This document shows positions 1-59,319 of a DNA stretch of 59,319 bases, piece after piece. This stretch comes from Thraustochytrium sp. TN22 (lineage: Eukaryota; Sar; Bigyra; Thraustochytrida; Thraustochytriidae), in assembly GCA_013306675.1 (NCBI GenBank), contig JABLUY010000011.1, positions 242,620-301,938 of the forward strand. Reading direction: 5' to 3'. Every line of letters begins with the position of its first letter. Positions within the stretch are counted from its first letter, which is position 1. The notes beneath the pieces are model-generated. The model was not told the origin of the DNA. It did not search any database and was given only the letters and a program-made list of their open reading frames with translations. The position numbers and the translations under genes were made by a program.

Positions 1-678
1 GTGCCCTTGGTGCTGTCCATGCAGCCATCCGGCTCTTGTCCGGGAATCTGCACCCATGATTGCACGAGCTGAGCTCCAAGGACTTGCACCCAGCGGCCGA
101 GAGGCACTGGCGAGCGCAAGGACAGGGCCATGGCGATGATTATGTGCATCAGTCGAGCTCGTGTGCTTTGGCTTGTCCCGGCTGTGCTCGGCTTGTCTAG
201 GCTGTACTCGCTTGTTCTTGGCTTGCCTTTGTTGAGGGTGTGCTGAGTCGCTGGGGAGGCCGCAGTGGAGCCTTGCGTCCACCGGCTGGCTGCAGTCAGG
301 CAGAGAGAAAACGAAGAAGGCTACGACAGCTTCATTCGCAGCGTCGCGACTCGGCCAAGGCGACCTCGGGGCCTGCCGCAGGCGTCGCGCCTCGTGTCGA
401 GCGACCAGCAGAGTCCAAGTCCTGGCCCGAGGCTCACGTAGCAAAGTCCAGCGCCTTTGCAAGGTACACGCGCGAGCACTCGGGCTTGCGCCTGGCTACA
501 GCTTCGGCGCTCTTTCTTTCTCCTCGCTCTCTCTGACGCACTAGGCCTAGTAGCTGTCGCTGGCACGCGCCCCGGAGGCGCACGCAGCCTGCGCTGCCCT
601 GCGCCGCCCCCAGCAAGCCCCCAACGGAGGCCTGCTCCGTCGCGCGCGCGGGCGGCGCCGGGCGGGCGCGCGGGCGCG
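1..678. other. 5' flank of window, no gene seen
   Basis: No convincing coding exon was found on either strand; the short open frames here are low-complexity Arg/Ala translations of GC-rich DNA. Positions 170-227 hold three imperfect copies of a 20-nt unit beginning GGCTTGT. The last few hundred bases are probably the promoter and 5' leader of the SPX-MFS gene that starts at 679. Confidence 0.5.
170..227. repeat. imperfect 20-bp tandem repeat, about 3 copies
   Basis: Units start at 170, 190 and 210 with the core GGCTTGTC..GGCTGT.CTC. The third copy is shortened. It lies about 450 bp upstream of the SPX-MFS start, and no function is apparent. Confidence 0.5.
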
Positions 679-3600
679 ATGAAGTTCGGGCGCCACTTCG
701 AGCGCGAGCTGGTACGTGGCGAGGCGCGGCGCGGCGCGGCGGGGACCTTGGGCAGGCATGCATGAGGCATGAAGATGAGCGATGCCGCAGCGCGTGGCTG
801 CGCGGCGGCCGCGGCGGCGGCGGCGAAGCGCGGCGGCGGCGAAGCGCGGCGATGGACTGACGAGGAGGGACACGGCGGCTGGTGATGGCTTGGCTTTGCG
901 GCTCGCGCAGGTGGCGCAATGGAGGCAGCACTATATCCAGTACAATGACCTGAAGAGGTGGATCAAACGCGCGGAGCACGCGGAGAGGGATGCGGACGGC
1001 AAAGAGTTCAATGCGGAGGTGGAAGACCAAGTGAATCACGTGATGCGGTTCTATCAGCAGCAGCGCACGACGCTGCGCAACGACCTGGACGCGGCGCAGC
1101 AGCAGCGGCGGCTGTTGGAGGCGAGTCGCGAGGCGCCGCGCACCCTGCGCGCGCACCGCGAGTCATTGCTGCTCGAGTACCACCGGCTGGGTGAGCACCT
1201 GCTGCAGATCTTCCACTACGTGGAGCTGAATTCTACGGCGCTGCGCAAGATCACGAAAAAGTACACGAAGCGGCTTCAGTCGCTCCGGCCCCACCTCCTG
1301 AGCCGCGTGGAGTCTGAGCAGGACTCGCCGCTGGCGGAGAACCTGAAGCGCCTCAAGGACTACTCCCTGCTGGAGCCCTTTGTAGAGCAAATCCGCGAGG
1401 GCACTGTGAGTGTGCAGAGCGCACTTCGCGCCGACATGTCGAACGATGCTCAGATGCCGCCGGAAGCGCCGTCGAGCCCTTCGGCAGGCCCGTACGGCGC
1501 GGCGTGGAGCCCGGTGCCGGCGGTGCGTTTTCGTCAGTACAAACGTCACGGGCACGCAATCCTGCAGGACCTCTCGGTGCTGCAGGAGAAGCTGCAAAAG
1601 TCGACGAGCTACCTGGACTTTTTGTCGTCGGCGTCTGCCATCCCGTTCGAGCGGCGGCTCATGCGCAAACAGAGCAGCATCGCGCGAGCGCGCCGCCAGC
1701 ACCAAGTGGCTCCCTTTTACCGTGTCGACAGCGAGGCGCGCGAGGCGGAGCACGAGACGTCTGGGCTTTCGCTGCAGATCGGCGACTGGGGCGCGGACGA
1801 GGACCACGCTGCGGGGCTGGCCAAGGTCAAGTCTGGCGAGGGGGATCCGCTGCTCGTGCCTGAGGATGCCTTTGCGGGCGCGCCAGATGTCGTGACGCTG
1901 GACGCGGACGCAGGCGACACGGACACGGACGAAGATGAGGTGGAGGACGACTTTTTCTCGCAGTACATCAACCTCGCGTCGACCTTCTTCTACCTGAGCA
2001 ACTACAACATCTGCCTGCCAACGTCGGGCGAGTACGCCGCTCACATGGGCCTGCAGGCGTCCACGTCGGGCATCATTGTGGCCATGACGCCCGTGGCGGC
2101 GCTGCTTTCAGCCGTCGTGTACAGCTACTGGTCCAACTACAGCTTCAAGGCGCCGCTCTTGTGCAGCTCGGTGCTGCTCATCTGCGGCAATTTGCTCTAC
2201 GGGCTGGCCTGGGACCTCGACATCACCTACCTCATTCTTGTGGGCCGCTTTGTGACGGGCCTGGGCGGCGCGCGCGCCGTGAATCGGCGCTACATCGCCG
2301 ACAACATCAGCGTGGAGAACCGCACGCGCGCTTCTGCCGCCTTTGTCGCAGCCGGTGCGCTCGGCATGGCGTCCGGGCCGTTCCTGGCCAGTCTCTTCAG
2401 CGGCATCGACCTCGTTCTCTTTGGCATCACCTTCAACGAGATGACGGCTCCCTCGCTCTTCATGGTGCTTGTGTGGGCGCTCTTTGGGCTTGCCGTGCTC
2501 TTCTTCTTCCGTGAGCCGCACCATGCCTCGTCTCGCACGGCAAAGACGGCCGCCGTGAACGCCCACCGCGAGGCGGGCGGCGACGGCGGTACGCCGACGT
2601 CTTCCGTCCACGGCGGCAGCTCGTACTACGACGACGACCACGACCTGCACGACGACGACGACGACGACGATGACGACTCACTGCACGGGGACGGCGTGGA
2701 GGGCGGGGTCAACGCCTCGCCGCCGCCCTTTCGCGTCAGCTCGCTACTGCCGCGCACCTCGCTGTCGTCGTCGGCGAGCCCGTGGGGCCAGACGCGGTCC
2801 GGCATCTTCCAGCAGGGTTCTGAGGACGAGGCCTTCTCTGACGGCATCGACATCGTGCTGGACGCGCCCGACACGCCGGGTGGCCGTGGCAGCCTGAGCG
2901 CGGACCAGGAGGAGTCGGCGCGCCTCCTGCCGCAGCGCGGCACGGACGACGGCGCGCTGCGCGACCTGAACGCGCAGGGCTCGTACGGTTCGCTGGTAAA
3001 TGGGCATCGGATGACGCTCAAGTCGTCGTCGTCGTCGTCGTCCACGTCTGGCACGGGCGCCATCGCGGTGCCGCCCGAGTACCTGCCGGGTCACGCGCGC
3101 GATAAGCGGCGCGAACGGCGGCGTGCGACACGTACGCGCCTCACTGTGCTCTGCCTCTGGCTCATCTTCTGGGTCAAGCTCGTGCAGGAGGCGCTCCTGA
3201 CGGCGCTGCCTCTGACGCTACCGTTCTTCCTGGGCTGGCGTTCTGGGCGCATCGGCATCCTCATGGCCTGCCTCGGGCTGTCCGTTGTCCCCTTTAATGT
3301 CGTACTGGTGTCGCTCTCGCGGACCTACGGCCTGCGCGACAGCTTCTGGCTCCGCGCTCTGCTTGTGCCCATTCTGGTGGGCACGGCCGTGCTGTCGTTT
3401 TTGGCGCAGTCGACGCATGCGGTGCTCTTTAGCGGGCTCTTTGTGGTCTTCATCGCGAGCCAGGTCATGGAGGCTGTGGTGATGGCCTTCTTCAGCAAGG
3501 TCATCGACGCCAGACTCGCTGCCGGCACCTTTAACAGCGGTCTGCTTGCCACCGAGGCTGGCACGCTGGGCCGCGCCGCGGGCAACGCGGTAATCACAGT

Positions 3601-3715
3601 CCTGGGCGCCTCGTCAGCGCTCGGCCTCCACCACGACCTGTACCTTTTCGACGCCTCCATCACGCTCCCGACACTCCTCCTCACGCTCTGGCTCTGCAAG
3701 GGCAATCAGAGCTGA
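679..3715 (+). CDS. SPX-MFS vacuolar-type phosphate transporter (two exons)
   Basis: Seen: exon 1 is 679-711 and encodes MKFGRHFEREL. It is followed by intron 712-910 (GTACGT...GCGCAG) and exon 2, 911-3715, giving about 945 residues. Joined, the N-terminus reads as a canonical SPX start: MKFG....EL followed by VAQWRQHYIQYNDLK. Around residues 122-131 lies the basic helix RKITKKYTKR, corresponding to the SPX lysine cluster that binds inositol pyrophosphates. From about residue 363 onward comes an MFS domain of roughly 11-12 membrane spans, including the motif VGRFVTGLGGARAVNRRYI. It is interrupted by a long cytosolic loop with an Asp run (DNA 2651-2677) and a Ser run. Family knowledge: PHT5/VPT-type SPX-MFS proteins move phosphate across the vacuolar membrane under inositol-pyrophosphate control. 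The start at 782 used by the uninterrupted frame would lose the SPX first helix, so 679 is chosen. The gene is convergent with its neighbour at 3921. Confidence 0.9.
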
Positions 3716-3920
3716 TTGTCTCACGGTCACGCCAAGGCACACATTGTAATGTAGCAGCGCGCGCTTCCGCAACACTTGCCTTGCTTCTAAAGAGGAGTGA
3801 AGCAGCGGGCCAGGCGTTGTCATTCGTAGAACGTCTTCTTAGAGCTTCAAGTCAGTCTTTCACAGTTTTTCAGTCAGGTATGTGGTATCATTCAAAGGGC
3901 GTACCTCAGCGAGACCAAGT
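3716..3920. other. convergent intergenic spacer
   Basis: This is 205 bp between the stops of two convergent genes, more AT-rich than its surroundings. It must hold both 3' ends. No polyadenylation motif is clear enough to name. Confidence 0.4.
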
Positions 3921-5294
3921 TCACGTGACGTAGTCTTTGGGATGGCCGCCGCTCATGACTTGAGAATGTTTCATGAACCACGTCTCGGTGCGCCAAGATT
4001 TGCCCCCTCGTCTCCATTCCCAGCGCGTGAGCTTGCCATTGGTGTGCACGCTCCCGGTGGCCCGGTTTGTGTGCTTGCCGAGCCTGAGGAGGTCGCGCGC
4101 CGGCCCGTCCAGCGCGAGGTCCAAGCTGCGTCGCATGACGGTGATGGCTTTGGTGAAGGTGGAAGAGCTGGTGCCCAAGAAGTGGTCCGCGTGGGTACAG
4201 ACCAGCATCTCCACGATCGCGATGAGCGTCTCTGCGACGCCCGGGTTGGGCGAGGCAGCCTCGAGGGCCGTGACGGCCGCGTCGACGGAAGGGTGCGCTT
4301 GCCGCACGTCTACAAGGAGGCGCACGTCGCTAAAGTAGCGGAGGATGGGCGCCATAAAGGGGTTGTGGCGCGCTGCCTCTGTAGCGACGTAGAGCGGCGC
4401 GTCGGCCTTCATGCCAAGCTCCAGGCCTCGCTGCACGTAGTTGGCGGCGTCGCCCTGCTTGCCCGAGAGGTACTGTGCGCGGTCGCCCATGCGCACATGC
4501 ATTGCGCTGAAGGCCGCTTCTCTAAAGGCTTCCTTGTGCAGGAGGTTGGCGACACGCTGGAGACCTGGCGCGAAGCGCAGCGCGGCCCAGTCCTTGAAGC
4601 GGAGCCAGCGGTAGGTGAAGAAGCGGCCGCGCAAGAAGACGACCTGCTTGGCGCTGGCACGCAAGCGCTGCACGTAGGCGTCCGTGACGTTGGGCAGGCT
4701 CGAGAGGAATGGGTCGGCGATGCTTACAGTGTCGACCTTGGCGCCGCCCAGACTTTTGGCGAAGGCGTCCAGCGCCGTGTCCAGTGGCACGAGGTCGAGG
4801 TCGAGGCTCTTGGACATGGCGTCCAGGTCCATGACTCGGTCGGCGGGCATGAGAGCGGATGCCGGCGCGGCTAGGTAGTTGGGCGCCAGATTCATGTGAC
4901 GCGACACCATGGGCACAAGTAGGTGGCGCCCGAGCATTTTGGCGAGGCGCGCAGCGTTGAAGAAGCAGATGATCTGGTTGCCAAGCCCACCCGAGGGCGT
5001 AGCCACCAGGTACCGCTCGCCAGGGCGCAGCGCGCCGTACGCGCCAGACGTAGTTCGCGGCAGCGTCTCTGAGCTCGGAGCCGTCTGTGGCGCCGCCCTT
5101 GTCCCAGTCCATGGCGGAGCCGACGACGCGTCCGCCTCAACCTCAACCCCGCCGACCGCAATCTCGACCTCGACGGCGTCGTGCGAGCTGGCGTCCAGCG
5201 TGCGCAGCGTCCAGCCGGCGCCCGGCCCCAGGCGCCCCACGACCACGACGGCGAGCGCTATGAGCGCCACGAGCGCCCAGCCGGAGCGCCGCAT
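3921..5294 (-). CDS. O-fucosyltransferase-like type II membrane protein
   Basis: 457 residues from the ATG at 5294. Residues 1-25 form a basic-hydrophobic signal anchor (MRRSGWALVALIALAVVVV), so the catalytic part should face the Golgi/ER lumen. Motifs fit the GDP-fucose protein O-fucosyltransferase superfamily: a donor-site Gly stretch SGGLGNQI, a mid-protein HVRMGD (the HxR motif) and a C-terminal DHFLGTSSSTFTKAI block. Inferred role: transfer of fucose or a related sugar to secreted protein or glycan; the acceptor is unknown. An upstream in-frame ATG at 5441 would add 49 residues encoded by a 25-bp tandem repeat, which argues for 5294. A paralogue with the same block order lies at 39090-40883. 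The gene is convergent with the SPX-MFS gene. Confidence 0.7.
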   Translation of the reverse strand: MRRSGWALVALIALAVVVVGRLGPGAGWTLRTLDASSHDAVEVEIAVGGVEVEADASSAPPWTGTRAAPQTAPSSETLPRTTSGAYGALRPGERYLVATPSGGLGNQIICFFNAARLAKMLGRHLLVPMVSRHMNLAPNYLAAPASALMPADRVMDLDAMSKSLDLDLVPLDTALDAFAKSLGGAKVDTVSIADPFLSSLPNVTDAYVQRLRASAKQVVFLRGRFFTYRWLRFKDWAALRFAPGLQRVANLLHKEAFREAAFSAMHVRMGDRAQYLSGKQGDAANYVQRGLELGMKADAPLYVATEAARHNPFMAPILRYFSDVRLLVDVRQAHPSVDAAVTALEAASPNPGVAETLIAIVEMLVCTHADHFLGTSSSTFTKAITVMRRSLDLALDGPARDLLRLGKHTNRATGSVHTNGKLTRWEWRRGGKSWRTETWFMKHSQVMSGGHPKDYVT

Positions 5295-5395
5295 GCCGTC
5301 CTTGGCTGGCGCGACGCTGGCGCGACCTTGGCGCTCTGCATTCACTGTCAGTTCACGACCACGTAGCGGCACCGCGACGCAGCGGCGCCGCGACA

Positions 5396-5524
5396 CGCTG
5401 CGGCAAGTGCGGTCACGCGACGCTGCGGCAAGTGCGGTCATGCGACGCAGCGACAAGTGCGGTCATGCGTCGAAGCGGCAAGTGCGGTCACGCGACGGAG
5501 CGGCAAGGGCGTGCGGTCCTGCGA
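5396..5524. repeat. 25-bp tandem repeat, 5 units
   Basis: Units start at 5396, 5421, 5446, 5471 and 5496. Each has the core GCAAGTGCGGTCA.GCGA, and the last is extended by a small insertion. The array sits about 100 bp upstream of the preferred start of the O-fucosyltransferase-like gene and is probably promoter or 5' leader sequence. Confidence 0.8.
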
Positions 5525-6372
5525 CGCGCTCAAGTTGCGTGGTACTGCACACGCTGCGATCATCTTCGTTCTGCTGACAGTGATGCGGTCTTTGGGTTCC
5601 TTTTTTTAAATTAAAGGCTCGATCGAGGTCCCTCGTCGCGTCTCCTTCACGCATTCGACGTGCATGCCATGCCATGGTGGGTGAGATCCGTGAGATGCAG
5701 ATGCTGCCTGCAAGGCAGTTGCCACGCATGGCATCGCCGCTTTACATGCCGGCTATACTGCAGTGCTCAGCCAGCCTGGTTCTTGCGCTGCACTGGCAAC
5801 TTGAGTCAACTTGCTTGGCACTGCCCGGCGGCCCGGGCCACGGCACAGAGCCTGCCAGCTTGTGAGAAGGTTCAAGTTTGAGCCCGAGCCCGAGTCCGAG
5901 TGCGAGTCATGCTGCAGCTTCGGTCGACGGCGACTGCCCCGGCGTGCAGTGCAGTGACCCGGTGCGCACAAGTGGGCCAGTGGCCATGAGGCCCGGCCAG
6001 CGGCTGCCGCCACTGGCAGTCGGGAAAGGCAAGCCACTTGCCTGCTTTGCACGACAGTGCACGCGGTGCCACGCTTGAAGCCTGAGCCTGGGCAACGGTG
6101 AGCGCGAGCTCACGGAGCCTTCTCGCACCCGCAAATGACTCGGAGATTGCAAGCACATGCTGCAAGCACGAGGCGGTGCAACATGCTTACCACCCAAGCC
6201 AGCAAGCAAGCAAGCAAGCAGCCGCCAACCGCCAAGCTGCTGGCATCGTCCCGCAGCCAGTTGGCCGGTTGGTGGAGGCCGTTGGTTCGTGGCTCGCGAT
6301 GCCCTCGTCAGTTGCTGATCGCTGTCCGAACTGGGGACTCGCACGCCCTGGACACGGACGCACGCTCGCTCG

Positions 6373-6382
6373 TTATAAAAAG
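6373..6382 (+). promoter_or_regulatory. TATA-box-like element
   Basis: TTATAAAAAG stands out in very GC-rich surroundings. It lies 83 bp before the ATG at 6457 and about 0.9 kb before the GMP synthase ATG. It could mark the transcription start of GMP synthase with a long or spliced leader. The pyrimidine tract TTTCTCTCTCAG ending at 6522 could be an acceptor in such a leader. Confidence 0.3.
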
Positions 6383-7243
6383 CAGCAACAGTCGGCGGTG
6401 CTCTCTGCGCCTCCGTCCCACCTCCGATTTCATTCCCCCCTGCCCGGCACTGATCCATGCGCAAAGCATTCGTTTCACCTTCCGCTCGCTGTTGCTGGCG
6501 GTCGTTCGCCTTTCTCTCTCAGGTTGTCCATCCACCACTGCATCCAAGCGCACCTAGCCTAGCTCGAGCCTCGGTTCGACAGGGCGAACGGTGCACGCTG
6601 CTCGCCCGCTCGCCTCGGCTCGCCTTGGCTAGCCTCGGTTCGCCTGACACCGGTGCAAGAGCCACGCAGGCAGAGAGAGGCCTTGCGTGCCCCGCCACTG
6701 AGCAGACGTCCTCGTCCTCGTCGTCGCCGCGGCTCTCGGGGTTCCTCCTCCCCTTCTCCTCCGAGTCCTCCTCGGGCTCATGCTCGAGCTCGCTCGCTCG
6801 CTCTAGCTAGCGCTAGCTTCACGGCCCGCCACCGCCAGCCAGCCCGCGGCAAGTGGGCTATTGGCGGGCGCGGCCTGTGGCGCGCGCGGATTCCCCACTT
6901 GCGCGCGCCGGAGCGCAGCGGCGCGGCGCGGCGGCCGGGTCCGGTGCGGGCGGCGCGGCGCGGGCGCCGCGCGCGGAGGCGCCAACGGCGCGCGGCGCGC
7001 GCAGCGGACGCGGGCGCCCGTTGGCCCCGGATCCGAGCGCCGCGGCGCCACTGGTTGGCAGAAGAAAGGCAGGCGGCGGCGGCGGCGGCGCGGCGGCGCG
7101 GCGCGGCGGCGGCAGAGCCCTCTCCGCGCGCGGCAGTGGCACGGCGGCGGTCGGTGCGGCGGCGCGGCGCGGTCGGCAGCGGAGCGCCCGGCGGCTGCGG
7201 CTCGCCGGCGGCGGAGCGGGCGCGGCGCGGGCGGCGCGTTTGA

Positions 7244-7293
7244 AAAGGCGGGCAGGCAGACAGGCAGGCAGCGACAGGCAGGCAGGCAGGCAG
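7244..7293. repeat. GGCA tetranucleotide repeat in 5' leader
   Basis: Interrupted GGCA/CAGA units run directly into the GMP synthase start codon at 7295. This is one of several tetranucleotide runs placed just upstream of start codons in the window. Confidence 0.8.
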
Positions 7294-7294
7294 C

Positions 7295-8989
7295 ATGGAC
7301 GCGGAGCGCGCGGGCGCGACGGTGGAGGAGGAGAGCGCGCGCGTGTCGGAGGCGGTGAAGCAGGCGCGCGCGCTGTCGGGCCAGCTGACGAGCAACCGCA
7401 AGCAGATTGCGATCCTGGACTTTGGCAGCCAGTTTAGCCACCTGATTGCGAGGCGGATCCGCGAGCAGCATGTGTTCTGCGAACTGTACAGCTGCCTGGT
7501 GGATGTGGAGATCCTCAAGAGCGCGCACGTGGTGGGCGTGATCCTGTCGGGCGGCCCGGCGTCCGTGTACGCCGAGGACGCGCCGCACGTGGCGCCCGGG
7601 TTCTGGGAGTGGATCGAGGAGACCAAGCTCCCGGTGCTGGGCATCTGCTACGGCATGTGCGAGATGGTGCACCACTTCGGTGGCAAGGTGGAGTCGTCGG
7701 AGAAGCGCGAGTACGGCAAGGCGGTGGTTCGCAAGGTGGGCGAGCACGGCAAGAACCCGGGCGACCTGTTCTACGGCATTGACGACGAGGACGACGTGGT
7801 GTGGATGAGCCACGGCGACAAGGTGACGGCGCTGCCGCCCGGCTTCAAGGGCATCGCGGAGACGGATAACTGCCCGTGCGCGGCCATCGCCGGGCCGGAG
7901 GACGGGTCGCCGCTCTACGGGCTGCAGTTCCACGCGGAGGTGACGCACACCAAGCACGGGTCGGAGATGATCCGCAACTTCGTTGTGGACATTTGCAAGG
8001 CGCCCACGGACTGGGACATGACGGACATCGCGGAGGAGTTCATCAAGGAGGTGCGCGAGAAGGTGGGCCCCGAGGGCCACGTGATCGGCGCGGTCTCGGG
8101 CGGCGTGGACTCCTCGGTGGGCGCCGTGCTCCTGCACCGCGCCATCGGCGACCGCTTCCACGCCATTCTGGTGGACAACGGCTGCCTTCGCCTGAACGAG
8201 GCGGAGCGCGTGCTGGACCGCCTGCGCAACCGCGAGGGCATCGACCTGCACATGGTGGACGCCTCGGACCGCTTTCTGTCGGCGCTCGCCGGCGTGGAGG
8301 ACCCGGAGGTGAAGCGCAAGACCATCGGCGCGCTCTTCATCGACGTCTTCCAGGAGGAGGCGGAGCGCATCAAGCGCGAGGTGCCCGAGGGCCACACGGT
8401 GGACTTTCTGCTCCAGGGCACGCTGTATCCGGACGTGATCGAGTCCATCAGCTACAAGGGCCCGAGCGCCACCATCAAGTCGCACCACAACGTGGGCGGC
8501 CTTCCGGAGAAGATGAGCCTCAAGCTCATCGAGCCGCTGCGCGAGCTCTTCAAGGACGAGGTGCGCGAGCTCGGTCTCGCGCTCGGCCTCGAGCACGAGT
8601 CCGTCTTCCGCCACCCGTTCCCGGGCCCTGGCCTCGCCATTCGCATCCTCGGCGAGGTCACCAAGGAGTTCTGCGACAAGCTGCGCCTTGCCGACGACAT
8701 TGCCATCTCCGAGATCCGCAAGGCCGGAATCTACGATGACATCGCCCAGGCCTTTGTTGTGCTGCTCCCGGTCAAGTCCGTCGGCGTCATGGGCGACGGC
8801 CGCACCTACGAGAACGTCGTCTCCCTGCGCTGTGTCACTACCACCGACTTTATGACGGCCAACTGGTACTACATGGATCACGAGACGCTCGCCACCATCT
8901 CCAACCGCATCATCAACGAGGTGCCTGGCATCAACCGCGTCTGCTATGACATCTCCTCCAAGCCCCCGGCCACCATCGAGTGGCTGTAG
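7295..8989 (+). CDS. GMPS: GMP synthase (glutamine-hydrolysing)
   Basis: 564 residues. It converts XMP to GMP using glutamine and ATP in de novo purine synthesis, in the cytosol. After an N-terminal extension of about 30 residues comes a class I glutamine amidotransferase domain, starting at IAILDFGSQFSHLIARRI. The nucleophile motif is GICYG, and the GATase His/Glu lie in LQFHAEV. The ATP pyrophosphatase domain follows with the PP-loop SGGVDSS and LVDNGCLR. The C-terminal dimerisation/XMP-binding domain ends in RVCYDISSKPPATIEWL, nearly identical to the usual family ending. Length and domain order are those of the monofunctional bacterial/fungal-type enzyme. The ATG at 7295 directly follows a GGCA repeat; no upstream in-frame start improves the match. 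A long open frame antisense to it is a codon-bias shadow. Confidence 0.97.
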   Translation: MDAERAGATVEEESARVSEAVKQARALSGQLTSNRKQIAILDFGSQFSHLIARRIREQHVFCELYSCLVDVEILKSAHVVGVILSGGPASVYAEDAPHVAPGFWEWIEETKLPVLGICYGMCEMVHHFGGKVESSEKREYGKAVVRKVGEHGKNPGDLFYGIDDEDDVVWMSHGDKVTALPPGFKGIAETDNCPCAAIAGPEDGSPLYGLQFHAEVTHTKHGSEMIRNFVVDICKAPTDWDMTDIAEEFIKEVREKVGPEGHVIGAVSGGVDSSVGAVLLHRAIGDRFHAILVDNGCLRLNEAERVLDRLRNREGIDLHMVDASDRFLSALAGVEDPEVKRKTIGALFIDVFQEEAERIKREVPEGHTVDFLLQGTLYPDVIESISYKGPSATIKSHHNVGGLPEKMSLKLIEPLRELFKDEVRELGLALGLEHESVFRHPFPGPGLAIRILGEVTKEFCDKLRLADDIAISEIRKAGIYDDIAQAFVVLLPVKSVGVMGDGRTYENVVSLRCVTTTDFMTANWYYMDHETLATISNRIINEVPGINRVCYDISSKPPATIEWL

Positions 8990-9650
8990 ACTGACAGCGA
9001 GAAGGAAGAGAGAGAAGGGAGGGGGGAGGGATGCCGCAGCTGTTCGTCAAGTCTCGTATCTTGTCGCGTGTACGTACGTGCGCCGTGTTCATTCAAGCTG
9101 CTCAGAAAACAGAAAGAAGAATAAGAATGAGATGATTTTGGCTGTACGAGCGGTCACAGATCACGCGCGTCGCAAAGGCTGAAATGATGCTGACCAAGTC
9201 AAGATGCAGATGTAATCTTGTGTGAATGATGCTGCGATGCTTCTTGCTCCCTTTTTTTCCTAGGCCTACTGGGAAGTTACAAAAGGCTCACTGTGCTCTG
9301 CATCTCAGCTCAAGTTGATCGCGGCCGCCCACAACCCGTTTGCTGGCGCCTTTGGGGCGCCTTTGGGGCGCCGTTCCCAAGCCTCGTTCGCCTTTTTCTT
9401 AGGTGACCACCAACAAGACAACATGATCATGTCTACCATGACATGGCGTCATTCATTCTTCTTACGGACGCATAGCCTTCTTACGGATAGGTACTACTAC
9501 AGACTACAGACCAGCAAAATTGGACAGCGACAGCAGGACGGTCATAGGCATCGGATCAGAGACAGCGGGGGGGGGGACACGGGCAGGCGATCAGCCAGGC
9601 AGCAGCACGCGTTGGTCGTAGACTCGTGCTTGCGCGAGGAGGGGGGGAAA
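8990..9650. other. convergent intergenic spacer
   Basis: This spacer lies between the GMP synthase stop and the stop of the Q/H-rich gene on the other strand. It is noticeably lower in GC, with GA-rich and CTT-rich patches and a G run (about 9569-9576). It presumably contains both 3' UTRs. No coding exon was seen. Confidence 0.5.
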
Positions 9651-10747
9651 TCAGGCGTAGATCTCAGGGAAGGCAGAGAAGCGCTTGGTGCGCATCTTGT
9701 TCCTGCCCTTTGACTTGCGGCGCGCCTTGGCGTCGGGGAGCGAGGCGGCCTCCTCATCAGGCTGCTGCTTGCGCTCGTGGAAGCCGAGGCAGCGCAGGCC
9801 CTTGATGCCGATGTTGATGACACGGCCCTCGGCATTCACCCGGTTCTGAAAGGCGGGCCAGATCTGGCCGGTCTTGCGAAGGAGCTTGAGCACGGCGGCC
9901 TCGACCTCGGGGGCGAAAGGGCAGGAGCCGCCGTCGCTGCAGGTGAGGTGGCAGAGCAGACTCTTGCGGTAGCACTCCTCCGGGCGCAGCGGCATCTTCT
10001 CGCGGGACTGAAGCCAGTCCTCGAAGCAGGCGCGCGAGATAATGCCGGAGGCGTCGATGCCAGAAGGCGAGACGATGATGTGCTTCATGAAGATGCTCAT
10101 GGCAGTGACCTTGGGTGGCTTGTTGGACTTGGTCTCGTTGGAGCGCGGGCGCTTCTTGCCGTTGTCCGAGGAGCACCAGCTGGGAGTAGGGCTCGCCACA
10201 GGCGTGGGCGCCTCCGTGTACACGTCCTCATGCGTGGCGGTGCGGCGGACCTTGGGCAAGAGCGCGGCGGGCTCGGACTTGATGAGCGCCGGCTCGACCT
10301 CGGGCAGCGGCGCGGCGCGCTTGAGGCCGCTCGTCGTGTACTGATGCTGGTGCTGGTGCTGGTGCTGCTGGCTGTACTGGTAGTGCTGGTACTGGTAGTG
10401 CTGGTGCGGCTGGACGTGGTGCTGCTCATGCTTGACGAGGTTACCGCTCTCGTCCTCGAAAAGGGGGCCATCCGAGACGAGCTCCTGCAGCCAGCTCATG
10501 AAATCATCCTCGGCGTCATGGTGCTGCGGCAGACGCGGCGGCGCCACCTCAAAGGTGCTCATGTCGGCGGCAGCGTCGGAGGCGTCCGCGAAGGGATGCG
10601 GCGGAGGCAGCGAGGCACCCGCGTGCTGGTGCTGGTGCTGATGCTGATGCTGATGCTCGTGCAGCAGATCGTTCTGCTCAAGGCCGCAGGAGATGGCTGG
10701 CTGCTGCTGGTGCCACTCGGCGAGGCAGTCGCTGGCGCTGCTAGCGA

Positions 10748-10778
<31 letters not shown>

Positions 10779-10829
10779 ATAGGTCCAGGTCTGCTGCCTG
10801 GATGCCGGGGCTTGCGTCGAAGGCGCCAT
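9651..10829 (-). CDS. Gln/His-rich protein with conserved-looking basic C-terminal domain, unknown function
   Basis: 392 residues from the first true ATG at 10829; codons further upstream lack an ATG. The N-terminal half is low complexity: a poly-Gln tract (DNA about 10750-10779) and His-Gln/Tyr-Gln runs (about 10340-10430 and 10620-10660). The C-terminal 150 residues are globular. They contain HIIVSPSGIDASGIISRACF, two Cys-rich turns (LLCHLTCSDGGSCPF) and a segment ending in IGIKGLRCLGF, followed by the strongly basic tail KARRKSKGRNKMRTKR. I do not recognise the family. Low-complexity activation-like regions plus a basic tail suggest a nuclear regulatory protein, but this is inference. The divergent side faces a 5.8-kb spacer. 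Confidence 0.6.
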
Positions 10830-13800
10830 TTGGTGCTGCTGTCGCAATTCGCACTCGGACGGATGCTTGCGCGTGCTTGCGAGATGGCTGACGGCAGGCT
10901 GCTGCGGTGCGGTTGGTTGCTGACGCGGGAGGCGGCGGGCCGGGAGGCTCAAGCTACCTGCCTGCCTCCTCTCGCCAGTTCACTAGCTTCCTACTTCCTT
11001 TCGGCCGGCCGTCCAGGCTGCTGCTCGAGTCGCTCCAGGCGCCGCGCCGCAGCAGCACCCTCGCGTGCTAACAGCAGGTAAGTTAGAGGAAGGAAGCTCG
11101 CTCGCGTTGAGGCCCCCCGTTGCGGTTTTGCCTCGGGCTGGTGGCGGGCGCGCCACAGTCAGCCAGCGCGAGCGACTGCCGCTGCCCTTGCTCGCTCGCT
11201 CGCTCGCTCCGAGTCGCTCGCTCGGCGGCGGTCGCGGCCTGGGCAATCAATCTGTTCTGTGTGGTGTTTCCGGTCGGTATGGATGTACGAAGAGCGTGCG
11301 CGCGCGTTGCTCTCGCCGCTGCCTGCCGTGTTTTCCGCCGCGCTTTGTTTGTTTGTGTGTGTTTGATCTGCAGGTAGAGAAAGTGCGCCGCGCGCTAGCT
11401 ACGGTCGCGGTCGCAAGCGGGAGCCGGGCGCCACCGCCGCGGGCAGGCTGCTGACGGTGCGGAAGTCGCGCCGCGCCGCGCCTCACTGCGCCCTTGGCCT
11501 CGAGTGAAATGAGGGCCGGGCCGCTGTCGAGTCGAGTCGGGTCGGGTCTGGGTCGAGTCTCGCCTCGCCTCGCCTCGCCTCGCCTCGCCTCGCCTCGCCT
11601 CGCCTCGCCTCGCACGCAGAAGAAGGTAGAGTGAGGTCGGCCAGGCCACGGACGGTCGGGCGCTCTGGTTTGGGTTTTGCCTGGCGCAGGCGAGGCCGAG
11701 GAGGCTCCGGACGAGGCTGGCGAGACGAAGAACCGTAGAACTCGGCACTCAACGCGGCTCGGCTCGGCTTGGCGCGGCTCGGCGCAGCCACGCGCGCCAC
11801 GCGCGGCGCGGCCCGACGCGATTGGTTGCAAGTCGAGCCTGGCCGCGCTTCAGCCGCTGCAGTCGTCTCGCGGTCGCAGGCCTGGCTGGCTGCCGCGCGC
11901 GCGCTCTCGCAGCGTGCTCGGGCCTGACCGACGCTGCACAAGCAAGGGACGGGCCGGCGCCGTCCGGCCCGGCGCCTGCTACGTGCTTACCTCGTCTGCC
12001 TTTCACCACCGGCCGCCCCCCCCTCCTGCTCCGCGGCGGCCTGGCCTCGCGCAGGGCTCAGCGCCGCGCGCGGCGGCAGCCAGATGGCCGGGAGGGACCG
12101 CGCGCGCGCGTGCGGCGGCGGCGGCGGCGGCGGGCGGCGGCTCCAGCATCGCTTGCCGGGCGCGCGGCCTCGCGCGCTGCTGACTTTGATTGGGTTGAAA
12201 TGCTCGCGCTGCTGGCGGAAATGACGTGCACATGCACTTCGCGCTATCGCTTGGTGGGAGTTCTGGGCGGCGTCCGCCGAGCCCAGAGCGCGACTTGGGA
12301 GGCAGGCCGCGCCAAGCGCGGCGCCGCGCCGCGCCGCGCCAAGCCAAGCCTGGCGCGGCACGCACGCACGCGCACGCGGCGTGCCTGCCGGCGGCTGCAC
12401 CGCGCGCGGGAGACCAGGGGCAGCATGCGCGGGCGGCGATGTCGCCGTCGCGCCGTCGTGCCAGCCGGCGCGTGCGCGAGCAGGGTGCTTGGAGGCAGCA
12501 GGAAGTAGGACGAGGACAAGGCCCCACTGCCACCGCAGCTTGTGCCCGGCGGTTCCCTGTGGCTTCCTCGGAGCCCCCTGTGGGGGGCTCCGCCTCGGGC
12601 GGTCCCTCAACTTGCCGCCGCGCTTCGTCGGAAGCCGCGGCGCCGCCCAAACCTCGCCGCCACTGTAGCTGCAGCCGGGCCGCCGCTGTTCGCCTGCTTG
12701 CCTCCGCTTTGCTGCAACGCATGTGTCATTGTACAAAGTACCAACCAGGGTGTCCGGCTAGGGCAGCGGCCAGAGGCCCAGCTTCGCCTCACCCGTGTCT
12801 GTTGGCCGCGCGGCTTCAGAGTCAACGCATGCCTCGCTTCTGTGCTTGGTTCGCGGAAGAGGCTCCGAGTCTCCGACGATCGCTCGCTCGCTTGCTCGCA
12901 GCCCACGACCAGCCCAGACGCCAACCAAGGCCAACCGCGCGCCAGCGGTCTTGTAACCAAGGCGGTGGCGGCAAGTTCCGAAGAAAGCCAAGATACACGC
13001 CCGTCAGGCCTCGCCACGCCGTGCGGCCGTCTGGTCCGGTCCAGCCACCGTGACCAGTGCAGTGCTGACGCCAGCCTACCCCGCCGCACTGGGACCGGGT
13101 GTACACCCTCACAGACAGACGGACACTCGCCGAAGCGCAGAGAGGCACACGCGCACAAGAATACAATGCACTAACTTTGTAGAGGGCTGTCTGTCGGGCG
13201 GTCATGCCGGCTGACCCGACAGCGGCGGTGCCGCCATCATGCCACCAGCCGTTCGCTCAGCGCGCGGCCCCGGCCGCCAAGCGCCGACTAACGAACTCGC
13301 ACAGCTCGAGCCTCGTACCGAGACGCTTCTTTCTACCTGTGCACAGCCTGCGCCGCAGCGCGTAGGCGCACATACCAACTGCGGGGTGGCAAATTCTTTT
13401 GCAAAGCAAAGCTCCGTCGGCGCCCGAGCTCCAACCAAGCGTGTTTCGTAACTGGCTCATGAAAACCCCGGCCGGCTGCACCGCCGGCCGGGCGACTCCC
13501 GTCCTTTGCCGCCAGCCATGTGCAAGAGAAGCGCGATCCTCGAGCCGAAAATCTTAATCGGCGGCTGGCCGGCCGCAACCTGGCCGGCCGCAGCATTATT
13601 CGGCTAGCAGTCTGCACAAGTGAGCTACTAGCTGCCAGGCCGCGGTCTCGGAGCGTCACCGCGCGCGCGCGGGCAACCACTCACCGGCAGGTAAGGAAGG
13701 CCAAATTCTGCGACGGCGACGTCGACATGGACGAGGCGACGGCGTCTCGCGCGTTGCCCTACGAAATCCACTGCCTCGCCAGCCAAGCCGAGCAGCTGCT

Positions 13801-16657
13801 CAGGCTCGCCAGGCGCCGTACGCGGCTACGGCTAAAGTCCGTGCCAACTGCACGGCCTTCACCTTCAACTTTGTGCGGTTGGCCAGCGCGGTTGGCCAGC
13901 GCGCTGTCCCCGGCGATGGGCGGAACATGCCACCTCAGGGCGGCTGACTACCCGACCGGCACGGAGCCTGTCCATCGCTGGAGCCTTTCAGTCGCTAGCT
14001 AGAGCTAACTGCTGAGTTGCCCAGACGCGCTTGCCAGACAGCCAACTAACCAACCACCTTGTTTGGCCGGCCGGCCGGCAGGGGGGCTGGGGCAGGGGGG
14101 CTGGCCGCTGGCTGGCTGGCTGGCTAATTCACGCGCGCGCGCGCGCGCGCGCCGCTGCCGTGCGTCAGACCGGGCAAAAGCAAGAGGCCCCGTAAGGCCA
14201 CCCACGGCTTGGGTCCGGCCGGGGCCCGGACCGTGCGCGGGGCGGGTCCCTAGCTGCGGGTTTCCATTGGGGCCTCTGCGGGGAGAGATGGGCTCGACCG
14301 GTCGGGCCTACTCACTCGTACCTGGAACCTTCCTGAGGTCGTCCTCTGCCCCTCCCCCGCTGTTAGCGTAGTGCTAGAGCATTACTACATCTCGTGTGGG
14401 AAAGGGGTGCTATGCACGTTCCGTAACCCTAAGACGTCGGACACCGTCCGCGCGCAACGAACCTCCGAAGGAGAAAGCCGCGCCAGCGCGCTTCGAAATC
14501 AAGCTCGCCACCACCACTGTCGGCGCTTTCGCAGAGACGCGCCGGCCAGGCGATTGACGCAGCAGGCAGGCGGCGCTGCGTTTTAACCCTTTTGTCTTTC
14601 TCCGTCGTGGCACGCCCGGCCTGTCCGTGGCCGCCGTTTCGCTTCGTGTCACGCCATCCGTGCCAGCGTGCCGAGAGTCCACTCGCCCAGGGTCGCCACG
14701 CTCTTGCGCTTGCCGTGGCCGGGCGTCGCCACGCGGAGCGCCGGCCTGTCGCCCGCGCCGTCCGGGTTGTGCCAGTCGCCGTCATGCCAGTCGCCGTTGC
14801 TGTGGTTGGTCGCCGGTCAGCTCCGAGGCTCCGAGCGCGCGCGCGCGCGCGCGCGCGAAGGCCGAGTCGGCGGTCCCGGGAGCGAGGCTTGGATTGGCAC
14901 CGGCGAGGCGCCATGGCATAGCATGGCATGGCGTCCGGTCATGCCTGGCGAACTTCGTCGCCATGAGCCAGCGGCCTTGGGCGAGGACTCGCTCGTAGGG
15001 AGCAAGCAACCAGCCCCGGCGGCCGCTCGACGGCCGGGCCGCCCAATGTCCAGGCCGGGGAGGGAGGCGGGGGGACGGGAAGGGATGTCTGCTCGGGTAG
15101 GCTGTCGACCGCCGTGCCAGCGCTCTGTATCGTGGTATCCCCTAAGACTTGGATTGATCGATGAATGGATCGATCGCTGGTCGATCTAAATCTCTGCACT
15201 CACGAGCCCGACGGACGTAGGTAGGCAGGCCCGCGCGCATGGCGGCAAGCAAAGTAGCAAGCAACAGAGAGAAACAAGCAAGCAAAGCAAGCAAAAAAAG
15301 AAAAACAAAGCAACGGGCGAGGCGGATTCGGAAACGGAAACAGAAACTGTGAGCATCCAGGCCCCCAAGACGACACCATCCGTGATGGTTCAACCGTTCA
15401 AGTTCTCGCCAGTCCGAGGGCCCTGAGCCCGCTGGCTGGCCGCAAAATTCGTAAATCACGTTCGGACTAACAGTAAGTAAGGAAACGGTGGTGTCGTGAT
15501 ACCGTCACGTCAGTTGGTGGAGCCAAAGTGTACGTCTTGCCGGGGTTGTGAGCAGGACCGCAGTGGGCTCGCAGGTGTGGAGGCTTTTGGCAGGCTGCTC
15601 GAAGCGGCAGATCGTGCGTTGTCCGCGGCGGCAACCTCGCGCTCGACCGGGCGGCGGTGGCTGCAGCGAGCGAGGCTACCGTGCTCGCCGCCTGCTGGAA
15701 CGCCAAAGTCCCAGGAGAAGGCGAAGATTGCATCGGCCTGGCGAGCTCTGGAGCGGGGCTTCCTCGGAAATCGCTTTCTCAGGCTGCACTGCCGGGCTGC
15801 GCACGACTGGGCCCGCCGGCCAGCCAGCCGGCCAGCCCGCGAGGCGACCAGGGTGACTGGGACAGGAGAGGATCCTACAATCTGCAGCCAGGCGTCGGGG
15901 GCCTGCGTCAGCCTCGCGCTCATCGCAACGATGCCGATGGCGCTGGCGAGCGGGACGGTGCCTGGCGCCGCCTGGCGCCGCCATCACAAGCGTACGAATA
16001 CCGCCAAGCTGGGCATGGTGGACGGGTGCCCCCGCTTGCGATCAGCGGTGGCGGGGTGCCGAGTGCCGGGAGTGGTGGGTGCCTGAAAGGTACTGCCTCT
16101 GGCTGCTGCAGGCAGACTGCAAGACGCATGCTTCGAGACGTAGTAACGCCTGAACGGCCAGCAGACGCGCGTTGCGAGAGAGCGAGCGAGCTAGAGAAGA
16201 GAGAGAGAAGCATAGCCTGAGCCGTGCACAAGGAGGCCGAGCAAGCGCGACCGATTGGCCTGCTGAAATGAGGCTTGGCCTCGCTCAAATCGATCAAACG
16301 GACCGCCAAATTTTCTGGGAACACACTCACACACAACAACACCGCGGAATTCCTTATGCACATGCAGCGGCGGCGAAGGTTGAGCTTGCCGGCCAGAGCG
16401 GTCAGCCGCCAGTGCCCAGGCCACACTGCACTGGCAGGGCAGTGGCTCGTTTGGCAAACGCATGGCCGACCAGATCTTGCACTGCAGCCTGTGCGTTGCC
16501 TCGGCAATCAGGGTTGCCTTACCCAGGTGGCCCAGCTGAGCAACCAGAGCAGCCAGCAGCGCAGCTCGGGCGGCCTGCTAGCTTGCTAGCTAGCTAGCTA
16601 GAGCAGCTAGCTGCCCAGAGTGCGCCCGTCTCGCCCGCCCTCAGGCTCGAGCTGCGA
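10830..16657. other. 5.8-kb gene-poor, repeat-rich region
   Basis: No exon, RNA gene or family motif could be supported on either strand. The open frames are Arg/Ala/Pro-rich codon-bias artefacts. Contents seen: CTCGC pentamers (11559-11613), CGCT runs (11191-11213), (GC)n near 14133-14154 and 14832-14856, AAGC-type runs (15240-15310), and CTAG/AGCT palindromic runs (16576-16612). CCGGCC-rich patches are dispersed. It is bounded by the promoter of the Q/H-rich gene on the left and the 3' end of MoaE on the right. Confidence 0.45.
11559..11613. repeat. CTCGC pentanucleotide microsatellite
   Basis: Ten uninterrupted CGCCT units span 11561-11610. It is flanked by degenerate GTCGA/GTCGG units (11525-11558). 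No function can be read from it. Confidence 0.9.
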
Positions 16658-17632
16658 CTATTTCACCTCCCTCGCCAGCGCGACAGGCTCGAACTCCTTG
16701 TTGGCCTTCCACTGCGCCTCGTTGTGGCGGCCGAGGTACTTTTCCTTTTTCCAGATCGGGACGCGCGCCTTGAGCGTGTCAATGGCGAAGTGGCAGGCCT
16801 CAATTGCCGCGGCGCGGTGCGCCGAGGAGACCGCGATGATTACGCTCGTGTCCTGCACGGGGCTATCGCCGATCTTGTGCTCGATGGCAATGTGCACCAC
16901 GTCGGGCCAACGCTCGCGTGCCTGCTCACACACCTTGGCCAGCTCCTTGGTGGCCATGCTCTCGTAGGCGTGGTACTCGAGCTGGGTCACAACCTTGTCC
17001 TCGAACGAATTGCGCGTCGTGCCGGAGAAGGTCACAATGGCGCCGGCAAATGGGCTGCGCACCTTGTCCACGAGCGCAAGCAAGTCCAGCGCGCCCTCCA
17101 CCACCGCGCAGTGCGTCACGGGCGGCTCGCGCTTTAGCCGCTGCGACGCCGAGTAAAGCTCACCGGCCTCCTCGTTGTCATCGCCGGGGCTCGCGTCCTC
17201 GTCCTCCAGCAGCACGAACTCGTTCTCCTCTGCGCGCTGCTCGCGGGTACGCTTCGGCGCGCCCGCCTCGGCGGCCTCCTCCGCGGCCTCCTCGGTCTCG
17301 GCGTCCGTGCTCTCAGACTCCTGCGACAGCCGGGACTGCAGCGGCGCGGCCCCGCTACGCCGCGCGCGCCGCCGCGGCTTGCGCGTGGCGTCGCGCCCGC
17401 GCGTTGTGGCCGTCGTCGCCTCGGCTTCCTGTGCGGCTCGCCTGCGCCGCCCGTGCCACTCGCGCAGCGTGTCCACGATCCGGCACACCTTGTACCCGGC
17501 CACGAAGCTCGCCACCACCATGGCGCCTACCATGGGCGTCCACCGCGCCGCCGCGCCGCTTTCCGCCGCCGCCGCCGCCTCGTCCGCGAGCGCCGGCCAC
17601 GCCGTCGCGCGCGGTGCTGGCGTCGCGCTCAT
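16658..17632 (-). CDS. MOCS2B: Molybdopterin synthase catalytic subunit (MoaE/MOCS2B) with N-terminal membrane anchor
   Basis: 324 residues. The C-terminal 150 residues are a full MoaE domain: GAIVTFSGTTRNS near the start, LEYHAYESMA, VQDTSVIIAVSSAHRAAAIE and ARVPIWKKE, the last carrying the conserved active-site lysines. MoaE, with the MoaD thiocarboxylate, converts precursor Z (cPMP) to molybdopterin. MoaE is usually about 150 residues and soluble. Here an extra 165 residues precede it: a hydrophobic segment at about residues 31-52 (MVGAMVVASFVAGYKVCRIV), then a strongly basic linker (RKPRRRARR) and an acidic Glu/Asp-rich linker. The start at 17632 is the ATG that leaves the anchor near the N-terminus; an open extension to 17953 is low-complexity Arg/Ala. 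A CTCGC/CCCG-rich repeat lies just upstream. Family assignment is firm; the location is inferred. Confidence 0.88.
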   Translation of the reverse strand: MSATPAPRATAWPALADEAAAAAESGAAARWTPMVGAMVVASFVAGYKVCRIVDTLREWHGRRRRAAQEAEATTATTRGRDATRKPRRRARRSGAAPLQSRLSQESESTDAETEEAAEEAAEAGAPKRTREQRAEENEFVLLEDEDASPGDDNEEAGELYSASQRLKREPPVTHCAVVEGALDLLALVDKVRSPFAGAIVTFSGTTRNSFEDKVVTQLEYHAYESMATKELAKVCEQARERWPDVVHIAIEHKIGDSPVQDTSVIIAVSSAHRAAAIEACHFAIDTLKARVPIWKKEKYLGRHNEAQWKANKEFEPVALAREVK

Positions 17633-18881
17633 GGCGAGGCGAGCGCCCGCCTTGCCTTGCGCTCGCTCGCCTGCTCGCCTGCTCGCCTGCTCGCCTGCTC
17701 GCTCGCCCGCCCGCCCGCCCGCGGCCCGCTCGCCCCGCGCCGCCCGCGATCGCGCTCTGCCGGCGGGCGCGCCCGGCTCGGCCACGGCCAAGTCCGCGTC
17801 GCACCCGTTGACAGCGGCCGCCTCCACGCCGACGGTGAAGACCATTACACCACGCGACGGCGAACCCGGCCCGCGCTGCTGGGACTCGGACACGCGCTCC
17901 TTCAAGTTGGTCCGGCGAGGCGAGGAGATGAGAGTCATGAGACCACGATACATACGCCCGGCCGTCGAGGGCAGAGCGTGGCGGGCGGAGCGGCCAGCGG
18001 AGGCCAGCCTGAGCGGAGCGGTGAGTAGCGGTGCGTAGCGGAGCGGGGCGGGGCGGGGCGGAGCGGGGCTGGAGTGTGCCGCTGCAAACCGAGCTCTTCG
18101 AAGAGCTAGCGCTTTGGACTTGTTTAGCTTGCTTTAGAGCAAGCTCTTGGTGACCAAGAACAGCTGCAGCTTGGGCTGTCTGGCTCGGGGTCAGGATGGG
18201 ACGCCATTGTTGATAGGCTGCAGCGCGTCACCATCTTTTACGGTTTTAAAAGTAAAGGAAACCCAGTCAGGCTGGCGAGTCCGAGTCGACCGAGCTGGCC
18301 GTCAGTGGCTGAGCTTACCATCATCGCCGTGCGCCAGCCGGATCCGCCGGCGTCAGGCAGTGCCATCACCACTGCGGTCCCGTCCCCGCCCCCACCGCCA
18401 ACCAACTCGCCCGGCCCGACGCCGCTGAAGAGGCGCCTTGGCCCCAGGCTACGGCCGCCTGCGGCCTTAAGACTGCCGCCCGCCCCGTCGCCGCCCGCAT
18501 TGCAACTCTCAGCAAGCTGGCCACGAACCTGAACCTGCTGATGATCATGATGACTGACACGACCGTGAACAGGCTGAACCCGAACCTGCGCAACCCCGGA
18601 TCCGACGGCGAACCCGCTGCTGCGCGGCGGCGCGCTGCTGGGTGGCCAGGCGGCGCCGCCTTACGGGCCGACTGGGGCGGAGGCAGGCGGGGCGGCGGGG
18701 AGGGCGGGCGGAGGCGGGGCGCGCTCGGCGGGGCCGCCTTAAGCGGGGCGGCGTGGCTGCCACGGCTGGAGGCGGCGCGCGGGGAGGGCGAGGGCGGGCG
18801 GGAGAGGAGGATCTCGCGCGCGCGGCAGAGCGGCGCGGCAGAGCGGCAGCGGAGCGGAGAGCAGAGCGGACGGGCGGGAGG
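17633..18881. other. divergent promoter region between MoaE and F1 delta
   Basis: 1.25 kb between two divergent starts. It holds CGCTCGCCTG-type repeats (17655-17712) next to the MoaE start, GGGGCGGAGC repeats (18025-18070), a more AT-rich patch (18090-18260) and GGCGG-rich leader sequence before 18882. No gene was seen. Confidence 0.5.
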
Positions 18882-19403
18882 ATGCTGGCGCGCGGGGCGA
18901 TGGCGGCGGCGGCGCGCGGCGCGCGGCGCGCGCTGCACGGGTCGGCGGCGCTGCGCATGATGGCGGAGCCCGCCGAGGCCGCGAGCACCTCGGTCAAGGT
19001 GACGCTGGCGTCGGCAACGCGGCCGGTGCTTAACGACGAGCCGGCGTTCCTCGTGAACGTGCCGGGCATGACCGGCGAGTTCGGTGTGGCCGCGGACCAC
19101 GCGCCGCTGCTGTCCGAGCTCAAGCCCGGCCTCGTGCAGATCTTCAAGAAGGAGGGCGACGCGCCCACCAACTACTTCCTGTCCACCGGCATTGCCGCCG
19201 TGCACCCGGACTCCAGCCTCGACATCGCCGCGGCGGAGCTCGCCGCGCTCGAGGACCTCGACGGCCCTACCGCACAAAAGCTGTACGCCGAGTCCAAGAA
19301 GAAGCTCGACGCCGCCGCCGAGGGCTCCCAGGAGGCCGCCATCGCGCAGATCGAGTGCGAGGTCTACGAGAGCGTCTGCGTCGCCCTGGGCCTCTCCGTC
19401 TGA
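18882..19403 (+). CDS. ATP5F1D: Mitochondrial F1-ATP synthase delta subunit (bacterial epsilon homologue)
   Basis: 173 residues. The N-terminal ~30 residues are Arg/Ala-rich without acidic residues (MLARGAMAAAARGARRALHG), a typical mitochondrial presequence. The mature part begins with a beta-sandwich domain: VKVTLASATRPVL, VNVPGMTGEFGVAADHAPLLSELKPG and the FLSTGIAAV strand. It ends in the two-helix C-terminal domain (AAAELAALEDLD through CVALGLSV). This subunit is part of the central stalk linking the c-ring to the F1 catalytic head. The ATG at 18882 is preferred to the open extension starting at 18642, which is low-complexity Arg/Gly. The gene is convergent with the MINDY gene and divergent from MoaE. 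Confidence 0.93.
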   Translation: MLARGAMAAAARGARRALHGSAALRMMAEPAEAASTSVKVTLASATRPVLNDEPAFLVNVPGMTGEFGVAADHAPLLSELKPGLVQIFKKEGDAPTNYFLSTGIAAVHPDSSLDIAAAELAALEDLDGPTAQKLYAESKKKLDAAAEGSQEAAIAQIECEVYESVCVALGLSV

Positions 19404-19668
19404 TAGCCTAGCAGGGAGACACTGCCAGTCAACTCGTTCACGCGATAGTTTTACAACATTTACGGAGCGATTTGATCCCCAGGCGAAACACCAAGTGAGA
19501 GCGAGCAGTCAGTCGCACATCGGGGGGAGGGGAGGGGCGGGAAAGGGAATGTCTCTATGCATGCTTGCTTGCATGCTTGCTTGCATGCTTGCTTGCATGC
19601 TTGCTTGCATGCTTGCTTGCATGCTTGCTTGCATGCTTGCTTGCATGCTTGCTTGCATGCTTGCTTGC

Positions 19669-19699
<31 letters not shown>

Positions 19700-19992
19700 A
19701 CACGGGGCTGCGAGCGCGGTACCCCTGCTTGAGAAGACATCTACCATGACGGCAGTGACGAAGACAAAGACAAAGAAGAAGAAGAAGAAGTGTTCCTGCA
19801 AGCGCCATGTATGAAATGCATGGATCGTTGCTCCCCACCTGCACAAGGCTCAAGTTCTTTTTTTACAGACACGAGATGCTTGCTTGGTCAGCTTGATCAT
19901 GAGGAAAGGGAGGAAAGAAATCGTCGCTACGCACTGACGCCAGTGAGGAGACACCTTCGTACGGGTACCTCCCCTTGCTTTTCGTGGTGAAT
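19404..19992. other. convergent spacer with satellite array
   Basis: This lies between the stops of F1 delta and the MINDY gene. It is occupied mainly by a 12-bp tandem array (19561-19680, listed separately) and a GAA/AAAGAC-rich stretch (19760-19795). No gene was seen. Confidence 0.6.
19557..19700. repeat. 12-bp tandem array ATGCTTGCTTGC x10 plus TTGC run
   Basis: Ten perfect, uninterrupted 12-bp units fill 19561-19680, followed by TTGC tetramers to about 19699. Each unit contains the palindrome GCATGC at the junction. Both strands are open through the array (MLAC repeats on +), purely because 12 is a multiple of three. Confidence 0.95.
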
Positions 19993-21240
19993 TTACATGA
20001 GGCGACAATCGGAGCCACCCGACTTCTTGGGACGCGCCTGCTGTGGAGGGCTCGCCGGCGCTCGGGAGGGACGACGTGCGCCCTCCTGCTGCTGTGCTGC
20101 CTGGTGAGCCTCCTGCTCAGCAATTTGACGTGCGAGCTCTGCATCCGGGTCGATGGTGGCGCCCGGCTTGCTGGGCTGGCCGCGCTGGTCCTGCAGCGTG
20201 TGGCCCAGGTCGTTCGGGTGCACGTACTCGTCGGGCCGGCCAAAGGTGGGCGAGACGAAGTCCGTGTCGCCATCCACCGCATTCAGGAGCTCCCAACCGA
20301 TGACGCCATTGTCGCGGTAGCCGAGATCCGTCACGAGCAGATACAAGAGGCCGTCCATGCGAAAGAGCGTGGAGAAGTGGTTGTTACGAAAGAAGACGCA
20401 CAGCTCGCGCTCCTTGATCTTGTCGTGCAGCTGCGTCAGCGCCGAGAAGGTGAACTGCGAGGCTGTCTCGCGCAGAAAGCGCTGGATCACCTCCGACTCG
20501 TGCAAGAGCCGTACAAGATCCGTGTCCGCGTCAGGGTCCTGCGCCGACGCCTTGCCGCCCTCCTCGGCCTCGCGCGCCGCCACGATACGGTCTGTGGCCT
20601 GATTGTACGAAAGCCCGCCCAGGACTGTAAAGTTCTCCTCGTCCTGCACGTCCACCACCCAACCGTGGAAGAGGCTGACGCCCACCAGGTCAAAGACCGC
20701 GATGCGGTCGTCGAACTCAAAGGCATCCACCGCGTCAAAACGCACATTCACGTCCAACCCGTACTGCAGTGTTGGCAGCCGCTGGATCACTGCCTGCAGC
20801 GTGTGCTCCATGTTGGCGTCCGGCGTTGCGCTGTTCTGCTCCACCAGGTAGTTGGCCACCATCGCAATCAGGTCCTCGCTGCCGATCGACGACCGGTCCG
20901 GGTGCATACGCAGAGTGCCGCGCAGCAAGAGCACATTCACCAAGGCGACCAAGGGGCACGGCCCGTTCTCGTTCTGCAGAACCACGCTCACCTCTCGGTT
21001 CAGGAACTGCATGCGCTTCACCGCGTGCACGAAGCCCGACTCGGTGGTCTGCTGCACCTGCGGCTGCTGCTCACCCGCCCCATCCTCCTCGTCCTCCTCC
21101 ACTTCCTCTTCCCACAGCTGCTGCTGCTGCTGCTGCTGCTGTCCTCGCTCGTCGCCCGGCCGCTCGCCCTGCCGCGTCGCGGCCTGCACGACGACGTCCT
21201 GGTCCTGGTCCTGGTCCTGGTCCGCCTTGGCCGCGTCCAT
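19993..21240 (-). CDS. MINDY/FAM63-type deubiquitinase
   Basis: 415 residues from the only ATG of the frame, at 21240. Seen: a Gln/Asp-rich N-terminus (DQDQDQDQD and a poly-Gln run), then the catalytic block FLNREVSVVLQNENGPCPLV, whose Cys fits the MINDY nucleophile (QNxNGPCPL). The conserved LRNNHF-type His motif appears as CVFFRNNHFSTLFR, followed by LYLLVTDLGYRD. Near the C-terminus, DAELARQIAEQEAHQ resembles a ubiquitin-interacting MIU helix, and the protein ends in CRLM, a plausible CaaX prenylation box. MINDY enzymes trim K48-linked polyubiquitin. The combination of catalytic domain, MIU and CaaX matches the MINDY-1/2 layout as I recall it. The gene is divergent from the gene starting at 21603, with a 362-bp shared promoter. 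Confidence 0.9.
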   Translation of the reverse strand: MDAAKADQDQDQDQDVVVQAATRQGERPGDERGQQQQQQQQLWEEEVEEDEEDGAGEQQPQVQQTTESGFVHAVKRMQFLNREVSVVLQNENGPCPLVALVNVLLLRGTLRMHPDRSSIGSEDLIAMVANYLVEQNSATPDANMEHTLQAVIQRLPTLQYGLDVNVRFDAVDAFEFDDRIAVFDLVGVSLFHGWVVDVQDEENFTVLGGLSYNQATDRIVAAREAEEGGKASAQDPDADTDLVRLLHESEVIQRFLRETASQFTFSALTQLHDKIKERELCVFFRNNHFSTLFRMDGLLYLLVTDLGYRDNGVIGWELLNAVDGDTDFVSPTFGRPDEYVHPNDLGHTLQDQRGQPSKPGATIDPDAELARQIAEQEAHQAAQQQEGARRPSRAPASPPQQARPKKSGGSDCRLM

Positions 21241-21602
21241 CGCGGCCGCCGCCAAGGTCCTGCCCGTCCGGCGCCGCGAGCGCGGGGCGGCGGCGCGCGG
21301 TAGCGGGGGGGACGCGCCCGGCCCGCCCAAGCCGTCGACTCCGACTCCGGATGCGCCGCGCGGCGCGGGCGGGCACGGCAGAGCGGGGTTCGGGCTCTGC
21401 CGGCAGCGCGTTGCGTTGCACGTGGCAGCCTGACTCACTCACGTTGTCGTTGTCGTCAGAGTCATCAGGGCGCAGCGCAGCAGCCGAGCAGCCTGGCAGC
21501 AGACCTGTCGCAGACCTCCACGACTCGTGGCGGCTGCCAGCTCACGTCTCGCCTGTGCGAGCGTGCGCCTGCGCGAGCGTGGCCCGCGCGCTCGCGAGCG
21601 CC

Positions 21603-22976
21603 ATGGACTTCCTCGTCGTGGCCGGCGAGCACGCCACCGGCCTGCACTACGCGCTGGCGCTGTGCCGCGCGACGGAGCGGCGCGAGGTGCCGGAGAGCAA
21701 GGGCGGCGAGCAAATCGTCTCGACCGTGCGCGTGGTGGTCGCAGGCGAACTGGCTGCGCGACTGCGCAGGCAACGGCGCGAGGACGCCGACGCAGCGCAC
21801 GCGGCGCCCTCCATCGAAGGCTTCCGACTGACGAGGCCGGGCCTGCTGGACGTGGTGGAGGCCGATGCGCTGCTCAAGCCCGCCAACGGCAAGCCGCCAA
21901 AGTGGATCGAGTCGTGCTGGCCCATCGTGCTCATGCCCTGCGCCTGGGAGGTGGAGGGCTGGCTTGCCTGGACCCGCAAGCACGCGCAGCCCGGCTGCGT
22001 CGTCATTTGTCTGCACGCCGCCTTGGATCACATTCACGCCGCCGAACGCGACTTTAACGTGGATGCAAGATCCGCCTACGCCGAGGGCGAGGTCGGCCTG
22101 GACGCGCCCACCGTCAGGAAAGCAAGCGGAAAGGAAAAGCCGCCTCTGCTCCTGCTCTTGGGCGCGCCCATGTACACGGCCGCCTTCCGCCAAGGTGACG
22201 GTGCCGTCTGCGCCGCCAGCCTAGGCAGCCTGCTGCTCGCGCGTCTCCCCAAGGAGTTTAGCCACCTCTACGTGCAGCTGCAAGCCTTCGAGGCCGCTGG
22301 CATCCGCGTCTGGTACCGCGACCGCAAGTATCAGAACAACTGGCTTTTTGGGGCCCTCATGGTGCGCCTCTACGAGGCGTACGCGGCGCTCGCCTTCGAC
22401 GCCACCGCGCGCCCGCTTTCGCTCTACGAGCAGCTCTGCGCAGACGGCGGCCTGCACCGCCGCGTCATGCTCACGCTCCTTGACGAGGCCGCGGCCACAA
22501 TCCCGCGTGCCGAACGCTCCAACATCGACTTCTCCGGCTCCCCGCTCGGTCTCGGCCTGCGCTACTCGCGTTGGCTGCTGACCATGCCGGATCCCTTCTT
22601 CGCGCCGCTCCTCGCGCTCGCCACGCGCCTGTCCTGGACCGGCGCGGTCAGCTCCGTGCGCGGCGTACCCTATGGCACGCCAGAGGCGCTCCTCGCCGCG
22701 CCGCTCGTCAACGGCGTGATTACCGCACGTGCGCAGCTCTCGGACAGCCCAACGTCAGAGGCGCCGCTTAATGCCTTCATCATCCAGCAGGCTGCCACTG
22801 CACCACATCGCTTTGACACCGCGCAGCTTGAGGCACTTCCGCTCGCCAGGCTCCTGCCCGTGCCGGCAGCGCTGCTCCTGCTCCTGGCTGCGGCGTTTTG
22901 TCTCTTTGTGGCCTTTCCGGCTTTGCTCGTACTCGCCTTCAATGTGCTCCTTCCGAACGAAGCCAAATTCCTCTGA
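21603..22976 (+). CDS. Ketopantoate-reductase-like protein with C-terminal membrane segment (tentative)
   Basis: 457 residues from the ATG at 21603. I do not recognise a specific orthologue. The fold order resembles the ApbA/PanE group. An N-terminal strand-loop-helix MDFLVVAGEHATGLHYALAL takes the place of the GxGxxG dinucleotide loop and has degenerate glycines. Then come IVLMPCAWEVEGWLAW and GCVVICLHAALDHI, analogous to the VKS..T and LQNGV elements. A helical C-domain follows (NNWLFGALMVRLYEAYAAL...), like the ketopantoate-reductase C domain. Unusually, residues about 425-452 form a long hydrophobic stretch (LLPVPAALLLLLAAAFCLFV and beyond), suggesting a tail anchor. If the family call is right, the altered nucleotide-binding loop makes enzyme activity uncertain. 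The gene is divergent from MINDY. Confidence 0.5.
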   Translation: MDFLVVAGEHATGLHYALALCRATERREVPESKGGEQIVSTVRVVVAGELAARLRRQRREDADAAHAAPSIEGFRLTRPGLLDVVEADALLKPANGKPPKWIESCWPIVLMPCAWEVEGWLAWTRKHAQPGCVVICLHAALDHIHAAERDFNVDARSAYAEGEVGLDAPTVRKASGKEKPPLLLLLGAPMYTAAFRQGDGAVCAASLGSLLLARLPKEFSHLYVQLQAFEAAGIRVWYRDRKYQNNWLFGALMVRLYEAYAALAFDATARPLSLYEQLCADGGLHRRVMLTLLDEAAATIPRAERSNIDFSGSPLGLGLRYSRWLLTMPDPFFAPLLALATRLSWTGAVSSVRGVPYGTPEALLAAPLVNGVITARAQLSDSPTSEAPLNAFIIQQAATAPHRFDTAQLEALPLARLLPVPAALLLLLAAAFCLFVAFPALLVLAFNVLLPNEAKFL

Positions 22977-24267
22977 TGAACACACCGCTTCTCTCTCTGT
23001 GCAGCGCGGCATGGGCCCGAGATTTCCAGCAGATCAATGCGGGTAACAACAGCAATTCTGAAACAACTGCGAAACAACTGGCCCAGAAGTGGTTCTCGCG
23101 GTCACCTGAGCCCACACCGCCGTCAGCGGGCGCGCACGAACATCTCTCAGATGAAATGGTCTTCTCGCCGCCATCCGCTCTTGACAATCTTCTTTCTAAC
23201 AAAATTCCGTCGCATGTCTTGCTAGCTGTTCCGATCAGCGACAAAACTAGCTAGCTAGCTAGCCGGTGCTGGGATTCTGTGGCTGCTGATGACAGATAGC
23301 GCTTGGAAGCGGGCGGCTTTGTCGTGAGTGAAGGACCGCCATCGATATCGAGTAGATTCTTTCGCTCCGAGAAGCTCGAGCCGGTCGCCGAGGACGGCCT
23401 CTTCGAGCGCATCACCAAGACGCCCAAGGCGGACCGGCGCGTGGTCTTGCGCCGCTTCCCTGAGACTGAGCTCGGCTCGGTAAGCTCGGCGCTGGGCAGC
23501 GGCTGCTGCCCGCCCAGCGCGCCCTATGCGTATACTACGCACACTTCGCCGATGCGCTCAGGCTACGCACACTTCGCCGACGCGCGCCACTGCATCGCGC
23601 GGACGGCCGTTGCGCAGCGTCGCTTGCCTCAAGCCTTTCTCCCGCGTCACGGTCGAATGCCGCGCAGCGATTCCAGCGAACCTAACTTACTCCGGGCCGC
23701 GCGCACGGGCAACGATCGCAAATTCCCTCCTCAGTCCATGAGCAGGTCTTGGTCTCGTTCGCTCACAGCCGAAACCCGCCACAAACGATACCAATCGATC
23801 CTCAATTCCTCATCTCGCAACCAAGGGGACTGACTCCCGTCACCCGAAGCGGGACTGGACACGGCGGTCCCTGACCGCCTCTGGGCGCACAACTTGCTTG
23901 ACATGCATCAGGGTCGTTCGATGACCGTCTCGGTGCGGTCCAAGGTCGTTTCCAAAGAAAGCAAGTATGGCTGACGCTGGGCACTGCAGCCTGATGATCG
24001 ATTGATCTCGTCGCTCCGCTGTCTACCACTGTCTGCCTCGGTTTTTGGTCGCCGCGCCGGTCTGACCGCCTGCTCGCGCGCACGTGCCTCCAAGTGGGGT
24101 GCAAAAACGCCGCTCGCCGCAGCTGAGCAGGCAGACAAGGTGGACAGAAGAAGGCTAGCCAGCCAGCAGCGGTAGCATCATCCGCGGCATCGACAAAGTT
24201 CGGGTGTCGTCTCGGAGGCCGCACGAGCACGGACGAGTGCCAAAGCGGCAAGGTCGAGCTCGGCAAG

Positions 24268-24311
<44 letters not shown>

Positions 24312-24335
24312 CAAGCAGGCGAGGAGGCAGGCAAG
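22977..24335. other. intergenic region with GGCA repeat leader
   Basis: 1.36 kb between the stop at 22976 and the BAR gene start. CTAG repeats lie at about 23247-23263. From 23311 to 23480 a plus-strand frame (FFRSEKLEPVAEDGLFERI, then KTPKADRRVVLRRFPETELG) looks more protein-like than its surroundings and ends at a GTAAGC donor-like site at 23480. No complete gene could be built from it. The last 70 bases are GGCA repeats in the BAR leader. Confidence 0.4.
24268..24314. repeat. GGCA tetranucleotide repeat in 5' leader
   Basis: About 11 near-perfect CAGG/GGCA units end 22 bp before the BAR gene ATG at 24336. Confidence 0.9.
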
Positions 24336-25991
24336 ATGAATGACGCGGCCGGCGGCGCGGCGGGCCCGATGCCACCCATGGGCACGCTGGGCGGCGGCGC
24401 CGCGACGGTGAACGCGAATCCGAACGGGAACAAGGGCGTCGTGGGCACGTTGAAAAAGACGAAGCGGCGCGCCACCGAGAAGCTGCTGCAGAAGCTCGGC
24501 GCAAGCGAGGAGACGCCAGACGACGAGGAGTTCAACAAGCTGCAGGCGGACTTTGCGGACTCGCAGAAGCAGCTGCTCCTGCTCCTGAGCAAATTCCAGC
24601 TTTACGTGGAGGCAATCGAGAAGTGGCAACGGTGCGGCGAGGCGCTTGCCAAGGAGATGGGCAACTTCCTGGAGACCGGCAAGGACACCGAGTGCCCGGC
24701 GCGGGAGCAGCTGCAGGAGGTGCATGCGTGCTTCCAGGGCACGCAGGACGAGATGAGCAGCATCTGCAGCAACCTCATGGACAAGTGGAGCTCTCAGGTG
24801 CTCTCGCCGCTGCGCGACGTGACCTTCACCCTGAACAACGCGGCCAAGGAGAAGATGCATGAGCGCGCCGCGGACAAGATCGACTTTGACGTCTACAGGC
24901 GGCGCGCCAAGTCGCTCGCCACGCCAGATGGCAGCAAGGGCAACAAGATGAAGGAGGCCCACAAGAACTTCGTCAAGCTTTCGGCCACGCAGGCGCGCTT
25001 CGAGGAGAACAACGAGTTCCTTCACGACCTCTTCCGGCGCATGCGCGACGAGCGCTCGCTGGTCGTGGTGCACGAGCTCGCCTGCGCCGTGCACTTCCAG
25101 AAGGAGTTCGTCAAGTCGCTGCAGCGCGTCTCCACAGAGCGCTTCGAAGACAAGCTCGAACAGCACCTGCCCGAGGACATTGACGGCTTCGAGAAGCGCC
25201 AGAACCAGTGGATCATTGAGGGCGGCCTCGCGACGCAGCACGCCGCCGGCTACGATACGGTCGCCAGCCTCGCGCAAGGGTCCGGCGCCTCCAAGGGCTC
25301 AGGCTCGGGTGCACCGCGGCCCGGACTGGCCCGCTCGCAGAGCGCCAAGCACTATGCGCGTAACGCGCCGCGCGGCAAGCAGGTCTTCCTCAAGAACATC
25401 GGCAAGCAGCTCTCCATGGAACGCAAGCCGGCACAGGCCAAGCCGCACTTTGTCCTGCCCGAGAAAGAGAAGGAGGACCTCAAGGACATTAGCATGGTCT
25501 CTTACAAGAACACGCTACCGCTCGAGGCGCCCGTAACGCCCATTCACATGAAGGGCCCCAGCGCCGCGACACGTGGCTTCGACGTGAGTGAGCCGAACGA
25601 TGGCGACCTCAGCGCCGTCGAGGAGGAGGACGGCCTCTCCTCGGCCAAGAGTGGGCCGATGCGCACCAACTCGGACCACACCATCCGCTCGGGCGCCTCG
25701 GACGAAGAGGGTGCCGGTCGCGACGAGTACTCTGACAGCAACAACAACCATGAGGATGACGAGGATGAGGAGGAGCACGACCACGAGCACTACGAGAGCG
25801 ACTTCGAGGAGGTCCACGAGGAGGAGCAGGAGGAGCAGGAGAACGCCACGCCTCCGCCTGCGGCGGCCGCCGTCCCGCCACCGGTCCCGGTGAACAAGCG
25901 AGGGTCTGGCATCGTGCAAGTCATGGACATTGACCGCCAGGTGCTCGAAACGCGTGGCGCCGACGGCGGGAACAAAACTACGACTGCCTAA
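24336..25991 (+). CDS. BAR-domain protein (amphiphysin/Rvs-like)
   Basis: 551 residues. Residues about 30-285 form an all-helical N-BAR/BAR-type domain. A basic amphipathic start (TLKKTKRRATEKLLQKLG) precedes a first helix, EFNKLQADFADSQKQLLLLL. The hallmark FDVYRRRAKSLA, comparable to the DYDxxRxKL signature, lies in helix 2. Helix 3 contains FVKLSATQARFEENNEFLHD, followed by the helix through VHELACAVHFQKEFVKSL. The C-terminal half is disordered: Ser/Lys-rich, then a long Asp/Glu-rich acidic stretch (DNA about 25730-25845) and a Pro-rich patch. No SH3 domain was seen. BAR proteins bind and bend membranes in endocytosis or actin-linked trafficking. The ATG at 24336 follows the GGCA leader repeat; the open frame upstream of it merely translates that repeat. 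Confidence 0.85.
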   Translation: MNDAAGGAAGPMPPMGTLGGGAATVNANPNGNKGVVGTLKKTKRRATEKLLQKLGASEETPDDEEFNKLQADFADSQKQLLLLLSKFQLYVEAIEKWQRCGEALAKEMGNFLETGKDTECPAREQLQEVHACFQGTQDEMSSICSNLMDKWSSQVLSPLRDVTFTLNNAAKEKMHERAADKIDFDVYRRRAKSLATPDGSKGNKMKEAHKNFVKLSATQARFEENNEFLHDLFRRMRDERSLVVVHELACAVHFQKEFVKSLQRVSTERFEDKLEQHLPEDIDGFEKRQNQWIIEGGLATQHAAGYDTVASLAQGSGASKGSGSGAPRPGLARSQSAKHYARNAPRGKQVFLKNIGKQLSMERKPAQAKPHFVLPEKEKEDLKDISMVSYKNTLPLEAPVTPIHMKGPSAATRGFDVSEPNDGDLSAVEEEDGLSSAKSGPMRTNSDHTIRSGASDEEGAGRDEYSDSNNNHEDDEDEEEHDHEHYESDFEEVHEEEQEEQENATPPPAAAAVPPPVPVNKRGSGIVQVMDIDRQVLETRGADGGNKTTTA

Positions 25992-26833
25992 GCAAGCCGC
26001 GTGGTATTTGTTTGCCGCCCGCCTCGATCGATGACCACTGTGTGCATGATGTCGGTGCAAATAAGAAATAGAGAGTTTGTTTGCATGGACCTGCAAGTCG
26101 CTTTCCTTCTCCGAGCCTTTGCTGATTCCATTTTACAAGAGTGACAGAGGTGTAGTCAGGCAGGGAAGCAACATTTCCAACACACACAAAAGAAAGTACC
26201 AACTACAGTCGTCTCTCGCACTACTCGCACCTTCTATATCGTACTGAAGGGTGCGAAAGTAGCAGGGCACACAATGTGTATCGCGGGATCGACATCGGTG
26301 GGAGGGTGGGTGCTGCTTGTAGTAGACAAAGCAACGTCAGAGAGCAGATGCCAACAACGGCCGTTGCGAAAGCATCGATGCTTGACGCCATCACCGTGGT
26401 GAACAGGATCAAGGTGACACCGTATGCAATCCGAGTCCGGGCGAGGAGGTTGCTCGCGTAATTAGCTTGGTCCACGTCGCAGTAGGGACGATCGGAAAGC
26501 CACCAACTTGGATCAAGTCTGCAACGAGCACTCCACCGTGTAAGATGCTGCCAGCCCAACACAGAGACGACTTTAAAAACCTGTCGCCACACTTCCGCAT
26601 CCGTAGATTCGGCCCACCTACAATCTACGAAAATCATGGCCGCGAACATGCTCACAAGAGCAAATATGATAGAGGTAGACTACTCGTACAGGGAGCAGAT
26701 GCAGACCGAGCACGCGCCAGATCACCCGACGCGCGCGGCTTGCGAACTGCACAACAAACTTCCAGCCAGGGCCCGCTGGCTCACTCGCCCACTAACTAAC
26801 TCACTCGCTCGGTAGCTCCAGAGCTGATTGGAG
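25992..26833. other. convergent intergenic region
   Basis: 842 bp between the BAR and RING-gene stops, clearly lower in GC than the rest of the window. A 142-codon minus-strand frame (26221-26649) is listed separately as a possible gene. Otherwise only 3' UTR-like sequence is seen. Confidence 0.4.
26221..26649 (-). CDS. hypothetical small membrane protein, doubtful
   Basis: 142 residues from the ATG at 26649. It lies in lower-GC DNA, so it is not a codon-bias shadow like most spurious frames here. The C-terminal half has a hydrophobic run (YGVTLILFTTVMASSIDAFA, then TAVVGICSLTLLCLL) that could make two membrane spans. The N-terminal half is Trp- and Cys-rich. No family is recognised. It lies tail-on to the RING gene with only about 180 bp between them. 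It could be a real small gene, the last exon of a spliced gene, or chance. Confidence 0.25.
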   Translation of the reverse strand: MFAAMIFVDCRWAESTDAEVWRQVFKVVSVLGWQHLTRWSARCRLDPSWWLSDRPYCDVDQANYASNLLARTRIAYGVTLILFTTVMASSIDAFATAVVGICSLTLLCLLQAAPTLPPMSIPRYTLCALLLSHPSVRYRRCE

Positions 26834-29665
26834 CTAGCCTAGGTCAATGACGCTCTGCTGAAGCATCATGCGAGGCACGGATGCCGCCGCACCGCTTGCA
26901 GCACCCGAGGAGGAAGAAGAAGAGGAAGAGGAAGCTTCGATGCGGGCCGCCTTGGGCACGCGAGCGACGGGCAGATTGACCTTGCCGAGGTCGCCGATGA
27001 GGCTAGGCGTGAGCCGCTTGCGTAGGTCATTTTGAACGACGGGCGGGTCCGCGCGAACGTGGTCCTTCCAATAGTTCTCCAGCAGACGCTTGCGGCGGCG
27101 GGCCTGGGCCTCATGGAACATTTCGGGCGTTCCATAGTAGCCATTGGGTGGGCCCTGGCCCGCGCCGCCTGCCGCATAGCGCGCCGCCTGCGAGCGGTTG
27201 CGGTTCAGGTTGGCGGCGCAGTAGGCGACGTGTGCATGCGCGTCGGCACCCGTGTCTGTGAGGCACCAGCCGCAAAAGGTGCTCTTGGGGCGGCAGCGCT
27301 CACAAGTGAGCGCGAAGCAGCCAGTGAACTCGCCAAAGGCGTGCCCCCCCTGCGGGCACTTGAGTGTGAGAATGTCGTCGACGATGTACTGGAAGTGCTT
27401 CTCGACCTTCATGTTGTGCGAGCCGGTACGCTGCAACTCCTCCTCCATGTGCTTGCGCTTCCGCTCCAGCTCGGACTGCATGGTGGTGACGACGTCGGCC
27501 TCGACGCTGCGCTTGACAGCGCCCAAAAAGGTGTCAAAGGTCTCCTCGGATACGAGCTTGAGCGCGTCGCGGGGCTCGAGCGGCGGGGCCGTGCAGGTCG
27601 GGTCGTAGCAGGGCAGCTTGCCCTTGGCGTCGCGCACGCGCAGGGCGCTGTCGGCCTCGGACACCACGCGCACATGCTGCTCCAAGCAGTTCTTGCACAT
27701 GAAGTGGTTCTGCTGGCACCGGATGCCGTCGGCAAGCGGCGTGCATTCGCCGCAAATGTCGCAGTCACGCACCGGGACGCGCAACGAGATGGGCAGCTTG
27801 TCGCGCACGGGCTCCCAGTCGAGCGCGCGCAAGTGCTCGTGGTTGCAGATCTCGTCCACCACATTGACCCAGCCGCCGTCGTGCAAAAGCTCCGGGAAAT
27901 GCGTGCGCGCTTGCGAGACGAGCTTGGCGCGCTCGTCCAAGATACGGTCAACGAGCTCCCGCAGGCGCGCGCTGTCGCGGAGGCCGGCGAGCTTGCCGCG
28001 CTCGGCGCGCAGGCGGTCCTCGGGTGAGGCGGACTTGGTGTCTTCGCGCGGCGCCTTGCTGGCGCGGCGCTTGGCAGCGTGACCGTTGCCAACATCCCCT
28101 AGTTCCTCTTCATCCTCATCCTCCCCTTCTTGTCGTTCTCCTTCCGTCTGCTGCTGCGGCGGCTGCTGATGCTGCCCCCCCTGATCTTCCTCGTCGTCGC
28201 TCTCAGCCAGGCTACTGGATTGGCTCGCGTTGAGGGCGGCGTCGCGCACCTCGAGGTCGAGGTCGTCGACAACACGCTGCTGGTCGGCGACCTGGCGGTC
28301 GAGCGATCGCAGGTCGGTGTTGAGCCTCTTTATGGTGTCCAGGCTAAGGCGCGACCGCGTGGCCGTTTCGAAGGAAGCGAGCTCGCGCTGCTTCGCGTCC
28401 CAGTCGTGGCGAAGCTTGCCAGCCCGCCGCGTGAGCGTGGCGCAGTAGCGCTGGATGCGGTCTACGGCATCGCGCAGGCTCTGGAGCGGAAGCGTGCCGA
28501 GCAGCCCGGGCCCGCTCACCATTTTTTTGAGCGCGATGAGCTCGCGCTTGAGAGCCTCGGAAGCGCAGTCCACACGCGGGTGCGCGCCTTCCCAGCTGGC
28601 GTCGTCGCCTTGCGCGAATAAGAGGTCCGACTCGCGCACGGCGGCGCGCACGCTGTTTACGGCCTCGTCGGACGCCTTGCGGAGGCGGTCCGAGTCATTG
28701 TGGTCGTCCCAGGTGCGAATCTCGTCGAGGACCCAGCGGCTCATGTCCACGCAGCCCTGAAGCGAGTTGGTGTCCAGAGGCGGCAGCGAGGCGGGTGCGC
28801 CGCCCTCGAGTGAGGCTGCGGCGTCCGCGAGCGCAAAGGCGAGCTCGCGCAGCTCCTTGCCGGTCGCCTCGATCTGCTTGGCGGTTTGGTCGACACGAGC
28901 AAAGGTCTCTCTGTGCGCCTCCATGGCGGTGCGCAAGCGTCGCAGCGCCTCCTCGCGCACAAGCTTGCGGTCCTTCACTAGGGCCTTGACCCGGTCCGTG
29001 CTGGACTTGGACGCCTGCTGCCGCTTGCGCTTGCCGCCGGCCTCGGCGCCTCCAGACTCCGCGGCCGCGCCGTCTGTAGGGTCCAGGCAACTGCGGATCT
29101 GCTCCTGCAGACTGCGGTAGCGCGCGAGATCCGCGTCGGTCTTTCGCAAGGCCACGTCCAAATCCTCCGCGACCTGCGCCTGCTTGGCGCGCGCCGGGAA
29201 GGCCTCCATGTGCGACTTGCACGAGGCCCACAGCTTGGCGCTCATCTTACTGCCCTCCGGGAAGGGCCCGTTCTGCTTCACTAGCTTGCGCAGCACGCAC
29301 ACGCGCGCGTGCTGGGCGAGCGCGCGGCCAAGCGCCAGCTGCGCCTGCGCCGCCGCGGACAGCGCCCACTTCTCCTCGTCATACAGCTGCAGCGCGTTGC
29401 GCCGCAGGAACTCGCACTCTTGCTCGACCGCTTTGACGGACTCGCGCAGCCGCTCCACCTCGCGCGCCGTCGCCGGGCTGCCTCTTCTCCGGCCTGGGAT
29501 GTTCACCACCTCCTCCTCCTCGTCCACCTCGTCCACCTCCTCGTCATCATCGCTGTCCAGCGCAACCACGTTGCTGTGTTGGATGCTGCCGCCGCTGCTG
29601 CTGCTGCTGCTGCTATTCACCGTTGGCTCCGACAGGTCCAGCACGACCACGTCGTCGTCCATCAT
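26834..29665 (-). CDS. RING/IBR-like zinc protein with long coiled coils (putative E3 ubiquitin ligase)
   Basis: 943 residues from the ATG at 29665. Order: an acidic Ser-rich N-terminus (DSDDDEEVDEVDEEEEVV), then about 550 residues of mostly helical, charged coiled-coil sequence. At about residue 635 comes a RING-like Cys/His cluster: CDICGECTPLADGIRC, then QNHFMCKNC. A Cys pair (LPCYDPTC) follows. Near residues 770-810 there is a second zinc cluster (CFALTCERC, STFCGWCL, AHAHVAYC) that resembles an IBR/RING2-type module. The Ser-rich C-terminus ends in QQSVIDLG. RING1 followed by an IBR-like module suggests RBR-type E3 activity, with the coiled coil for oligomerisation or substrate binding; which E3 class it belongs to cannot be settled by eye. 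The gene is convergent with the BAR gene. Confidence 0.7.
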   Translation of the reverse strand: MMDDDVVVLDLSEPTVNSSSSSSSGGSIQHSNVVALDSDDDEEVDEVDEEEEVVNIPGRRRGSPATAREVERLRESVKAVEQECEFLRRNALQLYDEEKWALSAAAQAQLALGRALAQHARVCVLRKLVKQNGPFPEGSKMSAKLWASCKSHMEAFPARAKQAQVAEDLDVALRKTDADLARYRSLQEQIRSCLDPTDGAAAESGGAEAGGKRKRQQASKSSTDRVKALVKDRKLVREEALRRLRTAMEAHRETFARVDQTAKQIEATGKELRELAFALADAAASLEGGAPASLPPLDTNSLQGCVDMSRWVLDEIRTWDDHNDSDRLRKASDEAVNSVRAAVRESDLLFAQGDDASWEGAHPRVDCASEALKRELIALKKMVSGPGLLGTLPLQSLRDAVDRIQRYCATLTRRAGKLRHDWDAKQRELASFETATRSRLSLDTIKRLNTDLRSLDRQVADQQRVVDDLDLEVRDAALNASQSSSLAESDDEEDQGGQHQQPPQQQTEGERQEGEDEDEEELGDVGNGHAAKRRASKAPREDTKSASPEDRLRAERGKLAGLRDSARLRELVDRILDERAKLVSQARTHFPELLHDGGWVNVVDEICNHEHLRALDWEPVRDKLPISLRVPVRDCDICGECTPLADGIRCQQNHFMCKNCLEQHVRVVSEADSALRVRDAKGKLPCYDPTCTAPPLEPRDALKLVSEETFDTFLGAVKRSVEADVVTTMQSELERKRKHMEEELQRTGSHNMKVEKHFQYIVDDILTLKCPQGGHAFGEFTGCFALTCERCRPKSTFCGWCLTDTGADAHAHVAYCAANLNRNRSQAARYAAGGAGQGPPNGYYGTPEMFHEAQARRRKRLLENYWKDHVRADPPVVQNDLRKRLTPSLIGDLGKVNLPVARVPKAARIEASSSSSSSSSGAASGAAASVPRMMLQQSVIDLG

Positions 29666-32600
29666 CTCCGCCGCCACCCGCGCGCGCCGCGCGCTGGTGC
29701 TTGCGCTCGCGGGAGGGCGACGAGAGCGCGACGAGAGCGCGGCGAGAGCGCTGCGAGAGCGCCGAGGATTTGGTCCTGGCCTCGCCGCGGCCGCCGCCGC
29801 CGCCGCCGCCGCCGCCGCCCTGGCCGCCCTGGCCGCCCTGGCCGCGGGGGCGGGCGCGGCGAGTCGCCGCCGCCGCTGCCGCCGCTGCCGCCGCCACCCG
29901 CGCCGCCGCGTCGGAGGCCTCGGCGGGCGAGAGCGAGAGAGGGGTTTGTATTCATGTCGGACGCCGCCGCGCGATGTGCCGCATTTCAGGTTGGGCCTCT
30001 TTTCGCCAAGTGGTTCTTTACTGCTTACTGTTAGATCAGTTAGATCAGAGACTCTGAGGGAGGCTCCGAGGAGTGCTGAGCTCAGCTTGCGGAGCGGGAC
30101 AATGCACCAAGTGCCGGAGCTCGATCAAAGCATCGGCTTTGCCCGATCCACCCAGTCAGCAAGCGAAGGGGAGGGAGCCTCAGGGAGGAGGAGATGTGAA
30201 CCAGGAAACGAGAGCGACGCTCTGGCGCCTCGGAGAGCGGGAGGCCCCGTGGCGTCGTGGAGTGCGCCTGCGCCACGGACCGTGTGCAAATTTGCAAAAG
30301 CATTCCTGGTTCACGAGCTTCGCCAGGACTGCCACCAAATACATGCCTGCCTGACGACAATGCAGCCTCAGCCAGACGGACGTGCGGGCAGTGGCAGATA
30401 GCGTGGTCGAGATGGGCCAGAGATGGGACAATGAGACTTTCGCTCCGCACGTGCTGTGTATCATGCCCGGACCATGTTCAAGTTGGTGTTCCAAGGCGCT
30501 GGTGTTCCAAGGCGCACGCCAGGCGACAGGGGACGACGTTCTTGGATTAAATGGGACGAAATGGGACAGAGGCGGGCGAGGAAGTCCGGCAACGCGTCGG
30601 AAACGCGCAGCCCGCTGTAGCGCGCTGTAGGCCGTAGGCACGTGCCCCTTGTGTAAAACATCTTCTCACGAACGCGGCCGTCCCCTTGCTGCACAGGCCT
30701 GCCTGCCAAGGCTAGCTAGACACCTGCCAAAGCCACTGCACGATCCGTGGAGCAAGCAAGGCCGCCGTCGCCAGCGGGGAAGCTGCTCGTTTGCGTCAAA
30801 CGATCAGCGCGAGCAGTAGGAGGCTCCCGTCCGAGTCCTGCAGAGGGGCACGGCCAGCTGGCGGGCCGGCCCAGCTGGCCTGGCCGGGCCAGCCTGGGGG
30901 CTCGGCTCGCAACTTCAGCACGGCATCCGGCTGGCTTCACTGCGAGCCCGCAGCCTGCACCGACTGCAGCGGTCGTTGCCGCGGGCGCAGCCTGAGGTCT
31001 CGCCTCGCCTCGCCTCGTCTCGCGGCGACGGAATCGCGCGACGTCACAGCCTCACTCGCTCGCTCCCGCCGCGCTCTCTCGGGGTGTAGCGGGTGTAGCC
31101 AAGGTCGACGGTTCGCCCCCAGAAGCACAGTCCTGCTCAGTTGCGCGAGCCAGCCACTCGCGCGGCCACCCAGCCCGCCTCGCACACCCCCACCGCCGCC
31201 TGCTCGTAGATCCTCGCAGACGAGAAGGGGCCGGACCAGCGGCGACGAAGCCTGTGAGCCATCATGGCCAGCGAGCTAGCCTGCTGCTCCTCTGCAGTGG
31301 GAAGCCCACCATCCCCGGCCGGCGCTGACCTCGGCTCGGCTCGCCTCGGCTCGGCTCGCGCGCGGCCGGCGGCCGGCGGCGCCGCTCCTGCGAGCAAGCT
31401 CGCGCAGCGGGACCGAGCGCAGCGGTGGCTGGCTGGCAGCGCTCGCGGCTGGGCCGCTGCGGTTCGCCTCGCTCCACTGCGGGGCGACTGCACGCGGCAG
31501 TCCCCTCCGGGCCGCGGATCGCCAGCCTCCCGCAGCGGCCCCTCGCGCCGCGCGCGTTCCTCCAGAGGCGGCGCCCCCGTCGCCACTGGCCGGGCCCCCC
31601 CCTCGGGGGAACCTCCGAGCCGAACCGCCCGTGGCGTACTCCGCTGGTGCACCCCGGGCAAACCAGGCGCGTCTGCAAGCACACCGCAGCGAGGAGGCGC
31701 CGAGGGAGCGCGCGGGGAGTCGCGGGCGGTGGCGGACGGGGCAGGGGGGACCCGGCGCGAGGCTGTGATGCGCGGAGCGTTGCCACGGAGCGCCGCGCGA
31801 GACGGCGCGGCGCCAACCTGAAGCTGCCGGCGGCGGCCGCGGGCTGCTGCGCGGCGAGAGACGAAGCTGCGCGAGCCCGCGGTCCCCCGGCGGCCCGGCC
31901 CGGCCCTCCGGCAGCAGCGCAGACGGCTGAGCCTGAGCTGGGTTCACTGCCAGCGCTGCGCTGCGCTGCCGGCACTGCAGCGGGCGACCTGGTCTCCCGT
32001 TTCGAACCCGCCTCGCTTGTAGGGCAGGGCGCCTTCAAGTTGCGGGCGCTTGCTTGCCGCCTGCAGCGCCGCGTTCAAACTTGCATCGCGAGGGCGCGGA
32101 GCAGCGGGAGCGGCGTGGCGTGGAGCGCGGCGCGGCGCGGCGCGGCGCGGCGCGGCGGCGTGCGGCGCAGCTCGCCTTGGCGCGCAGCTCGACTCGAGTC
32201 GGTACGTTCGAAGAGAGAGCGGCGAGCATCAGCTCCAAGAAGATCAGATCGAATCAGACCATCCCGCCCGGGCCCCTCGTCGTCGCCCGCTCGCGCTTGC
32301 GCTGCGCTGGCGCTGGCGCTGCGACAGCGCTTGCGCGCGCTTGCGCGCTTGCGCGCGCTAGCAGCCGGCGCGCGGCCTGCACCGGGCGCAGCAGCCGGCT
32401 CGGCCTCGCCGCGAGGGTGCTCCTCGCGGGGCCTGGCGAGACACGACACGGCGCGAGACGAACAAAAGGCCAGGCCGCTGCGAGCGGCACCAGTCGCGGC
32501 AGAGCAGCGGCGCCGCTCCTCGGCGGCTGCCCTGCCCCGCGCTGCTCGCCGCCGCTCACTTGCGGGCGAGGCGTTGCGTGCCGTGCGTTGCGCACGGCAC

Positions 32601-33461
32601 GCGCCGTCGCGTCCGAGCACCGTGCGGGAGGAGGGCGACCGCGGGACGGGCGCCGCCCAGCCAGCCAACCAGGGACGTCTCGCTCACTGACGCGCGCAGC
32701 TGCTCCTTTCTTTCTCGCGGCACAGGCACCAGTACAGACGGTGGCTCTCGGAGTCGGGCTCGCTAACCTGCAGCGCAGCAGCAGCACAGGACGCAGCACT
32801 CTTGCCTGCTGACGCGCGCTTGCCTGGAAAAGTCCATTCCACGCAGGGCAGACAGACAGGGAGGGGCAGCGCGAGGCTCGAGCGAGTAGCGGCGGCAGTT
32901 GGAGAGCCCAGCGCCGCCTCCAAGGAGGCGCCCGAGCCCTACTCCAGCGGCGTGACAGGCAGGCTCACCAGCGGCAGGCAGCGCGGCTGGCTCAGCGGCC
33001 TGGTCCAAGCACGCACAAGCGGGGCGCAAAACTCGGTGCGAGCGCACGTGCCTCTATTTGTTGCTCCCGGCGGAACGCCCGGCCTCGCATACCAGCGCCT
33101 ACCAGCCTCGCAGCTCGCTAGGTAGCCGGGTCGCTCGAGCGCGTGTGTGCGCGGCGACTCGTCTCGGCTCGACTCGCCTGTCGCTCCACTCGGACTCGGA
33201 CTCGGGCCGACCCCGGCCGCGAGCTCCTCAGCTCAGCTTGGCAAGCGGCTGCTCTGCTCTGCTAGCTAGCTAGCTAGCTACTAGCAGCAGGCAGGGAGAG
33301 CGCGCGGCGGCGGACGAGCGCGCGAGGCGAGGCGCGGCGGCGGCGGCAGACCTGCAGCGCGCGCGGCGGCGGCGGCGAGGAGCGCGCGCGGCAGCGGCGG
33401 CGGCGAGCGGCGGCGAGCAGCGGCGGCGGGAGCCGGCGGCGAAGCGGCGCGGCGCGACCGT

Positions 33462-33496
<35 letters not shown>

Positions 33497-33620
33497 GGCG
33501 CACGCGCGCGTGCGGCGCGGCGGGGCCGGTCTTGGCTCTGTCAGGGGCCGCACGCGAAGAGCGAGGCGCGGAGCGGCGCGGCGCGGCAGAGGGGAACAGA
33601 GCAGACAAGGCAGGGCAAGC
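29666..33620. other. 4-kb divergent spacer, no gene supported
   Basis: Between the starts of the RING gene (-) and thymidine phosphorylase (+). It contains a GCC trinucleotide run (29793-29820), CCTGGCCG repeats (29818-29855), CTCGCC/CGGCT-rich patches (31003-31020 and 31330-31360), GGCGC runs (32128-32160), CTAG repeats (33261-33281) and an AGAG dinucleotide run (33467-33492) shortly before the thymidine phosphorylase ATG. All long frames are Arg/Ala/Pro-rich and lack family motifs. It probably carries two promoters and 5' leaders. Confidence 0.45.
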
Positions 33621-33751
33621 ATGCGGCGCGCGGGCATGGTGCGGTCGCGGCTGGCGGTGCGAGCGGCGTTGCCGCGCGTGCAGGCGCTGCAGGCACGTGG
33701 CAAGGCGACGGCCGCGACGGCGCCGGCGCAACAAGCGGCCACGGCGAATAT

Positions 33752-33811
<60 letters not shown>

Positions 33812-35342
33812 GCAGAATGAGGAGCGCGTGCAGCGGCTGCTGCGGCGCAACACGAGCATGCCCGGCTTCTCGCCGTCGGAGCTCATCGTGAAGAAGCGCA
33901 ACGGGCGCCGGCTGTCTCGTGAGGAGATCGACTGGTTCGTCCAGGGTTTCCACCGCGGCGACATCGAGGACTACCAAATGAGTGCGCTGCTCATGGCCGT
34001 GGCCATCAAGGGCATGTCCAACCAGGAGGCCTCGGACCTGACGCTGAGCATGGTGCGCACGGGTTCGACTGCGAACCTGGCCAACATCCGGCCCGGCATG
34101 CCCAAGATCGACAAGCACTCGTCCGGCGGCGTGGGAGACTCCACCTCGCTGGTGCTGGCGCCGCTCATGGCCTCGCTCGGGATCGTGGTGCCCATCCTCA
34201 GCGGTCGCACGCTGGGCCACACGGGCGGTACGCTGGACAAGATCGACTCCATCCCCGGCTGCCGCACCACGCTGTGCAAGGACGAGTTCCTCGGCGTGCT
34301 GGACCAGACCGGCGCCGCCTTTGCGAGCCCGGACGCCACGGGCTTCGCGCCCGTTGACAGCTCCATCTACGCGCTGCGCGACGTCTCCGGCAGCGTCGAC
34401 TCCATCGCGCTGGTCGCCTCCAGCGTCATGTCCAAGAAGCTGGCCGCCAACCCGGACGCGCTCCTGCTCGACGTGAAGCGCGGCCGCGGCGCCTTCTTCA
34501 ACAACCTCAACGACACGGCCTCGCTTGCCTCCATGATGTGCTCCATCGGCGAGGACGCCGGCATTCACACCATGGCGCTCATCACCTGCATGGACCAGGT
34601 GCTTGGCGGCTCCGTCGGCAACTGGCTCGAGGTCCAGGAGGCCGTGCGCGTGCTCGCCGGCTCCGCCTACGACGTCGGCGCCGACCCGCGCTTCGAGACC
34701 TCCCATGACGCCCTCCAGGACCTGCGCGACCTCGCGCTCAGCGAGGCCGCTGTCATGCTCGGCCTTGCCGGTAAGGTCGACTCCTTCCAGCACGGCTACG
34801 AGCTCGCCGCCGCGCAGCTCGACTCGGGCGCCGCCCTCGACAAGTTCGCCGAGATCGTCAGTGCCCAGGGCGGCGACGCGCGCGTGCTCTTCAACCTCTC
34901 CGAGGCCACCGCGCCGCTCTACTCCCAGACGCTCTACGCCGAGGAGGACGTCGTCGTGCAGGACGTCAACGCGCGCGACATTGGTAACGCCGCCACCCTG
35001 CTCGGCGCTGGACGCAGCTTCGCTGGCGACGCCATCGATGCCTACGCCGGCATCTGCATCCACGCCAAGGTCGGCGAGGTTGTGCGCAAGGGCCACCCGG
35101 TTCTTACTGCTGTTGTGCGCGATCCTACCGCCCAGGCCTCCCCGGGGCTCGATGGCTTCGGCACCAACTACTACCTCCTCGGCGGCGAGCGCGAGTACCG
35201 CGCGCGCCTCTCGCGTGGCTTTGACCTCGCCTGCCGTGGTGTCCGTGTCGCGCCCAACCTCCCGGAGAATCTTGTGCAGCCTTCTCCCATTATCGAGTAC
35301 CTCGTCGACGCCCGCGGTGTCAAGCCCTTCAAGTACACCTGA
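33621..35342 (+). CDS. TYMP: Thymidine/pyrimidine-nucleoside phosphorylase, mitochondrial-type N-terminus
   Basis: 573 residues. The catalytic part (from about residue 70) has the family signature SGRTLGHTGGTLDKIDSIPG, the phosphate-site KHSSGGVGDSTSL and the helical N-domain VKKRNGRRLSREEIDWFVQG. It ends with the C-terminal alpha/beta domain (GDARVLFNL to GVKPFKYT). Reaction: thymidine (or uridine) plus phosphate gives base plus (deoxy)ribose-1-phosphate in pyrimidine salvage. Residues 1-35 are Arg/Ala-rich without acids (MRRAGMVRSRLAVRAALPRV), consistent with a mitochondrial presequence. Oddly, an uninterrupted run of 21 glutamines (33753-33815) sits between presequence and enzyme. The ATG at 33621 was chosen because it gives the presequence; another ATG at 33750 begins directly at the poly-Gln. 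Confidence 0.93.
33753..33815 (+). repeat. CAG/CAA run encoding 21 Gln
   Basis: Inside the thymidine phosphorylase gene. Mostly CAG with a few CAA codons near the 3' end, in frame, between the putative mitochondrial presequence and the catalytic domain. Confidence 0.95.
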
Positions 35343-35973
35343 ACGGGGTTGCCCCTGGCGCCCGTCCCGGGCCTGTGCCTTTCTTTTTTACTTACCTACC
35401 TACCTACCCACCCCACCCCACCCCCTCTTGCGCGCCTCACACCGACCCACCGACCGACATACCGACCGACCAAGGCAAGCAAAGTATCCACCTGCTGACC
35501 TGCGCCTCTCGCGCGCTGATCCTGATGTGTGTGAGCTGCTCGCGCTTTCGCCCGGGACCTTTCGGCACCCGAAGCGGAGAATGAGCCTGCCTCCAAATGA
35601 TCATAATGAACACGAACGACTCCCCATCCTGATGTGTGTGTGTGCGTTTGTGAGCTGGTTGGCGGATGCCCGCCCGATGCGAGAGGGAGATGAGAGCGAG
35701 AGGCCTGCTGATGATCCGGGAGCCATCAAAGTCGCCGCTTCATTCACGTCAGTGGCAGCTCGAGTTGTCCACGCTCGATGGCTCGCTCGCACGCGAACGC
35801 GCGCTCGCGTGGCGCGCGCGTGCGTGCAGTGGCACACGCTCACCATCAGAAGCTTGTCGCGTCACTTCACAGACCTTGCTCCGCTCGCTCGCTCGCTCGC
35901 TCGCTCGCTCGCTAGGCGGCGCTCGGGCCGCGCGAGCCGTGCGGGCAGGCAGGCGCTCGCCGGCAGCAGCAGG
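35343..35973. other. intergenic region with TTAC/CTAC and CGCT repeats
   Basis: 631 bp between two tandem plus-strand genes. Just after the stop lies a TTAC/CTAC/CCCACC microsatellite (35386-35424) and ACCGACCG repeats (35444-35470). CGCT tetramers (35882-35914) lie 60 bp before the next ATG. No gene was seen. Confidence 0.6.
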
Positions 35974-38853
35974 ATGTCGTCGCGGCTGTATGCGGCGGTC
36001 TTCTCGGGGCGGCGGCGGTCCACGGCGCGGCAGCGCAGGGACGGTACCGGCGCCTCCACCGCGGTCGCCGCGGAGGAGGACGGCGTCGAGGAGGAGGACG
36101 GCGCGGAGGAGGACGTGGACGTCGAGGAGGAGCAGCGAGAGGACGCCGAGGACGCCGAGGACGAGGAGGAGCAGGAGGACGCCGAGGCGCTGGCAGACGC
36201 AACCGCGAGCGATAGCGAGAAGCAGGCGACGCTGCGCAGGCGCGCGCTGGACAGGTACGAGGACGTGGTCCTGCGGCTGGACGGGCAGTCGGACTTCGAG
36301 GAGGGGTTCCGAGAGCGCGCCGCGCAGACGACGCCGCCTGACGCGGCGCGCGAGGGCGAGGGCGGGCACGAGCGGCGCGCCAGGCAAGCGCAGACGCTGC
36401 GCGAGCTCTTCTTCCTCGCGCAGGAGGGCGACGCGCGCGCGGCGCGCGAGCTGGCGCGCGAGGACGGCGCGCGCGCCTCGCTCCAGCGGCCAGTCGCAGA
36501 CCGGGGCGGGGACGACGGCGAGGACGATGAGGGCTTCAACTACCTGCTCATGGAGCGGTCCATCGCCGCCAGCCTGCGGCAGCTGCAGGAGCGCCGCGAT
36601 GCACTCTCGGGCGCGGACCGCATTGCGCTCGAGCACGAGCGCGGCGCCATCGAGGTGATCTCGCGCCAGCTGCTCGAGGAGCAGGCCGAGATGACGCGCA
36701 CGGCGCGGCGCGAGTGCAAGCGCCTGGTGCCGCAGCTAAAGCAGCAGCTGAGTGCGGTCTCCCGCGAGCTGCAGCGCAAGCTGAACGAGAACTTCGACGG
36801 CGGCGCGCATGTGTCGCCCGGCGCGCAGGGCGGTCCAGGGCGCAAGTCGCAGAGCCGCGTGAACCTGACCGCCGAGGGCCGCGCGGAGCAGGCGGCCTTT
36901 GAGGAGGCCGTCTCAAGGCTCAAGCGCGAGCAGGCGCTGCTCACGCGGCACCTGAGCCAGATCCGCATCGAGCAGCACTTTCCGCGCTGTATGATGTGGA
37001 AGCTCAAGGTGGACGCCGGCGACGGCACCTTCATCGGCGTGCGCGACCTCGAGGTGGGCCGCATCAAGGCCGACTACTGCATCACAACCGTGGCGGCGCG
37101 CCCGGGTAACATTCGCCTCGAGGTGAGCAACCTCGTGGCCACGGTGGGCCTGCTAGAGCTCTCGATCCGCGGCGGCAATACGCGCGCGCGCATCTTGGGC
37201 GGCCTGCTGACGCCCACCATCAACCGGCTCGATCTGGACGTGCGCGGTGCCTGGACGTTGGAGCTGCGCTTCGCGCAGGGCGGCGCACGCAAGGAGCAGC
37301 ACGCGCGCTGGGAGGAGGTCAAGGAGGGCTCGTCCTTTCAGCTGCAGCTCTCACGCAAGGTCACGGGGCTCACGCCGATTCGCCTGCCGCAAAGCTTCTG
37401 GCAAACGCTCAGCAAGATGCTCATTCCCAAGCTCATCAGCGGCGCGCTGCGCAGCGTACTGCCGCTGCAGGCCGGCTTGCTGCTCTCCGAAGAGGCCAAC
37501 GCGATGCGTATCGAGGGCCGCCTTGACGTCAAGGGCGACACGTCGCCGCAGACCTGGCGCGAGCCGCTCGTCGGCCCCACGGCCGCCGCGGCGCGCGCGC
37601 GGCGCGCGCTCGGCATCACCGAGGCCGAGGCCGTCATGGTCGACTTCATGTGCCGCGGCCCGCGCGCCGCTGCCGCGGGCTTCAAGAACAAGGCACTCTC
37701 GCTCGCGCGCCTCTTCAAGTGGCGCCTCAAGTACGCCACCTACCGCGTCGCCGACCTGGAGCAGATGCTCAATCTCGTGCAGGAGGACGCAGCCTTTGCG
37801 CTGCCGCCCGGCTGGTTCGCACAGCTCGTGCGCTTTGTCACCATTCTCGCCAAGAAGCCGCTCACGCTGCGTCTCACAGTGGACACGCTCGACGCCGACA
37901 TCAACCTCTCGCGGGCAATCGACGCCGGCCTGGACCTCTACGTGTCCACCTTCCGCCAGGCGCTCAACATGGCGCAGGCGCAAAAGGCGCGCACCGCGGC
38001 GCGCCTCCACCTCGACGAGGCGCAGCGCCGCGTCGCCGCGGTCGCCAAACTCATGGCCACCTTTGTCGTGCCGCTCGTGAACCCGCGCGCCCAGCTCGAC
38101 CTCAGCGGCCTCTTTGTGGGCGGCTGGCAGTCCGGCCTCGCTGTCGCCTCCGTGCGCAACGCCGAGGCCAACCTTCGCCTGCCGCCCCATTTCCTCTTCC
38201 GCCCCATTGTGCCGCGCAACGCCGAGGAGTACCCCGTGGAGATCGAGGGCACCGCCGGCCCGCGCTCCGACGAGTACACCGTGCACGTCCGCCTGGATGA
38301 GGTCGACGGCGAGGCTTCCGTGTCGGCGCGCAATGTACACCTTGACCTCTTCAGTCGCGATGCAGACACCGGCGCCGTCACGCTCACCGCCTCCGAGGTG
38401 CGCGGCTCCATGCTGCTCAAGATGCTCGACCAGATTCTCGTCGAGGTGGCTCGTGCGCAGCAGGCCGCCATTGCAGCCGACGTGGACCTCTCGGACCGCG
38501 AGCGCGACCGAGCCTTCTTCGTGCTCCCGGCCTCCGCGGACCTTGCGGAGCGCGTCGAGGCCGTGCTTGGCCTCTCGCGCGCGCTTGACACGGACATCGA
38601 CGCCGACGCCGACGACGCCCGTGCCGACACCGACGCCGACACGGTCGCCAGCGAGCGCTTTCTGCCAAAGTTTTTGCTCGACGACGAGAATGACCTGCGC
38701 TGCGTCCTGCGCGACATCCACGCGATCGTCACCAAGGAGCGCGACGAGCGCCGCAACACGGACGTGCTTCGCCTGCACCTTCAGGCCGAGGGCCGCCGCG
38801 CGCTGCAATTCTCCACGCAGGCCAATATGCGCGACATGTTCGACTTGCTGTAA
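35974..38853 (+). CDS. Large protein of unknown function with acidic N-terminus, coiled coil and beta-rich C-terminus
   Basis: 959 residues from the ATG at 35974, which follows a CGCT leader repeat; the open frame upstream (from 34603) is the shadow of thymidine phosphorylase. Residues about 35-75 are strongly acidic (EEEDGAEEDVDVEEEQRED). Residues about 180-330 are charged helices/coiled coil (ISRQLLEEQAEMTRTARREC). From about residue 330 onward the sequence is alternating hydrophobic beta-rich (IKADYCITTVAARPGNIRLE, VSNLVATVGLLELSIRGG), with a motif LPQSFWQTLSKMLIPKLISG. No transmembrane helix was recognised. The beta-rich pattern is loosely reminiscent of lipid-transfer or TULIP-type domains, but I cannot assign a family. 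No catalytic motif was seen. The gene is convergent with the O-fucosyltransferase-like gene at 39090. Confidence 0.75.
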   Translation: MSSRLYAAVFSGRRRSTARQRRDGTGASTAVAAEEDGVEEEDGAEEDVDVEEEQREDAEDAEDEEEQEDAEALADATASDSEKQATLRRRALDRYEDVVLRLDGQSDFEEGFRERAAQTTPPDAAREGEGGHERRARQAQTLRELFFLAQEGDARAARELAREDGARASLQRPVADRGGDDGEDDEGFNYLLMERSIAASLRQLQERRDALSGADRIALEHERGAIEVISRQLLEEQAEMTRTARRECKRLVPQLKQQLSAVSRELQRKLNENFDGGAHVSPGAQGGPGRKSQSRVNLTAEGRAEQAAFEEAVSRLKREQALLTRHLSQIRIEQHFPRCMMWKLKVDAGDGTFIGVRDLEVGRIKADYCITTVAARPGNIRLEVSNLVATVGLLELSIRGGNTRARILGGLLTPTINRLDLDVRGAWTLELRFAQGGARKEQHARWEEVKEGSSFQLQLSRKVTGLTPIRLPQSFWQTLSKMLIPKLISGALRSVLPLQAGLLLSEEANAMRIEGRLDVKGDTSPQTWREPLVGPTAAAARARRALGITEAEAVMVDFMCRGPRAAAAGFKNKALSLARLFKWRLKYATYRVADLEQMLNLVQEDAAFALPPGWFAQLVRFVTILAKKPLTLRLTVDTLDADINLSRAIDAGLDLYVSTFRQALNMAQAQKARTAARLHLDEAQRRVAAVAKLMATFVVPLVNPRAQLDLSGLFVGGWQSGLAVASVRNAEANLRLPPHFLFRPIVPRNAEEYPVEIEGTAGPRSDEYTVHVRLDEVDGEASVSARNVHLDLFSRDADTGAVTLTASEVRGSMLLKMLDQILVEVARAQQAAIAADVDLSDRERDRAFFVLPASADLAERVEAVLGLSRALDTDIDADADDARADTDADTVASERFLPKFLLDDENDLRCVLRDIHAIVTKERDERRNTDVLRLHLQAEGRRALQFSTQANMRDMFDLL

Positions 38854-39089
38854 TGACTGATAACTAAGATTTGAAGGAACCCCAGGAGCTTTGCTTTGAA
38901 CTTGCGCGCGCCGCGTGCGCGCGCGCACACACAGGCACGCACGCGCGTGTGTAGTCTACAAGAAGCGACCTGCTGCTCTGGAAAGCGGGAGAGAGCGAGA
39001 GAGAGCGAGAGCGAGAGAGAGAGAGAGAGCTATGTGTAAGCGAGCTGGCCGACGTGGGCGACGTGGTGTCTCTCTCACTGACAGTCAAA
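38854..39089. other. convergent spacer with GA/GCGC runs
   Basis: 236 bp between two convergent stops. It carries GCGCGC/CACGCACG runs (38904-38950) and GAGAGAGCGA repeats (38990-39030). It must contain both 3' ends. Confidence 0.6.
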
Positions 39090-40883
39090 TCAATCGGAGA
39101 CGCCATCGTCGATGATTCCATCGGATGAAGAGTCGGCCACTCCGAACGCGGCCTCCAAGTCGGCCTCGGCCTCGGAGCCAAGGGCCTCGGCTTCTGAGTC
39201 GGCGGACTCCTCGGAGCCGTCGCCGACCTCCTCCTCCTCCTCCTCCTCTCCAGCGCCGCGGAGGTTGGCAGCATCCTCGGCGTCCTCAGCGCTCTCCGCG
39301 CTCCCGGCGTCCGCCTCGTCAAGGTCGTCCGAAGGAGACATGGGATGGGCGACAGCGAGCGTGCTCTGGGCGTTTGGGTCAATGACAACCTCGTCTTCCT
39401 CCTGGTCGAGGCCGTCGCCAAGGCGCACCCGGCCCTCGACGTCAATGTAGCCGCTCCAGCGAATGAGCAAGGTGTGACCGTTGCGCACGAGGTCCTTGTC
39501 AATCTCCGGGATGAGCGTGAGCAGGTGCGTGCGCTGCACATTGATGGTCTTGGAGAAGGTGGAAATGGAGGTACCGACGAAGTTCTGCGAGCGCGCACAG
39601 AGCAGCTGCTCCACGAGGCCGAACATGTCCGAGAGGACCTTCTTGTTGTTGGGCAGGCGGTTCTTAAAGTCGAGCAGCGCTGCCGCCGTGCCGGGGTGGC
39701 TGGCGAGGTCGCGCGCGAAGACAGTGCGCTTGAAGTAGCCAAACGGGCGGAAATAGGTGTTGAGCGAGCCGTCCTTGCGGTGAGAGGGCTGGTCCGTGGC
39801 CACGTAGACGACGCGGTCCTCGGCAAAACCGCTCTCCTTACCGCGGCGCACATAACTGCGTGCGTCCTTGCTCTTGGACAGCGCTGCCTTGATGTAATCG
39901 CCGAGGCGCAGGTGCACGGCGTCGAAGCGGCCGCCATCGAGCGCCTCCTGCGCGATGTGCTTGGACAGGCCGCGCAGATACGCAGTGTAGCGAATGCTGT
40001 TGGCGACCCAGGGCTCCTGCCAGTGGCGCGTGTAGAAGGGGCCGATGTAAATAAGGATGCGGCCCTTGTAGTTGACGATGCGGTTCTCATGCTCGCGCAC
40101 GCCGCGGTCCTCAATCCAGCTGAGCGGCGTGCCGATCTGGAAAATCCAGGCCTTGGGCGTGCGGCCGCCCACACGCAGGTTCCCGACGCGCTTCTTGCGG
40201 TAGTCCGTGAGCGTCATGTTGAGCGGAATGAGCGGGACGCCCGTCATCTTCTCCAGGTAGTCAAAGTCCACGAGCTGGTCCATGGGCACGAGCTCGTTCA
40301 GCGTGTTCTTGAGGTAGTTGCGCGCGAAGTTCGTATGGGGACCGGCCATGGGCACGAGCAGCGCGCGGTCCGCCTTCTTGCACAGCACGATGGCGGCGAT
40401 GAGGCAGCGCAGCTGGTTGTTGTAGCCGCCGCTCGGCGAGTAGCTGAACGCCTTGTACTCGGCCGGAAGGTAGTTGTACGGGCGCGACGTCGACCGCGGC
40501 AGTCGTGACTTGAACTGCAACGGCTTGTCCAGGATAAGCTTGTGCACGTCGTCCCACTCCGTGCTGATGCCGTCCCTGGGCAGGGCCTGCGAGGAGGCCG
40601 CCAGCGCCGCCGCAAACACGTCAGAGTAGTCCACCGCGCGGTCCTCCGGATCCATTGAAGGCACCTCCTCCACCGTGTCGCCCTCGCCCTCCTCGGTACC
40701 AGCATCCTCGGCGCGGTCCTCCGCCCAGTGCCTGCCCAGCGTCGTGTACTCCATGTACTGGGACATGACCAGGACCACCCAGAACGCCAAGAGCGCCACC
40801 ACGCGCCGCGTCAGCTTTGCCTGCACCCACTGCAGCCACGTCGCCGGCACGCCGCCCGCTTTCGGCGTCGTGGGTCGCAGCAT
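39090..40883 (-). CDS. O-fucosyltransferase-like type II membrane protein (paralogue of 3921-5294)
   Basis: 597 residues from the first true ATG at 40883. Residues about 25-42 form a signal anchor (VVALLAFWVVLVMSQYM), so the enzyme domain should be lumenal. The block order matches the copy at 3921-5294: SGGYNNQLRCLIAAIVLCKK (against SGGLGNQIICFF), ALLVPMAGPHTNFARNYL, VHLRLGD (HxR) and NFVGTSISTFSKTI near the end. Unlike the first copy it has an acidic, Glu/Ser/Ala-rich tail of about 110 residues, encoded by 39100-39430. Predicted role: GDP-fucose-dependent or related glycosyl transfer in the Golgi; acceptor unknown. A TGTC/TGCC repeat lies upstream at 40969-41025. The gene is divergent from the JmjC gene. 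Confidence 0.7.
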   Translation of the reverse strand: MLRPTTPKAGGVPATWLQWVQAKLTRRVVALLAFWVVLVMSQYMEYTTLGRHWAEDRAEDAGTEEGEGDTVEEVPSMDPEDRAVDYSDVFAAALAASSQALPRDGISTEWDDVHKLILDKPLQFKSRLPRSTSRPYNYLPAEYKAFSYSPSGGYNNQLRCLIAAIVLCKKADRALLVPMAGPHTNFARNYLKNTLNELVPMDQLVDFDYLEKMTGVPLIPLNMTLTDYRKKRVGNLRVGGRTPKAWIFQIGTPLSWIEDRGVREHENRIVNYKGRILIYIGPFYTRHWQEPWVANSIRYTAYLRGLSKHIAQEALDGGRFDAVHLRLGDYIKAALSKSKDARSYVRRGKESGFAEDRVVYVATDQPSHRKDGSLNTYFRPFGYFKRTVFARDLASHPGTAAALLDFKNRLPNNKKVLSDMFGLVEQLLCARSQNFVGTSISTFSKTINVQRTHLLTLIPEIDKDLVRNGHTLLIRWSGYIDVEGRVRLGDGLDQEEDEVVIDPNAQSTLAVAHPMSPSDDLDEADAGSAESAEDAEDAANLRGAGEEEEEEEVGDGSEESADSEAEALGSEAEADLEAAFGVADSSSDGIIDDGVSD

Positions 40884-42283
40884 TTTCAATTTTCAAAAGG
40901 AAACGAGCGAGCGCTCAGCGAGCGAGTGCTCCGCGAGCTCGCCGGCAATTGCGGCTCCGGGCGCCCGCCTGCCTGTTTGTCTGTCTGTTTGTCTGTCTGT
41001 CTGCCTGTCTGCCTGCCTGTCTGCCGCGCCTCCTGCTGCGCGAGCAGCTGCTCGTGCAGCTCCGGCTCCAGGTCCCGCTGCGAGCCGACGCCGCGCCGCG
41101 CCGCCTGCTGCTGCGTCCCAGCGCGCGCGCGCGCCAGCGCCCAACTGGGCCGCGGGTAGCCTGCCGCGAGGGCGAGCACGGGCGACCGCCTGGTCGCCGC
41201 CGCCGCCTGCCACCGCTCCGCCGCGCCGCGCCGCGCCTGCGATGATTGTCGATCGCCCGCCGAGAGCCGCGGACTCGCTTGGCGCGGAGCCGCTCAGTCA
41301 GGCCGCTCCCGCTTTCACATGGATGAGAGGGGGCGAGGGCCGCCTTGCGCCTTTTCCTCTGCGGTCACTACGCTGTGCTCGGCGGTCACTCCGCCGCCTC
41401 GAGGCTCGGGCGCGTGCGCGGGTACGCGCGGCGGGCGCTGCCATCACCACGGGCCAGCTCTGTACTACACGGCCTCATCCGGCTGTCTCTGCCGGCCCGG
41501 TGCCGGCCCAGCCCTGCGCTTTCTTTCTCCCTGGCAGCCAGCCACCATGGCCAGCGCGGCGGCGGCAGCGCACTGCGTCGGAGCGACGAGCAGTAAGAAC
41601 GGGTCGCCATCATTGAGAGCAGGCCGTGAAACGCCACTGGTACAATCAATTATCAGCAGCGCGTCCGTGACTCGCCGTGACTCCGTGGTCATGGCCGGCC
41701 CGTACACACCCTCATCTACTCCCCCGACACCCCCCTCGGTCCAGCGCCGCGCATATCGCGTCCCAGCGGCCAGGGGTCCCCGGGGGGCACCGCGCGCATG
41801 ATCGGCCTCACGGGCAGATCGCGGGGACCCCCTCACGAAGCGTCCCGCCCGCTCGGAGGCGCGTTTTCGAATTCGAATGCTACGTCAAAGCCCCTTCGCC
41901 TCGCCCTCCGCCAGGCCGCCAGACACCGGGTCGTTGGTGCAGACGCCGGCCGGCGGCTCGCGCGCGCGGCGCCCGCGGCGCGGGAGCGCGGCGGCGCGCG
42001 GCGGCGGCGGCGAGCGGGCAGACGCGTGATAGCGGGCGGCGACGTCGGCGGCTTAGCATCGGGCCGACCACGGTCAGACGCGCAACTACTCCTCGCGCGC
42101 ACTGCACGAGGATCGCGCGCGCGCGCGGAGGTGCGCGGCGGGGCGGCGCGGGCGCGGGCGCGGCGCCGCGGCGCGGCGGCACTCGGCCGGCCCGTGGGCG
42201 TCGCTGTCGTTGGGGCGAGCTAGCTAGCTAGCTGGCTGTCTCGTCTCCCTAGCGGGCCTGTCCACTGCGTCCAGCCAGGCAGG
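40884..42283. other. divergent promoter region
   Basis: 1.4 kb between the O-fucosyltransferase-like and JmjC starts. It has CTGTCTGTTTGT/CTGCCTGT tetramer repeats (40969-41025), GCGCGC-rich patches (about 42110-42180) and AGCT repeats (42218-42233). No gene was seen. Confidence 0.55.
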
Positions 42284-43848
42284 ATGAAGGGCGCCACGGA
42301 CCCGTGGCGCGGCGTCAAGGTGGTGGCGGCCGTGGCGGCGCTGGTGGTGATGATCACGGTGGCGCTGCAGGCGCAGTCGAACCTGCTGGAGCAGGTGTCC
42401 ACCACGGACAACGTGGAGACCAAGTCGAGCCTGTTGCCGGCGGAGGGAGAGTACCCGGAGCAGGACGACGTGCCGACGGCGGACGCAGAGCCGACGGAGC
42501 TGTCGCCGGACGAGGAGCGCCTGCGCGAGCGCGAGCAGGCCATCAAGGCGTTGGATGAGGACGCCAAGCCCGTGGGCGTGCGCGTGCCGGAGCTGGGCAA
42601 CCTCTACATCCAGGATGGCGAGGCGTACATGAACGCGCCGTACATGGAGGTGCCTCCGCCCATCCCGGACACGAGCGCCTACAAGAAGCTCTGGCCGCTG
42701 CAGCGCATGCACGACGAGTACTTTACCACGCACGCGCACCGGCGCCACATCCCGCGCCTGGGCCAGAGCATCTCGCGCAAGCAGTTCCATGAGGTCTTCC
42801 GCAAGCGCAGCATCCCAGTCATCATCCCCTTCAAGTACATGCGCAACCTGGGCTTCGCCACGCAGGGGCACACTCTCCAGGAGCTGCGCGAGCTCTTCCC
42901 CTGGGAGCCCACTGAGTCCGTTGAGGCTGCCATCAAGCGCAAGGAGTTCCACGTCAACGGCGCCTGGGGCATCAAGGGCAAGGACAAGACCATTCCTTGG
43001 GAGCGCGCTATTTGGAAGCTCGAGCAGGACGCGCCAGTGCTCATGAACGGCCCTGGCCTCAGCCTGCGCAACGTTCCGCGCAACATGAAGCTCCAGCCCG
43101 AGCAGGTTGCGCAGTGGAACGTGTCCTACCCGCCCTTTCTGCGCCGCAAGGACTTTCAGCCCCCCACCATGTGGTTTGGCACTTCCAGCTCTGACACGGT
43201 ACGTTGTATCTTGGTTTGCCTTGTGTGGGCTGGGCACCTCCTTGGCCCTTTCGCTCGCCCTTTCGCTCGCTCGCTGGATGACTAACGCGCACCCCCATGT
43301 ACGTGTCCTCGCGCCTCACAGAAGCTGCATGCGGACTGCTGCGACAACTGGGTCAGCCAGCTCATGGGCACCAAGCGCTGGTACATCGCGCCGCCCACCG
43401 ACACGCCCAAGCTTGTGCCGGTACACTGCTCTGGCAAGAACAAGGGCCTCTGCTGGTCCTCGCTGCTCATGCCCATGCGCGAGATTCTGCCGCGCCTCAG
43501 GCCCATTCGCGACAGCCTCGAGTCTATGGAGATTAGCGTCCATGCCGGCGAGATGTTTTACCTGGTAGGTTGCTCTGCCCTCGCGCCCTCGCTCTCGCTT
43601 GCGACCCGAGCCGACCGCCCTGACTGACTTTCGCTTCTTGTACAAATGCTCAGCCTGGTGGCTGGTGGCACCATATTCGTAACGATGGCCCGACCATCAT
43701 GATCAACTTTTGGAGCTGGGGCTGCCCCAACAACCAGCTCGCCGTCGACGCGGATGCCTCGCGTCCGGACCGGCCCGACTTCAAAAAGCAGAACTGCGCG
43801 GCCGAAGCCAAGACCATTGAGGAGTTCATTTATGCGGAGGATTCCTGA
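42284..43848 (+). CDS. JmjC/cupin-type 2-oxoglutarate oxygenase with signal anchor (three exons)
   Basis: Exons 42284-43198, 43322-43564 and 43654-43848 give 450 residues. Introns are 43199-43321 (GTACGT...CACAG) and 43565-43653 (GTAGGT...CTCAG), both phase 0. Residues about 10-30 are a signal anchor (VVAAVAALVVMITVALQAQ). The JmjC-like domain contains IPVIIPFKYMRNLGF, then, across the first splice, SSSDT/KLHADCCDNW with the iron-binding HxD. It continues with GTKRWYIAPP, and after the second splice PGGWWHHIRNDGPTIMINFW with the distal iron His. Splicing is needed to bring HxD and the distal His together, which supports the model. A lumenal location suggests hydroxylation or a related oxidation of secretory proteins; the substrate is unknown. 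Confidence 0.85.
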
Positions 43849-44172
43849 TCGTGCGGCTGTTTCTGCCGCCGCTGCCGCTGCTCCTGCTGCTGTGGCTGCG
43901 GCAACTGCATAATGCGGTTCGTTGCGCGTGTGTGGCTGTGGCTGCCTCGGCGCGGGTGCAGGGCAGTGTCGCGCGCGGGCCCTTTGATGGACCAGGAAAA
44001 TGGCAATTCGCGTATTGGATGGCCGCGCAAAACTGTAAACCCAGGTTCCATTGTGCTATGCGTGTCGTGTTGTCTTGGTGCGAGCGGCCATTTGTGCTAT
44101 GCGCGTCGTGTCTCGGTTGGGCCGCACTGTCCATGGTCTAGCTAGCGTACTGGGCGGGCGAGCGCTTCACTG
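43849..44172. other. convergent intergenic spacer
   Basis: 324 bp between the JmjC stop and the OCIA-like stop. It contains a near duplication of TGTGCTATGCG.GTCGTGT (about 44050 and 44093). Short plus and minus frames here have no protein-like features. Confidence 0.5.
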
Positions 44173-45087
44173 TCAGTGCGAGTGGCTGTGCTGGTACTCC
44201 TTGCGCACATCATCCCAAGAGCGAGTTGGAGGCTGGCGCAGGGCCTGCTCGGCCTCCATCATGGACTCCTCGAAATCGTCCTTGTAGAGTGGGAGGGTCG
44301 GGTTGGCGTCGCGGCCGCCGTAAGCGCCGCCATACGAATCTTGCTGGTGGCCGTAGGCAAAGGGGTCAGGTGATGAGTCATTGTCGAAGCGGGCGGGCGG
44401 CTTGTCGTCGCGCGGGCTGCTGAGCTTGCTGCTAGTGTCGCCGCGAGAGGTTGCCTTGCGCTCGGGCTCGTCAAAGTAGGCTTGCATGTCGAAGGTGCTC
44501 ACGCCGTCCACATCGTCGTCACCGTCGTTGCTGCCATCGCCCGAGGCGGCCCCAGGGCGCTCGAACTTGTCCCGGTCGTTGTGCCAGGTGTTGAGGCCAA
44601 GCTCGGTCTCGGCGTCGGCCTCGACCACGTTGAGGTTGTAGCGCTTCGCGAAGTAGCCGCGCTCCTCGGCGTAGATGGAGACGACCCTGCGCGCGGACTG
44701 GCGCAACGGCGAATCCGCCGGCAGGCCGTTGAAGATGGTGTCGAGCGATTGGTCGACCGCCGCAAAGCGGCCGACGGCGGACGAGATCACCCAGGAGCCA
44801 ATGACGGCAGGGAAGCGAAACCAGCGGTTCGTGTTGCGCAGCAGCATGTACGTCATGCCGCCGCCCACCAGGCCGCCGGCGAAGCCGTAGCGCTGGATCT
44901 GCTCGTTCGCCTGCCGGATGAAGTGCATGTCGTCCTCCGAGAGCACCTGCTTCTCGCCCTCTTTGGTCTGCCGGTTCAGAGCGCGCACCACCTCCAGGAT
45001 ATTCAGCAGCGCCTGCCGGTCGTCGCGGATCACCCCGTCCGCCGCGCCGCCGCCGCCCTCCGCCTGCATTTGCGCCACGCGGAACAT
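44173..45087 (-). CDS. OCIA-domain-like small membrane protein (probably mitochondrial)
   Basis: 304 residues from the ATG at 45087. The N-terminal half reads like an OCIA domain. A charged lead-in (EDDMHFIRQANEQIQRYGF) is followed by two short hydrophobic helices (GLVGGGMTYMLL and FPAVIGSWVISSAVGRFAAV). Then comes DQSLDTIFNGLPADSPLRQS, which corresponds in position to the Cys..Lys..SPL region of OCIAD proteins. The C-terminal 150 residues are hydrophilic, Asp/Ser/Gly-rich and probably disordered. OCIAD proteins sit in the inner mitochondrial membrane and affect respiratory-complex assembly; transferring this role here is inference. The upstream frame extension to 45222 is Arg/Ala low complexity without an ATG. 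The gene is divergent from the amino-acid transporter. Confidence 0.55.
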   Translation of the reverse strand: MFRVAQMQAEGGGGAADGVIRDDRQALLNILEVVRALNRQTKEGEKQVLSEDDMHFIRQANEQIQRYGFAGGLVGGGMTYMLLRNTNRWFRFPAVIGSWVISSAVGRFAAVDQSLDTIFNGLPADSPLRQSARRVVSIYAEERGYFAKRYNLNVVEADAETELGLNTWHNDRDKFERPGAASGDGSNDGDDDVDGVSTFDMQAYFDEPERKATSRGDTSSKLSSPRDDKPPARFDNDSSPDPFAYGHQQDSYGGAYGGRDANPTLPLYKDDFEESMMEAEQALRQPPTRSWDDVRKEYQHSHSH

Positions 45088-45461
45088 GGTGGCGCCGGCG
45101 TCCGGGTCGCCGAGGCCGAGCAGGTCGCCGCGCCCCGTCTCGCGAGCGCGAGCGCGAGCGCGAGCGCGCACGGCCGGGCTAGCTGGCTGCCTGGCCGGCC
45201 GCCTCGCCTCGCCTCGCCACACCTGCCTGCCTGCCGCGCGCGCGAGCGGGGGCGGCCGGGCTGGGATCGGGTCTGGCGCAGCGGAGAAGGCCGAGGAGGC
45301 GACTTCGAGGCTCTGCGGCAGCCAGGCTCTCCAGTGCCAGCCAGAGCGCGAGCGACCGGCGTCCGCTCGCGCGCGGCCGGCCGGCCGGCCGTCCGCCCGC
45401 CCGCGGCGGCGGCAGCGCGAGCGCCGCGCCGCTGCCGCCCGCGCCGCGCAGGAGGAGAGCG
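45088..45461. other. 374-bp bidirectional promoter region
   Basis: It separates divergent starts at 45087 (-) and 45462 (+). It contains GCGCGA hexamers (45150-45172), CTGCCTGC units (45222-45236) and CCGGCCGG runs (45376-45392). It is the shortest well-defined divergent spacer in the window apart from the one at MINDY. Confidence 0.5.
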
Positions 45462-46850
45462 ATGAACCTGTACGCGGCGCCGGCGCAGGTGGCGGACGAG
45501 GAGGAGGGCGAGGCGACCGCGGCGTTGCTGCCGCCGCGCCTGGAGCGCGGCGAGGCCGGCGGCGGCCCCGCGACGGCGGCGGCGGCGGAGGAGGAGGAGG
45601 AGGAGGGCCCGCCGCGGGAGGCCGGCTGGGTGCTCGTGGCCTGGCTGCAGCTCGGGTCGACCATCGGGGCGGGGGTGCTCTCGATGGCGTCCGCCTTCGC
45701 CGGCCTCGGGTGGGCCCTGGCCGGATTCTTCGGCGTCTTCTGCTGCCTGCTCAACGTGTACTGCGCCGTGCAGCTGCACGAGGCAAGCAAGCTCGTGCCG
45801 GGCGCGCAGGGCATCGTGCTGCTGTCGCAAAAGGTCGTGCCGAGCGCGGCGTACAACAACTTCGTCGATGGCCTGCAGCATGTCTACCTCCTGCTTACCA
45901 ACGCGGCGTTCCTGCTGCTCATGAGCTCCACGCTGCAGTACGTCTTCTTGGGCTACGTGGAGCTCTGTCGCGCCGTGTGGGGCACCGCGGCCTGCGTGCT
46001 CTTGCTGCCGCTGATGCAGCTGCGCAACCTGGCTTCCCTGCACTGGCTGCTCGGGCTGAACCTGGTCACCTTTTACGGCGCAGTCGGCCTCGTGCTGGCG
46101 GCCTTTGCGCGCGACCTGAGCGCTGGCGCCGCGGCGCGCACCTACGTGCTGCCGCCTAACCTGACCTGGGTGGGCGTCTTCGCCTCGCTCTCCAAGTTTT
46201 CCTTTTCCTACATGAACACGCACCTGACGCTGCAGTTCATCTCCGAGATGAAGCGCCCGTCCCGGTTCAAGCGGGCCTTCTTGCTCTCCGTGCCCATGCA
46301 GCTGCTCACCTACTTTGCCATCGGTGCAGTCGGTTATTTGCGCCTGGGCGACCACAGCGACCAGCTCATCATCCTTTACATGCGGCGCGACGCGGCTTTT
46401 CGTGCCGCCTCCGCCATGCTCTTCGTGCACTTTGTGGTGAGCTATCTGATTCAGGGCCAGGTCCTGGCGCGGCTATTGCACAGGCGCCTCGCGCCGGCCT
46501 CTGTGGACGACGCCGGTTTGCGTGGCGGCCGCGACTGGCTCGCGGTCACCTCCTGCGTGCTCGCCGCCACGCTCGTGGTCGCCAACGCCGTCCCAGTCTT
46601 TGATCAGATCGTCAGTCTCATCGGCAGCCTCACCGTCTGCCTGGCCTACGTCTTCCCGCTCGTTGGCCTTTATTACGCGCGGCAGGCCGCCGGCGTCGCC
46701 ACGCCGCGCTCGCAGCTCCTCGTCTTCGCCGCCATTTCTCTCTACGCCGCCGTCCTCTTCGCCGGCGGTCTCGCCGCCGTCCTCGTCACCATTGCCTCCT
46801 CGGCCTCGCACGACCAGGGCCCTTTTACCTGCGCCTCCCATGTCGCCTAA
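45462..46850 (+). CDS. Amino acid/auxin permease family transporter (AAAP, SLC36/38-like)
   Basis: 462 residues. After about 50 Ala/Glu-rich cytosolic residues comes the family hallmark STIGAGVLSMASAFAGLGWA in TM1, with the unwound GAGVLS segment that binds substrate. About ten further spans follow, among them NAAFLLLMSSTLQYVFLGYV, FSFSYMNTHLTLQFISEMKR and LLTYFAIGAVGYL. The length fits AAAP transporters. It should move neutral amino acids with a proton or sodium at the plasma or vacuolar membrane; substrate cannot be read from sequence. The ATG at 45462 gives the usual short cytosolic N-terminus. The gene is divergent from the OCIA-like gene. Confidence 0.87.
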   Translation: MNLYAAPAQVADEEEGEATAALLPPRLERGEAGGGPATAAAAEEEEEEGPPREAGWVLVAWLQLGSTIGAGVLSMASAFAGLGWALAGFFGVFCCLLNVYCAVQLHEASKLVPGAQGIVLLSQKVVPSAAYNNFVDGLQHVYLLLTNAAFLLLMSSTLQYVFLGYVELCRAVWGTAACVLLLPLMQLRNLASLHWLLGLNLVTFYGAVGLVLAAFARDLSAGAAARTYVLPPNLTWVGVFASLSKFSFSYMNTHLTLQFISEMKRPSRFKRAFLLSVPMQLLTYFAIGAVGYLRLGDHSDQLIILYMRRDAAFRAASAMLFVHFVVSYLIQGQVLARLLHRRLAPASVDDAGLRGGRDWLAVTSCVLAATLVVANAVPVFDQIVSLIGSLTVCLAYVFPLVGLYYARQAAGVATPRSQLLVFAAISLYAAVLFAGGLAAVLVTIASSASHDQGPFTCASHVA

Positions 46851-47739
46851 GAACTACCGCCTTTGAACATCGATGCTGCGCTGCTAGTTACGACACTTGA
46901 GCACGTGCTCTGTGCACGAAAAGCCCAAAACGCAAGCTTGCTTTCCGCAACACCAAACACCGCGCTCCGCCCGTCCTGCAGAGGCACGTGCAAACGCCTC
47001 TTGCCCTCGCCGCGACTTGTGACTTTACCTGTCGCGACCTCGTCCCCCAGACGCAACGGCCCGCAGCCCGCAGCGCGGGGCAGCGCGGGGCAGCGCGGGG
47101 CAGCGCGGGGCAGCGCGGAGCAGCGCAAATCGGCGGCCGCGGCCTGCGCCGCCCCCCACACAGCGCCCCCCGCGGCGGCGGCGCGTGGCGCCCGGCCGCG
47201 GCGCCTTCTTCCGAGCGCGCCCAGTCGAGTCACTGCAGGCGCCTGCAGCTCCGCCGTGACTTCTTCCTCGTTCCCCGTCACGGTCCTCGCTCGCCGCGAC
47301 GCGCCGCGCGTCAGGCCGAGTCGAGCCGCGTCCTCCGCGCGCGGCCGGCCGCGCGGCAGACCCGCCTGCGCGCCCGCCCGCTGCCCGCGACGGCGCGCGG
47401 CGGCGCGGCGGCGAGAGGCAGGAGGCAGGCAGGGGCCCCGGGGGCCGCGGCGCGATCGAGGCGACTCGGAGGACCGGGAGCGAGGTGTCGGTTGAGCCGC
47501 GCGAGGCCGGGCGCGGCAACCTCCTGTTCAGGGTGCGCGGCTGCGCAGCGGAGCCGTCGCCGCGGGCCGCCGCGGCGCCGCCCGGCGCTCGCTCGCTGGC
47601 TGCGTGCGTGCCTGCGTGCCTGCGTGCGTGCGTGCCTGCCTGCAAACTCGTTCGGCTGGTCCGCGGGAGGAGGTAGGGCGCGGCGGCGGCGCGGCGGTGG
47701 CGGCGGCGGGCGCGGACGTGAGGCGACGGCGCGCGGAGA
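46851..47739. other. intergenic region with 10-bp and tetramer repeats
   Basis: 889 bp between two tandem plus-strand genes. Five 10-bp units of the type GCGCGGGGCA occupy about 47074-47124. TGCG/TGCC tetramers occupy 47601-47642. CGGCGG runs precede the next start. No gene was supported; the long opposite-strand frames are shadows. Confidence 0.55.
47074..47124. repeat. 10-bp tandem repeat, about 5 copies
   Basis: Unit GCAGCGCGGG/GCGCGGGGCA, with the last copy carrying A for G. It is intergenic, 0.6 kb upstream of the NIPA gene. Confidence 0.85.
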
Positions 47740-49206
47740 ATGGGGCAGTATGACTGGGTGGTTGGCGTGTCGTTCAGTATCGCGAGCTCGTTCCTGAGCT
47801 GCCTGGGGCTGATTTTTCAAAAGTACGCGCACAACCAGAATCAGGCGCTGCCGGACGATGAAAAGTACCCGGTGCTGCTGGGCATCGTGTGCTCGCCGTG
47901 CTGGTGGGCGTCCTTCATCATGATGGGGCTCTTCCCGTTCCCGTTCGACTTTTTCGCGTACAGCTTCGCGGCGCAGTCGCTGGTGGCGCCCTTCGCCGGG
48001 CTCACGCTCATTATGAACCAGTTCCTGGCGCCGCTCATCCTTAAGGAGAAAATCTACCGCATCGACCTCTACGCGAGCGTGGTGGTCTTTATTGGCTGCA
48101 CCATGACCACGGTCACCGGAAACCACGACTCGGAGTCCTACGTGCTGCAGGACTTGCTGGACTTCTTCGAGCGCCCGGCCTTTGTGGCCGGCGCCATCAT
48201 TCTGGGCCTCCTCATGTTCTTCATGACCTGCTCGCTGCTTATCACGGACCCGCTCAAGACCGGCGAGGCCAAGGAGAGCGCCCAGGCCGACACGGCGCCG
48301 TCCGACCCGGCTCAGGGCGAGCTGAGCGCGACAGACACAGCCGCCACGGCCGCCTCTGCGACGGCCGAGACCGATCAGACCTACACTACCGCCGCAGAGG
48401 GCTCGAGCCCGGCGGCGGCAGCGGGCACGGACTCGGCCGCCGCCGTTAGGGAGGATAACACTGCCACTGTGGAGGTCAAGACGCCCGCCTCGGACCCGGT
48501 CGCCTACCTGCACGCCGAGAGCTCCACGGCGACCAAGCGCAGTTCGGAGGAGATGGTCCAGGCGCAGCTCAGCACGCACGTGGCCGTCACGGAGCGGCGG
48601 CCGACGTGCGGCGAGCGCGCGCTCGGCTGCCTGCGGTCGCTCGAGTACGCCAACTTTGCGATGCGGCCCTTTTATTACGGCTTCGTGGCGGGCGGCTTCG
48701 GCGCGCTCCAGAATATCTTCTTCAAGAGCGTCGGTGTGCTCATGAAGTCCTCCGTCTTTGACGGCAGCGAGGAGGGTCAGAGCGCCTGGACCACGTGGTA
48801 CCCTTACGTCTTCATTATTGCCACGCTCGTGCTCGCCGTCTCGCAGCTGTCCATGCTCAACAAGGGCATGTCGCGCTACAACGCCATCCTCGTCTTTCCC
48901 CTCTACAACGCCATGTACATCATCACCTCCGTCACCATGGGTGCGCTGTACTATGGCGAGTTCGATGACTTCTCCAAGACGCAGATCTCGCTCTTCGTCA
49001 TCGGCATCTTCATCACCATCTTTGGCATCATCCTTTTCGTCTTCAAGCCGCGCGAAGACACCGACGAGTCCGGCAAGGCTGCTGCGGAGGCGCAGGCGCA
49101 AGGCCGCGCCGGCGCCAACGCCTCAAGCGCCGCTGCGACCACCTCCGCGCCCGAGGTCCAGGACATGAGCTCTCGCGACCAGGACGACGTCGTCGTCATG
49201 ATCTGA
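47740..49206 (+). CDS. NIPA-family magnesium transporter
   Basis: 488 residues, about nine membrane spans. The N-terminus GVSFSIASSFLSCLGLIFQK is the first span of the NIPA/DMT-type fold. Later blocks fit the family: AYSFAAQSLVAPFAGLTLIM (family form: A..FAP..LVTPLGAL), LAPLILKEKIYRIDLYASVV and FIGCTMTTVTGNHDSES. The C-terminal half resumes with YVFIIATLVLAVSQLSML and VFPLYNAMYIITSVTMGALY. A non-conserved hydrophilic Ala/Thr/Glu loop of about 110 residues (about 180-290) splits the two halves. NIPA proteins carry Mg2+ across plasma or endosomal membranes. The ATG at 47740 places the first span at the very N-terminus as usual. Confidence 0.88.
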   Translation: MGQYDWVVGVSFSIASSFLSCLGLIFQKYAHNQNQALPDDEKYPVLLGIVCSPCWWASFIMMGLFPFPFDFFAYSFAAQSLVAPFAGLTLIMNQFLAPLILKEKIYRIDLYASVVVFIGCTMTTVTGNHDSESYVLQDLLDFFERPAFVAGAIILGLLMFFMTCSLLITDPLKTGEAKESAQADTAPSDPAQGELSATDTAATAASATAETDQTYTTAAEGSSPAAAAGTDSAAAVREDNTATVEVKTPASDPVAYLHAESSTATKRSSEEMVQAQLSTHVAVTERRPTCGERALGCLRSLEYANFAMRPFYYGFVAGGFGALQNIFFKSVGVLMKSSVFDGSEEGQSAWTTWYPYVFIIATLVLAVSQLSMLNKGMSRYNAILVFPLYNAMYIITSVTMGALYYGEFDDFSKTQISLFVIGIFITIFGIILFVFKPREDTDESGKAAAEAQAQGRAGANASSAAATTSAPEVQDMSSRDQDDVVVMI

Positions 49207-49220
49207 AGGGGCCGAGCTGC

Positions 49221-49318
49221 TGCTGCTGCGTCCAAGTGCGGACGCGGTCTCATGTCCTGCTCTGCATGTGCGCCGCCCATGTGGCGGGGGGCTTCGGATC
49301 CTGCTCACCGCCACGATC
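49221..49318 (+). repeat. dispersed ~95-bp repeat, copy A
   Basis: It matches the reverse complement of 52840-52932 over about 95 bp with short gaps. Shared blocks include CTGCATGTGCGCCGCCCATG, GGATCCTGCTCA and CGCCACGATC. It lies immediately after the NIPA stop codon, in the 3' UTR. Confidence 0.8.
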
Positions 49319-49548
49319 CCTGTTTCGCCCTTGCAAGAAATGTGCTTTCTGAGACGATTTCTTTCTCAGTCGTAGATGTCAGGCTTGTACGCCAAGGACA
49401 CGTGCAGTGTTACACAAAACCACAAAGATGGTTACTCTGGTGCTCGCTCGCGTTCTTGTCCTATCACTCGACTCAGCCAGACGTGGCCGCTCGCTCGCTC
49501 GCTGCTAGGGGCCGCGCCGAGGGCTCCACGCCCTCTCTCCGGAATACA
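49319..49548. other. convergent spacer
   Basis: Between the repeat copy downstream of NIPA and the stop of the small minus-strand gene. It is a lower-GC sequence (49320-49480) followed by CGCT repeats (49488-49505). No gene was seen. Confidence 0.5.
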
Positions 49549-50046
49549 TCACGCCTTGGCCGCCGCCTCGGCCTCCGCCTTGGCCGCCGCCTCGGCCTTG
49601 GCCGCCGCCTCGGCCGCCGCCTTCTTCTTGGCATGCTTGTCCGGCAGCGGCTCCATATCCTTCACCTCGTAGATCAGATACGCCGTGGCGCCGCCGATGA
49701 GCACCGTCATGGCCACCACGTCCACGACGGCGTTGCGCCCTCCGTCGCTCGCGCTCGCGGCCGGCGCCGCCTCCTCCGCGCCCACCTCCGCCGCGCGCGG
49801 CCGCGCCGCCCCGGACACGCGCGCGTCCTGCGCGAGCGCCCTGGCCTCCTTGCGCAGCGGCCCGGGCCGCCGCGCGGCCGCGCCGGGCCCGCGCCCGGCC
49901 CGCGCCAGCGCCAGCGCCAGCGCGCGCTGCATCTCCCCGCGCGCGCCCGCTCGCCGCCCGCCCGCCCGCCGCGCGCCCCGCGCTGCGCCGCGCCCGCCCG
50001 CCGCCGCCCGCGCGCGCGCCGCCCCGCGGAATCGAGCACTGCTCAT
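49549..50046 (-). CDS. small single-pass membrane protein, hypothetical
   Basis: 165 residues from the ATG at 50046. The N-terminal 90 residues are Arg/Ala/Gly-rich and nearly free of acids, so they could be a mitochondrial presequence or just biased composition. One hydrophobic helix follows (NAVVDVVAMTVLIGGATAYL), then IYEVKDMEPLPDKHAKKK and a C-terminal Ala/Lys/Glu helix built of AAAKAEA-type repeats encoded by 49549-49620. No family was recognised. The hydrophobic helix and the coherent charged helix make it more likely real than a shadow. A small inner-membrane subunit is one guess. The gene is divergent from MBF1. Confidence 0.5.
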   Translation of the reverse strand: MSSARFRGAARARAAAGGRGAARGARRAGGRRAGARGEMQRALALALARAGRGPGAAARRPGPLRKEARALAQDARVSGAARPRAAEVGAEEAAPAASASDGGRNAVVDVVAMTVLIGGATAYLIYEVKDMEPLPDKHAKKKAAAEAAAKAEAAAKAEAEAAAKA

Positions 50047-50650
50047 GCGCTGCACAAGCTCTGTCAGACAGTCTTGCGCAAAAAGCTGGGCGCGTACTAA
50101 ACGCGCCGCGCGTCGCGGACGCGTCCGCGACGCGCCGTCCGGAACCCTTCCGCACGGCGTCCGGGTGGATTAGGACCGTCCGCGACGCGCGCCGGCGCCG
50201 GCGCCGGCCGGGCACGGGGCGGGGGGCACGCCGGGAGCCTCGGCGGAGGCGGCCGGTCCGCGCGGGTTCTGCCGCGGATGGGCCGGCCGGCGCGAGGCAG
50301 GCGGGGCCGGAGGCGGATCGCCGCCGGAAAGGCCGGAGTCCCGGAGGAACCCCCGCGGGCTCGCTCGCGAAGGTCGGGGCGCAAACCAGCTTCGCGCGAG
50401 GGAGCGAGAGCGACGAGTACGTGCGGCGCGCGGCGCGGCGCGAGGGCGCGAGGGCGCGAGGGCGGGCGGCGGCGCGCGGCGCGCGGGCGCTGCTGCGCGG
50501 CGGCGCCGGGACCGCGGGGCGGGGGACTGACGGACGTGAACGCGGTGACGCTCTCGCAGGGGCCGTGGCTTCTGCTTCATCTTTTTCGAAACCTCGACGG
50601 GCGCGCGGCTAGCGAGCGAGCGAGCGAGCGAGCGCGGCAGGACAGACAAG
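50047..50650. other. divergent promoter region with GCGA repeat
   Basis: 604 bp between divergent starts at 50046 and 50651. It contains CGCGCCG-rich inverted patches (about 50100-50200), GCGCGAGG repeats (about 50440-50465) and GCGA tetramers (50611-50634) ending 17 bp before the MBF1 ATG. Confidence 0.55.
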
Positions 50651-51193
50651 ATGGAGCACCAGGACTGGGACAACGTGACGTGGTCGAAGACGCCGAGCAA
50701 GACCTCTGCTGCGCGCGCCGGCAACCTGGACACGGAGAAGAAGTTTAACGCTGGCAAGAACGTGCAGGGCGCGGCCGGGCCCGGGCCGAGCTCGGATGAC
50801 AACCCGGAGACCTTCCAGACGGCCAAGGTGTCGCTGGAGCTGAAGAAGCTTCTGCAGCAGGAGCGCCAGAAGGCCGGCATGACGCAGAAGGAGGTGGCGA
50901 CCGCTTGCAACCTCAAGGCGACCATCATCCAGGAGTACGAGGCGGGCAAGGCCATCCCCAACTCCATGGTGCTTAACAAGATCGAGCGCGCGCTGAAGCA
51001 GAAGAACCCGGCCTTTGTCGCCGGCACCTTCACCAAGCCGCACAAGCGCGCGGTGGACCAGGCCAAGGCGAAGAAGGCCGCTGCGGCCAAGGCCGCCAGT
51101 GGAGCGACGGCTGGCGGGGTGCGCGGCCCGCGCGCTGTGGGCGGCGGTGCCGCTGGCACCAAGGCGCAGGCGCCTAAGTCTCGCCGCTTTTGA
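50651..51193 (+). CDS. MBF1: Multiprotein bridging factor 1
   Basis: 180 residues. The N-terminal MBF1 domain begins HQDWDNVTWSKT, the usual (Q)DW.PVVI/T(W)..K pattern. Residues about 65-130 form a Cro/C1-type helix-turn-helix: ELKKLLQQERQKAGMTQKEV, then ATACNLKATIIQEYEAGKAI and NKIERALK. A Lys/Ala-rich tail extends beyond the usual ~145 residues. MBF1 bridges bZIP-type activators and TBP and also monitors collided ribosomes to prevent frameshifting; these are family facts. The ATG at 50651 directly follows GCGA repeats and matches the family start. The gene is convergent with the tetraspanin-like gene, 142 bp away. Confidence 0.95.
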   Translation: MEHQDWDNVTWSKTPSKTSAARAGNLDTEKKFNAGKNVQGAAGPGPSSDDNPETFQTAKVSLELKKLLQQERQKAGMTQKEVATACNLKATIIQEYEAGKAIPNSMVLNKIERALKQKNPAFVAGTFTKPHKRAVDQAKAKKAAAAKAASGATAGGVRGPRAVGGGAAGTKAQAPKSRRF

Positions 51194-51335
51194 TCCTGCC
51201 GGTCAGCGACTGACCAGCTAGAGAGAGAGAGAGAGAGCGGGCGCCATTCCTATTTGCGAAGCCAGTGTATCTCCTATGGCGGAGCGGTGATCGATCGATC
51301 TTTTCTGTTTGTGCAGTACGTGTCATGAGTCATGG

Positions 51336-52709
51336 TCAGATGTTGGGGAAAGAGATCCTCTTGGCTGTGTCTTCTTCTCTTGCTGCTACAGCCTGAGCGG
51401 TAGCGTCGGCGTCCTCCTCTTGGCCATCGGCGCTGCTGGCTTTGCTGCCGCTGCCGCTCCTGGCGCGCGCCTCCAGGCGCTGCGTGCGAAGGGTGCGCAG
51501 CGCTTCCTCCTCCTCAAAACGCAGGCGCGTCTGCAGGAGCACGCCGTGAAAGCCGTAGTGGAGGTGAAAGAGCCCGTACATGACGGCCAGCAGCTGCGCA
51601 ATGGCCAGCACCGTGTATGCGATGACGACGGGCCGCAGCAGGTCCGAGAGCCAAAAGTAGAACACGAGCTGCATGCCCTTGGCGTACCCGGTGCCGCAGC
51701 CGCCCTCGTCCGGAGGCCCCACGATGGCCACTTCGCCTTCCGGGAAGAAGTAGGCCAGTGAGAGCGAGCTGCCCGGGACCGTCGCGGAGCGGTCCACGGC
51801 CACCATGGCGCGCGAGAGCGTGGAGCACACGTCGCCACCGCCCACGCTTGCCTCGAAGCCGGCGTACCTCTCCTCGCTCGAGAGGTAGCACGTGCACAGC
51901 GCGTCCTCGAAGAGCTTGTCGTCCTCGGCCACCTCGCATTCCACTGGCTCGCCCGGCTCAAAGTCCGGTGGGCATGCCTCCACCACGCCCTGCTTGGAGA
52001 AGCCCTGCGAGGAACAACACTCGTTGAAGATGGCCACCTGAAAGTCCAAGATGGTGGCCTTGGTGGTGCCCGGCTCGGCGCCGTTTAGCTCGCCCGCTCG
52101 CACGGCGCTGTCTACAGAGTCTACGACACCCAGCACGGCGATAGCGAAGGCCGCCTGCGCCGTGAGGAAGACGAGCGAAAGGATCATGAAGGCGAGCGAG
52201 ATCTTGCGCTTGCGACCGCCCAGATGCCGCCGCAGCGCATCCTCCACGGCCTCGGAGCCCGCCGAGCCCCGCAGAGCTGCCTCCAGCGCCTCCAAGCTGT
52301 GCGCGCTTGGGACCAGCGCGCTGGCCACCTTGGTCGAGTCGTTCGCGGCGCGCAGCGTCATGCACGCCAAAAGAGCGGTTCCCAGATTCAGGCACGTCAC
52401 GATGGCGCCGGCACCCATGGGGAAGAACACGAAGAACTCCAGCACCGTGGTGCTCTCCCCGATGGCGTCCACGAAGATCTCGCCCACCCTGTAGTAGCCG
52501 CCCTCATTCAAGTACACCACGAAGGAGAGCCCCATGGCGAAGAGCGCACACAAGCCAGACACGATCGCCGCGGCCGCCACGTGGAGCGCAAAGCCGCCCA
52601 AGTTTTCGTCCTCCAGCGCCGATTTGGCAGAGTCTCTTGCCGCTGGCGCGTGAGTCGCAGGAAAGGACTGCATGCGCGCCATGGGCGCCACCACGACCAT
52701 GGCCGCCAT
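51336..52709 (-). CDS. Tetraspanin-like four-span membrane protein
   Basis: 457 residues from the ATG at 52709. Four hydrophobic segments are arranged as in tetraspanins. TM1 is VAAAAIVSGLCALFAMGLSF; a short loop follows. TM2 is EFFVFFPMGAGAIVTCLNLG. A cytosolic segment precedes TM3, ISLAFMILSLVFLTAQAAFA. A large loop of about 140 residues with several Cys, including a CC pair (FNECCSSQGF) and later CTC and GGCGTG, precedes TM4, RPVVIAYTVLAIAQLLAVMY. The CC of the large loop is the tetraspanin hallmark, although the classic CCG glycine is replaced by Ser. The C-terminal tail is about 75 residues, charged and cytosolic. The function of the individual protein is unknown. The upstream frame extension to 53540 covers a dispersed repeat and is not used. 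Confidence 0.65.
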   Translation of the reverse strand: MAAMVVVAPMARMQSFPATHAPAARDSAKSALEDENLGGFALHVAAAAIVSGLCALFAMGLSFVVYLNEGGYYRVGEIFVDAIGESTTVLEFFVFFPMGAGAIVTCLNLGTALLACMTLRAANDSTKVASALVPSAHSLEALEAALRGSAGSEAVEDALRRHLGGRKRKISLAFMILSLVFLTAQAAFAIAVLGVVDSVDSAVRAGELNGAEPGTTKATILDFQVAIFNECCSSQGFSKQGVVEACPPDFEPGEPVECEVAEDDKLFEDALCTCYLSSEERYAGFEASVGGGDVCSTLSRAMVAVDRSATVPGSSLSLAYFFPEGEVAIVGPPDEGGCGTGYAKGMQLVFYFWLSDLLRPVVIAYTVLAIAQLLAVMYGLFHLHYGFHGVLLQTRLRFEEEEALRTLRTQRLEARARSGSGSKASSADGQEEDADATAQAVAAREEDTAKRISFPNI

Positions 52710-53824
52710 CTCAACTCTGACTTTCGCGCACGACTTTTTGCCGGCGGTCTTGGTTTTGCTGCCGCCTGGGTGGCGCACAGGCTCGCACTCACCGTCAAGG
52801 AAGAACTTGGGCCTTGTACTCGGAGACGCGCTGCGTCGTGATCGTGGCGATGAGCTGAGCAGGATCCCAAGCCCACATGGGCGGCGCACATGCAGGGCAG
52901 GACATAAGCCCGCGTCAGCGCTGGGACGCAGCGCGTAATCTTGCCAAGGGAGGACGTAGCCCGGCAGCCAAGCTGGGACGCACCCGCGCAGCAGCATCTG
53001 ACCGCTCCGAGACTCAACGCTCGCGCTGCATGACGACGCTCCGGCGCCGCATGAACACGGACCCGACGGCAACGCTTCGCAGGCAGGCAAACCATGGCCA
53101 CGCGCCAGCTTCGGCCTCCTCCGGGTCGAACATACGCTGGATCCCGCAAGGCGCCGGCGCTTCCTTCCGAGTCCAGTGGTGGTTGGTTGCGTACCGGTGC
53201 CACGGTACCTCCCAAAAGATTGTCCTCCCATGCGAGTGCGGACATGACACAAGGCCGGACCTGACGCCCGCGCGATGCTCCTCGCAACCCTTCGGTTGCG
53301 CGGTGAAGACAAACCGCGCTCCGGCCAAGGCCCTGGAGAGCGCTGCGGCGCGACCGACCTTGGCGCCAGCGCGCCGAGCTTAGCGCCAGCGAGCCCTGAC
53401 TCGAGACGCCTGCAGCACGCTTCACGCGCGGCCGCTGCTGCCACCACCACTGGCAGGGCCAGGTCGTCGTCACCTTGGCACGAGGACCGGGTGTGCGAGT
53501 GGCCACCCAGGCGGCCAAAACCGGTCGTGCGCCCAACCAACGTCGGCCGCCAGCGGTGACCAGGTTACCTTTGGAGTTGACTGACATGCGCGAGGCGTCT
53601 GGCAGACACGAACTTCAAGTTCTTCCACAGCTCGGGCTCATTCGAAATATCGGGCCAAATCGATGTGCTGCACTGCGCTGCACTGCGCTGCGTGGTTCTA
53701 CGCGATGCTGCATTGCCCTTCGCCAAGTTGCATGCCATCCTCTGCACCTTGGTCAAGCAAGTCGTGATGGGAGAAATCTTCTTTCTTTCGAGTTCGAGCG
53801 TGGCACGATTGTCATCATGGCTCA
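52710..53824. other. intergenic region with dispersed repeat
   Basis: 1.1 kb upstream of the tetraspanin-like start (-) and downstream of the LRR gene 3' end (-). It contains copy B of the ~95-bp repeat (52840-52932) and a short CTGCACTGCG direct repeat (about 53668-53692). No further exon was recognised. Confidence 0.45.
52840..52932 (-). repeat. dispersed ~95-bp repeat, copy B
   Basis: Inverted relative to copy A at 49221-49318, with clearly related sequence along the whole length. It lies about 130-220 bp upstream of the tetraspanin-like ATG. Confidence 0.8.
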
Positions 53825-55452
53825 TCAGGCAGAGCTTCTCGCACACTTGGCGCGGTGTTCGACGTCCTCTTCCTCCATGAGGAACTGCGAAAGGGTGGTG
53901 GGAAGCGCGGCGAAGAGGATCTGGGCGCGGATGCAGATCGCGGCGTGGCGGGAACTAAGGACCGCGACGCGTGTCTCCTTGTCGTGGCCGGGGTCCTGGC
54001 GCACGGGCAGCTCTGGCGCAGGAGGCTCCACCGGCCGGCTTGTGGATGGCAATCCACGCTGACGCACGAGTTGGAGAGCGGCCCGGAGAAGTTGAACTTC
54101 ACGGACCCTCTCGAGCAAGTTTGTGCTCTCATATGAAAGCGTCCTGTTCAGTTGCGTTTCGTGCCAAATCTTGCGGTGGAACTTGGCGCCAGGCAGCGCC
54201 CGGCCGTCCATATCCCAGAGACTGATGTTTCCTGGCATCACCTGCGCCATCTTCTCGACACCATCCTGCCGCATCGCCGTGCGGTGGATGTCGAGGGTCT
54301 GAAGTGAGTGCGTGTTGGCAAGCAGGTGCGCCATGGCAGCGCCGCCCTCCGAGCCGAGAGGGTTGCGGTGGAGACCCAGATGGCAGAGCTTGTTGCGGCG
54401 CCCAAGCGCTCGCGCGAGCGCCCAGGCGCCGACCGAAGTGATCTCGTTGCTGTTCAGGCTGCGTAGGTTCGCCCATCACGGCCGACAGTCAGCCGCGTCG
54501 TCTTGCTGGCCTGGTGCGAGGGCGGTTTGCCGCGCTACTTACAAGAGGCGACTGAGCGTTTCGTTATCCTTGAGCCCCTCTGCGAGAGCCACAGCCCCGG
54601 CGTCACCCATGCGGCTGAAAGAAAGGCTTTGTGATGTTTAGGCGGCCGAGTTAGCGTATGTGCCAGCTGTACGCGCAAGCACTCCACAAGTTTAACTCAC
54701 TCGAGGTCCGCCAGCGTCGTGTTGCTCGCCAAGAGGCGTGCGAGCGCCGTGGCCCCGGGTGCCCTACAAACTTGGAGCCTGCAAGGTCGCGTGAGTCCCC
54801 CGTGCACCAAGTTTGCCTGCCACCACGAAATGGACTCACTTCAGATTCTCGAGCTTGGTCCCAACCACCAGCGCGCGGCACAACGCCTCAACCCCCTCGT
54901 TGTCGCTGGCGCTGTCCAGCCTAGCGAGCGTTGCCACTGGGGTCAGTCGGCGTTCCAGGCAACGAGTACGCATTCACGTCTGCTTGAGCTCACCGAAGTG
55001 TCTTGAGGCTAGGATGTGACTCCATTGCGGAGGCCAGGATGACAAGGTCCTGCGGCGTGAACTTGAGTCGCTTGGGGCATCCCGTCGCGTTCTGGACGCT
55101 GCGAAAGCTGTCAGTCTCTGCACGCGAGGGGCGATCTCAGGAAGCCTCCGCAACGTACTGCAGCACCTCGACCTTGGTGCTGGCCTTGACCGCACGTGCG
55201 AGACTCGTGGCAGCCGGCCTGGTCTTGTCCTGGGCGCTGTTATGCGCTCGCGTGGGAGTGAGTATGGGTCCATCGGCGGCTGGCGAGCTCCGCTTGGTCA
55301 TCTCATACGTACCTGTGGATGCATGCTGAGACGTGCGTGGCGCCGTGCTTGAGCAACTCGACGACGACTTCCACACTCTGTTCAATTGGCCACAGCGACC
55401 TCTCGCCTCGACACGTGCTTACGCGAACATACTGCTCCGAGTTCACGTCCAT
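53825..55452 (-). CDS. Leucine-rich-repeat (ribonuclease-inhibitor type) protein, seven exons
   Basis: Model: complement of exons 55313-55452, 55159-55236, 54994-55098, 54840-54920, 54701-54778, 54543-54626 and 53825-54458, totalling 399 residues. All six introns are 60-84 nt, GT-AG and phase 2, so each exon carries about one LRR. Successive repeats read KVEVLH, PSLKTLRLDSASDNEGVEAL, KLENLKLQ, TTLADLDLSFSRMGDAGAVA, ETLSRLFLNSNEITSVGAWA, KLCHLGLHRNPLGSEGGAAM and SLQTLDIHRTAMRQDG. The exon 54543-54626 is 84 nt, exactly one 28-residue unit. The last exon adds about 130 non-LRR residues. LRR proteins of this type are protein-binding scaffolds; the partner is unknown. The start at 55452 (MDVNSEQYVRV) is the first ATG in the first exon's frame but is not certain. 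Only the last exon is visible as an open frame. Confidence 0.75.
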
Positions 55453-56172
55453 GGTGGCCGCGAGGGGAGTGAGCTGAGCCGTGCTTGCGAGTTGTGCAAG
55501 CGAGCCTCCTGTGCGAGCGAGCGAGCGAGATGGGTGCGCTTGGCCAGTGAAGCCACCCACAGATGCTACGCTGCGCGCCGCGCGCCAAGAGTCGTGAATC
55601 CGCTCTGCCGCCGGAGCGCGCCGCCCGCTCGTCCCCGCCCCTTGCCCCCGACCGCTGCGTTGTCGCTCTGCGCTGTCGCTTTGAGATGTCGCTCTCCGCG
55701 CTCTCGCTTTGTGATATCCCAATCACACCTCTATGCTTACTCGTATCCGCCTACCACGCGGGGGTCCCTCGGTGACGCCCGGCACAGGGGGCACTAAAGC
55801 GTATTAAGAGGGTACTTTACTCCCGATTTGCTCCAAAAAAGTGGCCTAGAGTCTGGCGAAGTTAGTTCCGCATTCGATCAAAAACGCAGCGATGGGGCCG
55901 AGCTTGAAGAGGCCCACTCGAAGCGACCCAAGGCTCCTGCCCCCTATTCATTTTGGCCGAAGGCGTGGTGGTTAGGATGAGATGAGCTCGGCAGTTCGCC
56001 CAGAGCGGCTTTGGGGGGAGCTCGCGCGCGACTTCGTCGCGGAGCGCGCTGGAGCCGCAGGCGCTGCGGCGCGCGGCTGCAGGCGGCCCTGGCGGGTGCC
56101 TTGTGCCTGCTCTCAGCTCGCACGCCCCTGCCGCAGCGCTTGGACGTGGAGTCGGGCCCGCACTGCGACATC
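55453..56172. other. spacer between LRR gene and transposon relic
   Basis: 720 bp. It includes lower-GC sequence (about 55790-55900) with a TTAA at 55804-55807 and an A run (55850-55855). No complete gene was seen. The part next to 55452 should be the LRR gene promoter. Confidence 0.4.
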
Positions 56173-57848
56173 ATGGCATCGGCGAGGCCTAACCACCGCG
56201 TGGAGGACGACAGCGACAGCGACAGCGACAGCGAGTTCGTGCCCCTGGACAAGCGGGACACAGGGGACGAAGACGAAGAAGGAGAGGAGCTTGGCGACGA
56301 GGATGCTCGTGCTGAGGCCGCTGCGCAGCAAGACTTCGAAGACATACTTGCGTTGGTCGACGAACCGACGCGTGGTGCGAGTGCATGTTCGAGGTCGGCC
56401 TCATTCAGCACAAGACCGTTCCGGGGCTCGCAGTCTCGCCGGATGGAGTCGCTCGCGTCCGGCTTCCAGGCGCGGAGTGCGACGCATCGTCAGTACTATG
56501 CAGCGTCGAGATCAAGACGCGCGTCGCGCCTGGAGGCGCGGTAGACGCACGTATCGTGAGCACCCAGATGAACACGTGGGGGACGAGACTTGGTGGAAGG
56601 CCATACCTGCCGAGCACCGCGCGCAAGTCTTGCACCAAGCTGTGGTCCTCCAAATCGATCACGTGCTCTACGTTGCTGCCAGCACGAGTTCGTGTTTGTA
56701 CGCCTGCCTCGTTGAAGTGCCTCCGGACGCCCGGCTCGCCATGGAGCGCGCTCTGAAACCGTGGGCGGACAAGCTCACGACATGGGCGCACCAGAGCATC
56801 GACAGCGGGTGCGCCGCCCAAGCCACCTGCCATCTTCGGCGAGGAGGAGGGGGCGGTGCTGAGCTCGCACTTCCGGCTGTGGCGCGCCATGCGCAAGCTT
56901 GTCGCTCTGAAGGGGCCCATGCGGCCCGTGCATGTCATCAAGTGCTTACCGCAGGAGCTATACAACGTCGCAAAGGGCGGCGTCGACGGAAGCACACAGT
57001 ACGTGGAGCAGATCACCAACACGCAGTGCATGAATCTGAGCTGCGACCAGAACATCGCGTTGCGCACGTACAAGCAGCTCGTTGTCAACGCCATCGTGGT
57101 CTACCGCTACTTACAGGCTGCGAGGAAGAGCAACCTCGAAGACAGCGACGGGCTAAAGGCCCTCCGCGACAAGGTGAACCGCTCTGAAGCGCTCAGCACT
57201 GTCTCGTTCCGCCTCACTGTCGACATGGTCCGTCACGTCTACAGGAGCAGGCAGCTCGATACGGCGCAGGTGGAGTTCAACATGCAGCCAAGCATGCCCA
57301 AGCCCACTGGGCTCACCAGGGAAGCGGCGAGGGACCTCGTGACCGCCGGTAAGCGCAAGCGAACCCCCGAGTTGCAGAAGTTCTTCAACCACGGCCAAGC
57401 CCGCGACATCCGCCTCGATGCCGCACTGCAACATGACTCAGAGGCAGCGGGAAAGGCATCCTTCAACGCCAACAACAAGAGGATTCCCGCCAAGCGGCTC
57501 TGCGTCATCTGCGGCAAGCAAACGCACCGTCGTTGCACCATCTGCGGTGTGCCTCTGCACGTGTTCATGAGAAAGAATGAACGCACAACCTGCTTTTCCA
57601 AGTGGCACACGCGCGTGCGCGTCGAGCCTCACGAAGGCTTCAAGAAGCGCAAGACAAACGTCAACGGAACACCTTCGCCCATTTGCCTCGATCATGTCGA
57701 TTCGAGCAGCGCCAGTGCCTCGTCCGGTACCCCTACAGCGCAGAGCAGGAACGACCACGTAGCCCAAGCCAGCTACACCGACACCCCATCAAGCCATAGT
57801 TCAAGATCCTCTCGCAGCAGCCTCAGCACGAGTCCATCGTGCCCTTGA
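56173..57848 (+). pseudogene. frameshifted element relic: YqaJ-type nuclease joined to piggyBac-like C-terminus
   Basis: Protein-like sequence continues across three frame changes, so the copy looks decayed. Segment 1 (56173 to about 56390) starts with an ATG and is acidic (DDSDSDSDSEFVPLDKRD), a typical transposase-like N-terminus. Segment 2 (about 56375-56530) has GLAVSPDGVARV and VEIKTR, the Asp and Glu-x-Lys of a PD-(D/E)XK YqaJ/lambda-exonuclease domain. Segment 3 (about 56530-56820, another frame) continues that fold with WWKAIPAEHRAQVLHQAVV. Segment 4 (about 56820-57848) has HVIKCLPQELYNVAKGGVDG, comparable to the piggyBac YN..MGGVD block, and a C-terminal zinc ribbon, CVICGKQTHRRCTICGVPLH then CFSKWHTR, as in piggyBac transposases. 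The piggyBac catalytic DDD core was not seen. The spaces at the frame changes are too small for introns. The shifts are reported only, not repaired. Confidence 0.6.
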
Positions 57849-58952
57849 TGCAGCCCAAGTTGGCCTCAGCATCCGCACAGGCCAGTCGGAAGTGACCAAC
57901 ACTTTACGCTTCCATACAAACCCAGTAGTTGAAAGTTCCAAAAATGATTAGAATCATGATAGCAACAGGTCAGTCGAGCGCAAGCAGGAGAGCCGATTTA
58001 CTAGGGATAATATGGCTATCCTGATTAAACTCCGTCTAGGGCGATGGGATTGGGATATCGCGCTGCGGTGTCGCTGGTGGGTGGCTGTACCGTCGCCCAC
58101 TCGCCCAAGGCGCGCGCCTGTTTTTGCCACCACTGTGGCACTGGAGACTGGGAGCGAACTAGCTGGGTACTACCACCTGGTAGTACCACTGGCTGCCACT
58201 GAAGGTACAATCATGGTACCACTGGCAGGGTACTACTAGTACCCGGGTACCAGGAGTCACAGTCGGCCGGTGCCTGCAGTGCCAGCAGTGCCAGTGCCAG
58301 TGGCAGTGCCACAGTGCAACTTGAACGTGGCGCCGGTGGCGGCCATAAGAGAGCGGCCGCGCTCGGCGCGCCGCGGTGGTGTTCAAGAGAGTGAGTGCAC
58401 TACTACACCTCAGGCTGCAAGCAGATCTCTGTCTGCAAGCTTGGAGTCAGCGTTGTCGTCGTCGTGGTCTTGTCGGCGGCGGCGGCGGCGGCTGCTGCGG
58501 CGGCGGTGGCGGCGGGAGCGGCAGTAGCGGCGGCGGCGGCCGGCGGAGGAGCGCGGCTGGGCGCCGCCGCGACCACGGTCGCTCGCATGGAGGCCGTCGG
58601 CTTCGGCAGAACTTAAGCGACTCTCGTGATTGCGTAGGCCGCGAGGCTGGCGCGAGAAACCAAGAAGCGAGCTCGCTCCAGAGCTAGAGTAGCTAGCTCT
58701 CTCTAGCAAGCCAGCACTAGAGAGAGAGAGCGAGCTCGCTAGAGCGAGCTAGCGTGAGCGAGCTAGCGTGACTTTGCTGCAAGGCGGGGAGATTTGCGAG
58801 AGGGGGCACCTCAGGAGCGCGCGCAGAGTCTCGTCACAGCACGAGCTCGCTCGGCACTGCGATCGCACACTCGCGCATCGGCCGGCTATCTTCGAAGTGA
58901 CACCACACATTGCAGGTCGTGTTAGTTGCAGCCATCGACGGCACTCAACATC
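57849..58952. other. AT-richer spacer with palindromes and GGC runs
   Basis: 1.1 kb. It has a lower-GC patch (57900-58030) with the small hairpin ATGATT..AATCAT (57942-57955), TTAA at 58025-58028, the GGTACC palindrome cluster (58161-58252), CAGTGCCAG repeats (58275-58316), a GGC/GCG trinucleotide run (58476-58545) and AGCT/CTAG/AGAG inverted repeats (58668-58770). No coding exon is supported. Confidence 0.5.
58161..58252. repeat. cluster of GGTACC-type palindromes and hairpins
   Basis: 58166-58187 is a perfect 10-bp inverted repeat with a 2-nt loop (GGTACTACCA / TGGTAGTACC). 58214-58221 is the palindrome TGGTACCA. 58228-58244 is GGGTACT..AGTACCC with a 3-nt loop, and CGGGTACC follows at 58244-58251. 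TACCACTGGC is repeated directly at about 58184 and 58217. The density of nested inverted repeats is exceptional in the window. Confidence 0.85.
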
Positions 58953-59319
58953 ATGCAGAATACCAAGGACCAGATCCTTGCAGCCATGCAGAACATTTGC
59001 AATAATGCTGAGGTGCAGCAGCTCCAGATTCAGACCGAGATCCTTGCGCCAATGCGTGAGCACCCAGGCGATCGCGACGTGCAAGCCAAGGCGTGCGCTG
59101 CAATTTGCATTCTCGCCGTGCAAGAACACAACCAGGCAATGCTTGTACAGGATTTGAAGGCCGACGGTGATATCCTCGCAGCCATGCGCAAGCACCGTGG
59201 CAACCGCGAGGTGCAGACCAACGCTATCGGCGCACTTCGGAACCTCGCCGTCAACGCGCGCAATAAGGAGATCCTCGGCCAGGAGCTGCAGGCCGGCGCA
59301 GACATCCTTGCGGCCATGC
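58953..59319 (+). CDS. armadillo-like repeat protein with 44-residue repeats, 3' end beyond window
   Basis: The frame stays open from the ATG at 58953 to the window end (122 codons). It consists of tandem units. One starts at 59037 (EILAPMREHPGDRDVQAKAC...) and the next at 59169 (DILAAMRKHRGNREVQTNAI, then GALRNLAVNARNKEIL). A third begins at 59301 with DILAAM. Unit length is exactly 44 residues, or 132 bp. The first copy (58953-59036) is shorter and degenerate. The helix pattern VQ.NA..ALRNLAVN..N is that of armadillo repeats, so a protein-binding solenoid is likely. Upstream frame continuity and acceptor-like CAG sites near 58919 and 58931 mean 58953 may lie inside an exon rather than be the true start. 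Confidence 0.6.
   Translation, partial: MQNTKDQILAAMQNICNNAEVQQLQIQTEILAPMREHPGDRDVQAKACAAICILAVQEHNQAMLVQDLKADGDILAAMRKHRGNREVQTNAIGALRNLAVNARNKEILGQELQAGADILAAM
59037..59319 (+). repeat. 132-bp tandem repeat coding for 44-residue units
   Basis: Units start at 59037, 59169 and 59301, all in the same frame. The second and third share GA.ATCCT.GC.GCCATGC at their starts. It probably continues beyond the window. Confidence 0.8.

Follow-up and report, generated by a model that had tools for sequence, protein, structure and literature searches.

Transposons of the piggyBac type have 5'-CCC ends and an acidic transposase N-terminus, features also seen in the element described here, and a comparable combination is found in Tn7, where TnsA and TnsB bring together a DDE enzyme and a nuclease of the PD-(D/E)XK fold for one transposition reaction, as appears to be the case here; Tn7 differs, however, in being bacterial, and TnsA is a restriction-type enzyme, usually a protein in its own right. 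The further likenesses to piggyBac are a DDD core, a third Asp motif of the YNxxKGGVD type, a matching spacing between the first and second Asp, a C-terminal Cys/His domain that may be its counterpart, and the 4-bp duplication, on integration, of a palindromic tetranucleotide made up of A and T (on the piggyBac side, from the available part of PMC7351741). In contrast to piggyBac, the tetranucleotide is ATAT in place of TTAA, a whole YqaJ-like nuclease lies between the second and third Asp, and the Pfam model PF13843 is unmatched. DDE transposases accompanied by a lambda-exonuclease-like nuclease have been published before, for KolobokE (PMC9587614) and for ISL2EU of the PHIS superfamily (PMC4482050). 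KolobokE resembles the present element in being a DDE transposon of eukaryotes whose nuclease is of the lambda-exonuclease-like PD-(D/E)XK kind, but that nuclease lies downstream of the transposase domain, and Kolobok further differs in its TTAA duplication, its 5'-RR ends and its C/DxxH signature (PMC9587614); ISL2EU likewise combines a YqaJ exonuclease with a DDE transposase, but as two ORFs that are separate in most candidates, with an AT duplication and a Harbinger-type DDE domain (PMC4482050). What the nuclease does in either case is not stated in the available portions of these two sources. A search of open-access titles and abstracts found no piggyBac element with a YqaJ domain, although a prior description is possible, Repbase lying outside the scope of that search.

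The locus to be compared with these systems lies in the window, i.e. the whole stretch of 59,319 nucleotides that was analysed. By aligning independent copies with differing flanks, the bounds of the transposon were fixed at 55714–58058 on the + strand (2,345 bp, counting the flanking ATAT on both sides), a larger unit than the 56173–57848 marked out in the earlier note. Its ends are CCCAATC...GATTGGG, a 7-bp inverted repeat (55718–55724 and 58048–58054, both given on the + strand, the left being the reverse complement of the right), and immediately outside these lie the two ATAT target-site duplications (55714–55717 and 58055–58058, no strand assigned). Between the ends, and all on the + strand, come the collinear segments in shifted frames that the earlier note had described, which are indeed present where it placed them. 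They comprise an acidic N-terminal coding remnant in the first frame (56173–56378), opening at an ATG at 56173 and having the same sequence as the start of the long ORF in the full-length copy; a first part of the YqaJ-like domain in the second frame (56379–56576), with SPDG at 56436–56447 and EIK at 56508–56516; a second part, the query stretch, in the third frame (56573–56836), with W..IPAEHRAQVLHQ; and a 363-aa open frame (56757–57848, with its stop codon at 57846–57848). This last contains both YNVAKGGVD at 56961–56987, the third catalytic Asp motif, whose spacing equals that of piggyBac Y439/N440/G444/G445/D447 (PMC7351741, in the part available), and, at 57501–57608, the CxxC/CxxC...CFSKWH of the Cys/His zinc domain (ligands C..C, C..C, H, C, H).

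Third-position G+C clearly backs the last of these frames (about 56790–57700). For the three upstream pieces the corresponding call is mixed or names another frame, and low second-position G+C fits two of the three; since codon-position composition is mixed upstream of 56790, the coding nature of these pieces rests on the longer relatives, where they read in one frame (the second YqaJ-like part joins the first in C81, C109, C394 and C239). Introns were considered as a cause of the frame changes and are out, C239 and the full-length copy being coding through the same places. As to the remainder of the window, Rfam (at the gathering threshold) and tRNA scans of its whole length gave no match, a near-perfect 12-bp tandem repeat, TGCATGCTTGCT, is present in 11.8 copies at 19558–19699, and an open frame with repeated ILAAM units, which we take to be armadillo-like, runs off the window end at 58926–59319.

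The earlier note had proposed a search for intact copies and their terminal repeats; longer copies and terminal repeats were both found. The full-length copy, C81:9399–13533, is about 4.1 kb long and has the same ends as the short copies, which relative to it are missing two pieces, the larger of about 1.8 kb and the smaller of about 20 bp; on this comparison, internal deletion has deprived the short copies of the part that carries the first and second Asp. In C239 all parts lie in one open frame (979 aa examined of a 1,213-aa frame), including both the YqaJ-type nuclease and the piggyBac-type C-terminus, whose co-occurrence in one element family had been suspected from the window copy. The domain order, seen over six members where alignable (C232, C151, C322 and C111 being only 21–30% identical to C239), runs from an N-terminal region (acidic in C81) through the first Asp (VIDDELVG) and the second Asp (ADRGYS) to the YqaJ domain, with its motifs DW..LR..IT, NE, SPDG, EIK and Q in that order, and thence to the third Asp (KGGVD) and the zinc domain. 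Judged from these frames, one gene pairs both enzymes, and its nuclease is placed between the second and third Asp of the transposase. The idea that a recombination-type nuclease is coupled to piggyBac modules is thereby borne out as regards the pairing, but the DDD core has not given way to the nuclease, since the longer relatives have both. We regard this anatomy and classification, namely a DDD transposase of piggyBac-like type that encloses a complete PD-(D/E)XK domain of the YqaJ/RecE-like kind and continues into a zinc domain, as very probably correct. C239 shows no CCCAATC-type end by eye in the 3' DNA examined, and may be immobile.

On the evidence of profile comparisons, the homology of the nuclease domain to YqaJ is firm, and the initial reading of SPDG...EIK as YqaJ-type has held, given that the domain matches phage exonucleases by profile. 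By hhalign, the YqaJ regions of C239, C81, C232 and C151, taken together, aligned with eight phage proteins and the C78 gene at a probability of 95.7% (score 62.8), against controls in which 100 column shuffles scored at most 21.8 and other regions of the protein at most 19.8; the probability was 92.3% with two members and 84.5% with six. The RecE-like exonuclease family PHROG_434 was matched at E=4e-6 by C239 and at 6.4e-5 by C81. Other searches gave less: Pfam YqaJ matched the C81 domain at E=0.0041, below its curated cut-off, with the unrelated SgrT model scoring better on the same stretch (E=0.0016), there was no Pfam YqaJ match in C239, and a solved-structure profile search with the nuclease part brought up a single exonuclease, weakly matched (3syy, E=0.033). 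A Pfam search of the window copy frame by frame, of a kind that had been suggested, found neither YqaJ nor piggyBac, only zf-RING_16 at E=0.33. The PF09588 match in the organism's own genome is to another gene, the separate YqaJ gene on C78, which served as comparison material and which in the solved-structure search resembles solved exonucleases; it occupies 3288–3875 of L016 and is matched by 307 phage records.

Full catalytic sets of both enzymes occur in two of the six members. These are C239 and the mobile element as represented by C81, which keep the nuclease E, the SPDG Asp, EIK and the Gln together with all three DDD Asp, the third of GGxD type. In C151 the EIK Glu is lost and the three DDE Asp are kept, and in C232, C322 and C111 residues of both enzymes are lost, several of them nuclease residues. 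All seven Cys/His zinc ligands are found in all six aligned members. That the two active sites tend to be kept or lost together hints at one joint process, though six members are too few for more than a hint. Between C81 and C239, dN/dS is about 0.19 for the stretch from first to second Asp, 0.39 for the whole N-terminal and DDE stretch, 0.36 for YqaJ and 0.47 for the third Asp and zinc region, values that must be read in the light of dS being near saturation at 1.2–2.3 (2.3 for the first-to-second Asp stretch, 1.3 for YqaJ). The best-surviving of the rival readings bears on this point, and holds that the YqaJ domain is merely structural, an enlarged insertion domain devoid of nuclease activity. 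It is consistent with the position of the domain, between the second and third Asp, where piggyBac has its insertion domain (residues 372–433, between D346 and D447; available part of PMC7351741), as well as with the loss of nuclease residues from the four divergent members just mentioned, but the retention of the nuclease residues in both the mobile element and C239, with a dN/dS of 0.36 between them, makes it unlikely, if still the most serious competitor to a functional nuclease. Two of the catalytically degenerate paralogues, L069 (C322) and L070 (C111), have long open frames and keep all seven zinc ligands; these are possible host-adopted genes that use the zinc domain.

The affinity of the transposase core to piggyBac is supported, but more weakly than the YqaJ homology, and the case from profiles and motifs may be called good rather than proven. 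The spacing between the first and second Asp is 78 or 77 in the element family, and 78 (D268 to D346) in piggyBac itself (available part of PMC7351741). The N-terminal domain and first Asp of three members, compared by hhalign with three PF13843 proteins from the same genome, gave a score of 41.5 (56.8%), which rose to 45.4 (70.6%) when a piggyBat fragment was added, 60 shuffles scoring at most 23.5; with only the two best members the result against piggyBac-type proteins was weak (probability 1.2, or with the piggyBat fragment a score of 33.0 and 13.9%). It must be remembered that these comparison proteins (C398, C16 and C76, other genes, to which the PF13843 matches in the genome belong) are few, and that C398 matches a solved piggyBat chain at only E=0.87. 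PF13843, the piggyBac DDE model, found no match in the element-family proteins, for which every Pfam match stays below the curated cut-off of its model, and solved-structure profile searches with the DDE part returned unrelated chains only, other searches of this type yielding weak or unrelated matches, or none. The more general model PF01609 did match across the first and second Asp, at E=1.2e-4 in C239 and 0.0031 in C81, both below cut-off, with no match in C232.

This pattern of Pfam matches would also suit a transposase belonging, instead of to piggyBac, to a superfamily known for lambda-exonuclease-like nucleases, i.e. Kolobok (KolobokE in particular) or ISL2EU. In both, such a nuclease accompanies the DDE transposase (PMC9587614 and PMC4482050, as far as available), and Kolobok also has 4-bp duplications (PMC9587614, likewise). 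However, the ends found here begin 5'-CCC rather than with the 5'-RR of Kolobok (same source), C81 and C232 lack the C/DxxH signature, which the other members do not have in common, the duplication is of 4 bp and not the AT of ISL2EU, and both the third Asp motif and the N-terminal domain resemble piggyBac. Assignment to either group thus seems rather improbable, and a piggyBac-like core is preferred.

The element is far from unique in its genome. A search of that genome (37.9 Mb in 453 contigs), in which all copy counts are lower bounds, yielded 112 scored matches among 136 candidates for the C-terminal frame of 363 aa, 95 of them sharing one top score. There are thus no fewer than 112 near-identical copies, and two of the matches (C109 and C394:154217) sit in full-length copies. 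With the second YqaJ piece as query there were 125 matches out of 129 candidates, made up of 112 at full identity in a short-copy frame context, three in a 998-aa open frame (C81, C109, C394), one in a 339-aa frame (C33) and nine that are divergent (C239, C232, C407, two on C4, C11, C151, C111 and C322). Among the last, C4:13755 (− strand), C4:17596 (+), C407:81337 (+) and C11:136113 (−) are 39–45% identical to the YqaJ part, the two on C4 lying on opposite strands. In a sample of 48 genome regions (C174 among them), 61 copies could be aligned over at least 2,280 bp, of which 59 show no gap and 27 no mismatch to the window copy; the mean of 1.33 mismatches, together with this proportion of identical copies, implies a recent burst. 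Taken with the full-length copy, the comparison indicates that the window copy is a non-autonomous, internally deleted derivative of a recently mobile cut-and-paste DNA transposon in a high-GC and, by every indication, eukaryotic host, and its description as a dead relic is apt in that it cannot make the whole protein, but not in that it is one of a recent burst and not isolated. Pattern scans of viral contig, prokaryotic genome contig and phage collections showed no relatives outside the organism's own genome; this absence says little, given that the collections are viral and prokaryotic and that such scans reach mainly close relatives.

All 63 copies measured, C81 and C109 included, share an identical out-of-frame distance between the end of YqaJ and the third-Asp motif. 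The transposase may be the product of an intact copy that has been lost or left out of the assembly, it may be a C239-like protein, or it may arise by programmed frameshifting. In the last case the full-length copies would be active and the shared break functional, for which its identity in 63 of 63 copies, despite very recent amplification, might be cited; however, C239 has no break at that place, no canonical slippery site was recognised by eye, and inheritance from one broken parent accounts for the identity equally well, so that frameshifting appears a rather remote prospect. The weakest rival, that a piggyBac relic and a gene for a YqaJ exonuclease came by accident to be nested or adjacent, which the earlier note had offered as its alternative and which might have drawn on the three frames of the window copy and the failure of Pfam to find either part in single frames, is excluded for such a nested pair by the single open frame of C239 and made very improbable in general by five other aligned members (four at 21–30% identity) that have the same order where alignable.

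Evidence as to the target site comes from 51 copies of intact length with both flanks readable, a count that leaves aside those into which another element has inserted and a single copy whose flank contains N. In 45 of these the same 4-mer stands on both sides (34 ATAT, 4 ATAG, 3 ATAA, 2 CTAT and 2 TTAT), and in the other six the flanking 4-mers are unequal. The matched pairs other than ATAT identify the 4-mer as a target duplication. None of the 51 has TTAA flanks, contrary to the TTAA duplications that had been anticipated; on the evidence of these flanks, integration duplicates 4 bp, mostly ATAT and not TTAA. There is one internal ATAT in the element (58010–58013, no strand assigned), and in the 48 regions eight copies carry another element inserted exactly there, against 52 sites (51 of them distinct, L035 and L036 overlapping) in which it is empty; the empty ones amount to built-in empty sites, and self-insertion of this kind explains the head-to-tail and inverted pairs. 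Autointegration of piggyBac has been described in human cells (PMC3952818, in the part available). In L035/L036 (C79) there is a head-to-tail array with ATATTATAT between neighbouring copies in place of the shared ATAT, and at L065:3681–3729 an extra 45-bp tail follows a full-length copy, as expected from a nested pair collapsed by recombination.

As regards mechanism, the transposase would be expected to bind the CCCAATC ends, the DDD core would do the cutting, with chemistry as in piggyBac, and the element would be joined at a 4-bp stagger on ATAT, the short copies being mobilised by transposase supplied in trans. The role of the nuclease is much less certain than the anatomy and classification. 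Its most likely function may be to process DNA ends, either where the donor has been cleaved or on an excised intermediate, a tentative suggestion to which we would give somewhat less than an even chance; strand resection by the nuclease could leave a donor gap to be repaired by copying, and so raise copy number. A bolder reading, which we consider a rather long shot, is that a single chain carries two nucleases at work, the DDD core cutting and joining one strand and YqaJ cutting or trimming the other, so that the hairpin route of piggyBac would be replaced or supplemented and the ATAT-specific group would rank alongside piggyBac as a superfamily or major lineage of its own. If that were true, the element would be a eukaryotic counterpart of the division of labour between TnsA and TnsB.

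What the family offers is a recombination-type nuclease placed, to all appearances, inside the transposase core of an ATAT-targeting apparent relative of a transposon widely used in genome engineering. Its more than a hundred near-identical copies are so many natural experiments, and through them the role of accessory nucleases in DNA transposition becomes testable.
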